From Anaerolineaceae bacterium (GTDB lineage Bacteria > Chloroflexota > Anaerolineae > Anaerolineales > Anaerolineaceae): a stretch of DNA of 55,323 nt. Positions 1 through 55,323 of the stretch are shown one piece after another (position 1 is the first letter of the stretch; every line of letters starts with the position of its first letter). The translations under genes were made by a program, and so were the position numbers. The notes under the pieces were generated by a model. The model saw only the letters and a program-made list of their open reading frames with translations. It was not told where the DNA came from and did not search any database. Location of the stretch: positions 1 to 55,323 of the forward strand of contig WOYY01000082.1 of NCBI GenBank assembly GCA_011620555.1. The letters run 5' to 3'.

Positions 1-26
1 TGAATCATATTTGTCCACTTATGTGA

Positions 27-58
27 AGAGGCTGTCCCTTACTTTTGGGACAGCCTCT
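27..58. terminator. Strong hairpin, probable terminator
   Basis: A perfect 12-bp inverted repeat (27-38 and 47-58, core GGCTGTCCC/GGGACAGCC) with an 8-nt loop lies just beyond the stop of the subtilisin gene. Neither side has a long T-run; the plus-strand side is followed by CTCTTTAA. It may end the minus-strand protease transcript and a plus-strand gene left of the window. Confidence 0.65.
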
Positions 59-79
59 CTCTTTAACATATTGTTTTTT

Positions 80-2023
80 CTACTGAACGATGAAGGACCC
101 TGAGGCTGAACCAGGGTCGTAACCGTCCATTGTGGCGGTCGCGTCGATGGTGTAGGTGCCCACGCCATAGAGACCGGTGTTGACTTTGAAGCTGAAGCTC
201 ACCGAGCCATCGGGGCCGGTGGTGCCGGCCAGGGTGGTTGATTTACCCGTAACGCCTGTCACCACAACGGAGACGGCTGCGCCGCTCACCGCACTGCCGC
301 CATCCGTCACGGAGATTTTAATGGCAACTTTTGCCCGGTTGGCGAACACGTCTGTGGGCGCGGGGCTGTCAATCGAGACGCTCAGTGTGCCGGTCGGCGG
401 CGGGGGTGGGGGAGGCGTCACGCCGCCGCCCAGATAGTCCAGAGCCGCTGCAGCCTGCACCAGGCCGTAGCCAAAGATGGTGTCACGACCGGTGGCGCCG
501 AGGTCAACTGCTGAAGCGTTCAAGGCTTCGCGGATCTCAGCATTGGTCCAGGAGGGGTTGGCGGACCAGACCAGGGCCGCAACGGCGGCCACATGAGGCG
601 TGGCCATCGAGGTGCCATCCCAGGCTTCGTAGCCGCTGGCGGGCCAGTCATGGGTGCTTTCAACTGTGGCAACGGTGCCAAGCTGATTGGCAACCAGATA
701 TTGGCCGTCTTCCTGGCTGAGGGAAACGCCGATAATGGTAGAGGAAGCGCCATCGCCCAGCGTGCCGAGGAAGTTGCCCGGCACATTGTTATAGATGATG
801 GCCGCCGCGCCGCCGCTGTTCTGGACGTTCATCACCTTGTCATAGAAGGAGTTGTCCCCGCGCTGGCAAAGTACGATCTGGCCGGCCCATGCGCCGCTTG
901 AAGTGCAGAGGCCGCCATCAACCAGGGCGCCGGAGGCTGTGCCCAGGGCGCTGAATTCGATATGGTTGGCGCTGTAATCCAGGCCGGCCACATTGACGAT
1001 GTTGGTGTCAATGTAGGGGATGGTGGAGAGCACGCCGACTCCGGGGGCTGCGATCTCAACCTGATCGTTTTGCTGCGAAAAGTCAGCGACGTTCAGCGCG
1101 GAATCAACGGCCGCAACGGAGACGACCGAGCTATAGGACGCGGGGTACTCGTAGGCGCCAGGATAGTCTATCTGTTCGTTCCCAGCCGCAGCAATCGAGA
1201 GGATGCCGCCGGCATAGAGGGTGTCAAAAGCGCTCCGTTCTTTCCGGTTGGATGAAGAACCGCCCAGGCTCATGCTGATGACATCCGCCCCATTGTCCCG
1301 GCAGGTGTAAATGGCGTTGACCAGGTTGGAAGCTCTGGTCCAGACCCCATCATCGTTGAAGATCTTGACGATGGTCAGGTTAACGGTGCCGGGGGTCACG
1401 CCGACGACGCCGATCGAGTTGTTCAGGGCAGAGATCGTGCCAGCCACATGGGAACCATGCCCAGCGCCATCCCGCAGGTAGTCATCATCCACCTGGGAAA
1501 GGCCGGTGGCAGAATCCATCAAGTCTTCATGGCCGGCATAGTAGCCCGTGTCAATGATGCAGACTGTGATCCCGGAGCCATCTGGCGCCCCTGCATCCAT
1601 AACTGCATCACCGTTCGCATCCCAGACCTCGCGGGCCTGGACGGCATCGATACCCCAGGGAACGACCTGGCCGTTGACATCCACGGTATCATCGGGACCG
1701 GGAGCAACGGAGACCTGGACGGGGTCAATGGCATAGCGGACAGCGTCTTCTTCGACATCCGTCACAAAGGGATTGTGCAGGATGCCATTGAGGGCGGCCT
1801 CAGGCAGGGTGACCACATAGGCTTCCAACTCGGGGAAGTCATAGTGGACCTGCGCTTTGGCCTTGTCCAGTGCCTGGAAAACTTCCGCCTTCTTGCCGCT
1901 CTGATAAGAAACCCAGACTCTCACGGTGTTCTTGGGAGCAGCGGTCACTGGCGTGACCGCGATGAAAAACATCATCACGATCAAAGCGAAAGTGATCCAT
2001 TTTGTACGTTGACGTAACATCAT
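80..2023 (-). CDS. Secreted subtilisin-family (S8) serine protease with PA insert
   Basis: A secreted endopeptidase of the subtilisin clan. Residues 1-29 form a signal peptide; about 33-98 resemble an inhibitor-I9 propeptide. The catalytic triad is visible as Asp158 (CIIDTG), His189 (GAGHGSHVAG) and Ser472 (GTSMATPH), with the oxyanion Asn282 (AAAGNE). A protease-associated (PA) domain is inserted at about 360-450, before the catalytic serine, as in many large extracellular subtilases. A proline run (537-543) links to a C-terminal Ig-like domain (about 545-647) that probably binds substrate or cell wall. AGGAGGT lies 4 nt before the first ATG and 7 nt before a second one (2020), so either Met could start. 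A TATAAT at 2054-2059 is the likely -10. It is a single-gene unit, separated from the ABC operon by a hairpin. Degradative role in the cell surroundings is inferred. Confidence 0.93.
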   Translation of the reverse strand: MMLRQRTKWITFALIVMMFFIAVTPVTAAPKNTVRVWVSYQSGKKAEVFQALDKAKAQVHYDFPELEAYVVTLPEAALNGILHNPFVTDVEEDAVRYAIDPVQVSVAPGPDDTVDVNGQVVPWGIDAVQAREVWDANGDAVMDAGAPDGSGITVCIIDTGYYAGHEDLMDSATGLSQVDDDYLRDGAGHGSHVAGTISALNNSIGVVGVTPGTVNLTIVKIFNDDGVWTRASNLVNAIYTCRDNGADVISMSLGGSSSNRKERSAFDTLYAGGILSIAAAGNEQIDYPGAYEYPASYSSVVSVAAVDSALNVADFSQQNDQVEIAAPGVGVLSTIPYIDTNIVNVAGLDYSANHIEFSALGTASGALVDGGLCTSSGAWAGQIVLCQRGDNSFYDKVMNVQNSGGAAAIIYNNVPGNFLGTLGDGASSTIIGVSLSQEDGQYLVANQLGTVATVESTHDWPASGYEAWDGTSMATPHVAAVAALVWSANPSWTNAEIREALNASAVDLGATGRDTIFGYGLVQAAAALDYLGGGVTPPPPPPPTGTLSVSIDSPAPTDVFANRAKVAIKISVTDGGSAVSGAAVSVVVTGVTGKSTTLAGTTGPDGSVSFSFKVNTGLYGVGTYTIDATATMDGYDPGSASGSFIVQ

Positions 2024-2145
2024 TTTTACCTCCTAGTAAAGATTTGATAACTGATTATATACCATGCCTGAAAACCTTGCCTATACTTCCTTTTTATATA
2101 AAAATTAAATATAGATTAGAATCTATAAGGCGAAATTATTTAGAA

Positions 2146-2185
2146 ATAGAAATCTTTAAAAGAGTGCCGGGGAAGCGCCACTCTT
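2146..2185 (-). terminator. Terminator of the sulfate-type ABC operon
   Basis: On the minus strand AAGAGTG pairs with CACTCTT (2179-2185 with 2160-2166) and is followed by TTTAAAGATTTCTATTTC. It lies 40 nt beyond the cysW stop. A palindrome TAGATTAGAATCTA at about 2112-2125 lies further on, upstream of the protease gene, and could be an operator. Confidence 0.55.
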
Positions 2186-2226
2186 GGACAGGGGAGGTGG
2201 GAACCTTAACAGTTGAGAAGGGAATT

Positions 2227-3039
2227 TTAATCGGCGTTCCGCCTGCGTTTGAGCGTATCCGCAATCAGGACGAGCAGGACCGAAAACGCCCCCAGGACGA
2301 TGGCCGCGACATAGGCGTCGGTGTGCTGGCGTTCGTCCAGAGATCGGAAGATGTAAAGGGTCGCGGTTTCCGTGCGGCCCTGCACGCCGCCGCCAATCAC
2401 CAGCACGGCGCCGAATTCACCCAGCGCCCGAGCAAAGGTGAGCGTCATGCCATAGATCAGGGCGGTCTTGAGTTGAGGGAAGATCACCTGCCAAAAGATC
2501 CGCCAGCGGGAAGCCCCCAGCGTCTCGGCGGCTTTTTCCTGAGAGAGATCCAGCCGGGCGATGACGGGCGCCATCTCCCGGACCATGAAGGGCAGGCTGA
2601 CGAAGAGGGTGGCCAGAAACATGCCCGGCACAGCGAAGGCCACCTGGAGCTTGAGCGATTCCAGCAGGGGGCCAAGGAAGCCGTTGCGCCCAAAGAGCAG
2701 GAGCAGCATATAGCCCACCACCACCGGAGAGAGGGCGAAGGGGATATCCAGCAGGCCGTTCAGCAGCGCTTTACCAAAGAAGGATTGGCGGGTGAGCACC
2801 CAGGCGGTCAAGGTGCCAAAGATGGCCTGAATCGCCACAACCGCGACCGCGATCCGGACGGACAGCCAGAGCGCCTGAATGAAGGGCTTGGCTGTGAGGC
2901 TTTGCCCTGCTTCCCGCAGCCCGTTCTGGAAGGCTCCCTGGACCAGGGCGGTGAGCGGGGCCACGATCAGGAAGACCACATAGGCCACGACAAGCGCCAG
3001 CAGCAGCCAGCCGCCCCAGCCCCGGATATTAGTTTTCAT
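2227..3039 (-). CDS. cysW: Sulfate-type ABC transporter permease CysW
   Basis: Integral membrane permease of the sulfate/molybdate ABC importer family (270 aa, the usual length), forming a heterodimer with the CysT product in the cytoplasmic membrane. About six hydrophobic segments are visible, and the cytoplasmic EAA loop that docks to the ATPase is clear (EKAAETLGASRW followed by FPQL, then ARALGEFGAV, a CysW/CysT hallmark). The start overlaps the cysT end by 11 nt, so the two are translationally coupled as the last genes of the cysA-sbp-cysT-cysW operon. Family assignment is firm. The true substrate (sulfate, thiosulfate or another oxyanion) cannot be read from the permease. Confidence 0.92.
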   Translation of the reverse strand: MKTNIRGWGGWLLLALVVAYVVFLIVAPLTALVQGAFQNGLREAGQSLTAKPFIQALWLSVRIAVAVVAIQAIFGTLTAWVLTRQSFFGKALLNGLLDIPFALSPVVVGYMLLLLFGRNGFLGPLLESLKLQVAFAVPGMFLATLFVSLPFMVREMAPVIARLDLSQEKAAETLGASRWRIFWQVIFPQLKTALIYGMTLTFARALGEFGAVLVIGGGVQGRTETATLYIFRSLDERQHTDAYVAAIVLGAFSVLLVLIADTLKRRRNAD

Positions 3040-3871
3040 AGCGGCTCTCCCAGGATTTCTGGACCCGGTTGGCGGTCAGGAGGATCAGGGTCGCCACGGC
3101 GATCAACAGCAAGGATATGGCGCTGGCCCCCAGGCGGTTCTCCGACTCCACCGCGCCCAGGACATAGACCGCGGCCGTCTGGGTTTTCAGGGGGATATTC
3201 CCGGCCACAATCACCACCGCCCCGAATTCGCCGATCGCCCGGGAGAAGCTGAGCAGCGAACCGCTCACCAGGGGCGGGAGCAGGTTTGGCAGTACCACCG
3301 TCCTGAAGGTATACCAGGGTTTGGCGCCCAGCGTTGCGGCCGCTTTTTCCTGCGCCAGGTCCAGGTTCATCAGCACGGGCTGGATCGTGCGGACCACAAA
3401 GGGGAATGAGATGAAGAGCAGGGCGATCACGATCCCTGGCGGGGCAAAGATGACCTGGAACCCCAGTTCGTTGGCCAGAAAATTCCCCAGGACGCCCTGC
3501 GGGCCGTAGAGCATGACCAACATTACGCCGGTCACCAGCGTGGGGATAGACAGGGGCAGGTCAATGATGGCGTTGAGCACCCGCTTGCCGGGAAATTCAT
3601 AGCGGACCAGCACGTAGGCGGTTGCCAGGCCCATCACAGCGTTGATCAGGGTCATCAGGGCCGCGGTCCAGAGCGTCAGCGAAATGGCATGGCGGGCGAT
3701 CGGCAGGGTGATCTGATGGACCAGTTCCCCAATGCCTTCCCGAAATCCGTCCTGCAGGATCACAAGCAGCGGGACCAGGATCATCAGCCCGATATAGAGC
3801 AGAACGGGGACGCGCAAGGCCCATATTGAAAGTCCGGATTTCCGTTCTCCCTGAAACAACGTCAGATCCAT
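3029..3871 (-). CDS. cysT: Sulfate-type ABC transporter permease CysT (CysU)
   Basis: Partner permease of CysW (280 aa). It shows about six membrane segments and the EAA-loop motif (EKAAATLGAKPW, then FSRAIGEFGAV). Its ATG overlaps the stop of the binding-protein gene by one base (TAATG), and its end overlaps cysW by 11 nt, indicating one polycistronic message. CysT and CysW normally form the translocation channel energised by a CysA dimer. Placement between binding protein and CysW matches many sulfate operons. No sulfate-assimilation enzyme genes are nearby. Confidence 0.92.
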   Translation of the reverse strand: MDLTLFQGERKSGLSIWALRVPVLLYIGLMILVPLLVILQDGFREGIGELVHQITLPIARHAISLTLWTAALMTLINAVMGLATAYVLVRYEFPGKRVLNAIIDLPLSIPTLVTGVMLVMLYGPQGVLGNFLANELGFQVIFAPPGIVIALLFISFPFVVRTIQPVLMNLDLAQEKAAATLGAKPWYTFRTVVLPNLLPPLVSGSLLSFSRAIGEFGAVVIVAGNIPLKTQTAAVYVLGAVESENRLGASAISLLLIAVATLILLTANRVQKSWESRYEN

Positions 3872-4917
3872 TAACGCGCGTCCCCTTGAGCCAATGCAAT
3901 GGCCTGGTTGTAGATCCCATCTTCGCCGAAGATGTCCTGCATGATGACTTCCCAGCCGCCAAAGTAGTCAATGGTGAAGAGGTCCTCCACAGGCGGGTAA
4001 TCCTCCTCAAACTGGCCAGCCACATCCAGGTTGACAACCCTCAGGCCGTGCTCTGCAAAGACAGCCTGGGCTTCCGGCGTATAGAGGAAATTGACAAAAG
4101 CCTCCGCCACTTCGCGGGTGCCGTGTTTATCCACGGACGCATCCACCACAGCAACCGGGTTCTGGATCAGGATGGTCGAGGTGGGGATCACACGTTCGTA
4201 GGTTTGGCCCGTTTGCCGCCCAACCAGAATCTCGTTTTCATAGGTGATCGCCAGATCGCCAATCCCCATCTCGAAGTTGAGGATGCTGTCCCGGGCGCCC
4301 TTGTCCATCACGCTGACGTTTTGGAGCACCTGGGTGAGGAACTCGAAGGCCGCAGCGGGGTCGTCGACGGGAACGCCAGCCACGCCGCCGCGCAGCGCTG
4401 CCCCATAGAGGGCGAGGATATTCCACATCGCCCCGCCGCTGGTGTTCGGGTTGGGGGTCAGGATCTCCAGATCGGGCTGGGTCAGGTCTGCCCAGTCGCT
4501 GATCCCAAGGGGATTTCCTTCGCGGACGGCGAAGGAAACGACCGAGCTGGTGACGATCCCCTGGTAGTCGTTGGCTTTCCAGTCATGGGTGATCAGCCCG
4601 GCCTCCTGGATCCGGTTGATATCCGCTTCCAAAGAGAGGGCGACCACATCGGCCTCGAACCCTTCGACCACCGCCCGGGATTGAGCGCCTGAGCCGAGAT
4701 AGGACTCTTCAAACGTCACCGTCTGGCCCGTTTCAGCCAGCCAATAGTCCTGGAAGAGGGCGATAATCTCTCCATAGGCCTCCCGCGGGGTGGTGTAGGC
4801 GCCCAGGATCAGGTTGACCTGGTCTGCTGCCGGTTCCGATGGGGCGGCTGCACAGGCGCCGAGGGTGAGAGCCAGACTTGCCAGAAGTGTGACGAGCAAG
4901 GTTTTAGTTTTCATCAT
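3871..4917 (-). CDS. sbp: Sulfate-type substrate-binding lipoprotein
   Basis: Extracytoplasmic solute-binding protein of the sulfate/thiosulfate family (348 aa). A lipoprotein signal ends in LTLGAC with lipidated Cys22. Family signatures are visible: a variant of the SYDPTRE motif (AYTTPREAYGE), PNPNTSGGAMWN, which normally contributes to oxyanion binding, and GDLAITYENE near the middle. The ATG at 4917 overlaps the ATPase stop (ATGA). AGGAGA lies 2 nt before this ATG and 5 nt before a second ATG (4914), so the second Met may be the real start. Sulfate is the default substrate. Because the operon seems to sit behind Pho-like boxes, another tetrahedral oxyanion is possible (inference). Confidence 0.9.
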   Translation of the reverse strand: MMKTKTLLVTLLASLALTLGACAAAPSEPAADQVNLILGAYTTPREAYGEIIALFQDYWLAETGQTVTFEESYLGSGAQSRAVVEGFEADVVALSLEADINRIQEAGLITHDWKANDYQGIVTSSVVSFAVREGNPLGISDWADLTQPDLEILTPNPNTSGGAMWNILALYGAALRGGVAGVPVDDPAAAFEFLTQVLQNVSVMDKGARDSILNFEMGIGDLAITYENEILVGRQTGQTYERVIPTSTILIQNPVAVVDASVDKHGTREVAEAFVNFLYTPEAQAVFAEHGLRVVNLDVAGQFEEDYPPVEDLFTIDYFGGWEVIMQDIFGEDGIYNQAIALAQGDAR

Positions 4918-6827
4918 ATTCTCCTAAAGGAATCCTGCAGACGCTGCAATTGATGCGAGCGGACGATCAGGAATGAACAATTCTCAACGCTGGTGAGGGT
5001 GGTTTTGATCACGCCTTCCAGTTCAAAATGGCCGGAACGGTCAGGCAGGGGCGCGCCCAGGACCACGAGGTCGTATTCCTGAGATTTCATTTCCGCCTGG
5101 ATGGACTCCAGGACCTCACCTTGCCGGATTCGGAGGTCCGCTTGGACCCCGAAACGGGCGAGGCTCTTTTGCCCATCTTTCAGGAAACGCTCCACCCGGA
5201 TCATTTCAAAGTCGTTGGCTTCGGCATCAGGCAGCACGGTCAGCAGGGTGGCCGTGGCGCCGAAATGCCGCAGGAAGCGGCCGCTGAAGATGACGTTGTC
5301 CTTCCCAGGCTCGCCGCTGGCCAACAGGATCAATGCTTTGCGCAACTGGGCGGTGGGTTTGGTCGCCAGGTAGAGGTGCTGCTCACCGGTTTGCAGCAGC
5401 TGTTCAGGCTGGTCCAGACCGGCGGTCGGCCGCCAGCCGAGGATGGCCAGATCAAAGGGGTGTTCTTCAACGAGTTTGGTGACGGCTTTCTTAAAGGGCG
5501 GCGGGGCTGATTCGGTGTTCAACGCGGCCATCCCGCTGCCGACGTCCTTGCGGGCATCCAGAAGGTGGCTCTCGATTTTGGCCTGGTCTGGGCCGATGCC
5601 CAGGATCGTGACCTGGGCGTGCGCCATCCGTGCCAGATAACCGCCCTGGATGAGCGCGGACTGACTGCGCAGGCTGCCATCGGTCAGGATCAGGAAGTTT
5701 AGCCCGGGGTGCGAGAGCACGTGCAGCCGGCGGATCCCGACCCAGACTGGCTGGTTCAAGGCGATGGGCAGGCTCGTGCTCTGCTCCGGCGAGCGGTTGA
5801 CATCCATCACGAAGCCCGGAATGCCATAGGGCGCGACCGGCGAGATCGCCCGGACGCCATCGATGGGCGGCAGTTCCACCCGCAGGTGTTGATTGGGGCC
5901 GTTGAACCCGATTTCAATCACCTTGCCCTTGCCGAGGGGCAGCCCGCTCAGGTCAGCTTCGGAAGCTGCCAGGTCAATATCTTCAGGGCGGGAAAGGATC
6001 TGCGCCCGGCTGCCGGCGTGCAGGTCGTAGGCCTCCGCGGGCAGGGGGAAACCATGCGTCCCAAGGAAAACTTCATGGCCATTGACCTGGCCCAGCAGCA
6101 GGTTGGCTGATCCGAGGAAGGAAGCCACATATTCTGTTTTGGGGAATTGGTATAGCTCATTCGGCGTTCCGACCTCGATTAGCCTCCCGTAGTTCATCAC
6201 GCCGATCCGGTCCCCCAGGTCAAAGGCCTCGTCCTGATCGTGTGTCACTAATATCGCGGCAACCCCTAGTTGTCGTTGGATTTTTTTTAGACTGCGCCGC
6301 AATTCCACCCTGATCTTGGCATCCAGGGCGCCCAAAGGCTCATCCAGGAGCAGGACATCCGGCTCGATCGCCAAGGCCCGGGCCAGGGCGACGCGTTGCT
6401 GCTGCCCGCCGGAAAGCTGGGCCGACATTCGGTTGCCCATCCCGACCAGGCCCACCAATTCCAAAAGCTCATCCCGCCGCCTTTGGCGCTGATCTTTGGG
6501 CATTTTGCGCACTTTCAGGCCAAATTCGATGTTTTCGGCCACGGTCATGGATTGGAACAGCGCATAGTTTTGGAAGACGAAACCAATATTGCGTTTCTGA
6601 GGCGTTTCCTGGGTCACGTCGCGGTCATGCAGCCAGATACGGCCCTGATCGGGCGCGATCAGACCGGCGATCATGTTCAGGACGGTTGTCTTTCCGCTGC
6701 CGCTGGCGCCCAGGAGGACGAAAAACTCCCCATTGTCGATTTCCAGGTTAACGTTGTTGACCACCACCTGGCGGCCGTAATATTTGCTGATGTTTTCCAA
6801 GCGGATCGACAACAAACCCTCCGACAC
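4914..6827 (-). CDS. cysA: CysA-type ABC ATPase fused to universal-stress-protein-like domains
   Basis: ATPase of the sulfate-type importer, but 637 aa long where CysA proteins are usually about 350. Residues 8-240 are a canonical ABC domain: Walker A GASGSGKTT (40-48), Q-loop Gln86, signature LSGGQQQRV (138-146), Walker B LLLDEP (159-164), H-loop His196. Residues about 245-370 match the CysA/MalK regulatory OB/TOBE region. The remainder (375-637) looks like two tandem universal-stress-protein folds: about 377-490 and 495-625, the latter with LVVLGAPLPDRSGH and FLIVRS resembling the UspA nucleotide-binding signature. The longest frame starts at GTG 6827 without a good ribosome site; TTG codons at 6815 and 6812 follow GGAGGG closely, so the start is uncertain. 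It is the first gene of the operon and overlaps sbp by 4 nt. The tail may gate transport by nucleotide or stress status (inference). Confidence 0.9.
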   Translation of the reverse strand: MSEGLLSIRLENISKYYGRQVVVNNVNLEIDNGEFFVLLGASGSGKTTVLNMIAGLIAPDQGRIWLHDRDVTQETPQKRNIGFVFQNYALFQSMTVAENIEFGLKVRKMPKDQRQRRRDELLELVGLVGMGNRMSAQLSGGQQQRVALARALAIEPDVLLLDEPLGALDAKIRVELRRSLKKIQRQLGVAAILVTHDQDEAFDLGDRIGVMNYGRLIEVGTPNELYQFPKTEYVASFLGSANLLLGQVNGHEVFLGTHGFPLPAEAYDLHAGSRAQILSRPEDIDLAASEADLSGLPLGKGKVIEIGFNGPNQHLRVELPPIDGVRAISPVAPYGIPGFVMDVNRSPEQSTSLPIALNQPVWVGIRRLHVLSHPGLNFLILTDGSLRSQSALIQGGYLARMAHAQVTILGIGPDQAKIESHLLDARKDVGSGMAALNTESAPPPFKKAVTKLVEEHPFDLAILGWRPTAGLDQPEQLLQTGEQHLYLATKPTAQLRKALILLASGEPGKDNVIFSGRFLRHFGATATLLTVLPDAEANDFEMIRVERFLKDGQKSLARFGVQADLRIRQGEVLESIQAEMKSQEYDLVVLGAPLPDRSGHFELEGVIKTTLTSVENCSFLIVRSHQLQRLQDSFRRI

Positions 6828-6832
6828 ACAAT

Positions 6833-6855
6833 AACCCAGGGGTTTCGCCTGGGTT
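6833..6855 (-). promoter_or_regulatory. Hairpin in the 5' leader of the cysA operon
   Basis: AACCCAGG (6833-6840) and CCTGGGTT (6848-6855) form a perfect 8-bp stem with a 7-nt loop, between the predicted transcription start (about 6863) and the GTG start. No T-run follows on the minus strand, so it is more likely a leader structure than a terminator. Confidence 0.4.
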
Positions 6856-6869
6856 TGATTTCAGGTTAA

Positions 6870-6875
6870 ATTGTA
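6870..6875 (-). promoter_or_regulatory. cysA: -10 box of the cysA operon promoter
   Basis: TACAAT on the minus strand, one base from consensus, about 43 nt upstream of the GTG start. No TTGACA-like -35 is present at the right distance; the place is occupied by the TCACA repeat array, as expected for an activator-dependent promoter. Confidence 0.55.
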
Positions 6876-6884
6876 GTCAGGGGA

Positions 6885-6924
6885 TGTGACCGGGGCTGTG
6901 ACGGCCTTGTGATAAAGCTGTGAT
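6885..6924 (-). promoter_or_regulatory. Four Pho-box-like direct repeats upstream of the cysA operon
   Basis: Read on the minus strand, hexamers ATCACA (6924-6919), ATCACA (6913-6908), GTCACA (6902-6897) and GTCACA (6890-6885) are separated by 5, 5 and 6 bp, giving 11-12 bp steps, one helical turn. The last repeat ends exactly 9 bp before the TACAAT -10. OmpR/PhoB-type winged-helix regulators bind such repeats in place of a -35. The regulator encoded at 6938-7627 is the obvious candidate. The same spacing recurs upstream of pstS (54947-54996). Confidence 0.6.
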
Positions 6925-6937
6925 ATTTTTGTCAGGA

Positions 6938-7627
6938 TCAGGGAATGAACCGATAGCCGATCCCGGGATGGTTTTGGATCATCTGGGGGTTGCCGGGGTC
7001 GCTTTCCACCTTTTGCCGCAGGCGGCGGATCAACTGTCTGAGCATATCCGGGGTGGCGCCGCCCGGCCCCCAGACGTGGTCAATGAGGGTGGCGGTGGGG
7101 AGCACCTGGTTGGCGTTGAGGAACAGGATTTCCATCAGGCGGCTTTCGAGCCGGGTCAGAAGGACCGGCTCAGCGCCGCCTCGGGTGAATTCGTGACGAT
7201 TGGGGTCGAAGTGGATATCTCTGGCGCTGAAAGCGGCGGGCATGAGGGCCTGGCCTTCCTTTGCCCTGCGCAGCACGGTTTGGACCCGGGCCACCAGCTG
7301 GCGGGGGCTGAAGGGTTTGAGGATATAATCATCCGCGCCCAGGTTCAGGCCCTTGATGATATCCTCTTCGTCATCGCGGACGGTCAGCAGGATGATCGGC
7401 ACATTGGAGGTTTCCCGGATCCTGCGGCAGACGTCAAAGCCATTTTGCAGCTGGTTCCCACCAGGCAAATTGACATCGAGCAGGATGATATCATACGAGT
7501 CCTGCTGGAAGGTGCTGACGGCGCCGGGGGCATCAAAAGCCTGGACGGTTTCAAAGCCGGCCCGCCGCAGCGTGAAAGAAAGCAGATCTGCCAGGGTGCG
7601 GTCGTCGTCCACGATCAGGGCTTTCAT
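6938..7627 (-). CDS. OmpR/PhoB-family response regulator
   Basis: DNA-binding response regulator of 229 aa. The receiver domain (1-120) has the acidic pocket Asp7/Asp8/Asp9, phospho-acceptor Asp51 (LLDVNLP), Thr82 and Lys104 (LKPF). The C-terminal winged-helix effector (about 130-229) has the family's recognition-helix region (TPDMLRQLIRRLRQKV) and GIGYRF end. I chose ATG 7627 because it overlaps the kinase stop (ATGA) and begins right at the receiver (MKALIVDDD); a longer reading to 7663 adds residues that do not fit the fold. The loop after Asp51 (GGNQLQNGFDV) is about four residues longer than usual. It is co-transcribed behind the histidine kinase and lies next to the TCACA repeats it may bind. 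Likely PhoB/PhoP-like, though the signal is unproven. Confidence 0.93.
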   Translation of the reverse strand: MKALIVDDDRTLADLLSFTLRRAGFETVQAFDAPGAVSTFQQDSYDIILLDVNLPGGNQLQNGFDVCRRIRETSNVPIILLTVRDDEEDIIKGLNLGADDYILKPFSPRQLVARVQTVLRRAKEGQALMPAAFSARDIHFDPNRHEFTRGGAEPVLLTRLESRLMEILFLNANQVLPTATLIDHVWGPGGATPDMLRQLIRRLRQKVESDPGNPQMIQNHPGIGYRFIP

Positions 7628-9708
7628 TGGCCATCTCCCGGAGCGGTGGGCAAGGTGAACCAAAAGAGGGCGCCGCCGACTTCGGCGTTCCGATAGCCGA
7701 CCTGGCCGGATTGGGCTTCAATGACCGCCTTGACCACCGAAAGCCCCAGCCCCAGCCCTAGTTGGGGGGCGTCCGAAGCGGATTTTGGGGTCATGAAACG
7801 GTTGAAGATCTGAGATTGCAGGTTTTCGGGGATTCCGGTGCCCTCATCCTGAACTTCCACCAGGACGGCTTTTTCCACCAGGAGGGTCCGGATGGTGATC
7901 CGGCTGCCTTCGGGGCTATGCTTGATGGCATTGGAGAGCAGGTTGATCAGGACCTGAACGGTCCGGCGGCGGTCTGCCCTGACGATGACATCCTTTTTTG
8001 GCTCCGGCCGGAGGATGGAAACCTGGTGCTGCTGTGCGATGGGTTCCATGGTGAGGATGGCGTCATTCACGATCTGGCGGAAGGGGACTGGTTGCGAGTT
8101 GACCTTGAAACGGCCGCCTTCGATGCTGGCCGCTTCGATCAGGTTGTCGATCAGGGATTGCAGGTTGACAATGCCGATGTTGATCGTGTGCAGCAGGCTT
8201 TCAATCTCCGGCAGGGAGAGGTCCGGCAGCTGGTCCATCAGGAGTTCAACGGAAGCGGAAAGGGCCGCCAGTGGGGTGCGGAATTCGTGGGTGATGTTGG
8301 CCATGAATTCGCCGATCAGATGGTGGATGCGCTCCTCATTCGAGACATCCCGGATCACCAAAGCGGTCGTGGCATTGCCGGCATCCGGGGGAATGAACTC
8401 GGAGCGGGAAACCGCCAGCAGCATCTTGGTACCGTTGATGATGACTGGAATTCGCCGGACCTGTTCAATTTGCGGGATCTGCTGGCTGAAGGGATCTTCG
8501 CCGGGCGGGGTGGTGATGATCTCGTCAATGGGGAGGCCGATCATTTCCGCGGAGGTTTTGCCGGTCAGCCGGGAGCTTGAACTGCTGGCGAAGGTCACAC
8601 AATGCCGATTATCGAGCGTAAGCAGACCTTCAACAATTGAATTTAACAGGCCTTCGATCCAGATTTTCTCTTTTTGAAGCCGGTCCAGGGAATGCTTGAG
8701 GCTGACCCTGGCGTCTTCCAGGGCGTTGGCTAGCTGGTCAATTTCCCATAAGCTGGAGACGGTGTTCAGTTGAGAGGTCAAATCGCCTTCCCTCAAGCGA
8801 GCGGCTGACTGGGCCAGCTGGTTTAGTGGCCTGCTGAACCGCCGGGAGATCAGGACCGACAGCCCCGCGGCCAGGAGGCCGATGAACAGGAGGGCGATCA
8901 GGATGATCCTGCGCAATTGGCGGTTAGCCTGGAGAAAGGGGGATAGCCAGAGGAATTCCAGCCATTCGATTCGGGGATTTTCCAACCCGGACAGGGGTCT
9001 GACCATGACTGTTTGAGGCTCTGAGCTTTCAGAGGCGAAGGTCAGGATGTCATAGGCGGAAATCGCTTCTGGGTGGAGGGCGCAGAGGTCCGCTGTTTGG
9101 GCGTTGAGATTGCTGACAATGAGGTCTTCATCCCAAAACAGGGTGTATTTCAACCCGCTTTGGACGGTGAATTCATCCAGAATAGTGCTCAGCCGTTGCC
9201 CAACGACGACCTCGCCGCCACTGGTCAGCGCTTCTCTGGTGATGAGCCAGGCCGTATCATCCCTGACGAAGATTTTTTCGCCAGCCGGGCCTTCGCATAG
9301 CCCTTCGAGCGTCTCGCCTTCTGTGGAGGCGATCTGGGAGCCGCCCTCGCAGATCACGATCACGTCAAAACCGGAAGGTGACTGGATCCCTTCGAGATAG
9401 GTTCGGAGGGCGTCCGAATCCGCATCCGTTTCGAGCAGGGCATTCAGGGTGGGATGCTGGACGAGGAGAGCCGCCAGGTTCTGCAGTTGATTGATTTTGC
9501 TGTCGTAAAGGGCCTGCGTGGTCTGGTCCGCCTGGTCCAAAAGGGCGCGGAGTTGGCGATTTGTTTGGTGATCCAGGACGAGGGTTGCAGGAATGCCCAG
9601 CGTCAGGATCGCTCCCAGGGTGAAGGCCAGGAAGATGACCAAAAGCTGCACCGTAAATCGCTTGGGCGACAGTTGCTGGCGAAGTTTACGGAAATTCATG
9701 TTTGTCAA
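7624..9708 (-). CDS. Membrane sensor histidine kinase (HAMP-PAS-HisKA-HATPase)
   Basis: Sensor kinase of 694 aa paired with the downstream regulator. Transmembrane segments lie at about 20-46 and 266-287 and flank an extracytoplasmic sensor domain of some 220 residues. A HAMP linker (about 288-340), a PAS domain (about 350-455) and the kinase core follow: H-box NITHEFRTPLAAL with phospho-acceptor His474, N-box Asn593, G1 DEGTGIP (621-627) and G2 GLGLGLSVVK. The order is that of PhoR/ResE/WalK-type kinases. Its end overlaps the regulator start by 4 nt. A good promoter (TTGTCA-17-TATAGT, 9753-9781) precedes it. The sensor domain is not one I recognise, so the stimulus is unknown; phosphate limitation is inferred only from the pstS-like boxes. 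Confidence 0.93.
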   Translation of the reverse strand: MTNMNFRKLRQQLSPKRFTVQLLVIFLAFTLGAILTLGIPATLVLDHQTNRQLRALLDQADQTTQALYDSKINQLQNLAALLVQHPTLNALLETDADSDALRTYLEGIQSPSGFDVIVICEGGSQIASTEGETLEGLCEGPAGEKIFVRDDTAWLITREALTSGGEVVVGQRLSTILDEFTVQSGLKYTLFWDEDLIVSNLNAQTADLCALHPEAISAYDILTFASESSEPQTVMVRPLSGLENPRIEWLEFLWLSPFLQANRQLRRIILIALLFIGLLAAGLSVLISRRFSRPLNQLAQSAARLREGDLTSQLNTVSSLWEIDQLANALEDARVSLKHSLDRLQKEKIWIEGLLNSIVEGLLTLDNRHCVTFASSSSSRLTGKTSAEMIGLPIDEIITTPPGEDPFSQQIPQIEQVRRIPVIINGTKMLLAVSRSEFIPPDAGNATTALVIRDVSNEERIHHLIGEFMANITHEFRTPLAALSASVELLMDQLPDLSLPEIESLLHTINIGIVNLQSLIDNLIEAASIEGGRFKVNSQPVPFRQIVNDAILTMEPIAQQHQVSILRPEPKKDVIVRADRRRTVQVLINLLSNAIKHSPEGSRITIRTLLVEKAVLVEVQDEGTGIPENLQSQIFNRFMTPKSASDAPQLGLGLGLSVVKAVIEAQSGQVGYRNAEVGGALFWFTLPTAPGDGQ

Positions 9709-9752
9709 AGCCCTTTCATCAGGCAGCAGAGCACTGCGTTCAATCCTCCTAA

Positions 9753-9781
9753 ACTATAGCATTGATGCCCGGCATTGACAA
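9753..9781 (-). promoter_or_regulatory. Sigma-70-type promoter of the two-component operon
   Basis: Minus strand TTGTCA (9781-9776), 17-bp spacer, TATAGT (9758-9753), each one base from consensus, 45 nt upstream of the kinase start. No TCACA repeats are seen here, so direct autoregulation is not evident. Confidence 0.65.
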
Positions 9782-9836
9782 TGTAGGTAGGGGCTGTCCT
9801 TCTTACAAATTATTTGTATAATGATGATTTTTGATA

Positions 9837-9865
9837 TTGGCCTGGGCCTAATCATGTTCTATAAT
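9837..9865 (+). promoter_or_regulatory. degV: Sigma-70-type promoter of degV
   Basis: TTGGCC (9837-9842), 17-bp spacer, perfect TATAAT (9860-9865), 30 nt upstream of the degV ATG. It is divergent from the kinase promoter in the same intergenic region. Confidence 0.7.
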
Positions 9866-9895
9866 GTTAGTGTTGATTTAATTTGAGGAGAAAGT

Positions 9896-10744
9896 ATGAT
9901 TGCCGTTATTACTGACAGTACCTGTGACATTCCTGATGCGTTAATCGAAAAATATGGGATTATTGTGGTCCCCCAATATATCATCTGGGAAGGTGAGCAA
10001 TTTCGTGACCGCGTGGACATGCAGCCGATCGAGTTCTACGTCCGGCTGGGAACGGATCCGCACCGGCCGACAACCTCCCAGGCAGGGAGTGATGATTTCA
10101 TGGTTGCGATCGAAAAGGCCATCGAACAGGGCGCGACCGAAGCAATGATCCTCACTATATCCAGCGCCATGTCTGGAACCTATAATATGGCGAAACAGGC
10201 CGCTGAAAAAGCGCCAATCCCGGTCAGGGTGATCGATTCAAAAGGCCCGACCATGTCCTTGGGCTGGCAGGTTTTGGTTGCTGCCCGGGCAAGGGACGAA
10301 GGAGCGACCCTTGATGAAATGATCGCGAAGGTCGCCAGGGTTCGCTCTGGGTTGGTCCAACTCGTTGCGATGGAGACCCTCGAATATCTGCAATATGGCG
10401 GTCGGATTGGCGATGCGGTCAAGTGGGTGGGGAATATTCTCAAGGTGAAGCCTCTGGTCTCGATCGATCACGAATCGGGTCGGGTGCAGCCCATTGGCCT
10501 GGCCAGGACGCAGCACAGCCTCAAGGATATGTTGTACAAAAAATTCTTTGACCAGCTTGGCGAGGGCAAGAAATTGCACATTGCCGTTTTACATGGGAAT
10601 GCCCTTGATGAAGCGCAAAAACTGGTCGAGCGGATCAAGGAAGAATTCAAACCCGTTGAATTGCTGGTCAATATCACCGGCCCGGTTTTAGGGATCAATA
10701 CCGGCCCCGGCGCTCTGGCTTTGTGTGGCTACGCTGAGGAGTGA
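9896..10744 (+). CDS. degV: DegV family fatty-acid-binding protein
   Basis: DegV/FakB-type protein (282 aa, the typical length). Family members bind one fatty acid and, where a FakA kinase exists, present it for phosphorylation at the start of phospholipid synthesis. The conserved N-terminus ITDSTCDIP, the TTSQAG segment near residue 62 that binds the carboxylate, and the C-terminal TGPVLGINTGPGALAL are all visible. GAGGAG lies 5 nt before the ATG. It is monocistronic, with its own promoter and a strong bidirectional terminator. No fakA is in the window, so the partner kinase is elsewhere or absent. Confidence 0.93.
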   Translation: MIAVITDSTCDIPDALIEKYGIIVVPQYIIWEGEQFRDRVDMQPIEFYVRLGTDPHRPTTSQAGSDDFMVAIEKAIEQGATEAMILTISSAMSGTYNMAKQAAEKAPIPVRVIDSKGPTMSLGWQVLVAARARDEGATLDEMIAKVARVRSGLVQLVAMETLEYLQYGGRIGDAVKWVGNILKVKPLVSIDHESGRVQPIGLARTQHSLKDMLYKKFFDQLGEGKKLHIAVLHGNALDEAQKLVERIKEEFKPVELLVNITGPVLGINTGPGALALCGYAEE

Positions 10745-10786
10745 TCTCTAGTTCGAGCCTGAAATCTAAACACCCCATTTAGACCC

Positions 10787-10824
10787 AAAACTGCCAGTCT
10801 GCGCGCAGACTGGCAGTTTTTTTT
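10787..10824. terminator. Bidirectional rho-independent terminator
   Basis: A perfect 28-nt palindrome (10790-10817, ACTGCCAGTCTGCG and its complement) is flanked by AAAA on the left and an eight-T run on the right. It serves degV on the plus strand and the convergent gene ending at 10882 on the minus strand. Confidence 0.9.
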
Positions 10825-10881
10825 ACCTTTTACCGATCAGAGAACCTGGCAACCCGGAGGTTCCTCCCGGTTGATCTCCCT

Positions 10882-12096
10882 CTACCCTTCATTAACAGTT
10901 TCTTTGTTTTCTCTGATCAGCAGGTAACGATTCTCAGGGCTTGTTTTCACGACGGTCCAACCGGGGAAGGCTGAGGGGTCGTCAATCAGGTCTTCGAGGC
11001 TGGACCGGATTTTAATCACCAGGTGGTTCTCCTGTAAGAAGAGGAAATTGATCCCCTTTATGTGGTCGATAGCTTTGAAAGCTTCATCAATGTGGGCCAG
11101 ATCATCCATATTGTCAAATCCTTCAATCCAGACGACCCATTGATCGTCATCCAGATTGATGCTTTCAAGAATATTGACATGCTGCTGTTGATCCTGTTCA
11201 GCTTCAGGTTCTTCAACCGGCGGGACTTCCAGAATAGGACTATCGGCATTTTCCGAACTCAAATTGTGGTAGACCTCGATTGTCTGTTCAGAACCCAAAG
11301 TTGCCTGGAGGGCAGCCTTGGCCTGGAGGAGGATTTCGTCTTCCGTGATGGCATCTTCCGGGAAGCTGGATAGGCCGGCGACAACCCGTGCGCCGACCTG
11401 CCGGTTGAGTTTTTGCACCAGGCGCTGGGTGAGCACCAGGGCGCCCTCATACCCCGTCTCGGGCAGGATCAATCCCAGCTGGTCGCTGATGAAGGCGATG
11501 TCGAGATTGGTCCGAATGCCAGCCAGCAGGACTTCGGCGGCTAATTTATTGTTCTCCCGGATGTCCTCATCGGAAAGCTGATCCCTTTCCCGATAATCAA
11601 AAAGGACCAAAGTGACGTCATTGTGGTAGCGGCGCCCCCGCAGGATTTCCGTGATCAAGGTTTGCTTGGCGTATTTCCAACGCATCAGGTTGGTTGCCTG
11701 GTCGTAGATTGCCAGGGAGTCTGCCACCTGCTGGAGACCGGCATATTTCTGATCAATCCGGCGGACAACATGCGCATAGATATTGCAAATGATGGCCGTG
11801 ATCAGAAAAACGGCCGTCGCCACGACGGATGAAACGATGAGGTCGGTTTGGCTGTCCAGCAAGCCGTAGGCAGATCCAGCAAAGACGCCCGTTGCAACGA
11901 TCAGGCTGACCCAGGAGGCAAAGGGGAAGAGGTCTGTCAATGAGAACACGGTGATGAACAGGTTCAGAGCCATCCCTAATATGCTCAGTCTCGGCGCGTA
12001 ATTGATCAATACGTACGCACCAACCATGTTCCAAAGGACAAGGAGGATGACGTGGAGAAAGAGTTTTCGGGTTTGGAGTTCAGTTTGAGTTTTCAT
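10882..12096 (-). CDS. Membrane protein with degenerate GGDEF domain
   Basis: A 404-aa protein with about four transmembrane segments (15-35, 38-60, 62-80, 88-112), then a domain built like a diguanylate cyclase (about 128-285) and an acidic linker leading to a further C-terminal region (about 310-400) I do not recognise. The GGDEF signature is missing: the equivalent hairpin reads FISDQLGLILPET, so no c-di-GMP synthesis is expected. The preceding LVLFDYRERDQL lacks the usual DID metal ligands. The start is well supported by GAGGAAAAA before the ATG. It lies convergent to degV and upstream of a cluster of HD-GYP and GGDEF proteins, which suggests a non-catalytic receptor or scaffold for c-di-GMP signalling (inference). 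Confidence 0.75.
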   Translation of the reverse strand: MKTQTELQTRKLFLHVILLVLWNMVGAYVLINYAPRLSILGMALNLFITVFSLTDLFPFASWVSLIVATGVFAGSAYGLLDSQTDLIVSSVVATAVFLITAIICNIYAHVVRRIDQKYAGLQQVADSLAIYDQATNLMRWKYAKQTLITEILRGRRYHNDVTLVLFDYRERDQLSDEDIRENNKLAAEVLLAGIRTNLDIAFISDQLGLILPETGYEGALVLTQRLVQKLNRQVGARVVAGLSSFPEDAITEDEILLQAKAALQATLGSEQTIEVYHNLSSENADSPILEVPPVEEPEAEQDQQQHVNILESINLDDDQWVVWIEGFDNMDDLAHIDEAFKAIDHIKGINFLFLQENHLVIKIRSSLEDLIDDPSAFPGWTVVKTSPENRYLLIRENKETVNEG

Positions 12097-12751
12097 TTTT
12101 TCCTCGAATCACATCACCGCGGACTGTGAGGGATTCAAATATCCAGGATGACAATTCTATCCTATCAGTCATAGCAGAGCCTTGGAAACGGGTTGTTGAA
12201 GAGCTGATCCCACCGCTGGTTTCCGGATGGTTTCCTTAATTGGAAGGGGCGCCTATCCGTCAATTTATAAAAAATGGATCTAAATTGCTAAATAATATCA
12301 TTTAGGTGTCAATTTTATAACGCAGAAAACCGCTTTACTGTTCTATTATATGAACATGAGGTCTCAGATTATGCTCAAATATTAATATTTAACCTAAAAA
12401 AAGATGAATCTAAGATTAGAGTTTCTGAACCAATTTTATTTTTGCCTTCTTTATCCATCTATATGAAAGATTAAGGAAAGGAGTGTGGCAAAATTAATTA
12501 TGCCTGAGCCTGCCCTGCGCGAAAATGGTTGATGACAAAATCATCTTCAGGTTAAACATTTGTTTCACAACGGAGGATGCATCAAAAGAACAAGTATTTC
12601 TGGGACTGAATCTTGCAGACATTTTGTTGGGGAGTTAATCCCCGCGCTGCAACTGTCTGCTGCTAACCCCGGACAGTGACGTCCTAAGACGGCTTTGCTG
12701 GCCAAAATAAATTAAGATTTTAAAATTGAATAAATGAGAACGAATTAATTT
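12097..12751. other. Gene-poor 650-bp region with AT-rich block and hairpins
   Basis: No complete gene is visible. Positions 12241-12480 are clearly AT-richer than the neighbours and hold one 59-codon open stretch without a start. Positions 12629-12700 hold three consecutive short hairpins: GGGG/CCCC (12629-12643), CTGTC/GACAG (12653-12676) and CGTC/GACG with loop CTAA (12680-12691). I could not match these to a known riboswitch, including the two c-di-GMP classes. Confidence 0.5.
12292..12474 (+). pseudogene. Possible gene remnant, no start codon
   Basis: An open frame between two stops encodes about 60 residues with a protein-like composition (for example NRFTVLLYEHEVSDYAQ and EPILFLPSLSIYMKD). 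It has no ATG, GTG or TTG near its beginning and no ribosome site. It may be the decayed C-terminal end of a lost gene, or chance in AT-rich DNA. I do not recognise a family. Confidence 0.2.
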
Positions 12752-12767
12752 TGGCATAAAACTTGCT
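12752..12767 (+). promoter_or_regulatory. Sigma-54-like (-24/-12) promoter
   Basis: TGGCAT-AAAAC-TTGCT has the invariant GG (12753-12754) and GC (12765-12766) exactly 10 bp apart and agrees with the TGGCAC-N5-TTGC consensus at all but one position. It lies 76 nt upstream of the HD-GYP/BTAD gene. Whether this organism has RpoN cannot be seen from the window. Confidence 0.4.
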
Positions 12768-12843
12768 TTAAGAAGAGAGGTGTTTGTTGATAAGGTGCAA
12801 ACACATTAGTGGTATACCCAAAACAAGGCGCTGAGGAAAGACT

Positions 12844-14562
12844 ATGGCAACGACTTCGTTAAAAGAAAAATTGGAGAAGCTCAACAAATTTTGGGTGGAA
12901 CTAGAAACCAGCCAGGATTTTATGCAATCCAGTGATAAAGTCCTGCGTAAGATCCTCCGCTTTCTCCCCGAAAGTTTATCCTGCCCGGAAATCACCTCGA
13001 CCCGGATCATTTATAAAGATAAAACTTTTTCTCAGGGCAAGAGCAAAGACACCACCCGTGAACTCGTCGCGCCCATCCAGTTCCTCCAGAAAAAAGTTGG
13101 TCAAGTTGAATTTCACTATTCTGAAAATGGAATCAAGTGCAACCGTTCCAGCCTGGAGGACGATGAGGTTATCCTGAACTTGGTTTCCGAGCGGATAGGG
13201 ACCCTCTCGGCGATCGAAGAAAAAGATATTGAAATTGAGAAATTGAAGGAAGAAGCGCTGAATGCCTATGACAGGACGATTGAGGCCTGGGCAGCTGCGT
13301 TTGAAACTCAGCACAAGGAGGCCAGCGGCCATCTTGAACGGGTTGTCAACCTGGCCTTGGAGCTGGCAAAGGATATGGGCTTTCCGGAAGAGGAACTCGT
13401 TCATATCCGCCGCGGCGCACTCTTGCACGATATTGGCAAGATCAGCATTCCGGATGAGATCATTTCCAAGCCGGGCAAGCTGACGGAAGAAGAGTTTGAT
13501 GTTGTCCGGCGGCACCCACTTTTTGCGAAAAAATGGCTTTCTCAGATTGAACTTTTGAAACCAGCCCTGCAAATTCCCTATTACCACCATGAGAAATGGG
13601 ATGGCAGCGGTTATCCCCTCGGCCTGAAAGGGAAGGATATTCCGTTGGCTGCCAGGATGTTCTCGGTTGTGGATGTTTGGGATGCGTTGACCTCAGATCG
13701 ACCTTACCGACGGGCTTTGAACAAAGAGGAGGCTTTAAACCTGATCATTTCCCAATCCGGTTCACACTTTGACCCGAAAGTGGTTGAACACTTCATCAAA
13801 GTCTTGTCGAATGAAAATCTGATCAACACGCCTCATCAGCTGAGGATCCAGGCCTTTGGTCAGGAAAAAGTCTGGCAGCAGAACATCCTGATCACCACCA
13901 GCGACTGGCAGGTGCATGCCGCTAAGGAAATGTTCTTTGTCTTCCTGGCGCATCCTGACGGCCTGACCAAGGAGCAGGTTGGCCTCTATATGTGGCCGGA
14001 TGCCTCAACTGAGGAGCTGGATATCAAATTCAAGAACACGCTCTACCGTTTGCGGAGCGCCGTGGGCAAACAAGTGATCCTGCTTTCAGAAGGGATCTAT
14101 CGCTTCAACCCAATGTTGGAATATACCTTTGATGTTGAGATCTTCCTGACGGCCATCCAACGGGCAAATGAAACGGAGGATCCCCGGCAGAAGATCAAAC
14201 ATCTTTCTCATGCCATTCAGCAGTATGGCGGCGATTATTTGCCGGAGGTTGATGATTACTGGGCTATTCCGGATCGGGAGAAATACCGCCAGATGTACAT
14301 TGACGCCCTTTATGCCGTGGCAGAACTGTATTTCGAAAAAGAAGTTTATAAATCAGCCCTCAAATATTGCCATCAGGCCCTCGAAGAGGACCCGGTCAAT
14401 GAAGAAGTCCACCGTTTAGCGATGAAAATCCATGCTGTGACGGGCAATAAGGCTGAGATCATCCGGCAATATGAAACCTGCCGGCAGGAACTGGAAGAAA
14501 AGTTTGAGGTTGAGCCTTCGGAACAAACTCAGCTCCTCTATGACACATTGATCAATGCCTGA
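12844..14562 (+). CDS. HD-GYP phosphodiesterase fused to SARP/BTAD-type module
   Basis: A 572-aa protein with an unusual order. Residues 1-125 resemble a GAF-like sensor; 126-150 form a charged helix. Residues 155-320 are a full HD-GYP domain: His195-Asp196 (LLHDIGK), HHEKWDGSGYP (248-258) and DVWDALTSDRPYR (277-289), the residues needed for c-di-GMP hydrolysis. From about 340 to 425 there is a winged-helix-like segment (KEQVGLYMWPDAS, LDIKFKNTLYRLR), and 426-572 matches the bacterial transcriptional activator (BTAD) helical repeat module of SARP regulators (FLTAI, YGGDYLPEVDDYWA, EVEPSEQTQLLYD). GAGGAAAG precedes the ATG. A sigma-54-like site lies upstream. I infer a regulator that couples c-di-GMP breakdown to DNA binding or protein partners; which of the two is unclear. 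Confidence 0.88.
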   Translation: MATTSLKEKLEKLNKFWVELETSQDFMQSSDKVLRKILRFLPESLSCPEITSTRIIYKDKTFSQGKSKDTTRELVAPIQFLQKKVGQVEFHYSENGIKCNRSSLEDDEVILNLVSERIGTLSAIEEKDIEIEKLKEEALNAYDRTIEAWAAAFETQHKEASGHLERVVNLALELAKDMGFPEEELVHIRRGALLHDIGKISIPDEIISKPGKLTEEEFDVVRRHPLFAKKWLSQIELLKPALQIPYYHHEKWDGSGYPLGLKGKDIPLAARMFSVVDVWDALTSDRPYRRALNKEEALNLIISQSGSHFDPKVVEHFIKVLSNENLINTPHQLRIQAFGQEKVWQQNILITTSDWQVHAAKEMFFVFLAHPDGLTKEQVGLYMWPDASTEELDIKFKNTLYRLRSAVGKQVILLSEGIYRFNPMLEYTFDVEIFLTAIQRANETEDPRQKIKHLSHAIQQYGGDYLPEVDDYWAIPDREKYRQMYIDALYAVAELYFEKEVYKSALKYCHQALEEDPVNEEVHRLAMKIHAVTGNKAEIIRQYETCRQELEEKFEVEPSEQTQLLYDTLINA

Positions 14563-14644
14563 CAGATTAGGGGCGCAGTCTGGAAAAAGACAAGCCGTTG
14601 GAAAAATGCTTCCGGCCGTCCGTCCGCCCATCGTGAGAGGCTGG

Positions 14645-14666
14645 AATTTGAGACTTAGCTCAAATT
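14645..14666. repeat. Inverted repeat upstream of the second HD-GYP gene
   Basis: AATTTGAG and CTCAAATT form a perfect 8-bp dyad with a 6-nt spacer. No T-run follows, so it could be an operator for the gene at 14751, or a weak terminator of the gene before. A possible promoter TTGGAG-17-TATGAC follows at about 14685-14713. Confidence 0.3.
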
Positions 14667-14750
14667 AATGTTCTGGAAGACCTTATTGGAGCCTGCCCAG
14701 TAGGATACTATGACTGTGTTGAACGTTATTAATGCAATATTATTGGCGAA

Positions 14751-15482
14751 TTGATATTTATTGATATGAATTTACAACAAAGAACGGATCAGATGACCAT
14801 AGACTACATTGAACCTAATCTTGGGAGAGATAAGTCTGATCGTTTAAAACTTATTTCTGAATATAAAAAGATTAAAAGTGATCTGCCGCTGATCAGCGGC
14901 TTGAATGCTGATCTTTGGTTGCGCGCTCTGGACCTTTATGACAAAAAGATCACAGAGCATACGCTGAGGGTGACCTCGCTCTCCCTGAGGCTGGCAACAA
15001 CCCTCGGCCTCTCCAAGCAGGAGATGGTCAATATCCAGCTGGGCACACTGCTCCATGATATTGGGAAACTGGGTATTCCCCAGTCGATCATGCATAAACC
15101 GGAGCATCTGACGCCTTACGAATTCCAGGTCATCCAGGAACATCCCCTATACGCATTGGAATGGCTGGTGAAGCATCCGGAATTTCGACTCGCAATGGTC
15201 ATTCCTCTGTACCACCATGAATGGTGGGATGGGTCAGGATATCCTTATGGCCTTGCTGGAAAAGCGATTCCTCTGCCGGCCAGGATCGTCGCCATTGCGG
15301 ATGTCTGGGATGCCCTGACTTCAGATCGGTCATACCGCAAAGCGATGCAGGAGGACCGGGCACTCTCGATTATCGCCTCCGAAACGGGGACGCATTTTGA
15401 CCCTGAGATTGTCAAGGTCTTTCTGGAATCTGGTCTTTTCGAAACCCATTACGTGCTTGCATTCATCTCAGACTATGTTTAA
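14751..15482 (+). CDS. HD-GYP domain phosphodiesterase
   Basis: A compact 243-aa HD-GYP protein, predicted to hydrolyse c-di-GMP in the cytoplasm. The metal and GYP motifs are complete: LLHDIGKLGIP, HHEWWDGSGYP and DVWDALTSDRSYR. It is close to the HD-GYP part of the preceding gene, without the GAF-like or BTAD regions, so the pair probably arose by duplication. The start is uncertain: the longest frame begins with TTG 14751; ATG 14766 and ATG 14793 are alternatives, none with a clear ribosome site. It is followed by a hairpin terminator. It has no receiver or sensor domain of its own, so activity may depend on partners. Confidence 0.88.
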   Translation: MIFIDMNLQQRTDQMTIDYIEPNLGRDKSDRLKLISEYKKIKSDLPLISGLNADLWLRALDLYDKKITEHTLRVTSLSLRLATTLGLSKQEMVNIQLGTLLHDIGKLGIPQSIMHKPEHLTPYEFQVIQEHPLYALEWLVKHPEFRLAMVIPLYHHEWWDGSGYPYGLAGKAIPLPARIVAIADVWDALTSDRSYRKAMQEDRALSIIASETGTHFDPEIVKVFLESGLFETHYVLAFISDYV

Positions 15483-15487
15483 AATAT

Positions 15488-15524
15488 AAAAGATCCAACT
15501 CGGGTCTTTTATGATGATTTTTTA
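15488..15524. terminator. Rho-independent terminator between convergent genes
   Basis: AAAAGATCC (15488-15496) pairs with GGGTCTTTT (15502-15510) across loop AACTC, followed by ATGATGATTTTTTATT. It serves the HD-GYP gene and probably also the convergent cyclase gene ending at 15529. Confidence 0.75.
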
Positions 15525-15528
15525 TTGA

Positions 15529-17457
15529 TTACCAACTGGTGGAAGTGCCGTCTCCACCAGTTTTCTTGATCCGATAGAGGGCGTTATCAGCCCGGTTGAG
15601 CAGATCTTCCAAAGAATCGGACCAATCCTGGACAGTAGCGATCCCGGCGCTGAAGGATATGTTGAAACTGCGCTCACCATAGAAGACCGGCGAGGTGGAC
15701 AAGACGCTGCGGATACGTTCCACGACCAGCAGAGCATGCTCGGCATCCGTCTCCGGCAGCAGCAGGAGGAATTCGTCGCCGCCGAACCGGCCCAAAATAT
15801 CCACATCCCGGATGATCTCTTTGACGATCTTGGCGAACACGGTCAATGCCCGGTCACCGGCCAGGTGGCCATAGGTGTCGTTGACCCTTTTGAGGTTGTC
15901 AAAATCGAGGACAACCAGCGACAGGGAGTGATGATAACGCCGCGCTCTGCGAAGTTCCAATTCTGCCAGATTCATGAAATGCCGGCGATTGGAAATTTTG
16001 GTCAGTTCATCAATCGTCGCTTCATGATAAAGCTGGTCGATGAGCTGCTTGCGCTCTGTGATGTCACGGGAGAGGCCGTGATAACCGATCAGGTTGTCAT
16101 ATTTATCATAGTGGGGCGCCGCAACGATCTCAGTCCAAATCCAGTTGCCATCCTTGCACTTCTGTTCGACCTCAAAGCGGGTGGTTATATTATTATTGCC
16201 GACCTGCCCGATTTCCTGATGGTGCGCGATCTTCTGACGGACAAGCTCCACGCCCTCGGGTTTGAAGAAACTCCAGATCTGCTGTCCGATGACCTCTTCC
16301 CGTTTGAAACCGCGGATATGTTCATCCGCCGGGCTGATGTAATCGATCCGCAGCCGTTTATTGATGTGCCAGATGACGTCCACGGAGTTTTCCGTCAGGA
16401 AACGGTATTTCTGTTCGTTCTCCCGCAATTTCTCTTCCATTTTTTTACGGGAGGTGATATCCCGAACCACGGTGAGGATATGGGGTTCATCATTGATTTG
16501 GATGACCCGGGCGGACAGCAAACCTAACAAGGGCCTGCCATTTTTCTTTCTGAACTGGAAATCCATATCTTCGATCACACCGGTTTCAGTGAGGAGCACG
16601 ATGAAACGCGCCCGCTCCGTTGGATCGAACCAGATATCTACCTCAAGGGTTGTCGTATTAATGGCTTCTTCCCGCGAATAGCCGGAAAGTTTTGAAAACC
16701 CCTGATTAACTTCTATAAAACGGCCATCCCTCAGACGAGTGATCAGGACTGCGTCGGGGATGGTGTTGAACATCAAGGTATATTTTTCTTTCGCTTCAAG
16801 GGTTTCTTGATTCAATTGGGTGTTCATCAGGTAAACGAAACCAAAGTTCCAAAGCGTTGTGCAGGCGAAGAGAACAAAATATGAAATGACCTGCATGGTC
16901 GTCGGGAAACTGATCACGCTCTGCGGGGGTAGGAGGAGCCAGCCCAGCGTATGGCCCAGAAAGAAGAGCGCATTTGCAAAAAAAACAATCCCAATGAAAT
17001 GCCGAAACGTACGGTCCGCTGTTGTATTTTGTTTGATTATCACCAGCGCACTCAGGAATGAGAAGCCAGCCATACAAAAAGCTGAGACAGCATTCGGAGC
17101 GATTTGGGATCCTAAGAGGAGCGAAACCAGCACAATGACGCTGTAAATGGATATGAATATGATGGAGTTTTTAATTTGCCGCTGAAAGACCTGGAAAAAA
17201 TCTATGATGCCGTGGAAGAGGATCAGGCCGCTAGCCGCCAGGGCCAAATCTTCCAGGATGAATGCGAAAACGCCAAAGTTGAGAAACTTTTGGAAAAAGA
17301 AAATGATGAAATAAGAACCGATAATAAGGGTCCCAATGATCAGCCAACTGAAGCCAGAAAAGTTTTTCCCCTTTTGGTATTCAATATAAAGAAGAGCGAC
17401 TTCAAGTAAGACGGTCAGGCCGAAGAGGAGATTAATGGTATAGATGTCGATGATCAT
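15529..17457 (-). CDS. Membrane PAS-PAS-GGDEF diguanylate cyclase
   Basis: Predicted active diguanylate cyclase making c-di-GMP. The N-terminal 215 residues hold six to seven membrane helices, followed by two PAS domains and a GGDEF domain. The active site GGDEF is preceded by RDVD five residues upstream, the classical inhibitory I-site for product feedback; DFDNLKRVND supplies metal and base contacts. Start choice: the frame can extend to a TTG at 17490, but ATG 17457 (MIIDIYTIN) begins the first membrane helix directly; neither has a ribosome site, and a TATAAT lies about 10 nt upstream of the ATG, so a very short leader is possible. It lies convergent to the HD-GYP genes, so synthesis and breakdown enzymes sit together. 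Confidence 0.9.
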   Translation of the reverse strand: MIIDIYTINLLFGLTVLLEVALLYIEYQKGKNFSGFSWLIIGTLIIGSYFIIFFFQKFLNFGVFAFILEDLALAASGLILFHGIIDFFQVFQRQIKNSIIFISIYSVIVLVSLLLGSQIAPNAVSAFCMAGFSFLSALVIIKQNTTADRTFRHFIGIVFFANALFFLGHTLGWLLLPPQSVISFPTTMQVISYFVLFACTTLWNFGFVYLMNTQLNQETLEAKEKYTLMFNTIPDAVLITRLRDGRFIEVNQGFSKLSGYSREEAINTTTLEVDIWFDPTERARFIVLLTETGVIEDMDFQFRKKNGRPLLGLLSARVIQINDEPHILTVVRDITSRKKMEEKLRENEQKYRFLTENSVDVIWHINKRLRIDYISPADEHIRGFKREEVIGQQIWSFFKPEGVELVRQKIAHHQEIGQVGNNNITTRFEVEQKCKDGNWIWTEIVAAPHYDKYDNLIGYHGLSRDITERKQLIDQLYHEATIDELTKISNRRHFMNLAELELRRARRYHHSLSLVVLDFDNLKRVNDTYGHLAGDRALTVFAKIVKEIIRDVDILGRFGGDEFLLLLPETDAEHALLVVERIRSVLSTSPVFYGERSFNISFSAGIATVQDWSDSLEDLLNRADNALYRIKKTGGDGTSTSW

Positions 17458-17571
17458 AATTGTACATATTATAAAGTATTCTGCACTCAAAATGATATAA
17501 GTATTTCCAGTTAACTACGATATCATGAATAAATTAATTTCAGGCTTAGGTAATATTTCAGAATCATAGCA

Positions 17572-19878
17572 TTAACGGTGGGGGAAAAGGCTTTCGCTGG
17601 TGGCTGATTGGAAGAATTTCCGATAGGCCAGAGTTTCCCCCCATAAGTTCTGGAAAACTTCCAAATAGATTTCCGTCGCTTCGGGGTCCCCCTCCATTTT
17701 CTGAGCCAAAATCCGGACTGAATCTTCATCCAGATCCACCGTGAAAGCGCCTTTGCCTTCCCAATACAGCAGGGCAGTCCGCACCAATTCCCTGTCCAGG
17801 GCGCAGGCTGCGGCCAGCTCGGTCAGCCTGACCTCCCCATTGCGATTGGAGAGGACGAACTTGGCCAGGCCCGCGATGTATTTCAGTGCCTGGTGGGGGC
17901 TGGCAAGGTCTGGGTTGATCCCGAAGATGATCACTTTTTGGGGATGGGAAACTCGCAGCGCCTCATTCAGCACATTGTGAGAAGGCGGGCTGGTCCAGAT
18001 CACGAGGGTTTCAGCCGAGATCAGGTCCTGGCGGGGGTGGGCGCGGAGGCCCTCGGGCAGGGATTGCTCCGCCCAGACCTGGATGCTGCTCTCATGCGCC
18101 AGGGTTTCTCGCAGCGCGGCAAGGGGCGCGGGGTTCAGGCGGCGGTCAATGATTTCAAGGGGCTGTTTGGGTTTTGGGGGTCCGCTGATTTGCGCGGGGC
18201 GGTCATCAATCCACTCGGCGCTGATCTGGGCCGCGCCGCGATAGTCGCTTTGGGAAAGCTGGCAGACCACGTCAAATTCCTCAGCCGGGAGAGGCTTATC
18301 CGCCCCGTTCCACCAGAGGAACTGCTGGGTTACGGCACCGTCGCTGGCGATCACCCGGCGATGTTCGCCGGTTTGGCCGATCTCGGAAGCGGAGACGAAG
18401 GTCAGACCCCGGATCAGGAAGTTGAGCGGCGGGTTGCCCGGACCGAAGGGCGCCAGCCTTTCGATTTCGGAGATCAGGTCCAGATCGATTTCCGGCAGGG
18501 TGAGGGTCTGGTGGATTTCGATTTCTGCGGCCCTTTCCACTTCTCTGGCCTGGGTTTCCACGGCGCTGGCGACGCCTTTTTTGAAGGCGGTGAAGTTTCC
18601 CGGCAGGAGCGCCATCCCGGCGGCCATCGGGTGCCCGCCATAGCTCAGGAGGAAATGGCTCTGGGTGCTGATGGCCTGGGTGATGTTGATCCCGTCCACC
18701 GAACGGGCGGAACCGTGGAAGGGGTCTTTGCCGGTCAGCAGGATGGTGGGTTTGTGGTAGCGTTCCACCAGCTGGTTGGCAACGATCCCGACCACGCCGC
18801 CGGGCCATTCCGGGTAATGCAGGACAATCGCCGGCGCGTGGCGGTCATCGGGCGAGTCTGCCAGGATCTTTTCAGCGGCCTGGGCCACCTGGCGCGTCAT
18901 CATGCGCCGCTTGGCATTGAGCGCTTCAATGGTCATACCGATCACCCGGGCGCGCCCGGGATCGTCCGTGGTCAGGAATTCCACAATCGGGTTGGCATCG
19001 CTCAGCCGCCCCACGGCATTCAGCCGCGGCGCGATCTGGAAGCCGATATGCGTTTCGGTGATCCGCTGGGGGTTGAGCCTGGCGTTCGTGAAGAGGGTTT
19101 GCAGGCCCAGGCGTTCCGTATGGTGGAGCTGTTGCAGTCCCTTTTGCAGGAGCCAGCGGGTATCGCCTTTGAGGATCGCCACATCTGCCACGATGCCCAG
19201 CGCGGCCAGTTCATAGTAGGGGCCGCCCTCAAAGGGTTCGTCAAGGTAGTGGAATAAGCCCTCGATCAGCTTGCAGGCCACCCCCACGCCCGGCAGGGTC
19301 CGCAGGGGGTGATCCTCCGGGAGCCGCTGGGGGTTGACCACGGCCGCGGCGGGCGGCAGTGTGCCGCCGAGGGTGTGGTGGTCGGTGAGCACGACCGGGA
19401 TGCCGGCATCCCGGACCTTTTGGATATTTTCATGCTCGGTGATCCCCGTATCACAGGTGATCAGCAGGTCAAAGCCTTCGTCCAAGTAGTTCTGCAGGAC
19501 GGGGGCAGTGATCCCGTGGGACTCTTCTGCCCGGATGGGGATGTGATAGATCACGTCGCCGCCCAGGGCGCGCAGCCCTTCCACGAGGACGGTCGTGGCG
19601 GTCTGGCCGTCCACGTCGAAATCGCCCCAGATCAGGATCTTCTCCCGGTTGTTGATTGCTTTGGTGATCAGTTCATAGGCGCTGAGGGCATCGGGGAGTT
19701 CGTCAGCTGAGGTCGGCTGGTAGGCATCGGGGTCCATGAAGGCCCGGGCGGCCTCGGCGGTGCGGTAGCCGCGCTGATAGAGCGTCTCCGCGACCAGCGG
19801 GTGGCCGCCGATGGCGCGGCGGAAATCCTCAGGAATGGCAATCGGCTGGGGTTCGACCCAGCGGAGGTCCTCACTCAT
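17572..19878 (-). CDS. recJ: Single-stranded-DNA-specific 5'-3' exonuclease RecJ
   Basis: RecJ of the DHH phosphoesterase family, which degrades single-stranded DNA 5' to 3' in recombination and repair. Visible motifs are GDFDVDG (85-91), TCDTG with Asp143, and TDHHTLGG with the DHH triad (166-168). The DHHA1 region with GSARSVDG and GGHPMAAGM follows at about 380-420, then an OB-like domain. At 768 aa it is longer than E. coli RecJ (577 aa), with a C-terminal extension ending in a winged-helix-like segment (about 680-745). Its ATG overlaps the nuclease stop by one base, making it the last gene of a four-gene overlapping operon with two helicases and a RecB-type nuclease. This placement implies joint DNA-end resection. 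Confidence 0.95.
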   Translation of the reverse strand: MSEDLRWVEPQPIAIPEDFRRAIGGHPLVAETLYQRGYRTAEAARAFMDPDAYQPTSADELPDALSAYELITKAINNREKILIWGDFDVDGQTATTVLVEGLRALGGDVIYHIPIRAEESHGITAPVLQNYLDEGFDLLITCDTGITEHENIQKVRDAGIPVVLTDHHTLGGTLPPAAAVVNPQRLPEDHPLRTLPGVGVACKLIEGLFHYLDEPFEGGPYYELAALGIVADVAILKGDTRWLLQKGLQQLHHTERLGLQTLFTNARLNPQRITETHIGFQIAPRLNAVGRLSDANPIVEFLTTDDPGRARVIGMTIEALNAKRRMMTRQVAQAAEKILADSPDDRHAPAIVLHYPEWPGGVVGIVANQLVERYHKPTILLTGKDPFHGSARSVDGINITQAISTQSHFLLSYGGHPMAAGMALLPGNFTAFKKGVASAVETQAREVERAAEIEIHQTLTLPEIDLDLISEIERLAPFGPGNPPLNFLIRGLTFVSASEIGQTGEHRRVIASDGAVTQQFLWWNGADKPLPAEEFDVVCQLSQSDYRGAAQISAEWIDDRPAQISGPPKPKQPLEIIDRRLNPAPLAALRETLAHESSIQVWAEQSLPEGLRAHPRQDLISAETLVIWTSPPSHNVLNEALRVSHPQKVIIFGINPDLASPHQALKYIAGLAKFVLSNRNGEVRLTELAAACALDRELVRTALLYWEGKGAFTVDLDEDSVRILAQKMEGDPEATEIYLEVFQNLWGETLAYRKFFQSATSESLFPHR

Positions 19879-20717
19879 CAGAAGGCAATTTCTTCAATCT
19901 GATCGAAGTCCAAATCATCCGGGTTTTCCTCCGTTTCGGGCAGGAAATCGTCAAACATCTCCAGATCGCCGGCTTCGACGCCCCGGTCGCAGTGGGAACG
20001 GTAGACACAGTAGCGGCATTTGGAAAGATCCCCGGTGCGGGTGAAGGCTTCTCCGGGCAGGGCGGCGATCTCGTCAACCAATTTTTTGAAGAAAGTCTGA
20101 TCTTTCTGATATTGGTCGGCAGTATAGGGCAGGTTGATGGGCAGTTCGGGCTGGGAAGTGAACCAGTAGTTCATCTCAATTTGCTCGGGCCGGATCGCTT
20201 CTGCCCCGTTCAGCATCCCGCCGGAAAGGACGAGCAAAAACCTGTAGAGCCGGGTTTGCACCCGTTCCAGCAGCCGCTCCTGTTTGGGACGTTTCTGGCT
20301 GGTTTTCCAGTCGAAGATGGTCAATCCGCCGTCCGGTCTCACCAGGACCAGGTCATATTTGGCGACCAGGCGGTGGCCGTTGAGTCCCGCGCTCAGGACT
20401 GTTTCCACATGGCGGGCGCCTTCCAAAAGCGGGGGTGCGTATTGCAGGAAATCCTGCCACCAGCTGAAGACCTCTGGGCTGGGGTCGGCCGCGGCCTGGT
20501 CTGCGAGCCGCTCCTCGGGGAGGCCAAGGAGGTACTGCTGGATCAGGCGGTGGAAGCGCGCGCCCGTCTGGCCGCGCTGTTCAAAGGCCAGGGCGTCATC
20601 CACAATCAGCGCCGGCCATTGGGTATGGCGGATATAGCGCAGGTAGAAGCGGTAGGGGCAGTCGAGGTAATCCTGCAGATTGCTCTGAGTGAAGTCGAAG
20701 TTTTCAGGCAGGGTCAT
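19878..20717 (-). CDS. RecB/Cas4-type PD-(D/E)XK nuclease with Fe-S cluster motif
   Basis: A 279-aa nuclease of the AddB/Cas4/RecB C-terminal family. Motifs from the chosen start: Cys20, His56 (GARFHRLI), Asp122 (KYDLV), Asp136-x-Lys138 (FDWKTS), and the cluster Cys234-x2-Cys237-x5-Cys243. Cys20 plus the three late cysteines give the usual four ligands of a 4Fe-4S cluster locking the fold. I chose ATG 20717, which overlaps the helicase stop as ATGA; the longer frame to 21071 is low-complexity shadow of the helicase gene. In AddAB the nuclease is fused to a helicase subunit; here it is a separate gene between UvrD-like helicase and RecJ. It likely acts as a subunit of the same complex (inference). 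Confidence 0.88.
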   Translation of the reverse strand: MTLPENFDFTQSNLQDYLDCPYRFYLRYIRHTQWPALIVDDALAFEQRGQTGARFHRLIQQYLLGLPEERLADQAAADPSPEVFSWWQDFLQYAPPLLEGARHVETVLSAGLNGHRLVAKYDLVLVRPDGGLTIFDWKTSQKRPKQERLLERVQTRLYRFLLVLSGGMLNGAEAIRPEQIEMNYWFTSQPELPINLPYTADQYQKDQTFFKKLVDEIAALPGEAFTRTGDLSKCRYCVYRSHCDRGVEAGDLEMFDDFLPETEENPDDLDFDQIEEIAF

Positions 20718-22960
20718 TTGTGCTTCTCCCAGGCGTTGATCAGTTCCAGAAAAGCCCGGGCGGGCACGTTCCGGGCAGAGGCGCGGCCGGAATTGGCCGT
20801 CACCGTCAGCCAACGCCGGGCGCGGGTGATCCCGACGTAGAACAGGCGCAACCGCTCCCGGATGAACTCCTGCCGGGCTTCCAGGGTCGCCGCCCCTTCC
20901 TGATACCAATCCATCGCCCGGCCCTCGGTGAGGGCGTTCAACTGGGCCAGGGTCTCCGCTTCCAGGTTGAGGTGATCCCGGGCGAACCATTTCTCCGATT
21001 GATATTGGTCGTATTCCTCGCCGGAGGGGAAGTTGTAGTTGTTGACCGCCGTCAGGTAAACGGCGTCCCATTCCAGCCCTTTGGCTTTGTGCATGGTCGC
21101 CACCACCACCTGGCCGGGGTAGAGATCGGGGTTGAAAGCTGTGTCCTCATTGGAGAAACCCAGGAAACGCCGCTGGTTGTTGGCGATCTGTTTCATCTCT
21201 TCGGTGAACTCCGGCAGCCGCCAGTCCGGGTGGGCATTGCTGAGCTGGCGCAGCAGGACGGAGAGCTTATGCGCCAGGGCCAGTTCGGCCGGCTCCAGGA
21301 AGAGGTCCTGCGATAGGGTCAGGATCAGCTGATCAATGGGCAGGAAGACGGAGTTCTGCCCGCGCTGGATGACGTCCCGGAAGGTTTCCAGTTCGTCCAA
21401 AACCGCGGCATCGGCTCCTTCGGCTTTGATTTCCGTCAGCCAGTCATTTGCGGTCTGGGGCCAGAGAAAATCCTCCACCCGGTCGCAGGATTTGATCCTT
21501 TTGGCAATAGCCTGATAAAAGGGCCAGCGTTGTTCGTCTTCCCGTTCTTTCCGCCGCCAAACCCGGTAAGCTGTGGAGAGCTTGCCGCTCTCGCGCGGGT
21601 CGCAGAGGGCGTTGAGGATGTGGAAGATAGCGCTGGTGGAGAGGCGCGTGGAGGAGGTGGAGCGCAGGAGGCTGTCAACCACCGGGATTCCCCGCCGCTG
21701 GCATTCATCCGCGAACTTGAACCCCCGGGTGTTGCGGGGCGAAAGGATCGCCAGCGTCTGGTCGGGGTGCTCGGGGAGCCAGGCTTCGATCGAATCGACC
21801 ACGAATTTGACTTCCTGATCGGGTGAGAGCAGCTGCTCGACCAGCTGGATGCAGTCCGGGCAATCGGGCGGGTTGGGCTGGGGGTCATCGGGCGGTGTGG
21901 GCTGGATCAGCGGCGGGTTCAGGGCTTTGCGGGCATCCAGGTTGGGATGTTTATCCCGGGTCCAGTTGATCAGGCTGTTGGCGAGGCTGATGATGCTCCA
22001 GGTGGAGCGGCCGCTCTCCGGCAGAGACCGGGTCAGCACGTCCGGCCGCTGGATGAAATCCAACAGGTACTGGGGACTGGCGGTGGTGAAGGTTTCATAG
22101 ATGGCCTGGTTGGGGTCGCCCACCCGCACCCAGTTGCCCGTCTCACCCGTCAGCAGGGAGAGGATCTTCTGCTGCAGCAGACTGGAATCCTGGGCTTCAT
22201 CTTCCAGGATGTAGGGCCAGCGCTGGCGCAGGGTAGCGACGAGGCTTGGGTCGGATTCCAGGCAGCGCAGGGCCAGGCGGATCAGATCGTCAAAGTCCAC
22301 ACTGCCGCGGTAATTGAGCGCGTCCTGATATTCGCGGTAGAGACCCGCGCCCAGCTCCACCAGGGGCAAGGGGATCTGAACTTGTGCCAGGAGGCGGTGC
22401 AGGTCCGGCGGGGTGAGCTGGCGGTCCTTGGCCAGCCGGATGAAAGCCACCGCGATCGATTCCACCAAGGCCGGCAGGTTCTGGCTTTGCGTATAGATTT
22501 TTTCGCGCTGGGACTCGTCAAAGTCCAGATAGGGCTCAAAGAATTCCGGGTTGGATTGGAGCCAGGTTTCCGAAACGGAGCGGATGATCCGGGTGGCCTC
22601 GACTTCATCCACGATCTGAAACCCGTTGCTCAGGCCTGCCAGGTCCGGCCGCATGCGGACAATGTCATTCGCCAGGCCGTGCAATGTGCGGACTCGGTAA
22701 CCCAACCCGGGCAGCAGGCCGGCGGCCTGCAATTGGCCCGAGATCCGGGCGGAGAAGTTATCCACGGCCGCGTTGACCAGCGTCACGATCAGGACCTCTT
22801 GATCGGGCTGGATCGCGCCGGATTTGATCAGGTCAGCGGCGAGGTAGGAGAGCGTCCAGGTCTTGCCGCTGCCCGGCACCGCGCTGACGCCCATTTTGCC
22901 GTTCTGATAGCGCAGAATCTGCTGCTGCCCCGGTCGGAGTTTCATGGCGGCCGCGCTCAT
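20714..22960 (-). CDS. UvrD/AddA-like superfamily 1 helicase
   Basis: ATP-dependent 3'-5' DNA helicase (748 aa) with intact motifs: Walker A AVPGSGKT (27-34), Walker B LEDEAQDSS with DEAQD at 254-258, motif III GDPNQAIY (281-288), motif V MHKAKGLEWD and motif VI FYVGITRARR near the C-terminus. Size and lack of a nuclease domain resemble UvrD/PcrA or a nuclease-less AddA. The ATG overlaps the upstream gene's stop (ATGA), and its own end overlaps the nuclease gene by 4 nt, so all are translationally coupled. Likely the motor subunit of an end-processing complex. A second in-frame ATG (Met6) is also possible. Confidence 0.9.
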   Translation of the reverse strand: MSAAAMKLRPGQQQILRYQNGKMGVSAVPGSGKTWTLSYLAADLIKSGAIQPDQEVLIVTLVNAAVDNFSARISGQLQAAGLLPGLGYRVRTLHGLANDIVRMRPDLAGLSNGFQIVDEVEATRIIRSVSETWLQSNPEFFEPYLDFDESQREKIYTQSQNLPALVESIAVAFIRLAKDRQLTPPDLHRLLAQVQIPLPLVELGAGLYREYQDALNYRGSVDFDDLIRLALRCLESDPSLVATLRQRWPYILEDEAQDSSLLQQKILSLLTGETGNWVRVGDPNQAIYETFTTASPQYLLDFIQRPDVLTRSLPESGRSTWSIISLANSLINWTRDKHPNLDARKALNPPLIQPTPPDDPQPNPPDCPDCIQLVEQLLSPDQEVKFVVDSIEAWLPEHPDQTLAILSPRNTRGFKFADECQRRGIPVVDSLLRSTSSTRLSTSAIFHILNALCDPRESGKLSTAYRVWRRKEREDEQRWPFYQAIAKRIKSCDRVEDFLWPQTANDWLTEIKAEGADAAVLDELETFRDVIQRGQNSVFLPIDQLILTLSQDLFLEPAELALAHKLSVLLRQLSNAHPDWRLPEFTEEMKQIANNQRRFLGFSNEDTAFNPDLYPGQVVVATMHKAKGLEWDAVYLTAVNNYNFPSGEEYDQYQSEKWFARDHLNLEAETLAQLNALTEGRAMDWYQEGAATLEARQEFIRERLRLFYVGITRARRWLTVTANSGRASARNVPARAFLELINAWEKHK

Positions 22961-25080
22961 CGGATTCCCCGTTTCGTCTCCAGCAGAACCTGCTGGATGA
23001 TCCGCAGCAGCAAGCCGCGGTTCTCATAGCCGGAAACATCCATCTCGCTCATGCCGAGGTAGACTTTTTGACGGCAGCGGTTGAGCAGCCCCAGCGAGAG
23101 CCGGAGCAGGGTGGCGTTGGCGGCCCTGAGTTCGTCCTCGGTGGTCCAGACTTCGCCCGCCTTCCAGCGCCGGGAAAGAACGTAGGGCTGGGTCAGGGGC
23201 TGGTCCAGGCGTTGATACCAGGCGGGGCTGCCGATATCCAGCCAGAACTGGACATCCACCGCCTGATTGCGCATCAGGAAGGTATAGGCGGGCGCCAGGA
23301 AGACTGAGTCCTTGGGCGCGTCCTGCCAGGGCTGGATGTATTGGGCGGCAATCACCCCATCGGCCACCATCTGGACGTATTCCTTGCCGGTGGAGAAATC
23401 GTCATGGTTTAATTGGTCGCCGATCACCCAGCGGAATTTCTGGATGGATTCGATCAGCGTGGCAACGGTGTTGGCGTTTTCCAGGTCGTTGTGGAAGCCA
23501 AAGCCAGGCTGGCTGAGAACTTCGCCGAACAGGCGGTTGAGGAAGAAATCCAGCGTCTGGTCATCCTCGGGCAAGGTGGCTGCCAGCCAGCTGCGGAGCT
23601 GTTCATAGCGTTCACCCGCCCGGTAGGTGATCCGGTCCCGGACCTCGGCGGGGACTTCTTCAAAGGGCTTCAGTGGGAAGCCTTCAGCGCGCTCGTCATA
23701 TACATAGCGGGAGAGGAGCTGAGCCCGCACCAGGTCGAATGGGTCAATGGCCTGCATCAGCGCAAAGGCAAAGTTGATCCGTTGGGGCAATAGGCCCCAC
23801 TCGGGAAAGGCGACGGTCGCGAAGGTCAGCAGGGTCTGCGCGGCGGGTTCATCCCGCAGGGCGCGCGAAGGCCGGTGCGAATGATGCGGGATGCCGTATT
23901 CATCCAATTTGCGGGAGAGCGTATAGCGCAGCACGTCCGACATGAAAGGCGCGAGGACCACGATTTCGCCGGCGGGCGTCCCCTGGTCGATCAGGCGGCG
24001 AATTTCGGCGGAGGCCCAGTTGACCATCGCCGGGAAATAGCGGGGGTTTTCACGGGGCGTCACGATGGCCCGGGTGGCATCCGCACCCGGCAGGGACTGC
24101 TGCAAGGGAGTTTCTCCCATCAGGCTGGCGACGGCCCGGCGGAACCCGTTTTGCAGTCCCTGGATGTCCTTTGAACTGACCAGGTTCTTCTCAAAAAGGA
24201 GGGTTTCATCGCAGGCGTCGACGACAGTCATTGCGCTCTGGGTATCCGCGCCAAGGAAGAAGCGATAGCCGGCCTCCCGGTCTGCGATCACCACCGCTGA
24301 ATCAAAATCGGGCAGCCATTCCCGCAGGACGTCATGCGCCACAGGGGTGTCCTCTTCGATATTGTCCACGATCAGGTGGCGATAGGACTGGGTGAGGTAG
24401 CTCCGACAGGCGGGCAGTGGCCAGAGGTATTTAATGAAGATCTCAACCTGTAATGAAAAGTCCAGCAGGTTGTGTTCCAGGCAGAAGGAGCGAAAGGCGA
24501 GCGCGCTGGCCTGGACGTCGTCGTAGATGTGCATCTGCTCCACATCGCCGACCCAGGCGGCTTTCAGCCGGGGGGCGATCTCCTCGATCGGGAAGCCGAC
24601 GAAGGCTGCCTTGTTGAGGTTATCCAAAATCTGGGAGAAAATCCGGTTGCGGTTGATCGTCAGGCTTTCAAAATAATTCTTTTCTTCGATCAGGGGCCGG
24701 ACCACGTGGGCCATGAAATATTGGGCGGTTTCGAGGGTCAGGAATTGGGGCGGTCGGTCGGGCTGCGCCACCCCGGTTTGGCTGCTGATGGCCGGCCAGA
24801 AGAGGTCCAGCATCCGCCGGGCGAGACCGCCGAGGGTGACGATGGAAACCAGGCCCTGCGAGAGAGCGAGGTCATCCCAGAGGCTGTCCTCATAGGGTTT
24901 GGCCAGGGTGCGCTGGGGGATGAAAAGCAGGATCTGATTGGCGGGGATGCCGGATTCCAGCAGCTTTTTCAACCAGAGGGTGCCGGCGGTCGTTTTTCCC
25001 GTCCCCGCAGGCCCAACAAGGGCGATTTTCCTGGTGGATGGGTGATCCAGCAAGCGGGATTGTTCAGACGTCAGTGCCAT
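22957..25080 (-). CDS. UvrD/AddB-like helicase-fold protein, partly degenerate
   Basis: First gene of the four-gene operon, 707 aa. Walker A is intact (GPAGTGKTT, 23-31), but the Walker B site reads LIVDNIEED (about 236-244) instead of DExQD. The C-terminal motif VI region (LLNRCRQKVYLGMSEMD) keeps only a partial arginine-finger motif. This is reminiscent of AddB and RecC, whose helicase folds have lost activity and scan for recombination hotspots, though AddB normally carries the Fe-S nuclease that is a separate gene here. The predicted -10 TATAAT (25087-25092) ends 6 nt before the ATG and no ribosome site exists, so the message is probably leaderless. Orthology to AddB is inference. Confidence 0.82.
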   Translation of the reverse strand: MALTSEQSRLLDHPSTRKIALVGPAGTGKTTAGTLWLKKLLESGIPANQILLFIPQRTLAKPYEDSLWDDLALSQGLVSIVTLGGLARRMLDLFWPAISSQTGVAQPDRPPQFLTLETAQYFMAHVVRPLIEEKNYFESLTINRNRIFSQILDNLNKAAFVGFPIEEIAPRLKAAWVGDVEQMHIYDDVQASALAFRSFCLEHNLLDFSLQVEIFIKYLWPLPACRSYLTQSYRHLIVDNIEEDTPVAHDVLREWLPDFDSAVVIADREAGYRFFLGADTQSAMTVVDACDETLLFEKNLVSSKDIQGLQNGFRRAVASLMGETPLQQSLPGADATRAIVTPRENPRYFPAMVNWASAEIRRLIDQGTPAGEIVVLAPFMSDVLRYTLSRKLDEYGIPHHSHRPSRALRDEPAAQTLLTFATVAFPEWGLLPQRINFAFALMQAIDPFDLVRAQLLSRYVYDERAEGFPLKPFEEVPAEVRDRITYRAGERYEQLRSWLAATLPEDDQTLDFFLNRLFGEVLSQPGFGFHNDLENANTVATLIESIQKFRWVIGDQLNHDDFSTGKEYVQMVADGVIAAQYIQPWQDAPKDSVFLAPAYTFLMRNQAVDVQFWLDIGSPAWYQRLDQPLTQPYVLSRRWKAGEVWTTEDELRAANATLLRLSLGLLNRCRQKVYLGMSEMDVSGYENRGLLLRIIQQVLLETKRGIR

Positions 25081-25086
25081 GAGAGT

Positions 25087-25132
25087 ATTATATTCTAAAA
25101 CGAAAGGTGCCCGCGGGCATCTCAGGTATAAT
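25087..25132. promoter_or_regulatory. Divergent promoters around a 12-bp palindrome
   Basis: Minus-strand TATAAT (25092-25087) drives the helicase operon; plus-strand TATAAT (25127-25132) drives the acyl-CoA synthetase gene. Between them lies a perfect palindrome, TGCCCGCGGGCA (25108-25119). Neither promoter has a good -35, so the palindrome may be a shared regulator site. Confidence 0.45.
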
Positions 25133-25177
25133 AGGCAAGCGACCCAGAATGATTTTCAATGAAAGGATAGATAATTC

Positions 25178-27274
25178 ATGACGAGTGATTTGGCACCCTT
25201 TTTCTCACCAACAGGCGTAGCCATCATCGGCGCTTCCACCAATCCCCGCAAGCTGAGTTACGGCATCCTCAAAAATATGACCAAATATGGCTTCGAGGGT
25301 GGCATTTACCCCGTCAACCCCAAGGCGGAGGAAGTCCTCGGCCTGAAGGTCTACGCCGACGTGGCCGAGGTGCCCGATCCGGTGGATTTGGCTGTGGTTG
25401 TCCTGCCGGCTCCGATGACGCCGGACGCCCTGCGGGCCTGCGGGGAACGGGGAATCAAAGCCGTGGTCATCATCAGCGGCGGCTTTCGGGAAGTGGGCAG
25501 CCAGGGTAACGCGCTCGAAGAGGAATGCGGGGAGATTGCCGAATCCTATGGGATGCGCCTGATCGGGCCGAACTGCGTGGGCACGCTGGACCTCACGACC
25601 GGCCTGAACTCGACCTTTATCCAGGGCGTCCCCGCGCTGGGTTCGATTGGGTTTGTCTCCCAATCCGGCGCAGTCTGCGGGGGTGTGGTGGACTATATCG
25701 CCGATAAATCGATCGGCCTCTCACATTTCGCCAGCCTGGGCAACGAACTCGATGTGGATGAGGCCGACATGATCGCCTTCTTTGGCGATCACCCCAGGGT
25801 CAAGGTCATTGCGGCATATGTGGAAGCGATTCAGAACGGCGAGAAATTCCTGCGGGTGGCAAATGAAGTTTCCCGGATGAAACCGATCGTGCTTCTGAAA
25901 GCCGGCCGGACCGGCGCAGGCGCGAAGGCGGTCTCGTCGCATACCGGCTCGCTGGCCGGGTCCTATTCGGCTTATCAGGCAGCCTTTGAACAGGCCGGCG
26001 TGATCGAAGTGCCGGATTTATCCACCCTGTTTGATGTCGCCTGGGCTTTGAGCTGTCAGCCGCTGCCAAAGGGGGAACGGGTGGCATTCTTCACCAACGC
26101 GGGCGGCCCGGCTGCTCTGGCTGCGGATTCGCTGGCCGCCAATGGCTTCAGGCTGGCGGAGATTTCGGTCGAAAGGCAGAAAAAGCTGGCCGAGAAGTTG
26201 CACCCCAGCGCCCAGGTGGCCAACCCGGTGGATATGCTCGGCGGGGCGGAGCCAGCGGAGTTCGCACACTGCCTGGAAACGCTCGATGGCGACCCGGAAG
26301 TGGACGTGCTGCTGCCGATGCTCGTGCCGCAGTCTTTGGTCAATCCCGGCGACGTGGCCCGCGCGATTGTGGCCGCCACCAAACACACGGGGCAGACCGT
26401 GCTGGTCTGTATGGTGGGCGAGCGAAGCCTGGCTGAAGCCCGCAAAGTGCTGCATGAGAATCAGGTGCCGATGAGCATCTTCCCGGAAGTGTCCGGACAG
26501 GTGCTGGGCGCGATGCGAACCTACCGCGATTGGCTGGCGAAAGGCGAAAGTGCGCCCTTTGCGTTTGAAAATTTAAATCAGGCTGAGGGTGAAAGGCTGT
26601 TATCGATTGCAACGCCCGGGCAGGCCCTGGGCGAGGCGGAGACCCGCCCGATCCTCGCGGCTTACGGGCTGGACCTTATCCCTGGCAAATGGGCCAGAGA
26701 CGCCGCTGACGCGGCTGAAATTGCGGAAGCGCTGGGCTTCCCGGTGGTTGTCAAGGTCGTCTCACCCCAGGTGCTGCATAAATCCGATTTGGGCGGGATC
26801 GCTTTGAATTTAAAGTCGACTGAGGACGTTAAAATCGCGGCCTTGAAGATGGAAGCGGGTATTTTGGAGAACCTGCCGGATGCGAAGATCGCTGGTTTCC
26901 TGGTGGAGAAGATGGCCCCGAAGGGGCTGGAAGTGATCGTCGGGATGCGCCGCGATCCCACCTTTGGTCCCCTGATGATGTTCGGTCTGGGTGGAATTTA
27001 TGTTGAACTATTTAAGGATGTGGGCTTCGGCGTCGCCCCGCTGACCCCGCAGCGCGCGCGAGAGATGATCGCAGCAACCAAGGCCGGCCGGCTGCTGCAA
27101 GGTTTCCGGGGCAGCCCGGTCTATGACCTGGATGGGGTTGTGGATGCCATCGGCCGGGTGAGCCAGCTGGCGGTGGATTTCCCGCTGATCTCGGAAGTGG
27201 AAATCAATCCTTTGCTGGTCCTGCCGGAGGGCCAGGGCGCCAAGGTTCTGGATGCCCGGTTGATCCTGGCTTAA
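25178..27274 (+). CDS. ADP-forming acyl-CoA (acetyl-CoA) synthetase, fused alpha-beta
   Basis: NDP-forming acyl-CoA synthetase (698 aa) that converts acetyl-CoA or another acyl-CoA, ADP and phosphate to the acid, CoA and ATP, an energy-conserving step typical of fermenters and archaea. Residues 5-100 form the CoA-binding Rossmann domain; 150-450 the ligase domains with phospho-His255 (SSHTGSLAGS); from about 485 the ATP-grasp beta part (FPVVVKVVSPQVLHKSDLGGI). The fused order alpha then beta matches bacterial and some archaeal enzymes. AAAGGAT precedes the ATG and a TATAAT lies at 25127. The related Pat protein acetyltransferases would carry an extra GNAT domain, which is absent. The exact acyl substrate is unknown. 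Confidence 0.92.
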   Translation: MTSDLAPFFSPTGVAIIGASTNPRKLSYGILKNMTKYGFEGGIYPVNPKAEEVLGLKVYADVAEVPDPVDLAVVVLPAPMTPDALRACGERGIKAVVIISGGFREVGSQGNALEEECGEIAESYGMRLIGPNCVGTLDLTTGLNSTFIQGVPALGSIGFVSQSGAVCGGVVDYIADKSIGLSHFASLGNELDVDEADMIAFFGDHPRVKVIAAYVEAIQNGEKFLRVANEVSRMKPIVLLKAGRTGAGAKAVSSHTGSLAGSYSAYQAAFEQAGVIEVPDLSTLFDVAWALSCQPLPKGERVAFFTNAGGPAALAADSLAANGFRLAEISVERQKKLAEKLHPSAQVANPVDMLGGAEPAEFAHCLETLDGDPEVDVLLPMLVPQSLVNPGDVARAIVAATKHTGQTVLVCMVGERSLAEARKVLHENQVPMSIFPEVSGQVLGAMRTYRDWLAKGESAPFAFENLNQAEGERLLSIATPGQALGEAETRPILAAYGLDLIPGKWARDAADAAEIAEALGFPVVVKVVSPQVLHKSDLGGIALNLKSTEDVKIAALKMEAGILENLPDAKIAGFLVEKMAPKGLEVIVGMRRDPTFGPLMMFGLGGIYVELFKDVGFGVAPLTPQRAREMIAATKAGRLLQGFRGSPVYDLDGVVDAIGRVSQLAVDFPLISEVEINPLLVLPEGQGAKVLDARLILA

Positions 27275-27292
27275 ATTCGAGTGAAGTGAGGA

Positions 27293-28090
27293 ATGATGTT
27301 ATTGCTGAGTATCGCGATTGTGATTACCATTCTGGTGATCGTCGGCTTGCCGATCGGCGCAGGATATTGGCTTGATAAAAGGAAAGGCGTTTCCTGGCGG
27401 GTGGTAAGCTATGGCGCGCTGGCCTATTTCATTATGCAGACTGCCTCAACGCTGATTTTTACTGGTTTCAGTTATCTGGTTGAGAATGACACCCTGCTGC
27501 TGCAGGACCCCGCCCTGCGGATCACCCAGGTGATCCTCTCGATCCTCCTGGGCGCGGTGCTGGGCGTGCTGATCCGCTGGCTGGGGATGAAGTATATCAA
27601 AGAGGATCTGCAGAGCCTGGGCGCGGCCTGGGGTCTGGGACTGGGCTATGGCGGGATTGAGAATATCATGCTGGTGGGGCTGCCGCTGATCTCGACCTTT
27701 TGGGCGATGATCACGAACCTCAACCTTGACCCGGCGACCACCTCGCTCAGCCCGGAGATGGTTGCGCAACTGGAGGACCTTTGGCAGGTTCCCTTTTACA
27801 TCCCCCTCGCGGGCGCGGTGGAAAGGTTTGCCGCCCTGGTGATGCAGCTGACGGTGACGGTCCTGATCCTGCAGGTTTTCAAAAGCGATAAGAAATGGTT
27901 CCTGGCGGCGGCGATGGGGGTGGAACTGCTGGTCAATGGCCTGGTGGTTGGCCTTTCCGAAGCTGGGCTGGCTTATGGCTGGTCAATCCTGGTCGCCGTG
28001 ATCCTGATGGCGGGCAATATTTACCTGCTGAAAAAACTGGACGCTTTTGAATTGCTGAAGCCGACTGAACCCAAACCTGAATCCGAGTAA
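27293..28090 (+). CDS. YhfC-family membrane protein (predicted intramembrane protease fold)
   Basis: A 265-aa integral membrane protein with seven to eight hydrophobic segments, resembling the YhfC family, which is related to CPBP/Rce1-type intramembrane proteases. Two family patches are seen: GYGGIEN at about 118-124 and VERFAAL at about 178-184. In YhfC proteins the second patch normally continues to a conserved His; here the place reads VMQLTV, so the catalytic His seems replaced by Gln. It starts 18 nt after the synthetase gene, with GTGAGGA before the ATG (27294), and is probably co-transcribed. Function unknown; activity is doubtful. Confidence 0.65.
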   Translation: MMLLLSIAIVITILVIVGLPIGAGYWLDKRKGVSWRVVSYGALAYFIMQTASTLIFTGFSYLVENDTLLLQDPALRITQVILSILLGAVLGVLIRWLGMKYIKEDLQSLGAAWGLGLGYGGIENIMLVGLPLISTFWAMITNLNLDPATTSLSPEMVAQLEDLWQVPFYIPLAGAVERFAALVMQLTVTVLILQVFKSDKKWFLAAAMGVELLVNGLVVGLSEAGLAYGWSILVAVILMAGNIYLLKKLDAFELLKPTEPKPESE

Positions 28091-28114
28091 AAGAAAATTT
28101 ATCCCCTAAATATG

Positions 28115-28154
28115 AAAAGCCCCGGAAGCGGCTACCACTTCCGGGGTTTGCTTT
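28115..28154. terminator. Bidirectional terminator
   Basis: CCCCGGAAG (28120-28128) pairs with CTTCCGGGG (28138-28146), flanked by AAAAG on the left and TTTGCTTT on the right. It lies between the convergent YhfC-like gene and ugd. Confidence 0.85.
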
Positions 28155-28168
28155 ATCAGGATTTTGTC

Positions 28169-29476
28169 CTATTTTGAGCCGGGGATGCCCATCCCAAAGT
28201 ACAGGAAGCCCTTCCGCTGAAGCTCTTCGCCGTCCCAGATGTTACGGCCATCGAGGATGACCTTGCCGCGCATATTTGTCTTGATTTGGTCGAAATCCAG
28301 GAATTTGAATTCGTTCCACTCTGTCGCCAGCAGCAGAGCATCGGCATCCTGAGCGACTTCATAAGGATTTTGGCATAGTTCTAATGCCGGCACCACGGCT
28401 TTGCTGGCCTTCATTGCCTGGGGGTCATAAGCCTGCACAACGGCGCCTTCCGCCAGCAGCATTTTGATGATGTCCAGCGAGGGGGAATGGCGGGTGTCAT
28501 CGGTGTTGGGCTTGAAGCTCAGTCCGAGCACACCGATGGTCCTGCCCTGGAGGCCGCCGAGCGCCTTGTCCAGCTTGTTCACGGCGTGCCTGCGCTGGTT
28601 GAGGTTGATATCCATCACCGCCTGGAGCAGTTGGGGGTGGGTGTCGTGGGTGACGGCCATGTGCGCCAGGGCTTTGACGTCCTTGGGAAAGCAGCTGCCG
28701 CCCCAGCCCAGGCCGGCATCGAGGAAGGCCGGGCCGATCCGCCTGTCGAGACCCATCCCGCGGGCCACCTCGCGCACGTCCGCGCCCAGTGTCTCGCAGA
28801 TGTTCGCCATTTCATTGATGAAGGAAATCCGGGTTGCGAGGAAGGCATTGGAGGCGTATTTGATCATCTCTGCGGTGCGCAGGTCGGTGATCATGATCTC
28901 CGTGCGGAGCGCTTCATAGAGTTCAGCGACCTTGTTGGCGGCCTGGAGGTCTGTGGAACCGAGGACGACCCGGTCCGGTTTCATAAAATCATTGACAGCG
29001 GAACCTTCTCTGAGGAATTCCGGGTTGGAGACCACGCTGAATTTGGGTGTCACTTGACCGTTGAGATCGTGGATGATCTCGGCGACCCAGTCCCCGGTGC
29101 CGACGGGAACGGTGGATTTATTGACGATGATGGTGGGATGGTCCAGGTTTTTGGCGATCGACGTAGCCGCACTCTTCACATATTGCATATCCGCTTCGCC
29201 GTCTTCGCTGGAAGGCGTCCCGACCGCGATGAAAGCGAATTCACTGCCTTTGAGCGCTTCGGGGTAACTTGTGGTAAAGTCCAGCCGGCCCGCTTCGACG
29301 TTTTGATCGACGATCTGTTTCAGGCCGGGTTCATAGATCGGCATGAGGCCGTTTTTCAGCATATTGATCCGGTTCTCGTCGATATCCAGGCAGGTGACCC
29401 GGTGGCCCAGATCGGCAAAACAGGTCCCCGTGACCAAGCCGACATAGCCGGTGCCGATCACGCACAATTTAGCCAT
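28169..29476 (-). CDS. ugd: UDP-glucose 6-dehydrogenase
   Basis: NAD-dependent enzyme (435 aa) that oxidises UDP-glucose to UDP-glucuronate for capsule, teichuronic-type or other surface polysaccharides. The Rossmann motif GTGYVGL is at 8-14, the NPEFLREG substrate motif at 151-158, and the catalytic cysteine at Cys262 in [10 protein letters not shown]. Length and motif order are standard. GGGAGGA lies well placed before the ATG. UDP-mannose/GDP-mannose dehydrogenase relatives share the fold, but the full motif set favours UDP-glucose. No sugar-polymer locus surrounds it, apart from a glycosyltransferase on the other side of the tRNA. Confidence 0.94.
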
Positions 29477-29575
29477 AAAGAAATCCTCCCAACCAGTGAG
29501 AATAGTAATTTTGCCAACTGTATTTGTTTCGAGATATTATTATAACAACCTTTGGGATAGGACGGGTTCAAAGCT

Positions 29576-29601
29576 TAAAATAAAACCAGCCCAATGGGCT
29601 G
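29576..29601 (-). terminator. Terminator of the tRNA-Thr transcript
   Basis: CAGCCC and GGGCTG (29587-29601) form a 6-bp stem with a 3-nt loop; on the minus strand it is followed by GTTTTATTTTAAG. Confidence 0.7.
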
Positions 29602-29620
29602 TCGTGTTATTCTTGGGGAG

Positions 29621-29692
29621 AGCCAACGGAGGGATTTGAACCCTCGACCTGGCGCTTACGAAGCGTCTGCTCTACCGCTGAGCTACGTTGGC
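29621..29692 (-). tRNA. tRNA-Thr (anticodon CGT)
   Basis: A full cloverleaf can be drawn: acceptor GCCAACG/CGTTGGC, D-arm GCTC/GAGC, anticodon loop TTCGTAA (CGT, reads ACG), T-arm GAGGG/CCCTC with TTCAAAT loop, discriminator U; CCA is not encoded. The anticodon stem GACGC/GCGCC has one A-C mismatch at position 28-42. A promoter TTGCGC-18-TATAAT with a TG extension lies at 29702-29731, 9 nt upstream. Confidence 0.93.
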
Positions 29693-29701
29693 GTGCCCCC
29701 G

Positions 29702-29731
29702 ATTATACCAGTAAGGGTAAAAAACGCGCAA
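29702..29731 (-). promoter_or_regulatory. Extended -10 promoter of tRNA-Thr
   Basis: Minus strand TTGCGC (29731-29726), 18-bp spacer ending in TGG, perfect TATAAT (29707-29702). Confidence 0.65.
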
Positions 29732-29739
29732 GACAAATT

Positions 29740-31005
29740 ATGGAGAATGCAACCTTGAACATCGCGATGCTTTCCTATCACACCTGCCCCCTGGCCGTTC
29801 TGGGCGGCAAGAACACCGGCGGCATGAACGTCTACGTCCGGGAACTCACCCGCTTTTTGGGCCAGATCGATATTCATGTGGATGTCTTTACCCGCTCGAT
29901 GGATGACCATGTCCCCCAGGTTTCGCATGACCTTGGAAATTTCAATCGGGTGGTGCATATTCCAGCCGGGCCGGAAGTCTATTTGCAGAAGGGCGACCTG
30001 CGGGACTATATCCAGCCTTTCGCTGAGGGCGTCCTGGATTTTGCCAGCCGTAAAGGTATCCGGTATGACCTGATCCACAGCCACTATTGGATGTCCGGTC
30101 TGGCCGGGATTGAATTGAAAGCGGAATGGGGTGTCCCCCTGCTGCAGATGTTTCACACCCTGGGCCTGATGAAGCAGCGGATCGGCCGGACGCCCGAGGA
30201 GCGCGAAGGGCGGGAACGGGTTGAAGGGGAGCTAGCGGTGATGAAAGCGGCCGACCGGATCATTGCCGCAACCGAAGCGGAGCGCTCACAGCTGGAATTG
30301 CTCTACGGGATCAACCATCAAAAGGTGAGCATCGTCCCGCCCGGCGTGGACACCCACCATTTCTATCCCATCCCGCCGGACGAAGCCAAAGAGGCGATCG
30401 GCATTTCCCCGCAGGACCGGATGGCCGTCTTTGTGGGGCGGATTGAGCCGCTCAAGGGTGTGGATACCTTGATCCGGGCAATGGCGATTGTGAAGAAGAC
30501 CTGCAAACAGTTCGTCTGTCCTCATTATCTGGTGATCATCGGGGGCGACCCGGAAGGGCATCCCGAGCGGGAGGAAGGCGAGATGGGCCGGCTCCAGGAA
30601 CTGACCCGCTCGCTGGGGCTGGATGAGATCGTGCTCTTCTTGGGCAAGCGCGGCCAGAACACCCTGCCTTATTATTATTCCGCCGCGGAGGTGGTCGTGA
30701 TGCCTTCGCATTATGAAAGCTTTGGGATGGTGGCGCTGGAGGCGATGGCCTGCGGGACGCCGGTGATCGCCTCACAGGTGGGCGGGCTGGCATATTTGGT
30801 GAAGGATGGCGAGACAGGCTTCTTCGTCCCCGCCCAGGACCCGGAAGCCCTCGCGGAAAAATTGAGGCTGTTGTTTGGGGACCATGGCCTGCGGGCCAGG
30901 ATGGGCGCCCAAGCGGTGGCCTACGCCCAAAATTTCCGCTGGGAAGGGATTACGGCCCAAATTGCCAAGATCTACGAGCAGATGATCCGACCTTTCACCC
31001 CTTGA
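29740..31005 (+). CDS. GT4-family glycosyltransferase (MshA/sucrose-synthase-like)
   Basis: Retaining glycosyltransferase of family 4 (421 aa, GT-B fold). Typical features are the N-terminal GGMNVYVREL loop, HSHYWMSGL in the acceptor domain, FVGRIEPLKGVDTLI starting the donor domain and the EX7E motif in the segment ESFGMVALEAMACGTPVIA. The N-terminal CPLAVLGGKNTGGMNV pattern resembles MshA and sucrose-phosphate-synthase-type enzymes. The product cannot be told from sequence; options are an inositol- or sucrose-type glycoside or a surface glycolipid. No clear ribosome site precedes ATG 29740. It runs divergent from tRNA-Thr. Confidence 0.88.
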   Translation: MENATLNIAMLSYHTCPLAVLGGKNTGGMNVYVRELTRFLGQIDIHVDVFTRSMDDHVPQVSHDLGNFNRVVHIPAGPEVYLQKGDLRDYIQPFAEGVLDFASRKGIRYDLIHSHYWMSGLAGIELKAEWGVPLLQMFHTLGLMKQRIGRTPEEREGRERVEGELAVMKAADRIIAATEAERSQLELLYGINHQKVSIVPPGVDTHHFYPIPPDEAKEAIGISPQDRMAVFVGRIEPLKGVDTLIRAMAIVKKTCKQFVCPHYLVIIGGDPEGHPEREEGEMGRLQELTRSLGLDEIVLFLGKRGQNTLPYYYSAAEVVVMPSHYESFGMVALEAMACGTPVIASQVGGLAYLVKDGETGFFVPAQDPEALAEKLRLLFGDHGLRARMGAQAVAYAQNFRWEGITAQIAKIYEQMIRPFTP

Positions 31006-31014
31006 AAGCGTAAA

Positions 31015-32220
31015 TTATTCGACCTGATCCTGATCTGAATCGGTCCTTTTGCGCGGGGGGACTCGCCGGGCGCGCTGGATGATATCCCGGCCAAATTTCT
31101 CCCGCAGTTCATCCACGGCGTTGAGTAGGTTGGCCTGCCGCTGATGCTCATCTCCCCAAAGCTCCAGTTGGTGGGCAGGCAGGCCCAGGTTGCTGACGCC
31201 GACGCCGATCAGCCGGATGGGTCTCCCCTGCGGCCAGTTCTGGCGGAAAAGCTCCAGAGCGGCGTCAAAGATCTCCTGGTCGAGGTTGGTCGCAGAGGCC
31301 AGGGTGGTTTGGCGGGTAATGGTGGTGAAATCCGACCAGCGCAGTTTGATCTGGACGGTGGCGCCGGCCAGGCTCGCCTTCCGCAGCCGCCGCCCGACGG
31401 ATTCCGAGAGGCTCCGCAGGGTCTGCTCCAGGTGGGCGGGATCCCGAATGTCCTTGGCGAAGGTTGTTTCATTGCTGACGGATTTGGTCTCATGCTCCAT
31501 GGAGATGGGGCGAAGATCAATCCCTTGGGCGCGTTTTCGCATATCCGGCCCAAAGCGCCCAAACGCTTTTTCCAGCGTTGACTCGGGCGCGCTGGCCAGG
31601 GCGCCGATGGTGTGAATACCGCTGGCTTCCAGCTTCTGGGCCGTCTTTGGCCCAACCCCCCAAAGGGACTGCACCGGCAGGGGCGCCAGGAAGTCCGCTT
31701 CTTCCCCCGGCGGGACGAGGGTGATGGTATTGGGCGGGGTGGGACCTTTCTTTTGAGCCTTGCCCCAGTCATTGGCGATCTTGGCGACCAATTTGTTGGA
31801 TGCGCCGCCGATCGAGATGGGGAGCTGCAACTGGGTATTGACCCGTTCCTGGAGCATCCGGGCGATCTCCTCGATCGGCTCGGGAAGGGTGGTGACATCC
31901 AAAAAGGCTTCGTCAATGGAGATTCTTTCGATGAAGGGGGTGATTTCAATCAGCGCCATGACCTTTTTGGAAACCTCGCTGTAGTGACCGTGCCGAGAAG
32001 AGACCACGATCAGATCCGGGCAGAGCCGCAGGGCGCGCGCCATGGGCATGGCGGAATGCACGCCGTGCATCCGGGCGGCATAGGAGCAGGAGGCGACGAC
32101 GCCGCGCTGGTCTGCCTGGCCGCCGACGGCGAAGGGTTTGCCTTTCAGAGATGGGTCCTGGAGTTCTTCGACCGCACAGAAAAAGGCATCCAGATCAAGA
32201 TGCAGGATCTTCCTTGTCAT
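31015..32220 (-). CDS. dinB: DNA polymerase IV (Y-family, DinB)
   Basis: Error-prone translesion polymerase, 401 aa from the chosen start. Catalytic carboxylates Asp9 (LDLDAFF), Asp103 and Glu104 (SIDEAFLD) are present, with Phe14 as the likely steric gate and SYAAR at 46-50 for nucleotide contact; helix-hairpin-helix thumb and little-finger domains follow. ATG 32220 gives the usual MTRKILHLDLD start; a longer frame to 32274 is not supported. A TATAAT (32233-32228) ends 7 nt before this ATG and there is no ribosome site, so translation is probably leaderless. It ends 9 nt from the convergent glycosyltransferase. SOS control is expected in the family but no LexA box is evident. Confidence 0.94.
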   Translation of the reverse strand: MTRKILHLDLDAFFCAVEELQDPSLKGKPFAVGGQADQRGVVASCSYAARMHGVHSAMPMARALRLCPDLIVVSSRHGHYSEVSKKVMALIEITPFIERISIDEAFLDVTTLPEPIEEIARMLQERVNTQLQLPISIGGASNKLVAKIANDWGKAQKKGPTPPNTITLVPPGEEADFLAPLPVQSLWGVGPKTAQKLEASGIHTIGALASAPESTLEKAFGRFGPDMRKRAQGIDLRPISMEHETKSVSNETTFAKDIRDPAHLEQTLRSLSESVGRRLRKASLAGATVQIKLRWSDFTTITRQTTLASATNLDQEIFDAALELFRQNWPQGRPIRLIGVGVSNLGLPAHQLELWGDEHQRQANLLNAVDELREKFGRDIIQRARRVPPRKRTDSDQDQVE

Positions 32221-32233
32221 AGGGATGATTATA

Positions 32234-32473
32234 CAATAGCTGGCCTCCATAGATCTGGCTGATGGGGTCCACAATCGGCTGGTTTTGGACTTTCAGGTCG
32301 GCGATCCGGTCATCAAATAAATAAAATATCGAATAAGAGAGGGGGGAGGAATGCGGCGTGAATGGTGAATTGTAAATAATGATTGGTTATTGGGAATCAG
32401 GGATTAGGGAATCATAGAAATGGTAAGGTTGAATGCCCTATTCACCCATAACAAATTACCAATAATTTGTCCA
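32234..32473. other. Non-coding AT-rich spacer
   Basis: No gene seen. It contains GGGAATCA twice (32392-32399 and 32407-32414), and the inverted pair GGTGAAT/ATTCACC (32364-32370 and 32440-32446), perhaps relics of a small repeat element. It lies between dinB and the gyrB terminator. Confidence 0.35.
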
Positions 32474-32509
32474 ATCAAAAAGGCTGCACTTTGCGCAAGT
32501 ACAGCCTTT
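32474..32509 (-). terminator. Terminator of gyrB
   Basis: AAAGGCTGCACTT (32479-32491) pairs with AAGTACAGCCTTT (32497-32509) with one mismatch; on the minus strand a TTTTTG run follows. It lies 24 nt beyond the gyrB stop. Confidence 0.8.
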
Positions 32510-32532
32510 GAATGGACTGGATAGGGGGAGGC

Positions 32533-34449
32533 TTACACGTCGAGGTTGCGGACTTCCGTGGCATGGGTCTGGATGAAGCGCCGGCGGGGGGGGACCTTGG
32601 CACCCATCAGCATGTCGAAGGTGCGGTCCGCTTCGGCGGCGTCTTCGATATTGACCTGCAGGAAGGTGCGGTTATCCGGGTTCATGGTGGTTTCCCAAAG
32701 CTGTTCGGGGTTCATTTCGCCCAAACCCTTATAGCGCTGGAGGCCATATTTGCCGCCATTGGCCGTGATCTCCTTGACCAATTTTTCCATCTCCGCCTCA
32801 GTATAGACATATTCTTTATCCTTGCCGTGCGAGATTAGGTAAAGAGGCGGCTGGGCGATGAAGAGGTGCCCATTTTCGATCAGCGGGAGCATGTACCTGA
32901 AGAAAAAGGTCAGCAGGAGGGTGCGGATATGGGCGCCATCGACGTCGGCATCGGTCATGATGACAACGTTGTGATAGCGCAGCCCCTCCAACGAGAAGGT
33001 TTCGCCAATCCCGGTTCCCAGGGCGGAGATCAGCGCTTTGACCTCGTTATTGTTGAGAATCTTATCCAGCCGTGCTCGCTCAGTATTGAGGATCTTGCCC
33101 CGCAGGGGGAGGATCGCCTGGAAGTGGCGGTCCCGGCCTTGCTTGGCCGAGCCGCCAGCGGATTCACCCTCGACGATGTAGAGTTCGGCGTGTTCGGGGT
33201 TCCTCTCGGAACAGTCGGCCAGCTTGCCGGGCAAAGTTAGGCTTTCCAGCGCGGATTTCCGGATCACCAGGTCGCGGGCTTTGCGGGCTGCGGCCCGGGC
33301 GCGAGCGGAAGTCAGACATTTTTGGATGATCTTCTTGGCGGTGCCGGTGTTTTGCTCCAGGAAGTTGGTGAAGCCATCGGCGACAACCTGCTGGACATAG
33401 GTCTGCACTTCCGGGTTCATCAATTTGACCTTGGTCTGGCTTTCAAATTGGGGGTCCGGATGTTTGATGCTGACGATGGCCGTGAGGCCTTCCCGGGTGT
33501 CCTCACCGGAGAAGTTGCTGTCGGCGTCCTTGAGCAGGCTGTTCTTGCGGGCAAAATCATTGATCGAGCGGGTCAGCGCCATCCGCAAACCGGTCAGGTG
33601 GGTGCCGCCGTCAATGGTGTTGATCGTGTTGGCGAAGGCGTAGACCGATTCGGAATAGGCGTCGGAGAACTGGACCGCAACTTCAATGCCGACATCCTCA
33701 ATTTCCTTTTCAAAATAAACCACCTCGTGCAGCGGGTCGCGGTTGCGGTTGAGATAGCGGACGAAGGAGGAGATTCCGCCTTCAAAATAGAAGGTGATCT
33801 CTTTGTCGGTGCGCTGGTCGAGGAGGTGGATGGTCACCGCGCGGGTGACGAAGGCCATCTCGCGGAAGCGCTGGGCGAGGGTGTCAAATTTATAGGTGAA
33901 ATCCCCTTTGAAGAGGGTCCGGTCATAGCGGAAGGTTGTGGTGGTGCCGGTTGCGTCTTTGCCCGCCTTGCCGATTATTTTCACAGGCGCCTGCGGGATG
34001 CCCTTTTCATAGCGCTGGAAATATTCATTGCCGTCCCGGTAAACCCGGACTTCGCACCACTCAGAGAGGGCATTGACGGCCGAGACGCCGACGCCGTGCA
34101 GACCGCCGGAGACTTTGTAGCTGCCGCCGCCGAACTTGCCGCCGGCATGCAGGGTGGTCATGACGACCTCCAGAGCGGAGATTTTCTTTTCGGGGTGGAG
34201 GTCCACGGGGATGCCGCGGCCGTTGTCTATGACGGTGACGCTTTCATCTTCGTGGATGATGATATCGATCCGGTTGCAGGCCCCGGCAAGGGCCTCGTCA
34301 ATGGAGTTGTCGACGACCTCATAGATCAGGTGGTGGAGCGCTTTGACATCTGTACCGCCCACATACATGCCCGGACGCCGGCGGACAGCTTCCAAACCCT
34401 CGAGGACTTGAATATCATTTGCATTATACGAATTTAGTTGTTTTTCCAA
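32533..34449 (-). CDS. gyrB: DNA gyrase subunit B
   Basis: ATPase subunit of DNA gyrase (638 aa, the short form without the proteobacterial insertion). The GHKL ATPase domain shows [19 protein letters not shown] and the [11 protein letters not shown] loop; the TOPRIM domain has [14 protein letters not shown], the metal-binding DADVDGAHI and [13 protein letters not shown], which favours GyrB over ParE. It starts with TTG 34449, with GGAG about 8 nt upstream. gyrA and dnaA are not in the window. The upstream membrane protein gene ends 30 nt before it and may share its transcript. Confidence 0.95.
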
Positions 34450-34479
34450 GTGACTTGCTCCATTCGTTGGATGATGATT

Positions 34480-35472
34480 TTATTGACCGGATGCCTTCAA
34501 TTGTCGATTGACAAGCGTTTGGGTGAATTTGGTGGCATTCACAAAAAAATAAAATGAGGCTGCTATGACGGCTGAGACGATGAAGGCATGCCCCAAGATT
34601 CCGATCAGCAGGAACCAGCTATCTGAAGGTGGCGCTTTCCAGAGGTAGTTGAGACCGCGCACCAGGATAAAGCTGGCCATGATGAACCAGGTTGTCTGTT
34701 CCATCGAGACCTTGACCACGCTGATGCTGGTCATCATTGCCTTGATCAGGTTTTGTTTGTAAAGGTAGATGCTGTGGGGCGTGAAAACCAGCGGCATCAC
34801 GATCCACAACAGGAGAATGATCAACGTGAAAAGGACGAAATCCCTGAAAGCCGGACTGATCAGGCTGACAAAGGTCAGCAGGAGGGTGACCGGGACGCTT
34901 AGAATCAACAGAGCAAGCAGCAGGAAAACCGGGATCAGGATGATCTGCAGCAGGGACCAGAAGAAAGTCTTCGCGGTCGGCTTCTTTGGCGCTGGCTGCA
35001 CCTGGTTTGAAATATTCTGGAAGTACAAATTGCCCAGCGCGAACCCGGAGATCAGGAAGACCAGCAAAAGCCCGATGATCTGCGTATCGGATTGAAGCTG
35101 AAAGGTCAGGGAATTCCCCAGGGGATTGATGAATGGGGCCTCTCCCGTCATCAGGCTGGGCACGCCGATGGGCAGTGTGCTTAGGGTGAACGCCAAATTG
35201 AACTGGCTCAGGACATCCTGCCAGGTGGTTTGCAGGGTCTGGGTAAGCTCAGCGTAATCCTCCGCACTATTCATTCCGGGAAGGTTGGCGATGCTCTGGA
35301 TGATCGGCTTGAAATACCCGTCAATCCGCCATCCCGGCCCAAACCACAAGAACAGGTCCAAAAGGATCGGCAGGAGGATCAGGTAGGGTTTGCTTGCGAT
35401 GATATTAAACCCGGATAATAAGGCCTGGATTACTTTAGGTTTTTCTATGTTAATATCAGAACTTGTGTTCAT
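34480..35472 (-). CDS. Polytopic membrane protein, unknown function
   Basis: A 330-aa protein with about seven hydrophobic helices (around 30-48, 130-155, 175-200, 205-235, 240-262, 270-290, 295-320) and a loop of some 80 residues between the first two. I do not recognise the family. A Lys/Gln-rich segment sits after the second helix. Its ATG is preceded by an extended -10 (TGGTAAAAT) about 10 nt upstream and lacks a good ribosome site. It lies 30 nt upstream of gyrB on the same strand, so it may be co-transcribed, but a functional link to gyrase is not implied. Confidence 0.7.
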   Translation of the reverse strand: MNTSSDINIEKPKVIQALLSGFNIIASKPYLILLPILLDLFLWFGPGWRIDGYFKPIIQSIANLPGMNSAEDYAELTQTLQTTWQDVLSQFNLAFTLSTLPIGVPSLMTGEAPFINPLGNSLTFQLQSDTQIIGLLLVFLISGFALGNLYFQNISNQVQPAPKKPTAKTFFWSLLQIILIPVFLLLALLILSVPVTLLLTFVSLISPAFRDFVLFTLIILLLWIVMPLVFTPHSIYLYKQNLIKAMMTSISVVKVSMEQTTWFIMASFILVRGLNYLWKAPPSDSWFLLIGILGHAFIVSAVIAASFYFFVNATKFTQTLVNRQLKASGQ

Positions 35473-35617
35473 ACAACCATCAATTTTACCACATTTGACC
35501 CCTTATAGGTACTAAAATTGGAAATTGTTCAGGCATTGGGGGCCTGTGCCCTTCATTTAAATAAGGGAAACCCAATTTGTTCTGACTGAATGGTTTGATG
35601 CCCTTTGCGGGGCTGGC

Positions 35618-35627
35618 ATGGTAAAAT
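35618..35627 (+). promoter_or_regulatory. Extended -10 promoter placing +1 at the start codon
   Basis: TGGTAAAAT (TG at 35619-35620, TAAAAT 35622-35627) ends 6 nt before ATG 35634, so transcription would begin at the start codon. GAGG overlaps the gap but would be too close to act as a ribosome site on such a message. Confidence 0.4.
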
Positions 35628-35633
35628 GAGGCC

Positions 35634-36455
35634 ATGCGTTTCCGAGAGTCCCTCCCTGATCTCAACCGATTATCCATCGTGACGGCAACCATTATGCTGG
35701 CTTTTGCCCTGACGCTTTTGGTGTCCTTCCCGGCGCCTGAGGTGTCCATCAATGTTTTTGGTGTTTTATTGACATTCTCCCTGAATTTCAGCACCCTCAC
35801 GATCCTGCTCACCAGTCTCCTGGCGGCGGCCGGGATGGACTGGCTGCTCCAGTCCCATCCTGATTGGGAAGGTCAGGTCCCCCGATTGGTGTCCGCCCGC
35901 CATTGGGTCGTGCCCGTGCTCACGACCTTTGTGATCGGGGTTGCGTTGGAGAATTTCCAGGGGGAGGTTTTTTGGTGGGTTGCCTACATCTTGGGCAGCC
36001 TCCTGCTTTTGGCGGTTTTCATTGCGGAATTTAATGTTGCCAAAGTGGACGGCATCCGCCACCCCATCGCGATGATTATCGTGACCGGTTTATCCTATGC
36101 CCTTTTTCTGCTGATGGTTGTGGCCATCTATTCTGTCAATCTGCGGCTTTATATCCGACTACCTCTGGTGGCGATCGGCGCGCTGATGGTGATCAGCCGA
36201 TCCATCTACCTCCGCCTCGGCGCGTGGTATCCGCTTTGGGGCTTGGCTTGCAGTCTGGTGGTTTCGGAGATCGCCGTCGGTTTCCACTATCTGCCCCTAT
36301 CGCCTTTGCAGGCGGGGCTGATCATCGTGGGGTTGACCTACAGCCTGACGGGGGTTGTCTCAGGCATAAAAGAATCCCGGAGCGGGCTTGATTTTTGGGC
36401 AGAGCCGGTCGGGATGTTGGGGGTCCTTACCTTGGTAGGGCTGATCTGGTTCTGA
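35634..36455 (+). CDS. Conserved-looking polytopic membrane protein
   Basis: A 273-aa protein with seven or eight membrane helices and very short loops; the only sizeable soluble stretch is around 65-80. Not recognised with certainty. It faces the convergent metallo-hydrolase gene with only 12 nt between stops. The short promoter-to-ATG distance suggests a leaderless transcript. No catalytic motif is seen; a structural or transport role is as likely as any. Confidence 0.65.
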   Translation: MRFRESLPDLNRLSIVTATIMLAFALTLLVSFPAPEVSINVFGVLLTFSLNFSTLTILLTSLLAAAGMDWLLQSHPDWEGQVPRLVSARHWVVPVLTTFVIGVALENFQGEVFWWVAYILGSLLLLAVFIAEFNVAKVDGIRHPIAMIIVTGLSYALFLLMVVAIYSVNLRLYIRLPLVAIGALMVISRSIYLRLGAWYPLWGLACSLVVSEIAVGFHYLPLSPLQAGLIIVGLTYSLTGVVSGIKESRSGLDFWAEPVGMLGVLTLVGLIWF

Positions 36456-36467
36456 ATCGGAGCAGGT

Positions 36468-37301
36468 CTATTTTTCCAACTCAAGGGTTTTCTTATAAAG
36501 ATAGTGGAGATTGCGCTTGTGCAGTTCGCTTGCCAGGCCGCCCAGCAGGACACGGCTCTTCCCGCAGGCTTCAATCCCGATGCTGTCGAGGACTTCCAAG
36601 GGATTCTTGCGCCGCATGGCCGTTCGGACGGCTTTGCTGATCGCCCGCAGGTAGGTGATGTTCTCTTTGGATTTCTCTTCGATCTCACCACGGAGGATGA
36701 TATCGCCATGGCCTTGAATGATGTTTTCCAGACCAAGGGAGGCAATGGTATTGGTCGTTTCGATAAACTGATCCAGGTCGCCTTCGACAATGAAGGGAAC
36801 CGGCATAAAAACGTCCCCGGCAAAAAGAATCCGATCCTCTTCGATCAGGACAGAGATGCCGTCGCTGGAATGGCCGGGCGCGGGGAATAGCTTCAGATGT
36901 TTCTTCCCCACTTTCATATTAAAGGAACCTTCCTTGAAGGTGATGGTTGGGGGGACGATTTTGAGTTGGCGGTAAAGGGGATTATCCTGGCTGGCCGCTT
37001 CCAGCGCAGCGAGGGAGCGGTTCAGCAGCAGCTGGCGGCAAAGCTCATGACCGATGACCGTGGCATTGGGGAAGAAACAATTGCCCCAGCTGTGATCGGC
37101 GTGGTGGTGGGTGTTGATCACGTAGCGCACGGGCAGGTTCAGCTTTTGTTCGATGAACGATCGAATCTCAAGCGTTTCCTGCGGCATGAGCGTGTCAATG
37201 ACAACTGCCCATTGTGGGCCGGCAATCGCGCCCGCTGAAACCTGGGCGTATATGTCGCTTTGAAACCAGTAAACGTTCTCAGATACGCGTTCGCGTTGCA
37301 T
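36468..37301 (-). CDS. Metallo-beta-lactamase-fold hydrolase
   Basis: A 277-aa MBL-fold protein. The zinc-binding set is complete: NTHHHADH, PAPGHSSDG, the GDVF aspartate and the GHGD histidine near residue 195. The sequence around VIDTLMPQETLEIRSFI and the HHHADHSWGNCFF motif place it among general MBL hydrolases (glyoxalase II/quinoprotein-relative-like) rather than lactamases or RNases. About 60 C-terminal residues form a helical extension. Substrate unknown. It is a single gene. Confidence 0.85.
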   Translation of the reverse strand: MQRERVSENVYWFQSDIYAQVSAGAIAGPQWAVVIDTLMPQETLEIRSFIEQKLNLPVRYVINTHHHADHSWGNCFFPNATVIGHELCRQLLLNRSLAALEAASQDNPLYRQLKIVPPTITFKEGSFNMKVGKKHLKLFPAPGHSSDGISVLIEEDRILFAGDVFMPVPFIVEGDLDQFIETTNTIASLGLENIIQGHGDIILRGEIEEKSKENITYLRAISKAVRTAMRRKNPLEVLDSIGIEACGKSRVLLGGLASELHKRNLHYLYKKTLELEK

Positions 37302-37387
37302 AGACCTATCCTAAAGACAGAAATTAATTCCAGCAAAGAATAGCACAAATTAATTTAAAAGTCAAAAATGATGGATTTCAGTTGGGA

Positions 37388-40009
37388 TTAATGAACCCGC
37401 GTTTTGATCAGCAGCCAGCTGAGAAGGCCCAGAGCGAGCAGGCCCATCCCCGCGCCCAGAGTCATATAAGGCCATTGAATGGCCTGGCCGTTGAAGTCTG
37501 ACTGCCCGCCCTGTGAGGGGTTTCCGCCATTTTTCCCCTGCTCCTGCCCGGGCGAACCGGAATCCTGTCCGCCTGGACCGTCGTTGGGGTCCGGGGTGGG
37601 CGTGCTAATTTGGGCGCCGGTCCCATTTTCAGCGGGATATCCGTCGCTCCCCGAGGGCGATTCGGTGCCGACTGGGTATTCGCCCGACGGATAGCCATCT
37701 GAGGTTGGGTCATAGGTGGGTTTGGTGGCGCTGGTCCGGCTGGGCGTTGGCGAGGGGCCATAGGTCCGCACCTGGGTTGGCCCGCTGCCGATGGGGGTGG
37801 CCGTCGCCCGCAGGTAATAGGATGTGGGTGAACGGTAATAGTAGGGCGTTGATGTCCGGGTGGGGTAGGGCGTCCGCGTGACGGTGGGCGTCTGGGTCAG
37901 CGTTGAGGTGGGGGTCGCGGTGGAGGTGATCACGCTCACCGGGCCATGGAATTCAACCGATACGCCCTGCATATTGACCACTTCCAGTTTGTAATAGTAG
38001 GTGCGGGTGTATTGGATCGATTCGTCGTTGAAATAATAGCTCGCCCAGATATCGGTATCGCCAATGGAGTCGATCAGGGGGGAGATGCGGGCATAGGTCC
38101 CGTTTTCGCTGTCGCTGCGCAGGACGTGGAAGCCGGCGACATTGCTCTCGGCGGTGGTGGTCCAGCGGATTTTGTTCTGAGTGGTGTCAAAGGTGACTGT
38201 GAACTGGGAAAGGTCAACCCCGCCGTCGTTGGGCAGCCCAACCACGAAAGGCGTGAACCCGAGATCGGTGGACAGGCGGGGACGGTTGGCGGCGAGGTTG
38301 TTGAGCGTCACCTGGATTTCATTCAGGCCGGTGTCGCAGGATGTGATCTGCCCCGGTGCGCCGCCGGCGCCTTTGCCCTCAGGGGCTTGCCCGGTGGTAT
38401 CCCAGTATTCCGTGACGTTGGCAGCCGGGTCGTACCACCAGAGCGGGTATTTCGCCATGCTGCCGGAGGCGCAATAGGGGGAGGTGGGCGACTCGATTTT
38501 GGCGGTGCAGTCCACGTTCAGATCATACCTGAAGGCCAGGTTCAGGCTGGAGGGCGATTCGCCCTCGGCGAGGAATATATCGTAATAATTGGAACAGGGG
38601 GAAATTGAATTCCCGAGCACATCATAGAAGGGGACGTTCTCGCTGGACCCCTGGCCGTGGTTGACGATGACCAGGTCATAGTTGGCGCTATCGCTGCGGC
38701 TGTAGGCGATTTGGTCGTTGAAAGCGTATTGTTTGCTGTTTGTGACGGTCACCAATTCCGCACTCACCCCTGGCGTGCCGGAGATTGTCAGCGCAGCCGC
38801 GCCCAGTTCCTTGCATTTGCTCACTTGGCAGCCCAAAACGCTGGACGCGGCGGTCTGTCCTGGCCCCCAGAAGTTGTGGTCGGCCTGGCCCTCCGCGTTG
38901 CAGAGCACCTGGATGCCGTTGGCGTTCTCCACGATGTTGTTGGCGTAGATCAGCACGTTGCTGCCGCTATACTCCTGGTAAACCGCATAACTGTCCTGCT
39001 TTTCAAAGGCATTGAAGGCGATATCCACCTGGCCGGTATTGTTTTGGACAAGGACGCCCACATTGCCATCCATCAGCGTGTTGTGGTGAATGGCGACTTC
39101 GTCCGCGCTGTCGATGTCGATCAGCGTGCGGGAACTGCTGGTGCAGGCGCCGCCGTCAAGGGTCAGGTTCTGAATGACCGCGCCGGAAGTGACGGAGAGG
39201 AGCGGGTTGGAGCAGTCTGAGCCATAGTAGGTCAGGCTGGCATCGCCCACGCCTGTGAGGGTCACGTCCTTGTCGAGCAGGACGGTTTTGTCCTTGACCA
39301 GATAATCTCCCAGGACCTGGATTGTGTCGCCGGCTGAAACGGCGTTGATGGCATCCCGCAATCCGGTGCCGAGGCCTTTGGCCAGATCATCGCCGGAATT
39401 GATGAAACAGGGGGAATTGGCGCCGCAGGCCGTGCTGTTGTTGGCCACAAAAACGGTCTGGGCTAGGGGCGCGACGGAAAGGCTTGCCGAGGTGAATTCC
39501 CCGGTTTGGGACCATTCCGTCCCGTCGGCATCCACCTCATACACCCTGAAAAGGAGGCTGCCGCTGGATGTAGCGGTCGCACGGATATTCAAAGCGATTT
39601 CCAATTGGTCGCTGCTCGTTTCGACCGGCAGCTTGCCGGAAGCCCCAGCCAGCCAGGTGTAACCCGTGGGCAGGTTGGTTGAGCATAACGCGTTCGTTTC
39701 ACCGAGCTCATAGGTCTCGCTGGATACCAGGCCTTTATCCGAGATCCAACCCGTGCTGAAATCCGCCCAGCCTCCGGTCGGTGCGTAAACGCAGACCTGG
39801 GTGTTGGTGCCGGTGGATTGGGGGGATACGGAATAACTGAGGGAAAAGTTCAAGCGCTGACCGGCCGCGCACCCGCCGGAAGGGCAGGCGCTGGGGGAAA
39901 GAAGGGCAATTCCTTCGGCGCGATCGCTGTTTGATGAAACAGCGAAGACGAACAGGGCTGAGAGGAGTATCGCCAGAAGGGAGCCGATCCAGAAAGGTGG
40001 TTTTCGCAT
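37388..40009 (-). CDS. Surface-anchored parallel beta-helix protein
   Basis: An 873-aa extracellular protein. It has a signal peptide (1-32), a beta-sandwich-like N-terminal region, then a right-handed beta-helix typical of polysaccharide-binding or NosD-like proteins (about 190-400, repeats such as VIQNLTLDGG, VAIHHNTLMDG, VDIAFNAFEK, LIYANNIVENANGI). A fibronectin-III-like domain follows at about 610-700 (NKIRWTTTAESNVAGFHVLRS), then a Thr/Pro/Tyr/Ser-rich stalk (about 705-840) and a single C-terminal transmembrane helix (about 843-865) with a basic tail. This stalk-and-anchor plan suits a cell-envelope adhesin or carbohydrate-binding protein. No catalytic residues are evident. It is monocistronic. 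Confidence 0.8.
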   Translation of the reverse strand: MRKPPFWIGSLLAILLSALFVFAVSSNSDRAEGIALLSPSACPSGGCAAGQRLNFSLSYSVSPQSTGTNTQVCVYAPTGGWADFSTGWISDKGLVSSETYELGETNALCSTNLPTGYTWLAGASGKLPVETSSDQLEIALNIRATATSSGSLLFRVYEVDADGTEWSQTGEFTSASLSVAPLAQTVFVANNSTACGANSPCFINSGDDLAKGLGTGLRDAINAVSAGDTIQVLGDYLVKDKTVLLDKDVTLTGVGDASLTYYGSDCSNPLLSVTSGAVIQNLTLDGGACTSSSRTLIDIDSADEVAIHHNTLMDGNVGVLVQNNTGQVDIAFNAFEKQDSYAVYQEYSGSNVLIYANNIVENANGIQVLCNAEGQADHNFWGPGQTAASSVLGCQVSKCKELGAAALTISGTPGVSAELVTVTNSKQYAFNDQIAYSRSDSANYDLVIVNHGQGSSENVPFYDVLGNSISPCSNYYDIFLAEGESPSSLNLAFRYDLNVDCTAKIESPTSPYCASGSMAKYPLWWYDPAANVTEYWDTTGQAPEGKGAGGAPGQITSCDTGLNEIQVTLNNLAANRPRLSTDLGFTPFVVGLPNDGGVDLSQFTVTFDTTQNKIRWTTTAESNVAGFHVLRSDSENGTYARISPLIDSIGDTDIWASYYFNDESIQYTRTYYYKLEVVNMQGVSVEFHGPVSVITSTATPTSTLTQTPTVTRTPYPTRTSTPYYYRSPTSYYLRATATPIGSGPTQVRTYGPSPTPSRTSATKPTYDPTSDGYPSGEYPVGTESPSGSDGYPAENGTGAQISTPTPDPNDGPGGQDSGSPGQEQGKNGGNPSQGGQSDFNGQAIQWPYMTLGAGMGLLALGLLSWLLIKTRVH

Positions 40010-40122
40010 AGTAAGTTTTTGGCTTGAAGCTTGAAACCATTATACCATCCCGGATACAATTATCGAGAAAGATTTTATATCCCGCTCAACATTCTTCTCA
40101 GCGTTGGGCGGCAGGAGAAGCT

Positions 40123-41004
40123 ATGAACTTTAAAGCATTGCTCAAACCGATCAGGGGCTTCCGCCTTTTGGCTGTGCTGCTGACCTACGCCCTGGGGGCA
40201 GGTCTGGCCCAGTATTTGGAATCCGTGAAATCCTGGCCTGTCCTTTTGGGTGGGGCGGCTTTTCTGGTCCTCGCAGTCCTCACTTTTGATTACCTGCGGG
40301 CTTTGCGTGAGATCAATGATCCGCGCTTCCGACCCGCGGAACAGACGCCAAATGAGGTCCGGCAGATGCGCTTGGGCCTGAGCGCGATCTCGGCCACCCT
40401 GCTGACGGTCGCCGCGACCATCGTGATTGGCTGGATGGTCCGCGGCCAGCTCTGGCAGGGGGTCAGCGTCCTGTTGCTCGCGTTCGCGGCAATCGGGGTG
40501 GCTTATGCGCTTTCCAGTCCATTCGAAAAATTGGCCCCCATCCAGCCCTTGTTGGAGACGGTGCTGGTGGTCGTCATCCCGCCGGCCTTGGGTTATTTCC
40601 TGCAGCTGCACACCATGCACAGGTTCCTGACGATGGTCGTGCTGGGGACCGTTCCCCTCTACCTGGCCTACGGCCTGCTCACCCAATTGATCCGTTTCGG
40701 GCAGGACCAGCAGAAGGGCATTACGACCACCGTCACCGCCATAGGCTGGGAGACCGCAATGGTCCTGCATAATGCGCTGATCCTTTTGGGCTATGTCCTG
40801 TTTGCCTTGGCGAGCCTTCTGGGTTTCCCCTGGATCCTGATGTGGCCAGTGTTCCTGACCCTGCCCCTGGGTCTGGCGGAATTCTGGTTGATGGAACGGG
40901 TCCGGCGGGGCTATAAGCCGCTCTGGGGCGTTATGAAATTTGCCCTGGGATCGACCATTCTGATCCCCGTTTATTTGCTGGCGTTCGCTTTCTGGATCCG
41001 TTGA
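40123..41004 (+). CDS. UbiA-like integral membrane protein
   Basis: A 293-aa protein with eight or nine membrane helices, resembling the UbiA prenyltransferase superfamily: PIRGFRLLAVLLTYALGAGLA matches the first helix (given here only as a pattern of PxR followed by a Gly-rich helix), and FGQDQQKGITTTVTAIG resembles the second motif DxxxGxxT. The first Asp-rich motif NDxxDxxxD is not preserved (only FDYLRALREIND), so prenyl-diphosphate chemistry is doubtful. I chose ATG 40123, preceded by AGGAG at 6-nt spacing; the longer frame to 40024 is unsupported. It lies divergent from the beta-helix gene and 61 nt before bcp. Confidence 0.6.
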   Translation: MNFKALLKPIRGFRLLAVLLTYALGAGLAQYLESVKSWPVLLGGAAFLVLAVLTFDYLRALREINDPRFRPAEQTPNEVRQMRLGLSAISATLLTVAATIVIGWMVRGQLWQGVSVLLLAFAAIGVAYALSSPFEKLAPIQPLLETVLVVVIPPALGYFLQLHTMHRFLTMVVLGTVPLYLAYGLLTQLIRFGQDQQKGITTTVTAIGWETAMVLHNALILLGYVLFALASLLGFPWILMWPVFLTLPLGLAEFWLMERVRRGYKPLWGVMKFALGSTILIPVYLLAFAFWIR

Positions 41005-41065
41005 AGACCACGTTGCTTTTGAAGGCGCCAGAGTCTATACTTAAAATAAAAAAGGAGAAATGATT

Positions 41066-41524
41066 ATGCTCGTTAAAGCCGGGACAAAAGCACCTGATTT
41101 TGAGTTGAAGGACAGCGAGGGAAAGGTCCACAAACTTTCTGATTACAAGGGCAAAACCTTCGTTCTCTATTTTTATCCGAAGGATGACACCAAGGGCTGC
41201 ACCACAGAAGCCTGTTCGTTCCGGGATTCTTATGCGGAATTCGAGCAAGCGGGCGTGGATGTGGTCGGTGTCAGCCCCGATGACGAGCAATCCCACACGA
41301 AATTCATTGAAAAATACGAACTGCCCTTTACGCTGCTCTCGGATCCTGACCACAAGGTTTGTGAGGCTTACGGGGTCTGGGGTTTGAAGAAGTTCATGGG
41401 TCGGGAATATGAGGGCGTTCTTCGGACGACTTTTGTGATCGGCCCGGAGGGTGAGATCGTCAAAGTCTTTGAAAAAGTGAACCCCACCGATCACAGCCAG
41501 GAAGTCCTGGAAGCGGTCAGATAA
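41066..41524 (+). CDS. bcp: Thiol peroxidase (Bcp/PrxQ-type peroxiredoxin)
   Basis: Peroxiredoxin (152 aa) that reduces hydrogen and organic peroxides with thioredoxin-type donors. The active segment YPKDDTKGCTTEACSFRD has the peroxidatic Cys45 and, five residues on, the resolving Cys50 of the atypical 2-Cys PrxQ type. AAGGAG lies 8 nt before ATG 41066, and only 2 nt before an upstream ATG (41060), so 41066 is the better start. It is followed by a strong terminator. Confidence 0.95.
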   Translation: MLVKAGTKAPDFELKDSEGKVHKLSDYKGKTFVLYFYPKDDTKGCTTEACSFRDSYAEFEQAGVDVVGVSPDDEQSHTKFIEKYELPFTLLSDPDHKVCEAYGVWGLKKFMGREYEGVLRTTFVIGPEGEIVKVFEKVNPTDHSQEVLEAVR

Positions 41525-41541
41525 ATTAAGCGTGAAAACTC

Positions 41542-41578
41542 AAAAGGAGTTGCCAACGTGCAACTCCTTTTTGCTTTA
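41542..41578. terminator. Bidirectional terminator
   Basis: AAAAGGAGTTGC (41542-41553) pairs perfectly with GCAACTCCTTTT (41560-41571), followed by TTGCTTT. It separates bcp from the convergent rsfS. Confidence 0.88.
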
Positions 41579-41599
41579 ACCCTCTGATCCGCCCTGGCC

Positions 41600-41944
41600 T
41601 TACATCAGCCGCAGGATGACATTGCCTTCCGACCAAAGGTCTTCGAGGCGGTAGAAATCCCGCTGCTCGGGGGAGAACAGATGGATAACCACATCGCCGT
41701 AATCCAGCAGGATCCAGCCCCCGTCGGGCTTTCCTTCGGGCAAGGCGGTCTTTTGAAATTTGGTTTTGACCTCGCGGGCGACGGCATTGGCCAGGCTTTG
41801 CAGCATCCGGCGGCTCGTGCCGTTCACCAGAACGAAATAATCTGTAAATGAAGCGATCCCCTTGATATCCAGAACCAGGATATCCTCGCCTTTTTTCTCT
41901 TCGAGGAAATTCGCAATTTCCCTTGCTAAATTAATGGCTTCCAG
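41600..41944 (-). CDS. rsfS: Ribosomal silencing factor RsfS, apparent CTG start
   Basis: RsfS (Iojap family) binds L14 and blocks subunit joining under nutrient stress. The full-length 114-aa reading covers the family: EAINLAREIANFLEEKKGED, then LDIKGIASFTDYFV, NGTSRRMLQSLA and WILLDYGDVVIHLFSPEQR. No ATG, GTG or TTG exists before the conserved N-terminus: a TGA at 41950-41948 closes the frame, and only GTT (41947) and CTG (41944) precede EAINLA. GAGAGG (41956-41951) stands 6 nt before the CTG, the normal distance, so CTG initiation is the best reading. The next usable codon, GTG 41827, would drop 39 conserved residues. It follows thpR by 38 nt on the same strand. Confidence 0.88.
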   Translation of the reverse strand: MEAINLAREIANFLEEKKGEDILVLDIKGIASFTDYFVLVNGTSRRMLQSLANAVAREVKTKFQKTALPEGKPDGGWILLDYGDVVIHLFSPEQRDFYRLEDLWSEGNVILRLM

Positions 41945-41982
41945 AACTCACCTCTCGTATAGTGGGTTAATTATTTCCCTGA

Positions 41983-42561
41983 TTATACTGCACTCAGGGG
42001 CGCGGTGGAGCGAGTGGTGTAGACCGGACCCTGCGGGGTCAGCTGGCTCTCGATCAGCTGGATTTGATCCACCTGGAAAGCGCCCAAGGACCCAACCTTG
42101 AATTGGGTCAGCGTTTCCCCGATCTGGTGCGCCGTGGCCCGGTCTGTCCTTTGGCGGACGCGGGCGAGGGTCAGATGGGGGTGGAAGGGGCGGTCTTCTT
42201 TTTCAATGCCGACCCTGGCCAGGGCGGTTTCCAGCTGGGCGTGCAGGGCGACCATTGGCTTGGACCCCTTGACGCCCAGCCAGATCACCTGGGGCTGTCC
42301 GGGGCTGGGGTACATCCCCAGCCCTTCCACGGAAAGTGTGAAGGGCGGCTGGCCCATCGCGGCCTGCGGCAGGCTGGATTGGACCTTTAGCACGGCCTCT
42401 TCGGAAATCTCACCCAGGAACCTCAGGGTCAGGTGCAGGTTTTCCGTTTCGACCCATTTGAGCGCTCCGGCCGGGGTTTGGCTCTGGAAATACCGGGAGA
42501 CTTCGGTGACCTTACCGATCACGGCCTCTGGCATTTTGATAGCGATGAAAATTCTTGGCAT
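41983..42561 (-). CDS. thpR: RNA 2',3'-cyclic phosphodiesterase (2'-5' RNA ligase family)
   Basis: ThpR/LigT-type 2H phosphoesterase (192 aa) that opens 2',3'-cyclic phosphates in RNA. Both active-site motifs are present, His43 in HLTLRFLG and His129 in HLTLARV. ATG 42561 (MPRIFIAIK) is the standard family start and has CTGGAG 7 nt upstream; a longer frame to 42669 is rejected. It leads a two-gene unit with rsfS and is divergent from the 6S RNA candidate. Confidence 0.93.
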   Translation of the reverse strand: MPRIFIAIKMPEAVIGKVTEVSRYFQSQTPAGALKWVETENLHLTLRFLGEISEEAVLKVQSSLPQAAMGQPPFTLSVEGLGMYPSPGQPQVIWLGVKGSKPMVALHAQLETALARVGIEKEDRPFHPHLTLARVRQRTDRATAHQIGETLTQFKVGSLGAFQVDQIQLIESQLTPQGPVYTTRSTAPLSAV

Positions 42562-42651
42562 AATCCGACTCCAGGCAGCAGAGATTTGACCTTTTAAGCC
42601 TATCATACTCGCGTTTTTCCCGAAAATAAAATGGTTTTCGGCCCTGCCGAC

Positions 42652-42684
42652 TTTAACATTTGGGAACATTTAACATTTGGGAAC
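42652..42684 (+). repeat. Tandem 17-bp direct repeat upstream of the 6S RNA promoter
   Basis: TTTAACATTTGGGAAC occurs at 42652-42667 and again at 42669-42684, one base apart. It abuts the -35 box at 42686, a position suited to a regulator site. Confidence 0.7.
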
Positions 42685-42685
42685 C

Positions 42686-42713
42686 TTGTCAGCCCCCTGA
42701 ATTATGGTATAAG
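42686..42713 (+). promoter_or_regulatory. Promoter of the candidate 6S RNA
   Basis: TTGTCA (42686-42691), 16-bp spacer ending in TGG, TATAAG (42708-42713). The expected start at about 42720 coincides with the first base of the RNA's closing stem. Confidence 0.65.
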
Positions 42714-42719
42714 TTAATT

Positions 42720-42952
42720 ACCCTGCTGTGTTCGTGATGCAGCAAACCAGTTTTGAGCCAACACCCTTACTAACCGTCAAACCTCCATCCAAACGACGCG
42801 ATAGACTTGAGTCAAGGCGAAGTTGGTGGGTATGACAAACCTGCTTTTGCAGGTTCAAAACTCAGCGGCACACGGCACGGCGGGGTTGTGCTTTGGAACC
42901 CCGGGAAAAACAAACCAAAAACGGAACCCGAACCCTGTTGAGGGGTTTTGTT
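42720..42952 (+). ncRNA. ssrS: Candidate 6S RNA
   Basis: A rod-like RNA can be folded from the promoter start. Closing stem CCCTGCTGTG (42721-42730) pairs with CACGGCGGGG (42876-42885), with G-U pairs. After a large two-sided bubble, a second stem pairs AGTTTTGAGCC (42749-42759) with GGTTCAAAACT (42852-42862), and an apical hairpin region follows. TTGAGCCAACACCC and GTTGGTGGGTATG recall the conserved CUGAGCC and GGUUGGUGAGCAUG segments of E. coli 6S RNA. 6S RNA mimics an open promoter and sequesters sigma-70 RNA polymerase. A weak hairpin AACCC/GGGTT with TTTTGTT (42931-42951) may end it. Competing pairing AACCTGC/GCAGGTT (42838-42855) exists. RNase P, tmRNA and SRP RNA signatures are absent. 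Confidence 0.6.
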
Positions 42953-43052
42953 GCTATCTGTAAAAAGCGAGGACGACGCCAGGTAAACTGAGAATTGTCC
43001 GACCCTTTTCTTTTATCCCCCTTGGGGACTTGGTATTTTATCCTCGTTTTTG
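42953..43052 (+). other. Spacer with further RNA-like structure
   Basis: GCGAGGA (42967-42973) can pair with TCCTCGT (43041-43047), enclosing GGAC/GTCC and a CCCC/GGGG hairpin. No gene or recognised riboswitch is seen. It may be a 3' extension of the upstream RNA. Confidence 0.3.
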
Positions 43053-43087
43053 AAGGTCATCCCTTTATTGAGATGACCTTTTTCTTT
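43053..43087 (+). terminator. Rho-independent terminator
   Basis: AAGGTCATC (43053-43061) and GATGACCTT (43072-43080) form a 9-bp stem followed by TTTCTTT. It would end any transcript running through the 6S region. Confidence 0.82.
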
Positions 43088-43109
43088 GTGACCTCTTCAG
43101 TTTCCCCGG

Positions 43110-43139
43110 TTGCCCTTCATTTATGAACTACGTTATAAT
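43110..43139 (+). promoter_or_regulatory. Promoter of the lipoprotein-mtaB unit
   Basis: TTGCCC (43110-43115), 18-bp spacer, perfect TATAAT (43134-43139), 72 nt before the lipoprotein ATG. Confidence 0.5.
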
Positions 43140-43211
43140 TCGGGCAGGACCCCTGAGAAAGGTGCACTGCTGTTCCGTCGGTGAGCTGCCTTCAATCCAC
43201 AAGAGGTAGGG

Positions 43212-43874
43212 ATGAAGAACCGTTATTTCTGGCTGGGACTGCTCGGACTCATCGTTATCAGCCTTTTGCCGGCCTGCCGGCCAGCTTTTCTGGCTGCCGA
43301 TCGGCTGCCCTGGGTCGGGGATGAGGCCGTTCTCTTTCGGGATGATTTCTCCGGTGAGAATGTTGGCTGGCCCACCCATCAGGATTCGCTCAGTTTTGCC
43401 GGCTTTGATCTGAGCGGCTACCGGCTCCAGTCGGGCATGCCGGATTTTCAGTTTTGGAGCGTCCCCGGCCTGAATTTTCAGGACACCCTGGTTCAGGTTC
43501 GCGCCCAGAAGCTGGCGGGGCCGGACGATAACCTCTTTGGGCTGATCTGCCGCTATCAGGATGATGATAACTTCTATGCGCTGGTGATCGGCTCAGATGG
43601 CTATTACGGCGTGTATAAACGCATCGCTGGGGAACAGACTCTCATCGATCAGGCGAATCTCGATTTCAGCGCCGCCATCGCCCAGGGCGGTTCCGCCAAA
43701 ACCCTCCAGGCGGTGTGCCAGGCCGACCAGCTGGCTTTGATTGTCAATGGCACCCCTCTGATCCAGGTGCGCGATGCTGCCCTGACGCATGGGGATGTCG
43801 GGATGATTATTGGGAGTTTTGCGGAACCTGGCGTGGATATTTTATTTGATAATTTTATTGTTGTTTCTCCCTGA
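43212..43874 (+). CDS. Lipoprotein with LamG/ConA-like domain
   Basis: A 220-aa exported lipoprotein; the signal peptide ends in SLLPAC with Cys22. The mature part is one concanavalin-like beta-sandwich of the DUF1080/LamG type (DDFSGENVGW at the start, ALVIGSDGYYGVYK in the middle, ILFDNFIV at the end), a fold common in glycan-binding proteins. GAGG lies near the ATG. mtaB follows 8 nt later, so they are probably co-transcribed although no functional link is known. Ligand unknown. Confidence 0.78.
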   Translation: MKNRYFWLGLLGLIVISLLPACRPAFLAADRLPWVGDEAVLFRDDFSGENVGWPTHQDSLSFAGFDLSGYRLQSGMPDFQFWSVPGLNFQDTLVQVRAQKLAGPDDNLFGLICRYQDDDNFYALVIGSDGYYGVYKRIAGEQTLIDQANLDFSAAIAQGGSAKTLQAVCQADQLALIVNGTPLIQVRDAALTHGDVGMIIGSFAEPGVDILFDNFIVVSP

Positions 43875-43882
43875 GAATATTG

Positions 43883-45193
43883 ATGAAGATCTTTCTTGAT
43901 ATTATCGGTTGCAGACTTAACCAAAGTGAAATCGAAGCCCTGGCCAACACCTTCAGAGCCTTGGGGCATCTGATCGTGGGCGACCCCTCTCAGGCGGACC
44001 TTGCCATCGTCAACACCTGCGCAGTCACGGTGAAGGCCGCGGCCGATTCCCGCAAGCAGCTCCGCCATGCGGCGCGGGCCGGCGCGGGGCGGGTGGTCGC
44101 CACGGGCTGCTGGGCCACCCTTTACCCGGAAGACGCTCAGGCGCTGGAGGGTGTGAGCGATGTGATCCTCAACGACCGGAAAGACGATCTGGTGGCGGAC
44201 CTGCTCGGACTGCCTGCGGCGGATCTGGCCGCCTTGCCCCTGGTTCGGGAACCCTTGCCCGGCGACCGGGCAAGGACTCGGGCCTTTATCAGGGTGCAGG
44301 AAGGCTGTGACAACCACTGCACCTACTGCCTCACCCGCCTGGCGCGGGGCAGGTCGCAGTCCCGGCCGATTATTGCGGTCCGGCGGGATATTGAAGCGGC
44401 GCTGATGGGCGGGGCGCAGGAAGTGGTGCTGACGGGCGTGGAACTGGGCGCCTGGGGCAAGGACCTGGACCCGGCTTTGACCCTCGCCGATCTGATTGAA
44501 AGCGTGTTGCAGGAGCAAAGGCTGCCCCGGTTACGCTTATCGTCCATTGAACCCTGGGATTTTAACCCGGGGATGCTGGAACTCTGGCAGGACGCGCGTC
44601 TCTGCCATCACCTGCATATCCCGCTCCAAGCCGGGCACGACCGGGTGCTGCACGCGATGGGCCGGCCGGTCACGGCTGCGGCGTATGCCGGTCTGTTGGA
44701 CGAGGTCCGCCGGGCCATTCCGGATATCGCGATCACCACAGATGTCATTGCGGGCTTCCCTGGTGAGACGGATGAGGAATTCCTGGCAACCCGGGATTTC
44801 ATCCGCCAAATGGGTTTTGCGGGCGGGCATGTCTTCACCTATTCGCCCCGGCCTGGCACAGCAGCTTTTAAGATGAAAGACCGTGTGGATCCCAGCGTGG
44901 CGAAGGCCAGAAACGCCGAACTGCGGCAGGTCTTTCACGGCCTTGGCCTGGATTACCAGAAGCGCTTCATCGGCGAAAACCTGGCGGTGTTGTGGGAAAC
45001 CAGCGAAGAAACTGCGTCAGGCGAATGGCAGTTATCTGGACTTTCCGGGAACTATTTGCGGGTCTATGCCCGCTCCGGCTCAGACTGCTGGAACCGGATT
45101 TCCCAGGTTGAAATCACCGGGCCGAACAATAAGCGCGGTGGATTAAATGGAAAGCTGCTGCCAGCTGCGGCGGGGAATTTTACTCGATCTTGA
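43883..45193 (+). CDS. mtaB: tRNA t6A37 methylthiotransferase MtaB
   Basis: Radical-SAM methylthiotransferase (436 aa) converting t6A37 to ms2t6A37 in ANN-decoding tRNAs. The N-terminal UPF0004 domain has the three cluster cysteines Cys10 (GCRLNQSE), Cys46 (NTCAV) and Cys76 (TGCWA). The radical-SAM motif Cys142-x3-Cys146-x2-Cys149 (GCDNHCTYC) binds the second 4Fe-4S cluster, and a TRAM-like RNA-binding end follows (about 370-425). GCxxNQSE without Gly-Cys-Gln-Met features separates it from MiaB and RimO. I chose ATG 43883 over the preceding TTG 43880. Confidence 0.92.
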   Translation: MKIFLDIIGCRLNQSEIEALANTFRALGHLIVGDPSQADLAIVNTCAVTVKAAADSRKQLRHAARAGAGRVVATGCWATLYPEDAQALEGVSDVILNDRKDDLVADLLGLPAADLAALPLVREPLPGDRARTRAFIRVQEGCDNHCTYCLTRLARGRSQSRPIIAVRRDIEAALMGGAQEVVLTGVELGAWGKDLDPALTLADLIESVLQEQRLPRLRLSSIEPWDFNPGMLELWQDARLCHHLHIPLQAGHDRVLHAMGRPVTAAAYAGLLDEVRRAIPDIAITTDVIAGFPGETDEEFLATRDFIRQMGFAGGHVFTYSPRPGTAAFKMKDRVDPSVAKARNAELRQVFHGLGLDYQKRFIGENLAVLWETSEETASGEWQLSGLSGNYLRVYARSGSDCWNRISQVEITGPNNKRGGLNGKLLPAAAGNFTRS

Positions 45194-45250
45194 CGTTTTG
45201 ATATGTTCTGATAAAATCAATACCGTCTTGGGCTGGCTGGCGATAGCCGT

Positions 45251-45279
45251 TTGACCGTGAAAAAGGCATACGGTATAAT
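45251..45279 (+). promoter_or_regulatory. rpmH: Promoter of the rpmH operon
   Basis: TTGACC (45251-45256), 17-bp spacer, perfect TATAAT (45274-45279), the best consensus match in the window, 69 nt before the rpmH ATG. Confidence 0.82.
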
Positions 45280-45347
45280 TGGTGGCTAGTCTTAATGCGC
45301 GAGTGTTTAGACAGAAGCAAATTGAAGAGAGAAAGGACTCATAAATA

Positions 45348-45518
45348 ATGCCAAAACGAACGTATCAACCCAAGCGACGCCGCCGCGTCCGGGTGCATGG
45401 TTTTCGAGCACGCATGAAGACTAAAGGTGGCCGCGAAGTCTTGAAGCGCCGCCGCGCCAAAGGTCGGTATGAATTAGCGAAGACCGCCAATAATCACGTC
45501 AAGAGGACACGCTGGTAA
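45348..45518 (+). CDS. rpmH: 50S ribosomal protein L34
   Basis: A 56-aa, very basic protein translated from ATG 45348 to TAA 45518. It begins [18 protein letters not shown] and keeps the family core [19 protein letters not shown], so identification is secure; L34 sits near the exit side of the large subunit. AAAGGA lies 10 nt before the ATG. It is the first gene of the classical rpmH-rnpA-yidD-yidC-jag cluster. Two N-terminal extra arginine-rich residues relative to E. coli L34 (46 aa) and a longer C-terminus are usual in this phylum. Confidence 0.96.
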
Positions 45519-45576
45519 TTTTTACCAGAGCAGGTGAAATCCTACGAATTAAGTGCTCTGCTGAACAGGAATCCGG

Positions 45577-45924
45577 GTGAAACGAAATCAACGCTTAACC
45601 CGAAGTGAAGATATCAATAGGGTGCGGCATGAAGGGAAATCCTTGGCCCGCCCATCAATCGTATTAGGTTATTTACCGAACCGTTTTGAACAAACCAGAA
45701 TAGCTGTGATCGCCGGGCGGTCCGTGGGGGGGGCCGTCCAGCGCAATTTAGCTAAACGACGGATCCGATCCGCAATCCAGGGAATGCTGCAGGAGATTCG
45801 CCCAGGGCAGGATGTTGTCCTGATCGCGAGAAGATCGATCTTAGAACAACCTTATCGTTCACTGGTTGATACCATCAGAAAGCTTCTTGATCAAGCAGGG
45901 CTGATGAAAGATGATCTCAGTTGA
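45577..45924 (+). CDS. rnpA: Ribonuclease P protein component
   Basis: Protein subunit of RNase P (115 aa), which helps the RNA subunit mature tRNA 5' ends. The start is GTG 45577 ([16 protein letters not shown]), preceded by AGGA. The RNA-binding signature is visible as [14 protein letters not shown], and the FxxVxxxGKSxARP element reads [14 protein letters not shown]. It is 58 nt behind rpmH, and its TGA overlaps the TTG start of yidD. The RNase P RNA gene itself is not in the window. Confidence 0.94.
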
Positions 45925-46214
45925 CTGAAACAGCAGCCCATCCACATCCTTCAAATCTAGATCCAAAATTAGAGGACCTTCCGGTCCGCGTGGATACCCT
46001 CCCTCGCTGGATTTTACTTGCTCTCATCCGCTTATATCAAAAGATCGTCTCACCTTCTTTACCCAAAGATACCTGCCGGTTTTACCCCACCTGTTCCCAT
46101 TATGGCTATCAGGCTGTTTATAAATATGGTGTGCTCAAGGGTGGCTGGATGGCCGTAAAAAGGGTGGCGCGTTGCAATCCTTTTAACCCGGGTGGATATG
46201 ACCCGGTTCCCTGA
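45921..46214 (+). CDS. yidD: Membrane protein insertion efficiency factor YidD
   Basis: YidD (97 aa), a small membrane-associated helper of YidC-mediated insertion. The diagnostic segments [28 protein letters not shown] and [14 protein letters not shown] are complete. About 25 extra N-terminal residues precede the conserved core. The frame begins at TTG 45921, overlapping the rnpA stop (TTGA), without a strong ribosome site; a later start near the core cannot be excluded. Confidence 0.92.
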
Positions 46215-46244
46215 TCCACTTGAGAAGAGAAAAAGAAAGAAAGA

Positions 46245-47306
46245 ATGAAGAAATCCCACCTATTGCTTATTACGTTATTTATCGGGCTGACTCTCTTAAT
46301 GAGCGCCTGTATGCCCGGGCCGCGTGTGGTTGATGCTCCGGGTTTGTCCATGGATGACACAGATGTTTTTGTCTCCTATAGCAGTTTTGTTTACAGCCTG
46401 GATGCTTCCAAAGGCACTGTCAATTGGTCCTATCCTGAGCAAGCTAGCACCCAGATTGTTTTCTATGCGCCGCCGCTGGTCACAGATGATGCTGTTTTCA
46501 TTGGGGACCTGGCGAACGAATTCCATAAATTGGATAAAGCCACTGGGCAGGAATTGTGGGGCTACCCCGGGGCTGAGGGTTTCTACCTTGGTCAGGCAGC
46601 CATTTTAGATGGCGTTGTCTATGCGCCGAACAATGATGGCACCCTCTACGCGCTGGATGCTGAAAACGGCAGCCTGCTTTGGACCTTTAAAACCGGTCAT
46701 TACCTCTGGGCACAGCCTCAGATCATGAATGATGTCATTTACCTTGGTTCAATGGACCATTTCGTTTATGCCATTTCCCTCGACGGACAGGAAATCTGGT
46801 CCAAGGAGCTATCCGGGGCAGTCACCGGCGCGCCGATTTTGAACGAGGATGGTTCAATGCTCTTCGTCGGTTCTCTTGATAATGAGATGATCGCTCTGGA
46901 CACCGCTTCCGGCGAAGAGGTCTGGACTTTTGGCACATCCCAAAGCGTATGGGGAACCTCCATCCTGGCTGATGGCCGTCTGATCTTCACCGACTCCGCC
47001 GGCACGGTCTATGCTGTGGATGCTGAGAGCGGTGAAGCGCTTTGGCAGACGAGCACTTCTGCGGAGATCGTCGGTGGCGTTTCATCCATTGGAGATGGGT
47101 TTGTGGTAGCCACCAAAGAAGGACAGTTAAGAGCTTTTGATTTCGACGGGGGAGCGAAGTGGGAAGCCTCGCTGGAGGGTGAGATCTACCAGGCGCCAGT
47201 TGCCAACAATGATCTCCTGGTAACAGGGTTGATCAATGGCGGCGAGCTGGTCTATGGCTTCAATCTCACCGGCGTCCAACTCTGGTCCACTACCCCCGGG
47301 AAATAA
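46245..47306 (+). CDS. PQQ-like beta-propeller lipoprotein (BamB-like)
   Basis: A 353-aa exported lipoprotein; its signal peptide ends LLMSAC (Cys22). The mature protein has seven to eight repeats of the PQQ-like propeller type, each with a pattern such as VYSLDASKGTVNW, LYALDAENGSLLW, MIALDTASGEEVW and VYAVDAESGEALW. The fold is shared with BamB of the outer-membrane Bam complex, but no outer-membrane system is expected here. It lies between yidD and yidC, 30 nt and 12 nt from its neighbours, so it is surely part of the insertase operon. A role in folding or handling membrane-inserted or secreted proteins is inferred. Confidence 0.85.
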   Translation: MKKSHLLLITLFIGLTLLMSACMPGPRVVDAPGLSMDDTDVFVSYSSFVYSLDASKGTVNWSYPEQASTQIVFYAPPLVTDDAVFIGDLANEFHKLDKATGQELWGYPGAEGFYLGQAAILDGVVYAPNNDGTLYALDAENGSLLWTFKTGHYLWAQPQIMNDVIYLGSMDHFVYAISLDGQEIWSKELSGAVTGAPILNEDGSMLFVGSLDNEMIALDTASGEEVWTFGTSQSVWGTSILADGRLIFTDSAGTVYAVDAESGEALWQTSTSAEIVGGVSSIGDGFVVATKEGQLRAFDFDGGAKWEASLEGEIYQAPVANNDLLVTGLINGGELVYGFNLTGVQLWSTTPGK

Positions 47307-47318
47307 GAGGAAACCACC

Positions 47319-48239
47319 ATGTGGCAAACGATTATCATTCAGCCTTTTACAAATATTCTGCTCTTAATTAATTCACTGGTCCATAACTTTGGCCTGTCCA
47401 TTATTCTCTTTACGATCCTGATCCGGCTGCTGACCCACCCATTAACGGTGCAGCAGCTCAAAGCGACGAAAACCATGCAGTCCCTGCAGGAAGATCCCCG
47501 CTACATTAAAATGCAGGAAAAGTATAAGAACGATAAGGATAAGCTGGCCGAAGAACAAATGAAGCTGTACAAAGAGTTGGGGATCAACCCCATGGGCTCC
47601 TGTCTGCCCCTCTTGATCCAGCTTCCGATTATCCTTGGTCTGTATCAAAGTGTTATCAAGGCGATGGCGGCATCCCCTCTGGAGTTGTTCAATCTTGAGC
47701 AAATTGTATATCCCAGATGGATCAACGCCGCCAATTTGCTGCCTTTGAACAACCAGTTTCTCTGGATGGACCTGGGTCAGCCGGAGCGGTTGACAATCTT
47801 TGGCGTTGCGCTCCCTGTGCTGGCCATCCTGGTTGTCTTGACGACTTTCCTGCAATCCAAACTCGTGCAGCCGCCAGCAACACCGGGAAATGACCAGGCT
47901 GCGATGGTCAATAACTCCATGAGCCTTTATATGCCTATCCTGATGGGGTTCATGGCCTACTCCCTGGCTTCCGGGTTGGCGCTCTATTTCCTGGTCAGCA
48001 ACATATTCACGATCGGTCAGTACGCTCTGCTGGGGCGGGCGAATTGGCGGAACATCATCCCCTTCCAGAAGAAGGAGGATGCCCCCAAAGCGGGCGCAGC
48101 CAAGGCCGGCGCTGCCAAAGCGGTGCCTGCGAAAAATGTCCAGATTGTCGAACCTGCAAAGACGCCAAGCTCCAAGACCTCTGGTACGACTTCTTCATCG
48201 AACAAAAAGAAACGGCCGCCAAGGAAACAACACAAGTAA
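47319..48239 (+). CDS. yidC: Membrane protein insertase YidC
   Basis: YidC/Oxa1-family insertase (306 aa, the short Gram-positive-like form without a large periplasmic domain). Five membrane segments are predicted. The hydrophilic-groove arginine is present in FTILIRLLTHPLTVQQ. The cytoplasmic C1 hairpin (QSLQEDPRYIKMQEKYKNDKD region) is followed by INPMGSCLPLLIQLPI, a family hallmark. The C-terminal tail is rich in Lys/Ala/Pro (AGAAKAGAAKA, KKKRPPRK) and may contact the ribosome. AGAGGAAA precedes the ATG. No N-terminal lipobox is seen. Confidence 0.95.
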   Translation: MWQTIIIQPFTNILLLINSLVHNFGLSIILFTILIRLLTHPLTVQQLKATKTMQSLQEDPRYIKMQEKYKNDKDKLAEEQMKLYKELGINPMGSCLPLLIQLPIILGLYQSVIKAMAASPLELFNLEQIVYPRWINAANLLPLNNQFLWMDLGQPERLTIFGVALPVLAILVVLTTFLQSKLVQPPATPGNDQAAMVNNSMSLYMPILMGFMAYSLASGLALYFLVSNIFTIGQYALLGRANWRNIIPFQKKEDAPKAGAAKAGAAKAVPAKNVQIVEPAKTPSSKTSGTTSSSNKKKRPPRKQHK

Positions 48240-48282
48240 TTCGTAATCATTGTTCCTACCCAGAATCGGATGTGAGGGTTTT

Positions 48283-49035
48283 ATGTCAGAAGAAAGAACA
48301 AAACTGGAAGTGATCGCCCCTTCGGTTGAAGAGGCCATCGAAAAAGGCCTGAACGATTTGGGCCTCACGGAAGATGACGTTGATGTTGAAGTTCTGGATG
48401 AGGGTAAAAAGGGTTTTTTAGGCCTCAGTACTCGGCAGGCGCGGGTTGCCTTGATGATCAAGACTGGCGGCGCTGCCAGGCTGGGGACTGCCCCGAAGGT
48501 TGAACCTGGCGTAAAAGTTGAGAAACCCAAAGCCCAAGAAGCAGCTGTTGAGAGCGATCACGCTGAACCCGAGGAAGTGGCAATTGCCCGTGAGACCATC
48601 GGCATCATACTGGAAAAGATGAAGGTCCAGGCTGATATCAAGGTTCGATTAGGGGATGGCGAAGAGAATCGGGTCCAGCCCGTCCTGATCGACATTGAAG
48701 GGAATGACCTCAGTTTCCTGATCGGCCGCAAAGCTGAGACGATCAATGCGCTGCAGTACATCACCAGCCTGATCGTGGACCGCGAATGCGGACGCTGGGT
48801 CCCTCTGCAGATTGACGTTCAGCATTACCGCCAGCGCCGTGAGGATGAATTGCGGAAGCTGGCCCGCCGGATCGCCGACCAGGTGGTGAGCACCGGGCGG
48901 CGGCAGGTCCTGGAGCCTTTGCCGCCCAATGAGCGCCGGATTATCCATCTGGAATTGCGGGATAACCCGAACGTGGTGACGGAAAGCATCGGCGAAGAAC
49001 CCAACCGGAAAGTCACCGTCCGCCCCAGAGAATAA
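48283..49035 (+). CDS. jag: Jag/KhpB RNA-binding protein
   Basis: A 250-aa protein with the Jag-N, KH and R3H order. Jag-N (about 1-55) includes LDEGKKGFLGL; the KH domain has LSFLIGRKAETINALQYI; the R3H domain has RREDELRKLARRIADQV and ends in EPLPPNERRIIHLEL. KhpB with KhpA binds many RNAs and influences cell division and elongation in Gram-positive bacteria. ATG 48283 with GAGGG upstream is chosen; the frame runs back to 48250 without support. It closes the rpmH operon, followed by a terminator. Confidence 0.93.
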   Translation: MSEERTKLEVIAPSVEEAIEKGLNDLGLTEDDVDVEVLDEGKKGFLGLSTRQARVALMIKTGGAARLGTAPKVEPGVKVEKPKAQEAAVESDHAEPEEVAIARETIGIILEKMKVQADIKVRLGDGEENRVQPVLIDIEGNDLSFLIGRKAETINALQYITSLIVDRECGRWVPLQIDVQHYRQRREDELRKLARRIADQVVSTGRRQVLEPLPPNERRIIHLELRDNPNVVTESIGEEPNRKVTVRPRE

Positions 49036-49068
49036 ACAGCAATCTTATTGCAGATCTTAACCGCAAGG

Positions 49069-49107
49069 CAATTGGACGGAAGCCCGTCTGAAGACTTGCG
49101 GTTTTTT
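49069..49107 (+). terminator. Terminator of the rpmH-jag operon
   Basis: AACCGCAAG (49069-49077) and CTTGCGGTT (49095-49103) enclose an inner hairpin and are followed by TTTT. Confidence 0.88.
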
Positions 49108-49138
49108 CTATTCAGGTAAAATTAACTTGGAGGTGATT

Positions 49139-50443
49139 ATGCGAGCTGTGGATATCATCATCAAAAAGCGAGATGGCTTGGCCTTGAGCAAGGCGGAGAT
49201 CGAGTTTTTTGTTAATGGCTATACCCGGGGCGATATTCCGGATTATCAGGCTTCCGCCTGGGCAATGGCCGTGCTCCTGCAAGGCATGGATGCCGAAGAG
49301 ACGACCAACCTGACCCTGGCGATGGCCGCCACCGGAGATACCCTGGACCTTTCTTCCGTGGTGGATATCGCGGTGGATAAGCATTCTTCCGGCGGCGTTG
49401 GCGACAAGACCTCCATTGCCGTGGTACCGATGGTGCGGGCCTGCGGACTGCCGGTCGGCAAGATGTCCGGCAGGGGACTGGGCTTCAGCGGTGGCACCCT
49501 GGATAAACTGGAATCCATCCCGGGTTTTCGGACCAACCTCACCAAGGATGAATTTCTGGCTCAACTGAAATCTCTGGGGATGGTGCTGACCGGTCAGAGC
49601 GTGGACCTGGCCCCGGCGGATGGCAAACTCTATGCCCTGCGGGATGTGACCGGCACGGTGCCGTCGATCCCACTGATCGCGTCTTCGATCATGAGCAAGA
49701 AGATCGCCGCCGGCGCGCAGGCGATTGTCCTGGACGTCAAAACGGGCAACGGCGCGTTCATGGAAACGCTGGAAGATGCCCGCCGTCTGGCGACCCTGAT
49801 GGTCTCGATTGGCGAGTTGAGCGGGCGGAATGTGGTTGCACTGCTTTCAGACATGAACCAGCCCCTGGGCGTGGAGGTCGGGAACGCGCTGGAGATGAAA
49901 GAAGCGATCCTGACGCTGCGCGGGGAGGGGCCGGAGGATTTTGTAGCCCATTGTCTCGAGGTTGCCAGTGAGATGCTGGTGCTGGGCAAGCGCGCCGGGT
50001 CCAAGGCCGAGGCTCGGGCGATGGCCGAGGACGCGCTGGCCAATGGCGGGGGTCTGGAATACCTGCGGAAATTGATCGAAGCCCAGGGCGGCGATGTCAG
50101 CTACATTGACCATCCTGAAAAGCTGCCGGTTGCACCTCTCAGGGTGAACGTGGAAGCGCCGCGGGCGGGCTATGTGGCTGAAGTGCACGCCCGGACGGTG
50201 GGTGAGACCGCCGTGGGGCTGGGCGCGGGCCGGATGAAAAAGGGCGACCCGATCGACCCGGCGGTGGGTATCTCGGTGCTGGTTAAAGTTGGGCAGGCGG
50301 TAGAAGCCGGTCGGCCGATATTTGTGATCCATGCCCGCAAGGCGGAGGATGTGGAGCCTGCCAGGCAGGCCTTGCTGGAAGCGGTCCGGATCGGTGATGA
50401 ACCGGTTGAACCGCTGCCGCTGTTTTATGGTCTGATTGAGTGA
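49139..50443 (+). CDS. pdp: Pyrimidine-nucleoside phosphorylase
   Basis: Enzyme of 434 aa that phosphorolyses uridine/thymidine to the base and (deoxy)ribose 1-phosphate for salvage. The phosphate-binding KHSSGGVGDKTS and the family signature KMSGRGLGFSGGTLDKLESIPG are complete, and the C-terminal domain with GLGAGRMKKGDPID fits. ATG 49139, preceded by GGAGGTGAT, is preferred over TTG 49127. Thymidine phosphorylase (DeoA) and Pdp share these motifs; length and Gram-positive-like context favour Pdp. It has its own unit between two terminators/promoters. Confidence 0.94.
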   Translation: MRAVDIIIKKRDGLALSKAEIEFFVNGYTRGDIPDYQASAWAMAVLLQGMDAEETTNLTLAMAATGDTLDLSSVVDIAVDKHSSGGVGDKTSIAVVPMVRACGLPVGKMSGRGLGFSGGTLDKLESIPGFRTNLTKDEFLAQLKSLGMVLTGQSVDLAPADGKLYALRDVTGTVPSIPLIASSIMSKKIAAGAQAIVLDVKTGNGAFMETLEDARRLATLMVSIGELSGRNVVALLSDMNQPLGVEVGNALEMKEAILTLRGEGPEDFVAHCLEVASEMLVLGKRAGSKAEARAMAEDALANGGGLEYLRKLIEAQGGDVSYIDHPEKLPVAPLRVNVEAPRAGYVAEVHARTVGETAVGLGAGRMKKGDPIDPAVGISVLVKVGQAVEAGRPIFVIHARKAEDVEPARQALLEAVRIGDEPVEPLPLFYGLIE

Positions 50444-50541
50444 CCCCTTCAATAAACCTGAAGGAAAAGAGAGGACCTCTGTTAGATCAGGGGTCATTGT
50501 GATTTGAGGGGATCGTCTCTCCTAAGAAATTGGGCAATATA

Positions 50542-50570
50542 TTGGTCTGGGAAGTCCCTCCCAGTATAAT
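50542..50570 (+). promoter_or_regulatory. Promoter of larA-gnd with palindrome in the spacer
   Basis: TTGGTC (50542-50547), 17-bp spacer, perfect TATAAT (50565-50570). The spacer holds the inverted repeat CTGGGA-AGTCCC-TCCCAG (50547-50564), well placed to block RNA polymerase if a repressor binds it. Confidence 0.6.
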
Positions 50571-50634
50571 TACGCTGTTGCTCAGATCGTCATTCGCTCG
50601 TCCCGTCATTACCCAACCGGCAAGGAAAAAGTCA

Positions 50635-51882
50635 ATGGAACCTCATAACATTCTTGGTGAACCCTATCTCGAAGCTGAAACGCTTGTGCATTTCATTGAA
50701 GCCCAACTTAAACGGCTGAACCTGCAGGGCCAGAAAGTGCTGGTTTTGGTCCCGGACACCACCCGGACCATGCCTGTGCCGCTGGTCTTTGATGCGGTGA
50801 CCGCCGCGCTCGGGGATGTGGCAGAAGCTGTGGATTTCATGGTCGCGCTCGGGACTCATCCAGCGTTGGCGCCTTCCGCCTTGAAGGGGCTTTTTGGCCA
50901 TGAGCTTGTCGATGGCTGGATCGGCCGGAGCCGGATCTTCAACCACAGCTGGGATGTGCCGGAGAGCCTGGCCGCCATCGGTCTGATCACCGAGGACGAG
51001 ATTTTCAAACTTTCCCGTGGCAAGCTCCGCCAGGACCTGGTGGTCAAGATCAACCGCAAAATTTTTGATTACGACCATCTGATTATCTTTGGGCCGGTAT
51101 TCCCGCATGAGGTAGTGGGGTTCTCAGGTGGGAACAAATATTTCTTCCCTGGCATCTCAGGCCCAGAGGTCATCAACCTGACCCATTGGCTCGGCGCATT
51201 GCTGACCAATTACAACGTCATCGGCACGGTGTATACCCCCGTGAGAGCCTTGATCGACCGGGCGGCCGAGATGATCGAAAAGCCCAAAACCTGTTTTGCT
51301 TTTGTGCTGGATGATGGGGGTATCTTTGGGGTTTTCACCGGTTCACCGGAGGCCGCCTGGGAAGAGGCCTCCGCCTTGAGCGCAGAAACGCATATCATCT
51401 ACACCGGCCGGACCTATAAACAGGTGCTGTCGGTGTTGCCGGCAATGTATACCGATCTCTGGGTGGGCGGCAAGGGGATGTATAAGGTGGAACCGGTGAT
51501 CGAGGATGGCGGCGAGGTGATCATCTACGCGCCGCATCTCAAGACGATCAGCACTACCCACGGGGCGATCCTCGAGGAGATTGGCTATCACACCAGCGAT
51601 TATTTCACCTCTCAATGGGGGAAATTTAAGGGCTATCCCTGGGGTGTGCTGGCGCACTCCACCCATGTCAAAGGTCTGGGAAAATTCGACCCAAAGACGG
51701 GGATTGAGACCCCGCGGATCACCGTCATTCTGGCGACCGGGATCCCGGAGGAGGTCTGCCGGGCGATCAATCTGGGCTATCGCGACCCAGCGACCATCAC
51801 CATTGAGGATTGGGCCAACCGGGAGGCTGAAGGCATTTTGCTCGTCAGGAATGCCGGAGAGCATCTCTATCGAGTACAATAA
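50635..51882 (+). CDS. larA: LarA-family nickel-pincer racemase/epimerase
   Basis: A 415-aa homologue of lactate racemase LarA. The cofactor-tether region reads HEVVGFSGGNKYFFPG, with Lys168 in the place of the Lys that holds the nickel-pincer nucleotide, His158 ten residues before and His184 sixteen residues after, the same spacings as His174-Lys184-His200 in the Lactobacillus enzyme. The early motifs DTTRTMP, GTHP and NHSWD fit also. ATG 50635 with AAGGA upstream is chosen; the frame to 50530 is rejected. The cofactor-making larB, larC and larE genes are not nearby. gnd lies 34 nt downstream, which suggests a sugar-acid substrate such as gluconate or phosphogluconate rather than lactate (inference). 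Confidence 0.85.
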   Translation: MEPHNILGEPYLEAETLVHFIEAQLKRLNLQGQKVLVLVPDTTRTMPVPLVFDAVTAALGDVAEAVDFMVALGTHPALAPSALKGLFGHELVDGWIGRSRIFNHSWDVPESLAAIGLITEDEIFKLSRGKLRQDLVVKINRKIFDYDHLIIFGPVFPHEVVGFSGGNKYFFPGISGPEVINLTHWLGALLTNYNVIGTVYTPVRALIDRAAEMIEKPKTCFAFVLDDGGIFGVFTGSPEAAWEEASALSAETHIIYTGRTYKQVLSVLPAMYTDLWVGGKGMYKVEPVIEDGGEVIIYAPHLKTISTTHGAILEEIGYHTSDYFTSQWGKFKGYPWGVLAHSTHVKGLGKFDPKTGIETPRITVILATGIPEEVCRAINLGYRDPATITIEDWANREAEGILLVRNAGEHLYRVQ

Positions 51883-51916
51883 AAAACAAAAAGGACCTTT
51901 TTGGAGGCTTTAAAAC

Positions 51917-53329
51917 ATGGCAAAAGCAAAATTTGGTGTGGTCGGCATGGGTGTGATGGGCAGCAACCTGGCTCTCAATATCCAGCGTCAGGGTTTCCCG
52001 GTTGCGGTTTTTAACCGGACAGAAAGCAGGACAATTGAATTTCTGGAGGGGCCGGCTCAGGGCGCGGATATTGTGGGGACCTACACCTATGCAGAGCTGG
52101 CCGAAGCGCTGGATAAACCCCGCATGGTCATGTTGATGGTCAAGGCTGGCCCCGCGGTGGATGCGGTGATTGCGGATATTAAACCCTATCTCGAACCCGG
52201 CGACATCCTGATTGATGGCGGGAATTCCTATTTTGAAGACACCGCCCGGCGTGCGCTTGAACTGAAACAAGAGGGCTTACTTTACCTCGGCGCGGGCGTT
52301 TCGGGCGGCGAGGAAGGCGCGCTTTGGGGGCCGAGCATTATGCCCGGCGGCGAGTTTATGGCCTGGGAGGCGGTCCAGCCGATCTTTGAAGCGGCCGCCG
52401 CCAAGGCGCCGGATGGCGAACCCTGCGTGGCCTATCTCGGCCCAAAGGGCGCGGGGCATTATGTCAAAATGGTGCACAACGGGATCGAATACGGCGATAT
52501 GCAGCTGATCGCGGAAGCCTATGACCTGCTGCACCGTGGGGCGGGTCTCAGCGCCGCCGAGATTGGCGACCTCTTTAACGAATGGAACCAGGGAGAACTT
52601 TCCTCCTACCTGATCGAGATCACCAGCGAAATCCTCAAGCGGACGGATCCTGAAACAGGGCTCCCAATGGTGGATGTGATCCTCGACGAAGCCCAGCAAA
52701 AGGGGACCGGCCGCTGGACGAGCCAGAACGCGCTCGATCTGGGCGTGCCGATCCATACGATCAACGCCGCGGTCACCAGCCGGATCATCTCCGGGATGAA
52801 GGAAGAGCGGGTGGCGGCCAGCAAATGGATCAGCGGCCCCGACCCAGCCTACAAGGGCGAACGGGACCAGCTGGTGCGTGCCGTCCGGGAAGCGCTCTAT
52901 GCCAGCAAGATTTTGTCCTATGCGCAGGGCTTCCGGCTTCTGCAGCTCGCTTCCGAGGAATATGCTTATGGCCTGGATTTGAAGACCATCGCCGCGATCT
53001 GGCGGGCAGGTTGTATCATCCGGGCGGACCTGCTGGATGACATCATGGGCGCCTTTGACCGCAACGCCGGTCTGACCAATCTGCTGCTGGATGAGCACTT
53101 CCGCGAACGGGTGGTGCTGCGGCAGGGCGCGATGCGGCATGTGATCTCCACCGCGATCAGCCTGGGCATCCCGGTTTACGCGATGAGCGCAGCCCTGGCC
53201 TATTTTGACGCCTTCCGCTCAGAGCGGCTGCCGGCCAACCTGACTCAGGCCCAGCGGGATTATTTCGGGGCGCACACTTACCGCCGGGTGGACCGGGAAG
53301 GCGTTTTCCACACGGCGTGGCAGGAATAA
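51917..53329 (+). CDS. gnd: 6-phosphogluconate dehydrogenase (decarboxylating)
   Basis: Enzyme of the oxidative pentose phosphate pathway (470 aa, full length) that converts 6-phosphogluconate and NADP to ribulose 5-phosphate and CO2. The nucleotide motif GVVGMGVMGSNLA is at the N-terminus; DGGNS, GVSGGEEGA, GPSIMPGG and the catalytic GAGHYVKMVHNGIEYGDMQ segment (Lys and Glu) are all present, and the C-terminal all-helical domain ends in YFGAHTYRRVDREG. GGAGG precedes the ATG. It shares a transcript with the LarA homologue and ends at a strong terminator. Confidence 0.95.
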   Translation: MAKAKFGVVGMGVMGSNLALNIQRQGFPVAVFNRTESRTIEFLEGPAQGADIVGTYTYAELAEALDKPRMVMLMVKAGPAVDAVIADIKPYLEPGDILIDGGNSYFEDTARRALELKQEGLLYLGAGVSGGEEGALWGPSIMPGGEFMAWEAVQPIFEAAAAKAPDGEPCVAYLGPKGAGHYVKMVHNGIEYGDMQLIAEAYDLLHRGAGLSAAEIGDLFNEWNQGELSSYLIEITSEILKRTDPETGLPMVDVILDEAQQKGTGRWTSQNALDLGVPIHTINAAVTSRIISGMKEERVAASKWISGPDPAYKGERDQLVRAVREALYASKILSYAQGFRLLQLASEEYAYGLDLKTIAAIWRAGCIIRADLLDDIMGAFDRNAGLTNLLLDEHFRERVVLRQGAMRHVISTAISLGIPVYAMSAALAYFDAFRSERLPANLTQAQRDYFGAHTYRRVDREGVFHTAWQE

Positions 53330-53352
53330 TTCCAAGACTGAACACTTAAATC

Positions 53353-53388
53353 AAAACCGAGGACCAAATGTGATCCTCGGTTTTTTTG
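53353..53388. terminator. Bidirectional terminator
   Basis: AAAACCGAGGA (53353-53363) pairs perfectly with TCCTCGGTTTT (53374-53384), followed by TTT. It serves gnd and the convergent lpdA. Confidence 0.9.
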
Positions 53389-53402
53389 TTTAAGTCTTGT
53401 TC

Positions 53403-54815
53403 TTAGAGGAAGAAATCGACCGCTTTGCCCTCGCTGTAGTCCAGCGCGGAGCGGATGATCTCAGAATAGGTTGGGTGGGCATGGATGATCTTGCTGACCT
53501 CGGTTACGTCCGTGCCGATGGCGATCATGTTCGTCAGTTCCTGGCCGATCTCGGAGACCATGAAGCCGATTGCCTGGGCGGCGATCAGCCGATCGTTCCG
53601 CAGCCAGAGCTTGATAAAGCCCTCGGTGTGATCCTCGATGTTGGCCCGCAGGTTGACGTTGAAGGGCACCTTGACCACTTTTACATCGCTCAGGTCTTCG
53701 GGCACCGCGCCGATGCTGAAGATCTCGGGCAGGCTGTAGACAATGGCGGGCACCACGCTGTAATCCATCAGGCGGGGGCTGCCGCTCTTGCGCATGATGT
53801 TCTCAGCGCAGATGATGCCCTGCTGGATGCCGCAGTGCGCCAGGATGGACTTGCCGGTGGCGTCGCCGATAGCCCATACCCCGGGAACGGAGGTGGTGAG
53901 AGTGTCGTCCACTTCGATCCCTTTGCGGGTGTAGCTCAGTCCCAGCCGGTCGTAGAGTTCTTCCTGCAAAACGGCCGACCGGCCGATCGCGATCAGGTTC
54001 ATTTGGGAACGGACTTCAACTTCTTCGCCGGTTTCCTGATTGACCGCTTTCAGGACGCCGTTGGAAAGCTCAGTCACTTTGTGATTGGTCAGGATGCGCA
54101 CACCACGGCTTCCCATGATGTGGGTGATCTCGGCCGAAATATCTTCGTCCATCATGGCCAGAACCCGGGGCAGAAGTTCCACCACCGTCACCTGGCTGCC
54201 CAGGTTGGAGAAGATGGTTGCGAATTCTAACCCGATCACACCGCCGCCGACAATGGTCAGGGTCTCGGGCAGTTTACCGATGGTGATCAGCGCGTGGCTG
54301 CTGACAATCGTTGGGTCGCTTTCGTCAATGAAACCGGGGATCAGGGGTTTGGAACCGGTGGCCAAAACGACGTTGGTTGTCTCGAGGGTTTCCTCAGCGC
54401 CGGAATAGTTCATCTCATAGGTTTCATTATTCAGCTTGCCAAAGCGGACCTTGACCTCGTTGGGGGAAAGGACTTCCGCTTCGCCCTGGTAAATATCCAC
54501 GTTGTGGTATTTCAAAAGCTCGGTGATCGATTCCCGGGTGTTCAGGACAACCTGATTGCGCCGTTCAGCGACCCGGGGAAAGTCGATCTGGAAGTGATCC
54601 ACCTGGACGCCGTAGTTGGCGCTGGTTTCCACTTCCCGGGCGACCTTGGCAGATTCGATCATGGCTTTGCTGGGCGTGCAGCCCCAGTTGGTGCAGATCC
54701 CGCCGATGAAATCCCGCTCAACCACGGCGACTTTTCCACCCAATTCCGCAATCCGGACTGCACAGGTCTGTCCGGCAGGCCCTGCGCCAATAATTACAGC
54801 ATCATATTTTTTCAT
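53403..54815 (-). CDS. lpdA: Dihydrolipoamide dehydrogenase-family flavoprotein
   Basis: FAD-dependent disulfide oxidoreductase (470 aa) of the Lpd/glutathione-reductase class. GAGPAG (10-15) starts the FAD fold; the redox-active pair is Cys41/Cys46 in GGICTNWGCTPSK, where Lpd usually reads CLNVGC. VVGGGVIGLE-like (TIVGGGVIGLE) marks the NAD domain; the catalytic His447 and Glu452 are present in HAHPTYSE. AAAGGA precedes the ATG. No 2-oxoacid dehydrogenase or glycine-cleavage genes are adjacent, so it may serve several complexes or be a related oxidoreductase. Confidence 0.88.
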   Translation of the reverse strand: MKKYDAVIIGAGPAGQTCAVRIAELGGKVAVVERDFIGGICTNWGCTPSKAMIESAKVAREVETSANYGVQVDHFQIDFPRVAERRNQVVLNTRESITELLKYHNVDIYQGEAEVLSPNEVKVRFGKLNNETYEMNYSGAEETLETTNVVLATGSKPLIPGFIDESDPTIVSSHALITIGKLPETLTIVGGGVIGLEFATIFSNLGSQVTVVELLPRVLAMMDEDISAEITHIMGSRGVRILTNHKVTELSNGVLKAVNQETGEEVEVRSQMNLIAIGRSAVLQEELYDRLGLSYTRKGIEVDDTLTTSVPGVWAIGDATGKSILAHCGIQQGIICAENIMRKSGSPRLMDYSVVPAIVYSLPEIFSIGAVPEDLSDVKVVKVPFNVNLRANIEDHTEGFIKLWLRNDRLIAAQAIGFMVSEIGQELTNMIAIGTDVTEVSKIIHAHPTYSEIIRSALDYSEGKAVDFFL

Positions 54816-54946
54816 TTCTTGATTTCCTTTATTCTTTCTTTGTGTTTTTCTTCACAATATTAAGATAATTTTACTCCAATTAATATATTTAAATCAAGGG
54901 GATTCAGGCTCGATTTTTAACTTCATCAAATCTTAAACTTTTGGAA

Positions 54947-54996
54947 TTAACATAGAATTCACACTGCGTTAATTGCCAGTTGCAGCACCGTTAAAT
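54947..54996 (+). promoter_or_regulatory. Five Pho-box-like direct repeats upstream of pstS
   Basis: TTAACA (54947), TTCACA (54958), TTAATT (54969), TTGCAG (54980) and TTAAAT (54991) follow at exact 11-bp steps. The first two match the Gram-positive PhoP half-site TT(A/C/T)ACA perfectly; later ones are weaker. The last ends 9 bp before the -10 box, as for the array at 6885-6924. Confidence 0.65.
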
Positions 54997-55005
54997 GCGA
55001 TCTGC

Positions 55006-55011
55006 TATGAT
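55006..55011 (+). promoter_or_regulatory. pstS: -10 box of pstS
   Basis: TATGAT, one base from consensus, 47 nt before the pstS ATG. No separate -35 exists, in line with activation from the repeats. Confidence 0.6.
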
Positions 55012-55058
55012 TCGTAATGTCGGACAATATCTTAGTTCATTCTCAAAAAGGAGAAAAA

Positions 55059-55323
55059 ATGCGTCGTAACTTGTTTGTACTAACCGTCCTCGTTGTGGTT
55101 GGCGCCATGCTGTTCTCAGCCTGCACGCCCGACCTCAATGTGGAAACCGAAGAACCAGAAGTTGTTGTTCCTGAAGTTGAAGAGCCTGCAGTAGTTGAGG
55201 AAGGAACTGCGGGGATAATGCTTCCCGAGGTCAATCCTTTGGAACTGAGCGGCGACATTGTGATCGCCGGTAGTTCAACTGTGTTCCCATTGGCGGAACG
55301 CATGGCCGAGCGTTTTGAAGACG
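55059..55323 (+). CDS. pstS: Phosphate-binding lipoprotein PstS, cut by the window end
   Basis: Only the first 88 codons are visible, ending inside the window edge. A lipoprotein signal ends in LFSAC (Cys22), followed by an acidic linker of about 35 residues rich in Glu, Val and Pro. The mature start GDIVIAGSSTVFPLAERMAERFED is, in its core IAGSSTVFPL, the phosphate-binding signature of PstS proteins. AAGGAG lies 5 nt before ATG 55059. The pst permease and ATPase genes probably follow outside the window. The upstream Pho-like boxes support control by phosphate starvation. Confidence 0.9.
   Translation, partial: MRRNLFVLTVLVVVGAMLFSACTPDLNVETEEPEVVVPEVEEPAVVEEGTAGIMLPEVNPLELSGDIVIAGSSTVFPLAERMAERFED

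Follow-up and report, generated by a model that had tools for sequence, protein, structure and literature searches.

Which protein reads the four phased TCACA repeats that stand in place of a -35 element before a sulfate-type transporter operon of an Anaerolineaceae bacterium, and which nutrient does it serve? The repeats lie in the window, the whole 55,323-nucleotide stretch of contig WOYY01000082.1 that was analysed. All genes of the locus are on the minus strand, in the order sensor kinase (9708-7624), response regulator (7627-6938), array, CysA.USP, substrate-binding protein (SBP), CysT, and CysW. Judged from sequence, the repeats are likely a PhoB-style activator operator of the adjacent regulator, driving an oxyanion importer.

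Repeat array and promoter

The array, on the minus strand, is made of four (A/G)TCACA units spaced by steps of 11, 11, and 12 bp, and TACAAT follows it; that strand reads here ...TATCACAGCTTTATCACAAGGCCGTCACAGCCCCGGTCACATCCCCTGACTACAATTT... Repeats 1 and 2 are ATCACA (6919-6924 and, after an 11-bp step, 6908-6913), and repeats 3 and 4 are GTCACA (6897-6902 after a further 11-bp step, 6885-6890 after a 12-bp step), a geometry common to 45 of 60 loci. The -10 box TACAAT (6870-6875) starts 14 bp past the first base of the fourth TCAC, with nine bases between repeat 4, which ends at 6885, and TACAAT at 6875-6870. This is the arrangement that the first-pass annotation had described, recovered at the same coordinates and far beyond chance. 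A three-unit search allowing up to three mismatches is expected to give 0.11 matches per window and gave two, both inside the array. A four-unit array with gaps of 6-8 has one occurrence in the window; 300 dinucleotide-shuffled versions of the window gave none, nor did 20,000 shuffled versions of the 110-bp intergenic region. It is the sole array found in the window, and it was found at one place in the genome.

The fourth unit stands at one fixed distance from the -10 box, because TA is found at +14 from it in 25/25 compared loci, seven of them found by pattern and 18 by regulator; TAnnnT is present in 23/25. Scanned for promoters, the minus strand between 6000 and 8000 yielded no sigma-70 pair, and the -35 position with a 17-bp spacer reads CAGCCC (6898-6893), in agreement with the earlier proposal that the repeats replace the -35. 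The fourth unit adjoins the place where sigma region 4 would need that element.

Several further candidates in this region were dropped. A half-match to a fifth repeat, CTGACA at 6935-6930, is not kept in relatives. Autoregulation of the kinase gene through the array was discarded as well; the window has one array. Between 6500 and 10000, the sole match to a known RNA is a sub-threshold miRNA. The leader of the importer operon contains a strong hairpin (6833-6855, minus strand), and the leader of the nearest relative, L056, has a hairpin resembling it that is followed by a T run, terminator-like, between promoter and gene. Attenuation by the hairpin at 6855-6833 was rejected: the similar fold is found in L056, L058 has another one near the start of its leader, and folds in the remaining genus leaders are weaker or different.

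Regulator and sensor kinase

The presumed array binder (6938-7627, minus strand) is an OmpR/PhoB-family response regulator, as first proposed, with a receiver domain and a winged-helix DNA-binding domain (Pfam Response_reg and Trans_reg_C; structure model) and a recognition helix at residues 193-206. It scores 159.1 bits against the PhoB model TIGR02154, below the cut-off of 296.2. Among curated models MtrA scores highest (189.8 bits, cut-off 300), and the solved chains nearest to it by sequence are RegX3 and MtrA.

The sensor histidine kinase (7624-9708, minus strand) contains a dCache-like extracellular domain followed by HAMP, PAS, HisKA, and HATPase domains, assigned from Pfam, a model of the sensor part, and fold matches. 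Its score against the PhoR model TIGR02966 is 148.3 bits, below the cut-off of 334.2. The sensor model (pLDDT 88.5) shows a long helix followed by a stack of two Cache/PAS-like subdomains and matches LuxQ (Z 14.5, rmsd 3.7, 189 aligned) and DctB (Z 13.8, rmsd 3.6, 195 aligned), so that the sensor is confidently modelled as a dCache domain. The known ligands of dCache domains are mostly organic, and nothing in this sensor points to phosphate or sulfate. Two of its cysteines (window 8809-9651, minus strand; fragment residues 101 and 119) are invariant in 19/19 kinases; could they form a disulfide or redox switch?

Importer operon and its substrate

The first gene of the operon (4914-6812, minus strand) encodes a CysA-type ATPase fused to a USP-like C-terminus. 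Its start is probably TTG at 6812-6810, rather than GTG at 6827, because each of the nine other loci of the genus has an ATG aligned there and GGAGGG is found immediately upstream. The ATPase falls below the CysA models (NF008105, 304 bits, cut-off 502; TIGR00968, 310.9 bits, cut-off 342.75). The SBP (3871-4917) exceeds TIGR00971 with 245 bits (cut-off 155.5). The permeases are CysT (3029-3871; TIGR02139, 251 bits, cut-off 246.1) and a CysW-like protein (2227-3039; TIGR02140, 253.7 bits, below the cut-off of 329.1), all on the minus strand, and both permeases, with 283.9 (CysW-like) and 276.7 bits, lie above the TIGR00969 cut-off of 240. The operon is thus a sulfate-type importer, as its initial description had it.

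The SBP matches sulfate-binding protein 1sbp (5.7e-64), whose pocket donors are presumably S45, S130, G131, G132, A173, and W192. Five of these six checked donor positions (S45, S130, G131, G132, and A173) are kept in 13/13 genus SBPs; W192 is replaced by Tyr, and D11 by Thr, in all 13. Tyr192 also occurs in two of three homologues from other phyla (Paenibacillus and Pseudanabaena), with Trp in Rhizobium. The transported ion would be sulfate or a close oxyanion, and the earlier suggestion of a different oxyanion substrate is not favoured, given a sulfate-type SBP that retains five of the six donor positions checked.

Genes of sulfate metabolism were surveyed in the 16 genus genomes. ATP-sulfurylase is present in 10/12 importer genomes vs 1/4 others (p = 0.06), and in the genome of the window it is fused to APS kinase. 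The loci noted for the PUA-ATP sulfurylase-APS kinase fusion and its surroundings are L143:9659-11392 and L145:6130-7113, and a chromate-transporter-family gene is found near the own-genome sulfurylase (L143:14361-15512). No PAPS reductase (PF01507) was found in the own genome; partial matches occur in 4/16 genomes, two of them marginally above cut-off. APS reductase (PF12139) had no match in any genome or in any control, which makes this result uninformative. In genome G102, a sulfotransferase gene directly adjoins the sulfurylase gene. With a sulfotransferase beside the sulfurylase and PAPS reductase not found, the imported sulfate may be used for sulfation and not for making cysteine.

Conservation within the genus

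The regulator is present in 11/16 genus genomes, the SBP in 12/16, and the three-unit pattern in 10/16, each time at the regulator-CysA gap; the reversed-pattern control gave one match over all 16 genomes. In nine of the ten array-bearing genomes the pattern occurs solely at this gap, and G102 has two further places. One of its arrays has 11-11-11 steps (L071:3857-3893) and lies between an OsmC-like gene and DUF2089/MFS genes. The array stands between an OmpR-type regulator and CysA-SBP-CysT-CysW in all ten genus loci examined, and the complete order kinase-regulator-array-CysA.USP-SBP-CysT-CysW is kept in the nine other fetched loci (L056-L064). Loss of the repeats in relatives, named at the outset as an observation that would count against the proposal, is therefore not what the genus displays.

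The exceptions are few. In G082 the regulator and the SBP are on two different broken contigs, and in G122 the SBP is on one; the available DNA of these copies, which have no array, does not include the promoter. G110, G121, G072, and G123 showed no regulator, SBP, or array, and three of these four genomes are 66-79% complete. PstC is above its cut-off in 11/16 genus genomes; the genome of the window, which is 96% complete, has no PstC above the family cut-off. The four fetched genus Pst loci (G102, G090, G106, and G118) have no TCAC array and no neighbouring regulator when scanned with the TCAC pattern.

Distribution across the class

The cassette is a class-wide type that also precedes Pst operons. 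The 11-11-12 pattern was found in 14/396 class genomes, with no match for the reversed-pattern control. Four of the 14 belong to the genus of the window, and seven of the other ten have the pattern beside this two-component system and/or a USP-type gene; three do not. Three matches in the class, L163-L165, lack both a recognised regulator and TA at +14, and they were discounted as unrelated or due to chance. The arrays of L071-L077, from elsewhere in the family, have another geometry, with steps of 11-11-11, and were also put aside; the regulator type was not found beside them above 33% identity. In L072 and L073 (genus g17), longer TCAC arrays lie behind a different OmpR-family regulator (31-32% identity).

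A search with the regulator sequence gave 45 matches in 44/396 class genomes. The 60 regulator-selected loci are made up of 41 class matches from other genera, 10 loci of the genus itself, six of genus g8, and L004-L006. Excluded were G082 (contig end), L036 (a paralogue), L003 (contig shared with L061), and the weaker hits L007-L018. An array starts no more than about 690 bp after the regulator in 45/60 of these loci. These 45 score at least 29 and the other 15 at most -2.6, against a background 99th percentile of 6.9 (n = 1607 windows); the scoring matrix was learned iteratively from the same loci and favours them, so the argument is the gap between the groups. The five top background windows scored 34.3-44.1, and loci with a second array can supply such windows.

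Seven of the 15 remaining loci have an array elsewhere, in five cases upstream of an importer operon or of the USP gene that goes with it. The array is 3 kb off in L159 and about 0.7 kb off in L203, just past the scanned reach. In L211 and L212 it precedes an importer on the other strand, in L223 it also precedes an importer, and in L215 and L217 it has no recognised gene behind it. No array was found in the scanned DNA of L005 (with just 136 bp of downstream DNA), L199, L200, L218, L219, L224, L229, and L230 (8/60).

What stands behind the regulator varies. Downstream classes were assigned for 59 loci (L005 left out), 44 of which have at least 5 kb downstream, by counting hits on the regulator strand; the counts describe the neighbourhood of the regulator, whether or not an array adjoins it, and the divergent L211 and L212 are entered as none. 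Among these 44, the operon is sulfate-type in 15, Pst in five, Pst with a second Sbp-like SBP in four, Pst with CysA in one, and Pst with CysA and an Sbp-like protein in one; five have a multihaem cytochrome and 13 none of these. Operon type changes at least seven times on the regulator tree. Arrays precede pst in relatives such as L197, L198, L207, and L223. In L204, a USP-PstSCAB-SBP-CysT-CysA.USP run lies behind a single array; in L223, PstS and CysA.USP are each preceded by an array of their own, with a weaker third in front of a USP gene.

A USP-type match on the regulator strand accompanies 31/32 importer loci, long or short, with L226 as the exception. The USP-like domain is fused to the CysA ATPase in the window (4914-6812); in relatives it is a separate gene beside Pst or Sbp-like importers (L006:7131-8144 and L161:2148-2882), and stand-alone genes of this type often carry MshEN. 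In the g8 relatives (L065-L070), kinase, regulator, and array precede a multihaem cytochrome gene in 6/6, with no importer. These cytochrome loci also contain HmcB/HybA-like and NrfD-like genes and a second related regulator (five of six).

Recognition helix and repeat motif

The repeat motif and the recognition helix vary together. Loci with TCACA arrays have Arg or His at residue 201 in 33/33 cases and those with TTACC-like arrays have Tyr201 in 11/11, so motif class and residue agree in 44/44 clear cases. Residues 194 and 197 change along with the TTACC-like motif in 10/11. The intermediate L209 has Tyr201 with D194 and R197, and its first unit is TTACA, in which base 2 is changed and base 5 is not; its other units vary. 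L201 is mixed, stands outside the 44 clear cases, and was treated as TCAC for the tree.

A tree from which the helix columns were left out shows two changes of the motif and two of residue 201. They yield a single independent pair on supported branches; it agrees, and one pair gives no basis for a statistical test of the covariation. Many other columns also separate the two motif groups, because the groups largely coincide with clades. In the Mycobacterium tuberculosis PhoP-DNA structure (PMC4832192), Asn212 contacts base pairs 4-5 of TCACAGC and Glu215 those beyond. Residues 194 and 197 align with these base-contacting residues, and residue 201 with Ser219, a phosphate contact and not a base contact. 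The connection is accordingly suggestive at base 5; at base 2 it is looser. Together with co-presence, the covariation supports a tie between the repeats and the adjacent regulator.

Comparison with known systems

The Pho box consists of 7-bp direct repeats with 4-bp spacers, an 11-bp step, before the -10 (PMC4415409), and in the PhoB layout the regulator sites lie beside the -10 over the -35 region (PMC4415409 and PMC3348028). The window shares an OmpR/PhoB regulator and 11-bp direct repeats over the -35 region with PhoB promoters of Escherichia coli and Desulfovibrio vulgaris (DVU1083), which bears out the PhoB/PhoP-type geometry proposed at first sight. It differs in having four units, a 12-bp last step after two 11-bp steps, and a sulfate-type importer. 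GTCAC/GTTAC units agree with the D. vulgaris box (c/t)GT(n)AC; the first two units of the window are ATCAC instead. Unlike PhoB systems, the window has a regulator and a kinase under the family cut-offs, in a genome with no PstC over cut-off.

The M. tuberculosis PhoP operator TCACAGC-N4-TCACAGC has a nearly identical unit and the same 11-bp step, whereas the window has four units; at the helix contacts the window has D194, M195, R197, Q198, L199, and R202 against N212, V213, E215, S216, Y217, and Y220 of PhoP. Sbp/CysP-CysTWA sulfate importers, which are under CysB/Cbl control, share the SBP, CysT, and CysW types and five of the six pocket donor positions checked with the window; they differ from it in that its ATPase has a USP-like C-terminus and its control is two-component instead of CysB/Cbl. 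The PstSCAB operons behind the cassette in class relatives share kinase, regulator, array, and a USP-type gene; their importer is phosphate-type, and their USP domain is on a separate, often MshEN-bearing protein.

Proposed mechanism and alternatives

In the proposed mechanism, the neighbouring dCache kinase would phosphorylate the regulator, and the 11-11-12 array would be bound by two dimers of the regulator, arranged head to tail. Standing in for the absent -35, the dimers would keep sigma/RNA polymerase at the -10 box and so switch on the CysA.USP-SBP-CysT-CysW importer for sulfate or a close oxyanion. Activation rather than repression is suggested because the layout matches PhoB promoters. 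The signal is the part on which the remaining readings divide.

One reading, given somewhat less than an even chance, is that in this genus the system responds to scarce sulfate (or to a metabolite of it) and acts on this importer only, operon swapping having turned neighbouring cassettes to other ions. It agrees with the single array place per genome, beside the importer, in nine of ten genus genomes, with the co-presence or co-absence of regulator, array, and importer (broken contigs aside), with the ATP-sulfurylase distribution, and with the sulfate-type SBP. The sharing of the operator with Pst operons elsewhere and the mostly organic known ligands of dCache domains argue against it.

The first-pass annotation had raised Pho control of sulfate uptake. 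Such a system would be the functional PhoR/PhoB of the class, answering phosphate shortage and also driving sulfate import, for example where sulfolipids replace phospholipids, with the sulfate branch alone left here; this is plausible, though less likely than not. The idea gains indirect support because the cassette precedes PstSCAB, with array-bearing regulator orthologues there in several lineages, and because one relative, L223, has arrays before both PstS and CysA.USP; the joint run in L204 and the repeated changes of operon type point the same way. The D. vulgaris PhoB box (PMC3333781) and the reported rise of Microcystis sulfate-transporter transcripts under phosphate limitation (PMC4415409) are also in its favour. 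That the regulator is PhoB, or that phosphate is the signal, has found no support so far: regulator and kinase are far under the PhoB and PhoR models, a shared operator before pst within one genome was not found in the genome of the window (no PstC above cut-off; one array place), the four genus Pst loci examined lack a TCAC array and neighbouring regulator, and the sensor is a large dCache domain.

A broader model is offered tentatively, at below even confidence: one rigid four-site promoter (11-11-12, TA at +14) would serve phosphate- and sulfate-type importers and have been re-plugged in evolution, the genus would have rewired a Pho-type switch to sulfate alone, and residue 201 would set base 2 and residues 194 and 197 base 5.

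It is improbable that the array acts as a repressor site or is used by another protein. The sequence gives no direction of regulation, and TCAC arrays lie behind the different regulator of L072 and L073; the missing -35 and fixed -10 distance form an activator layout, however, and the helix varies with the motif of the adjacent array. Chance or composition is refuted because the array is conserved, and the shuffles, the three-unit expectation, the empty reversed-pattern control in 396 genomes, and the scores of 45/60 loci leave it next to no weight.

The preferred reading, an activator operator of the adjacent regulator, provides an operator, a regulator, and targets through which nutrient control in this class can be tested; the literature searched described no Pho or sulfate regulon of the class, and among the matches listed, no paper was found on a two-component sulfate regulator of this kind or on a Chloroflexota Pho regulon. 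It suggests how a single signalling cassette moves between uptake of phosphate and of sulfate. If sulfate uptake is indeed under a Pho-type switch, this would fit the phospholipid-to-sulfolipid replacement reported in cyanobacteria (PMC4415409). The TCACA, TTACA-like, and TTACC arrays and their regulators form a natural series for the recognition code of the OmpR family.
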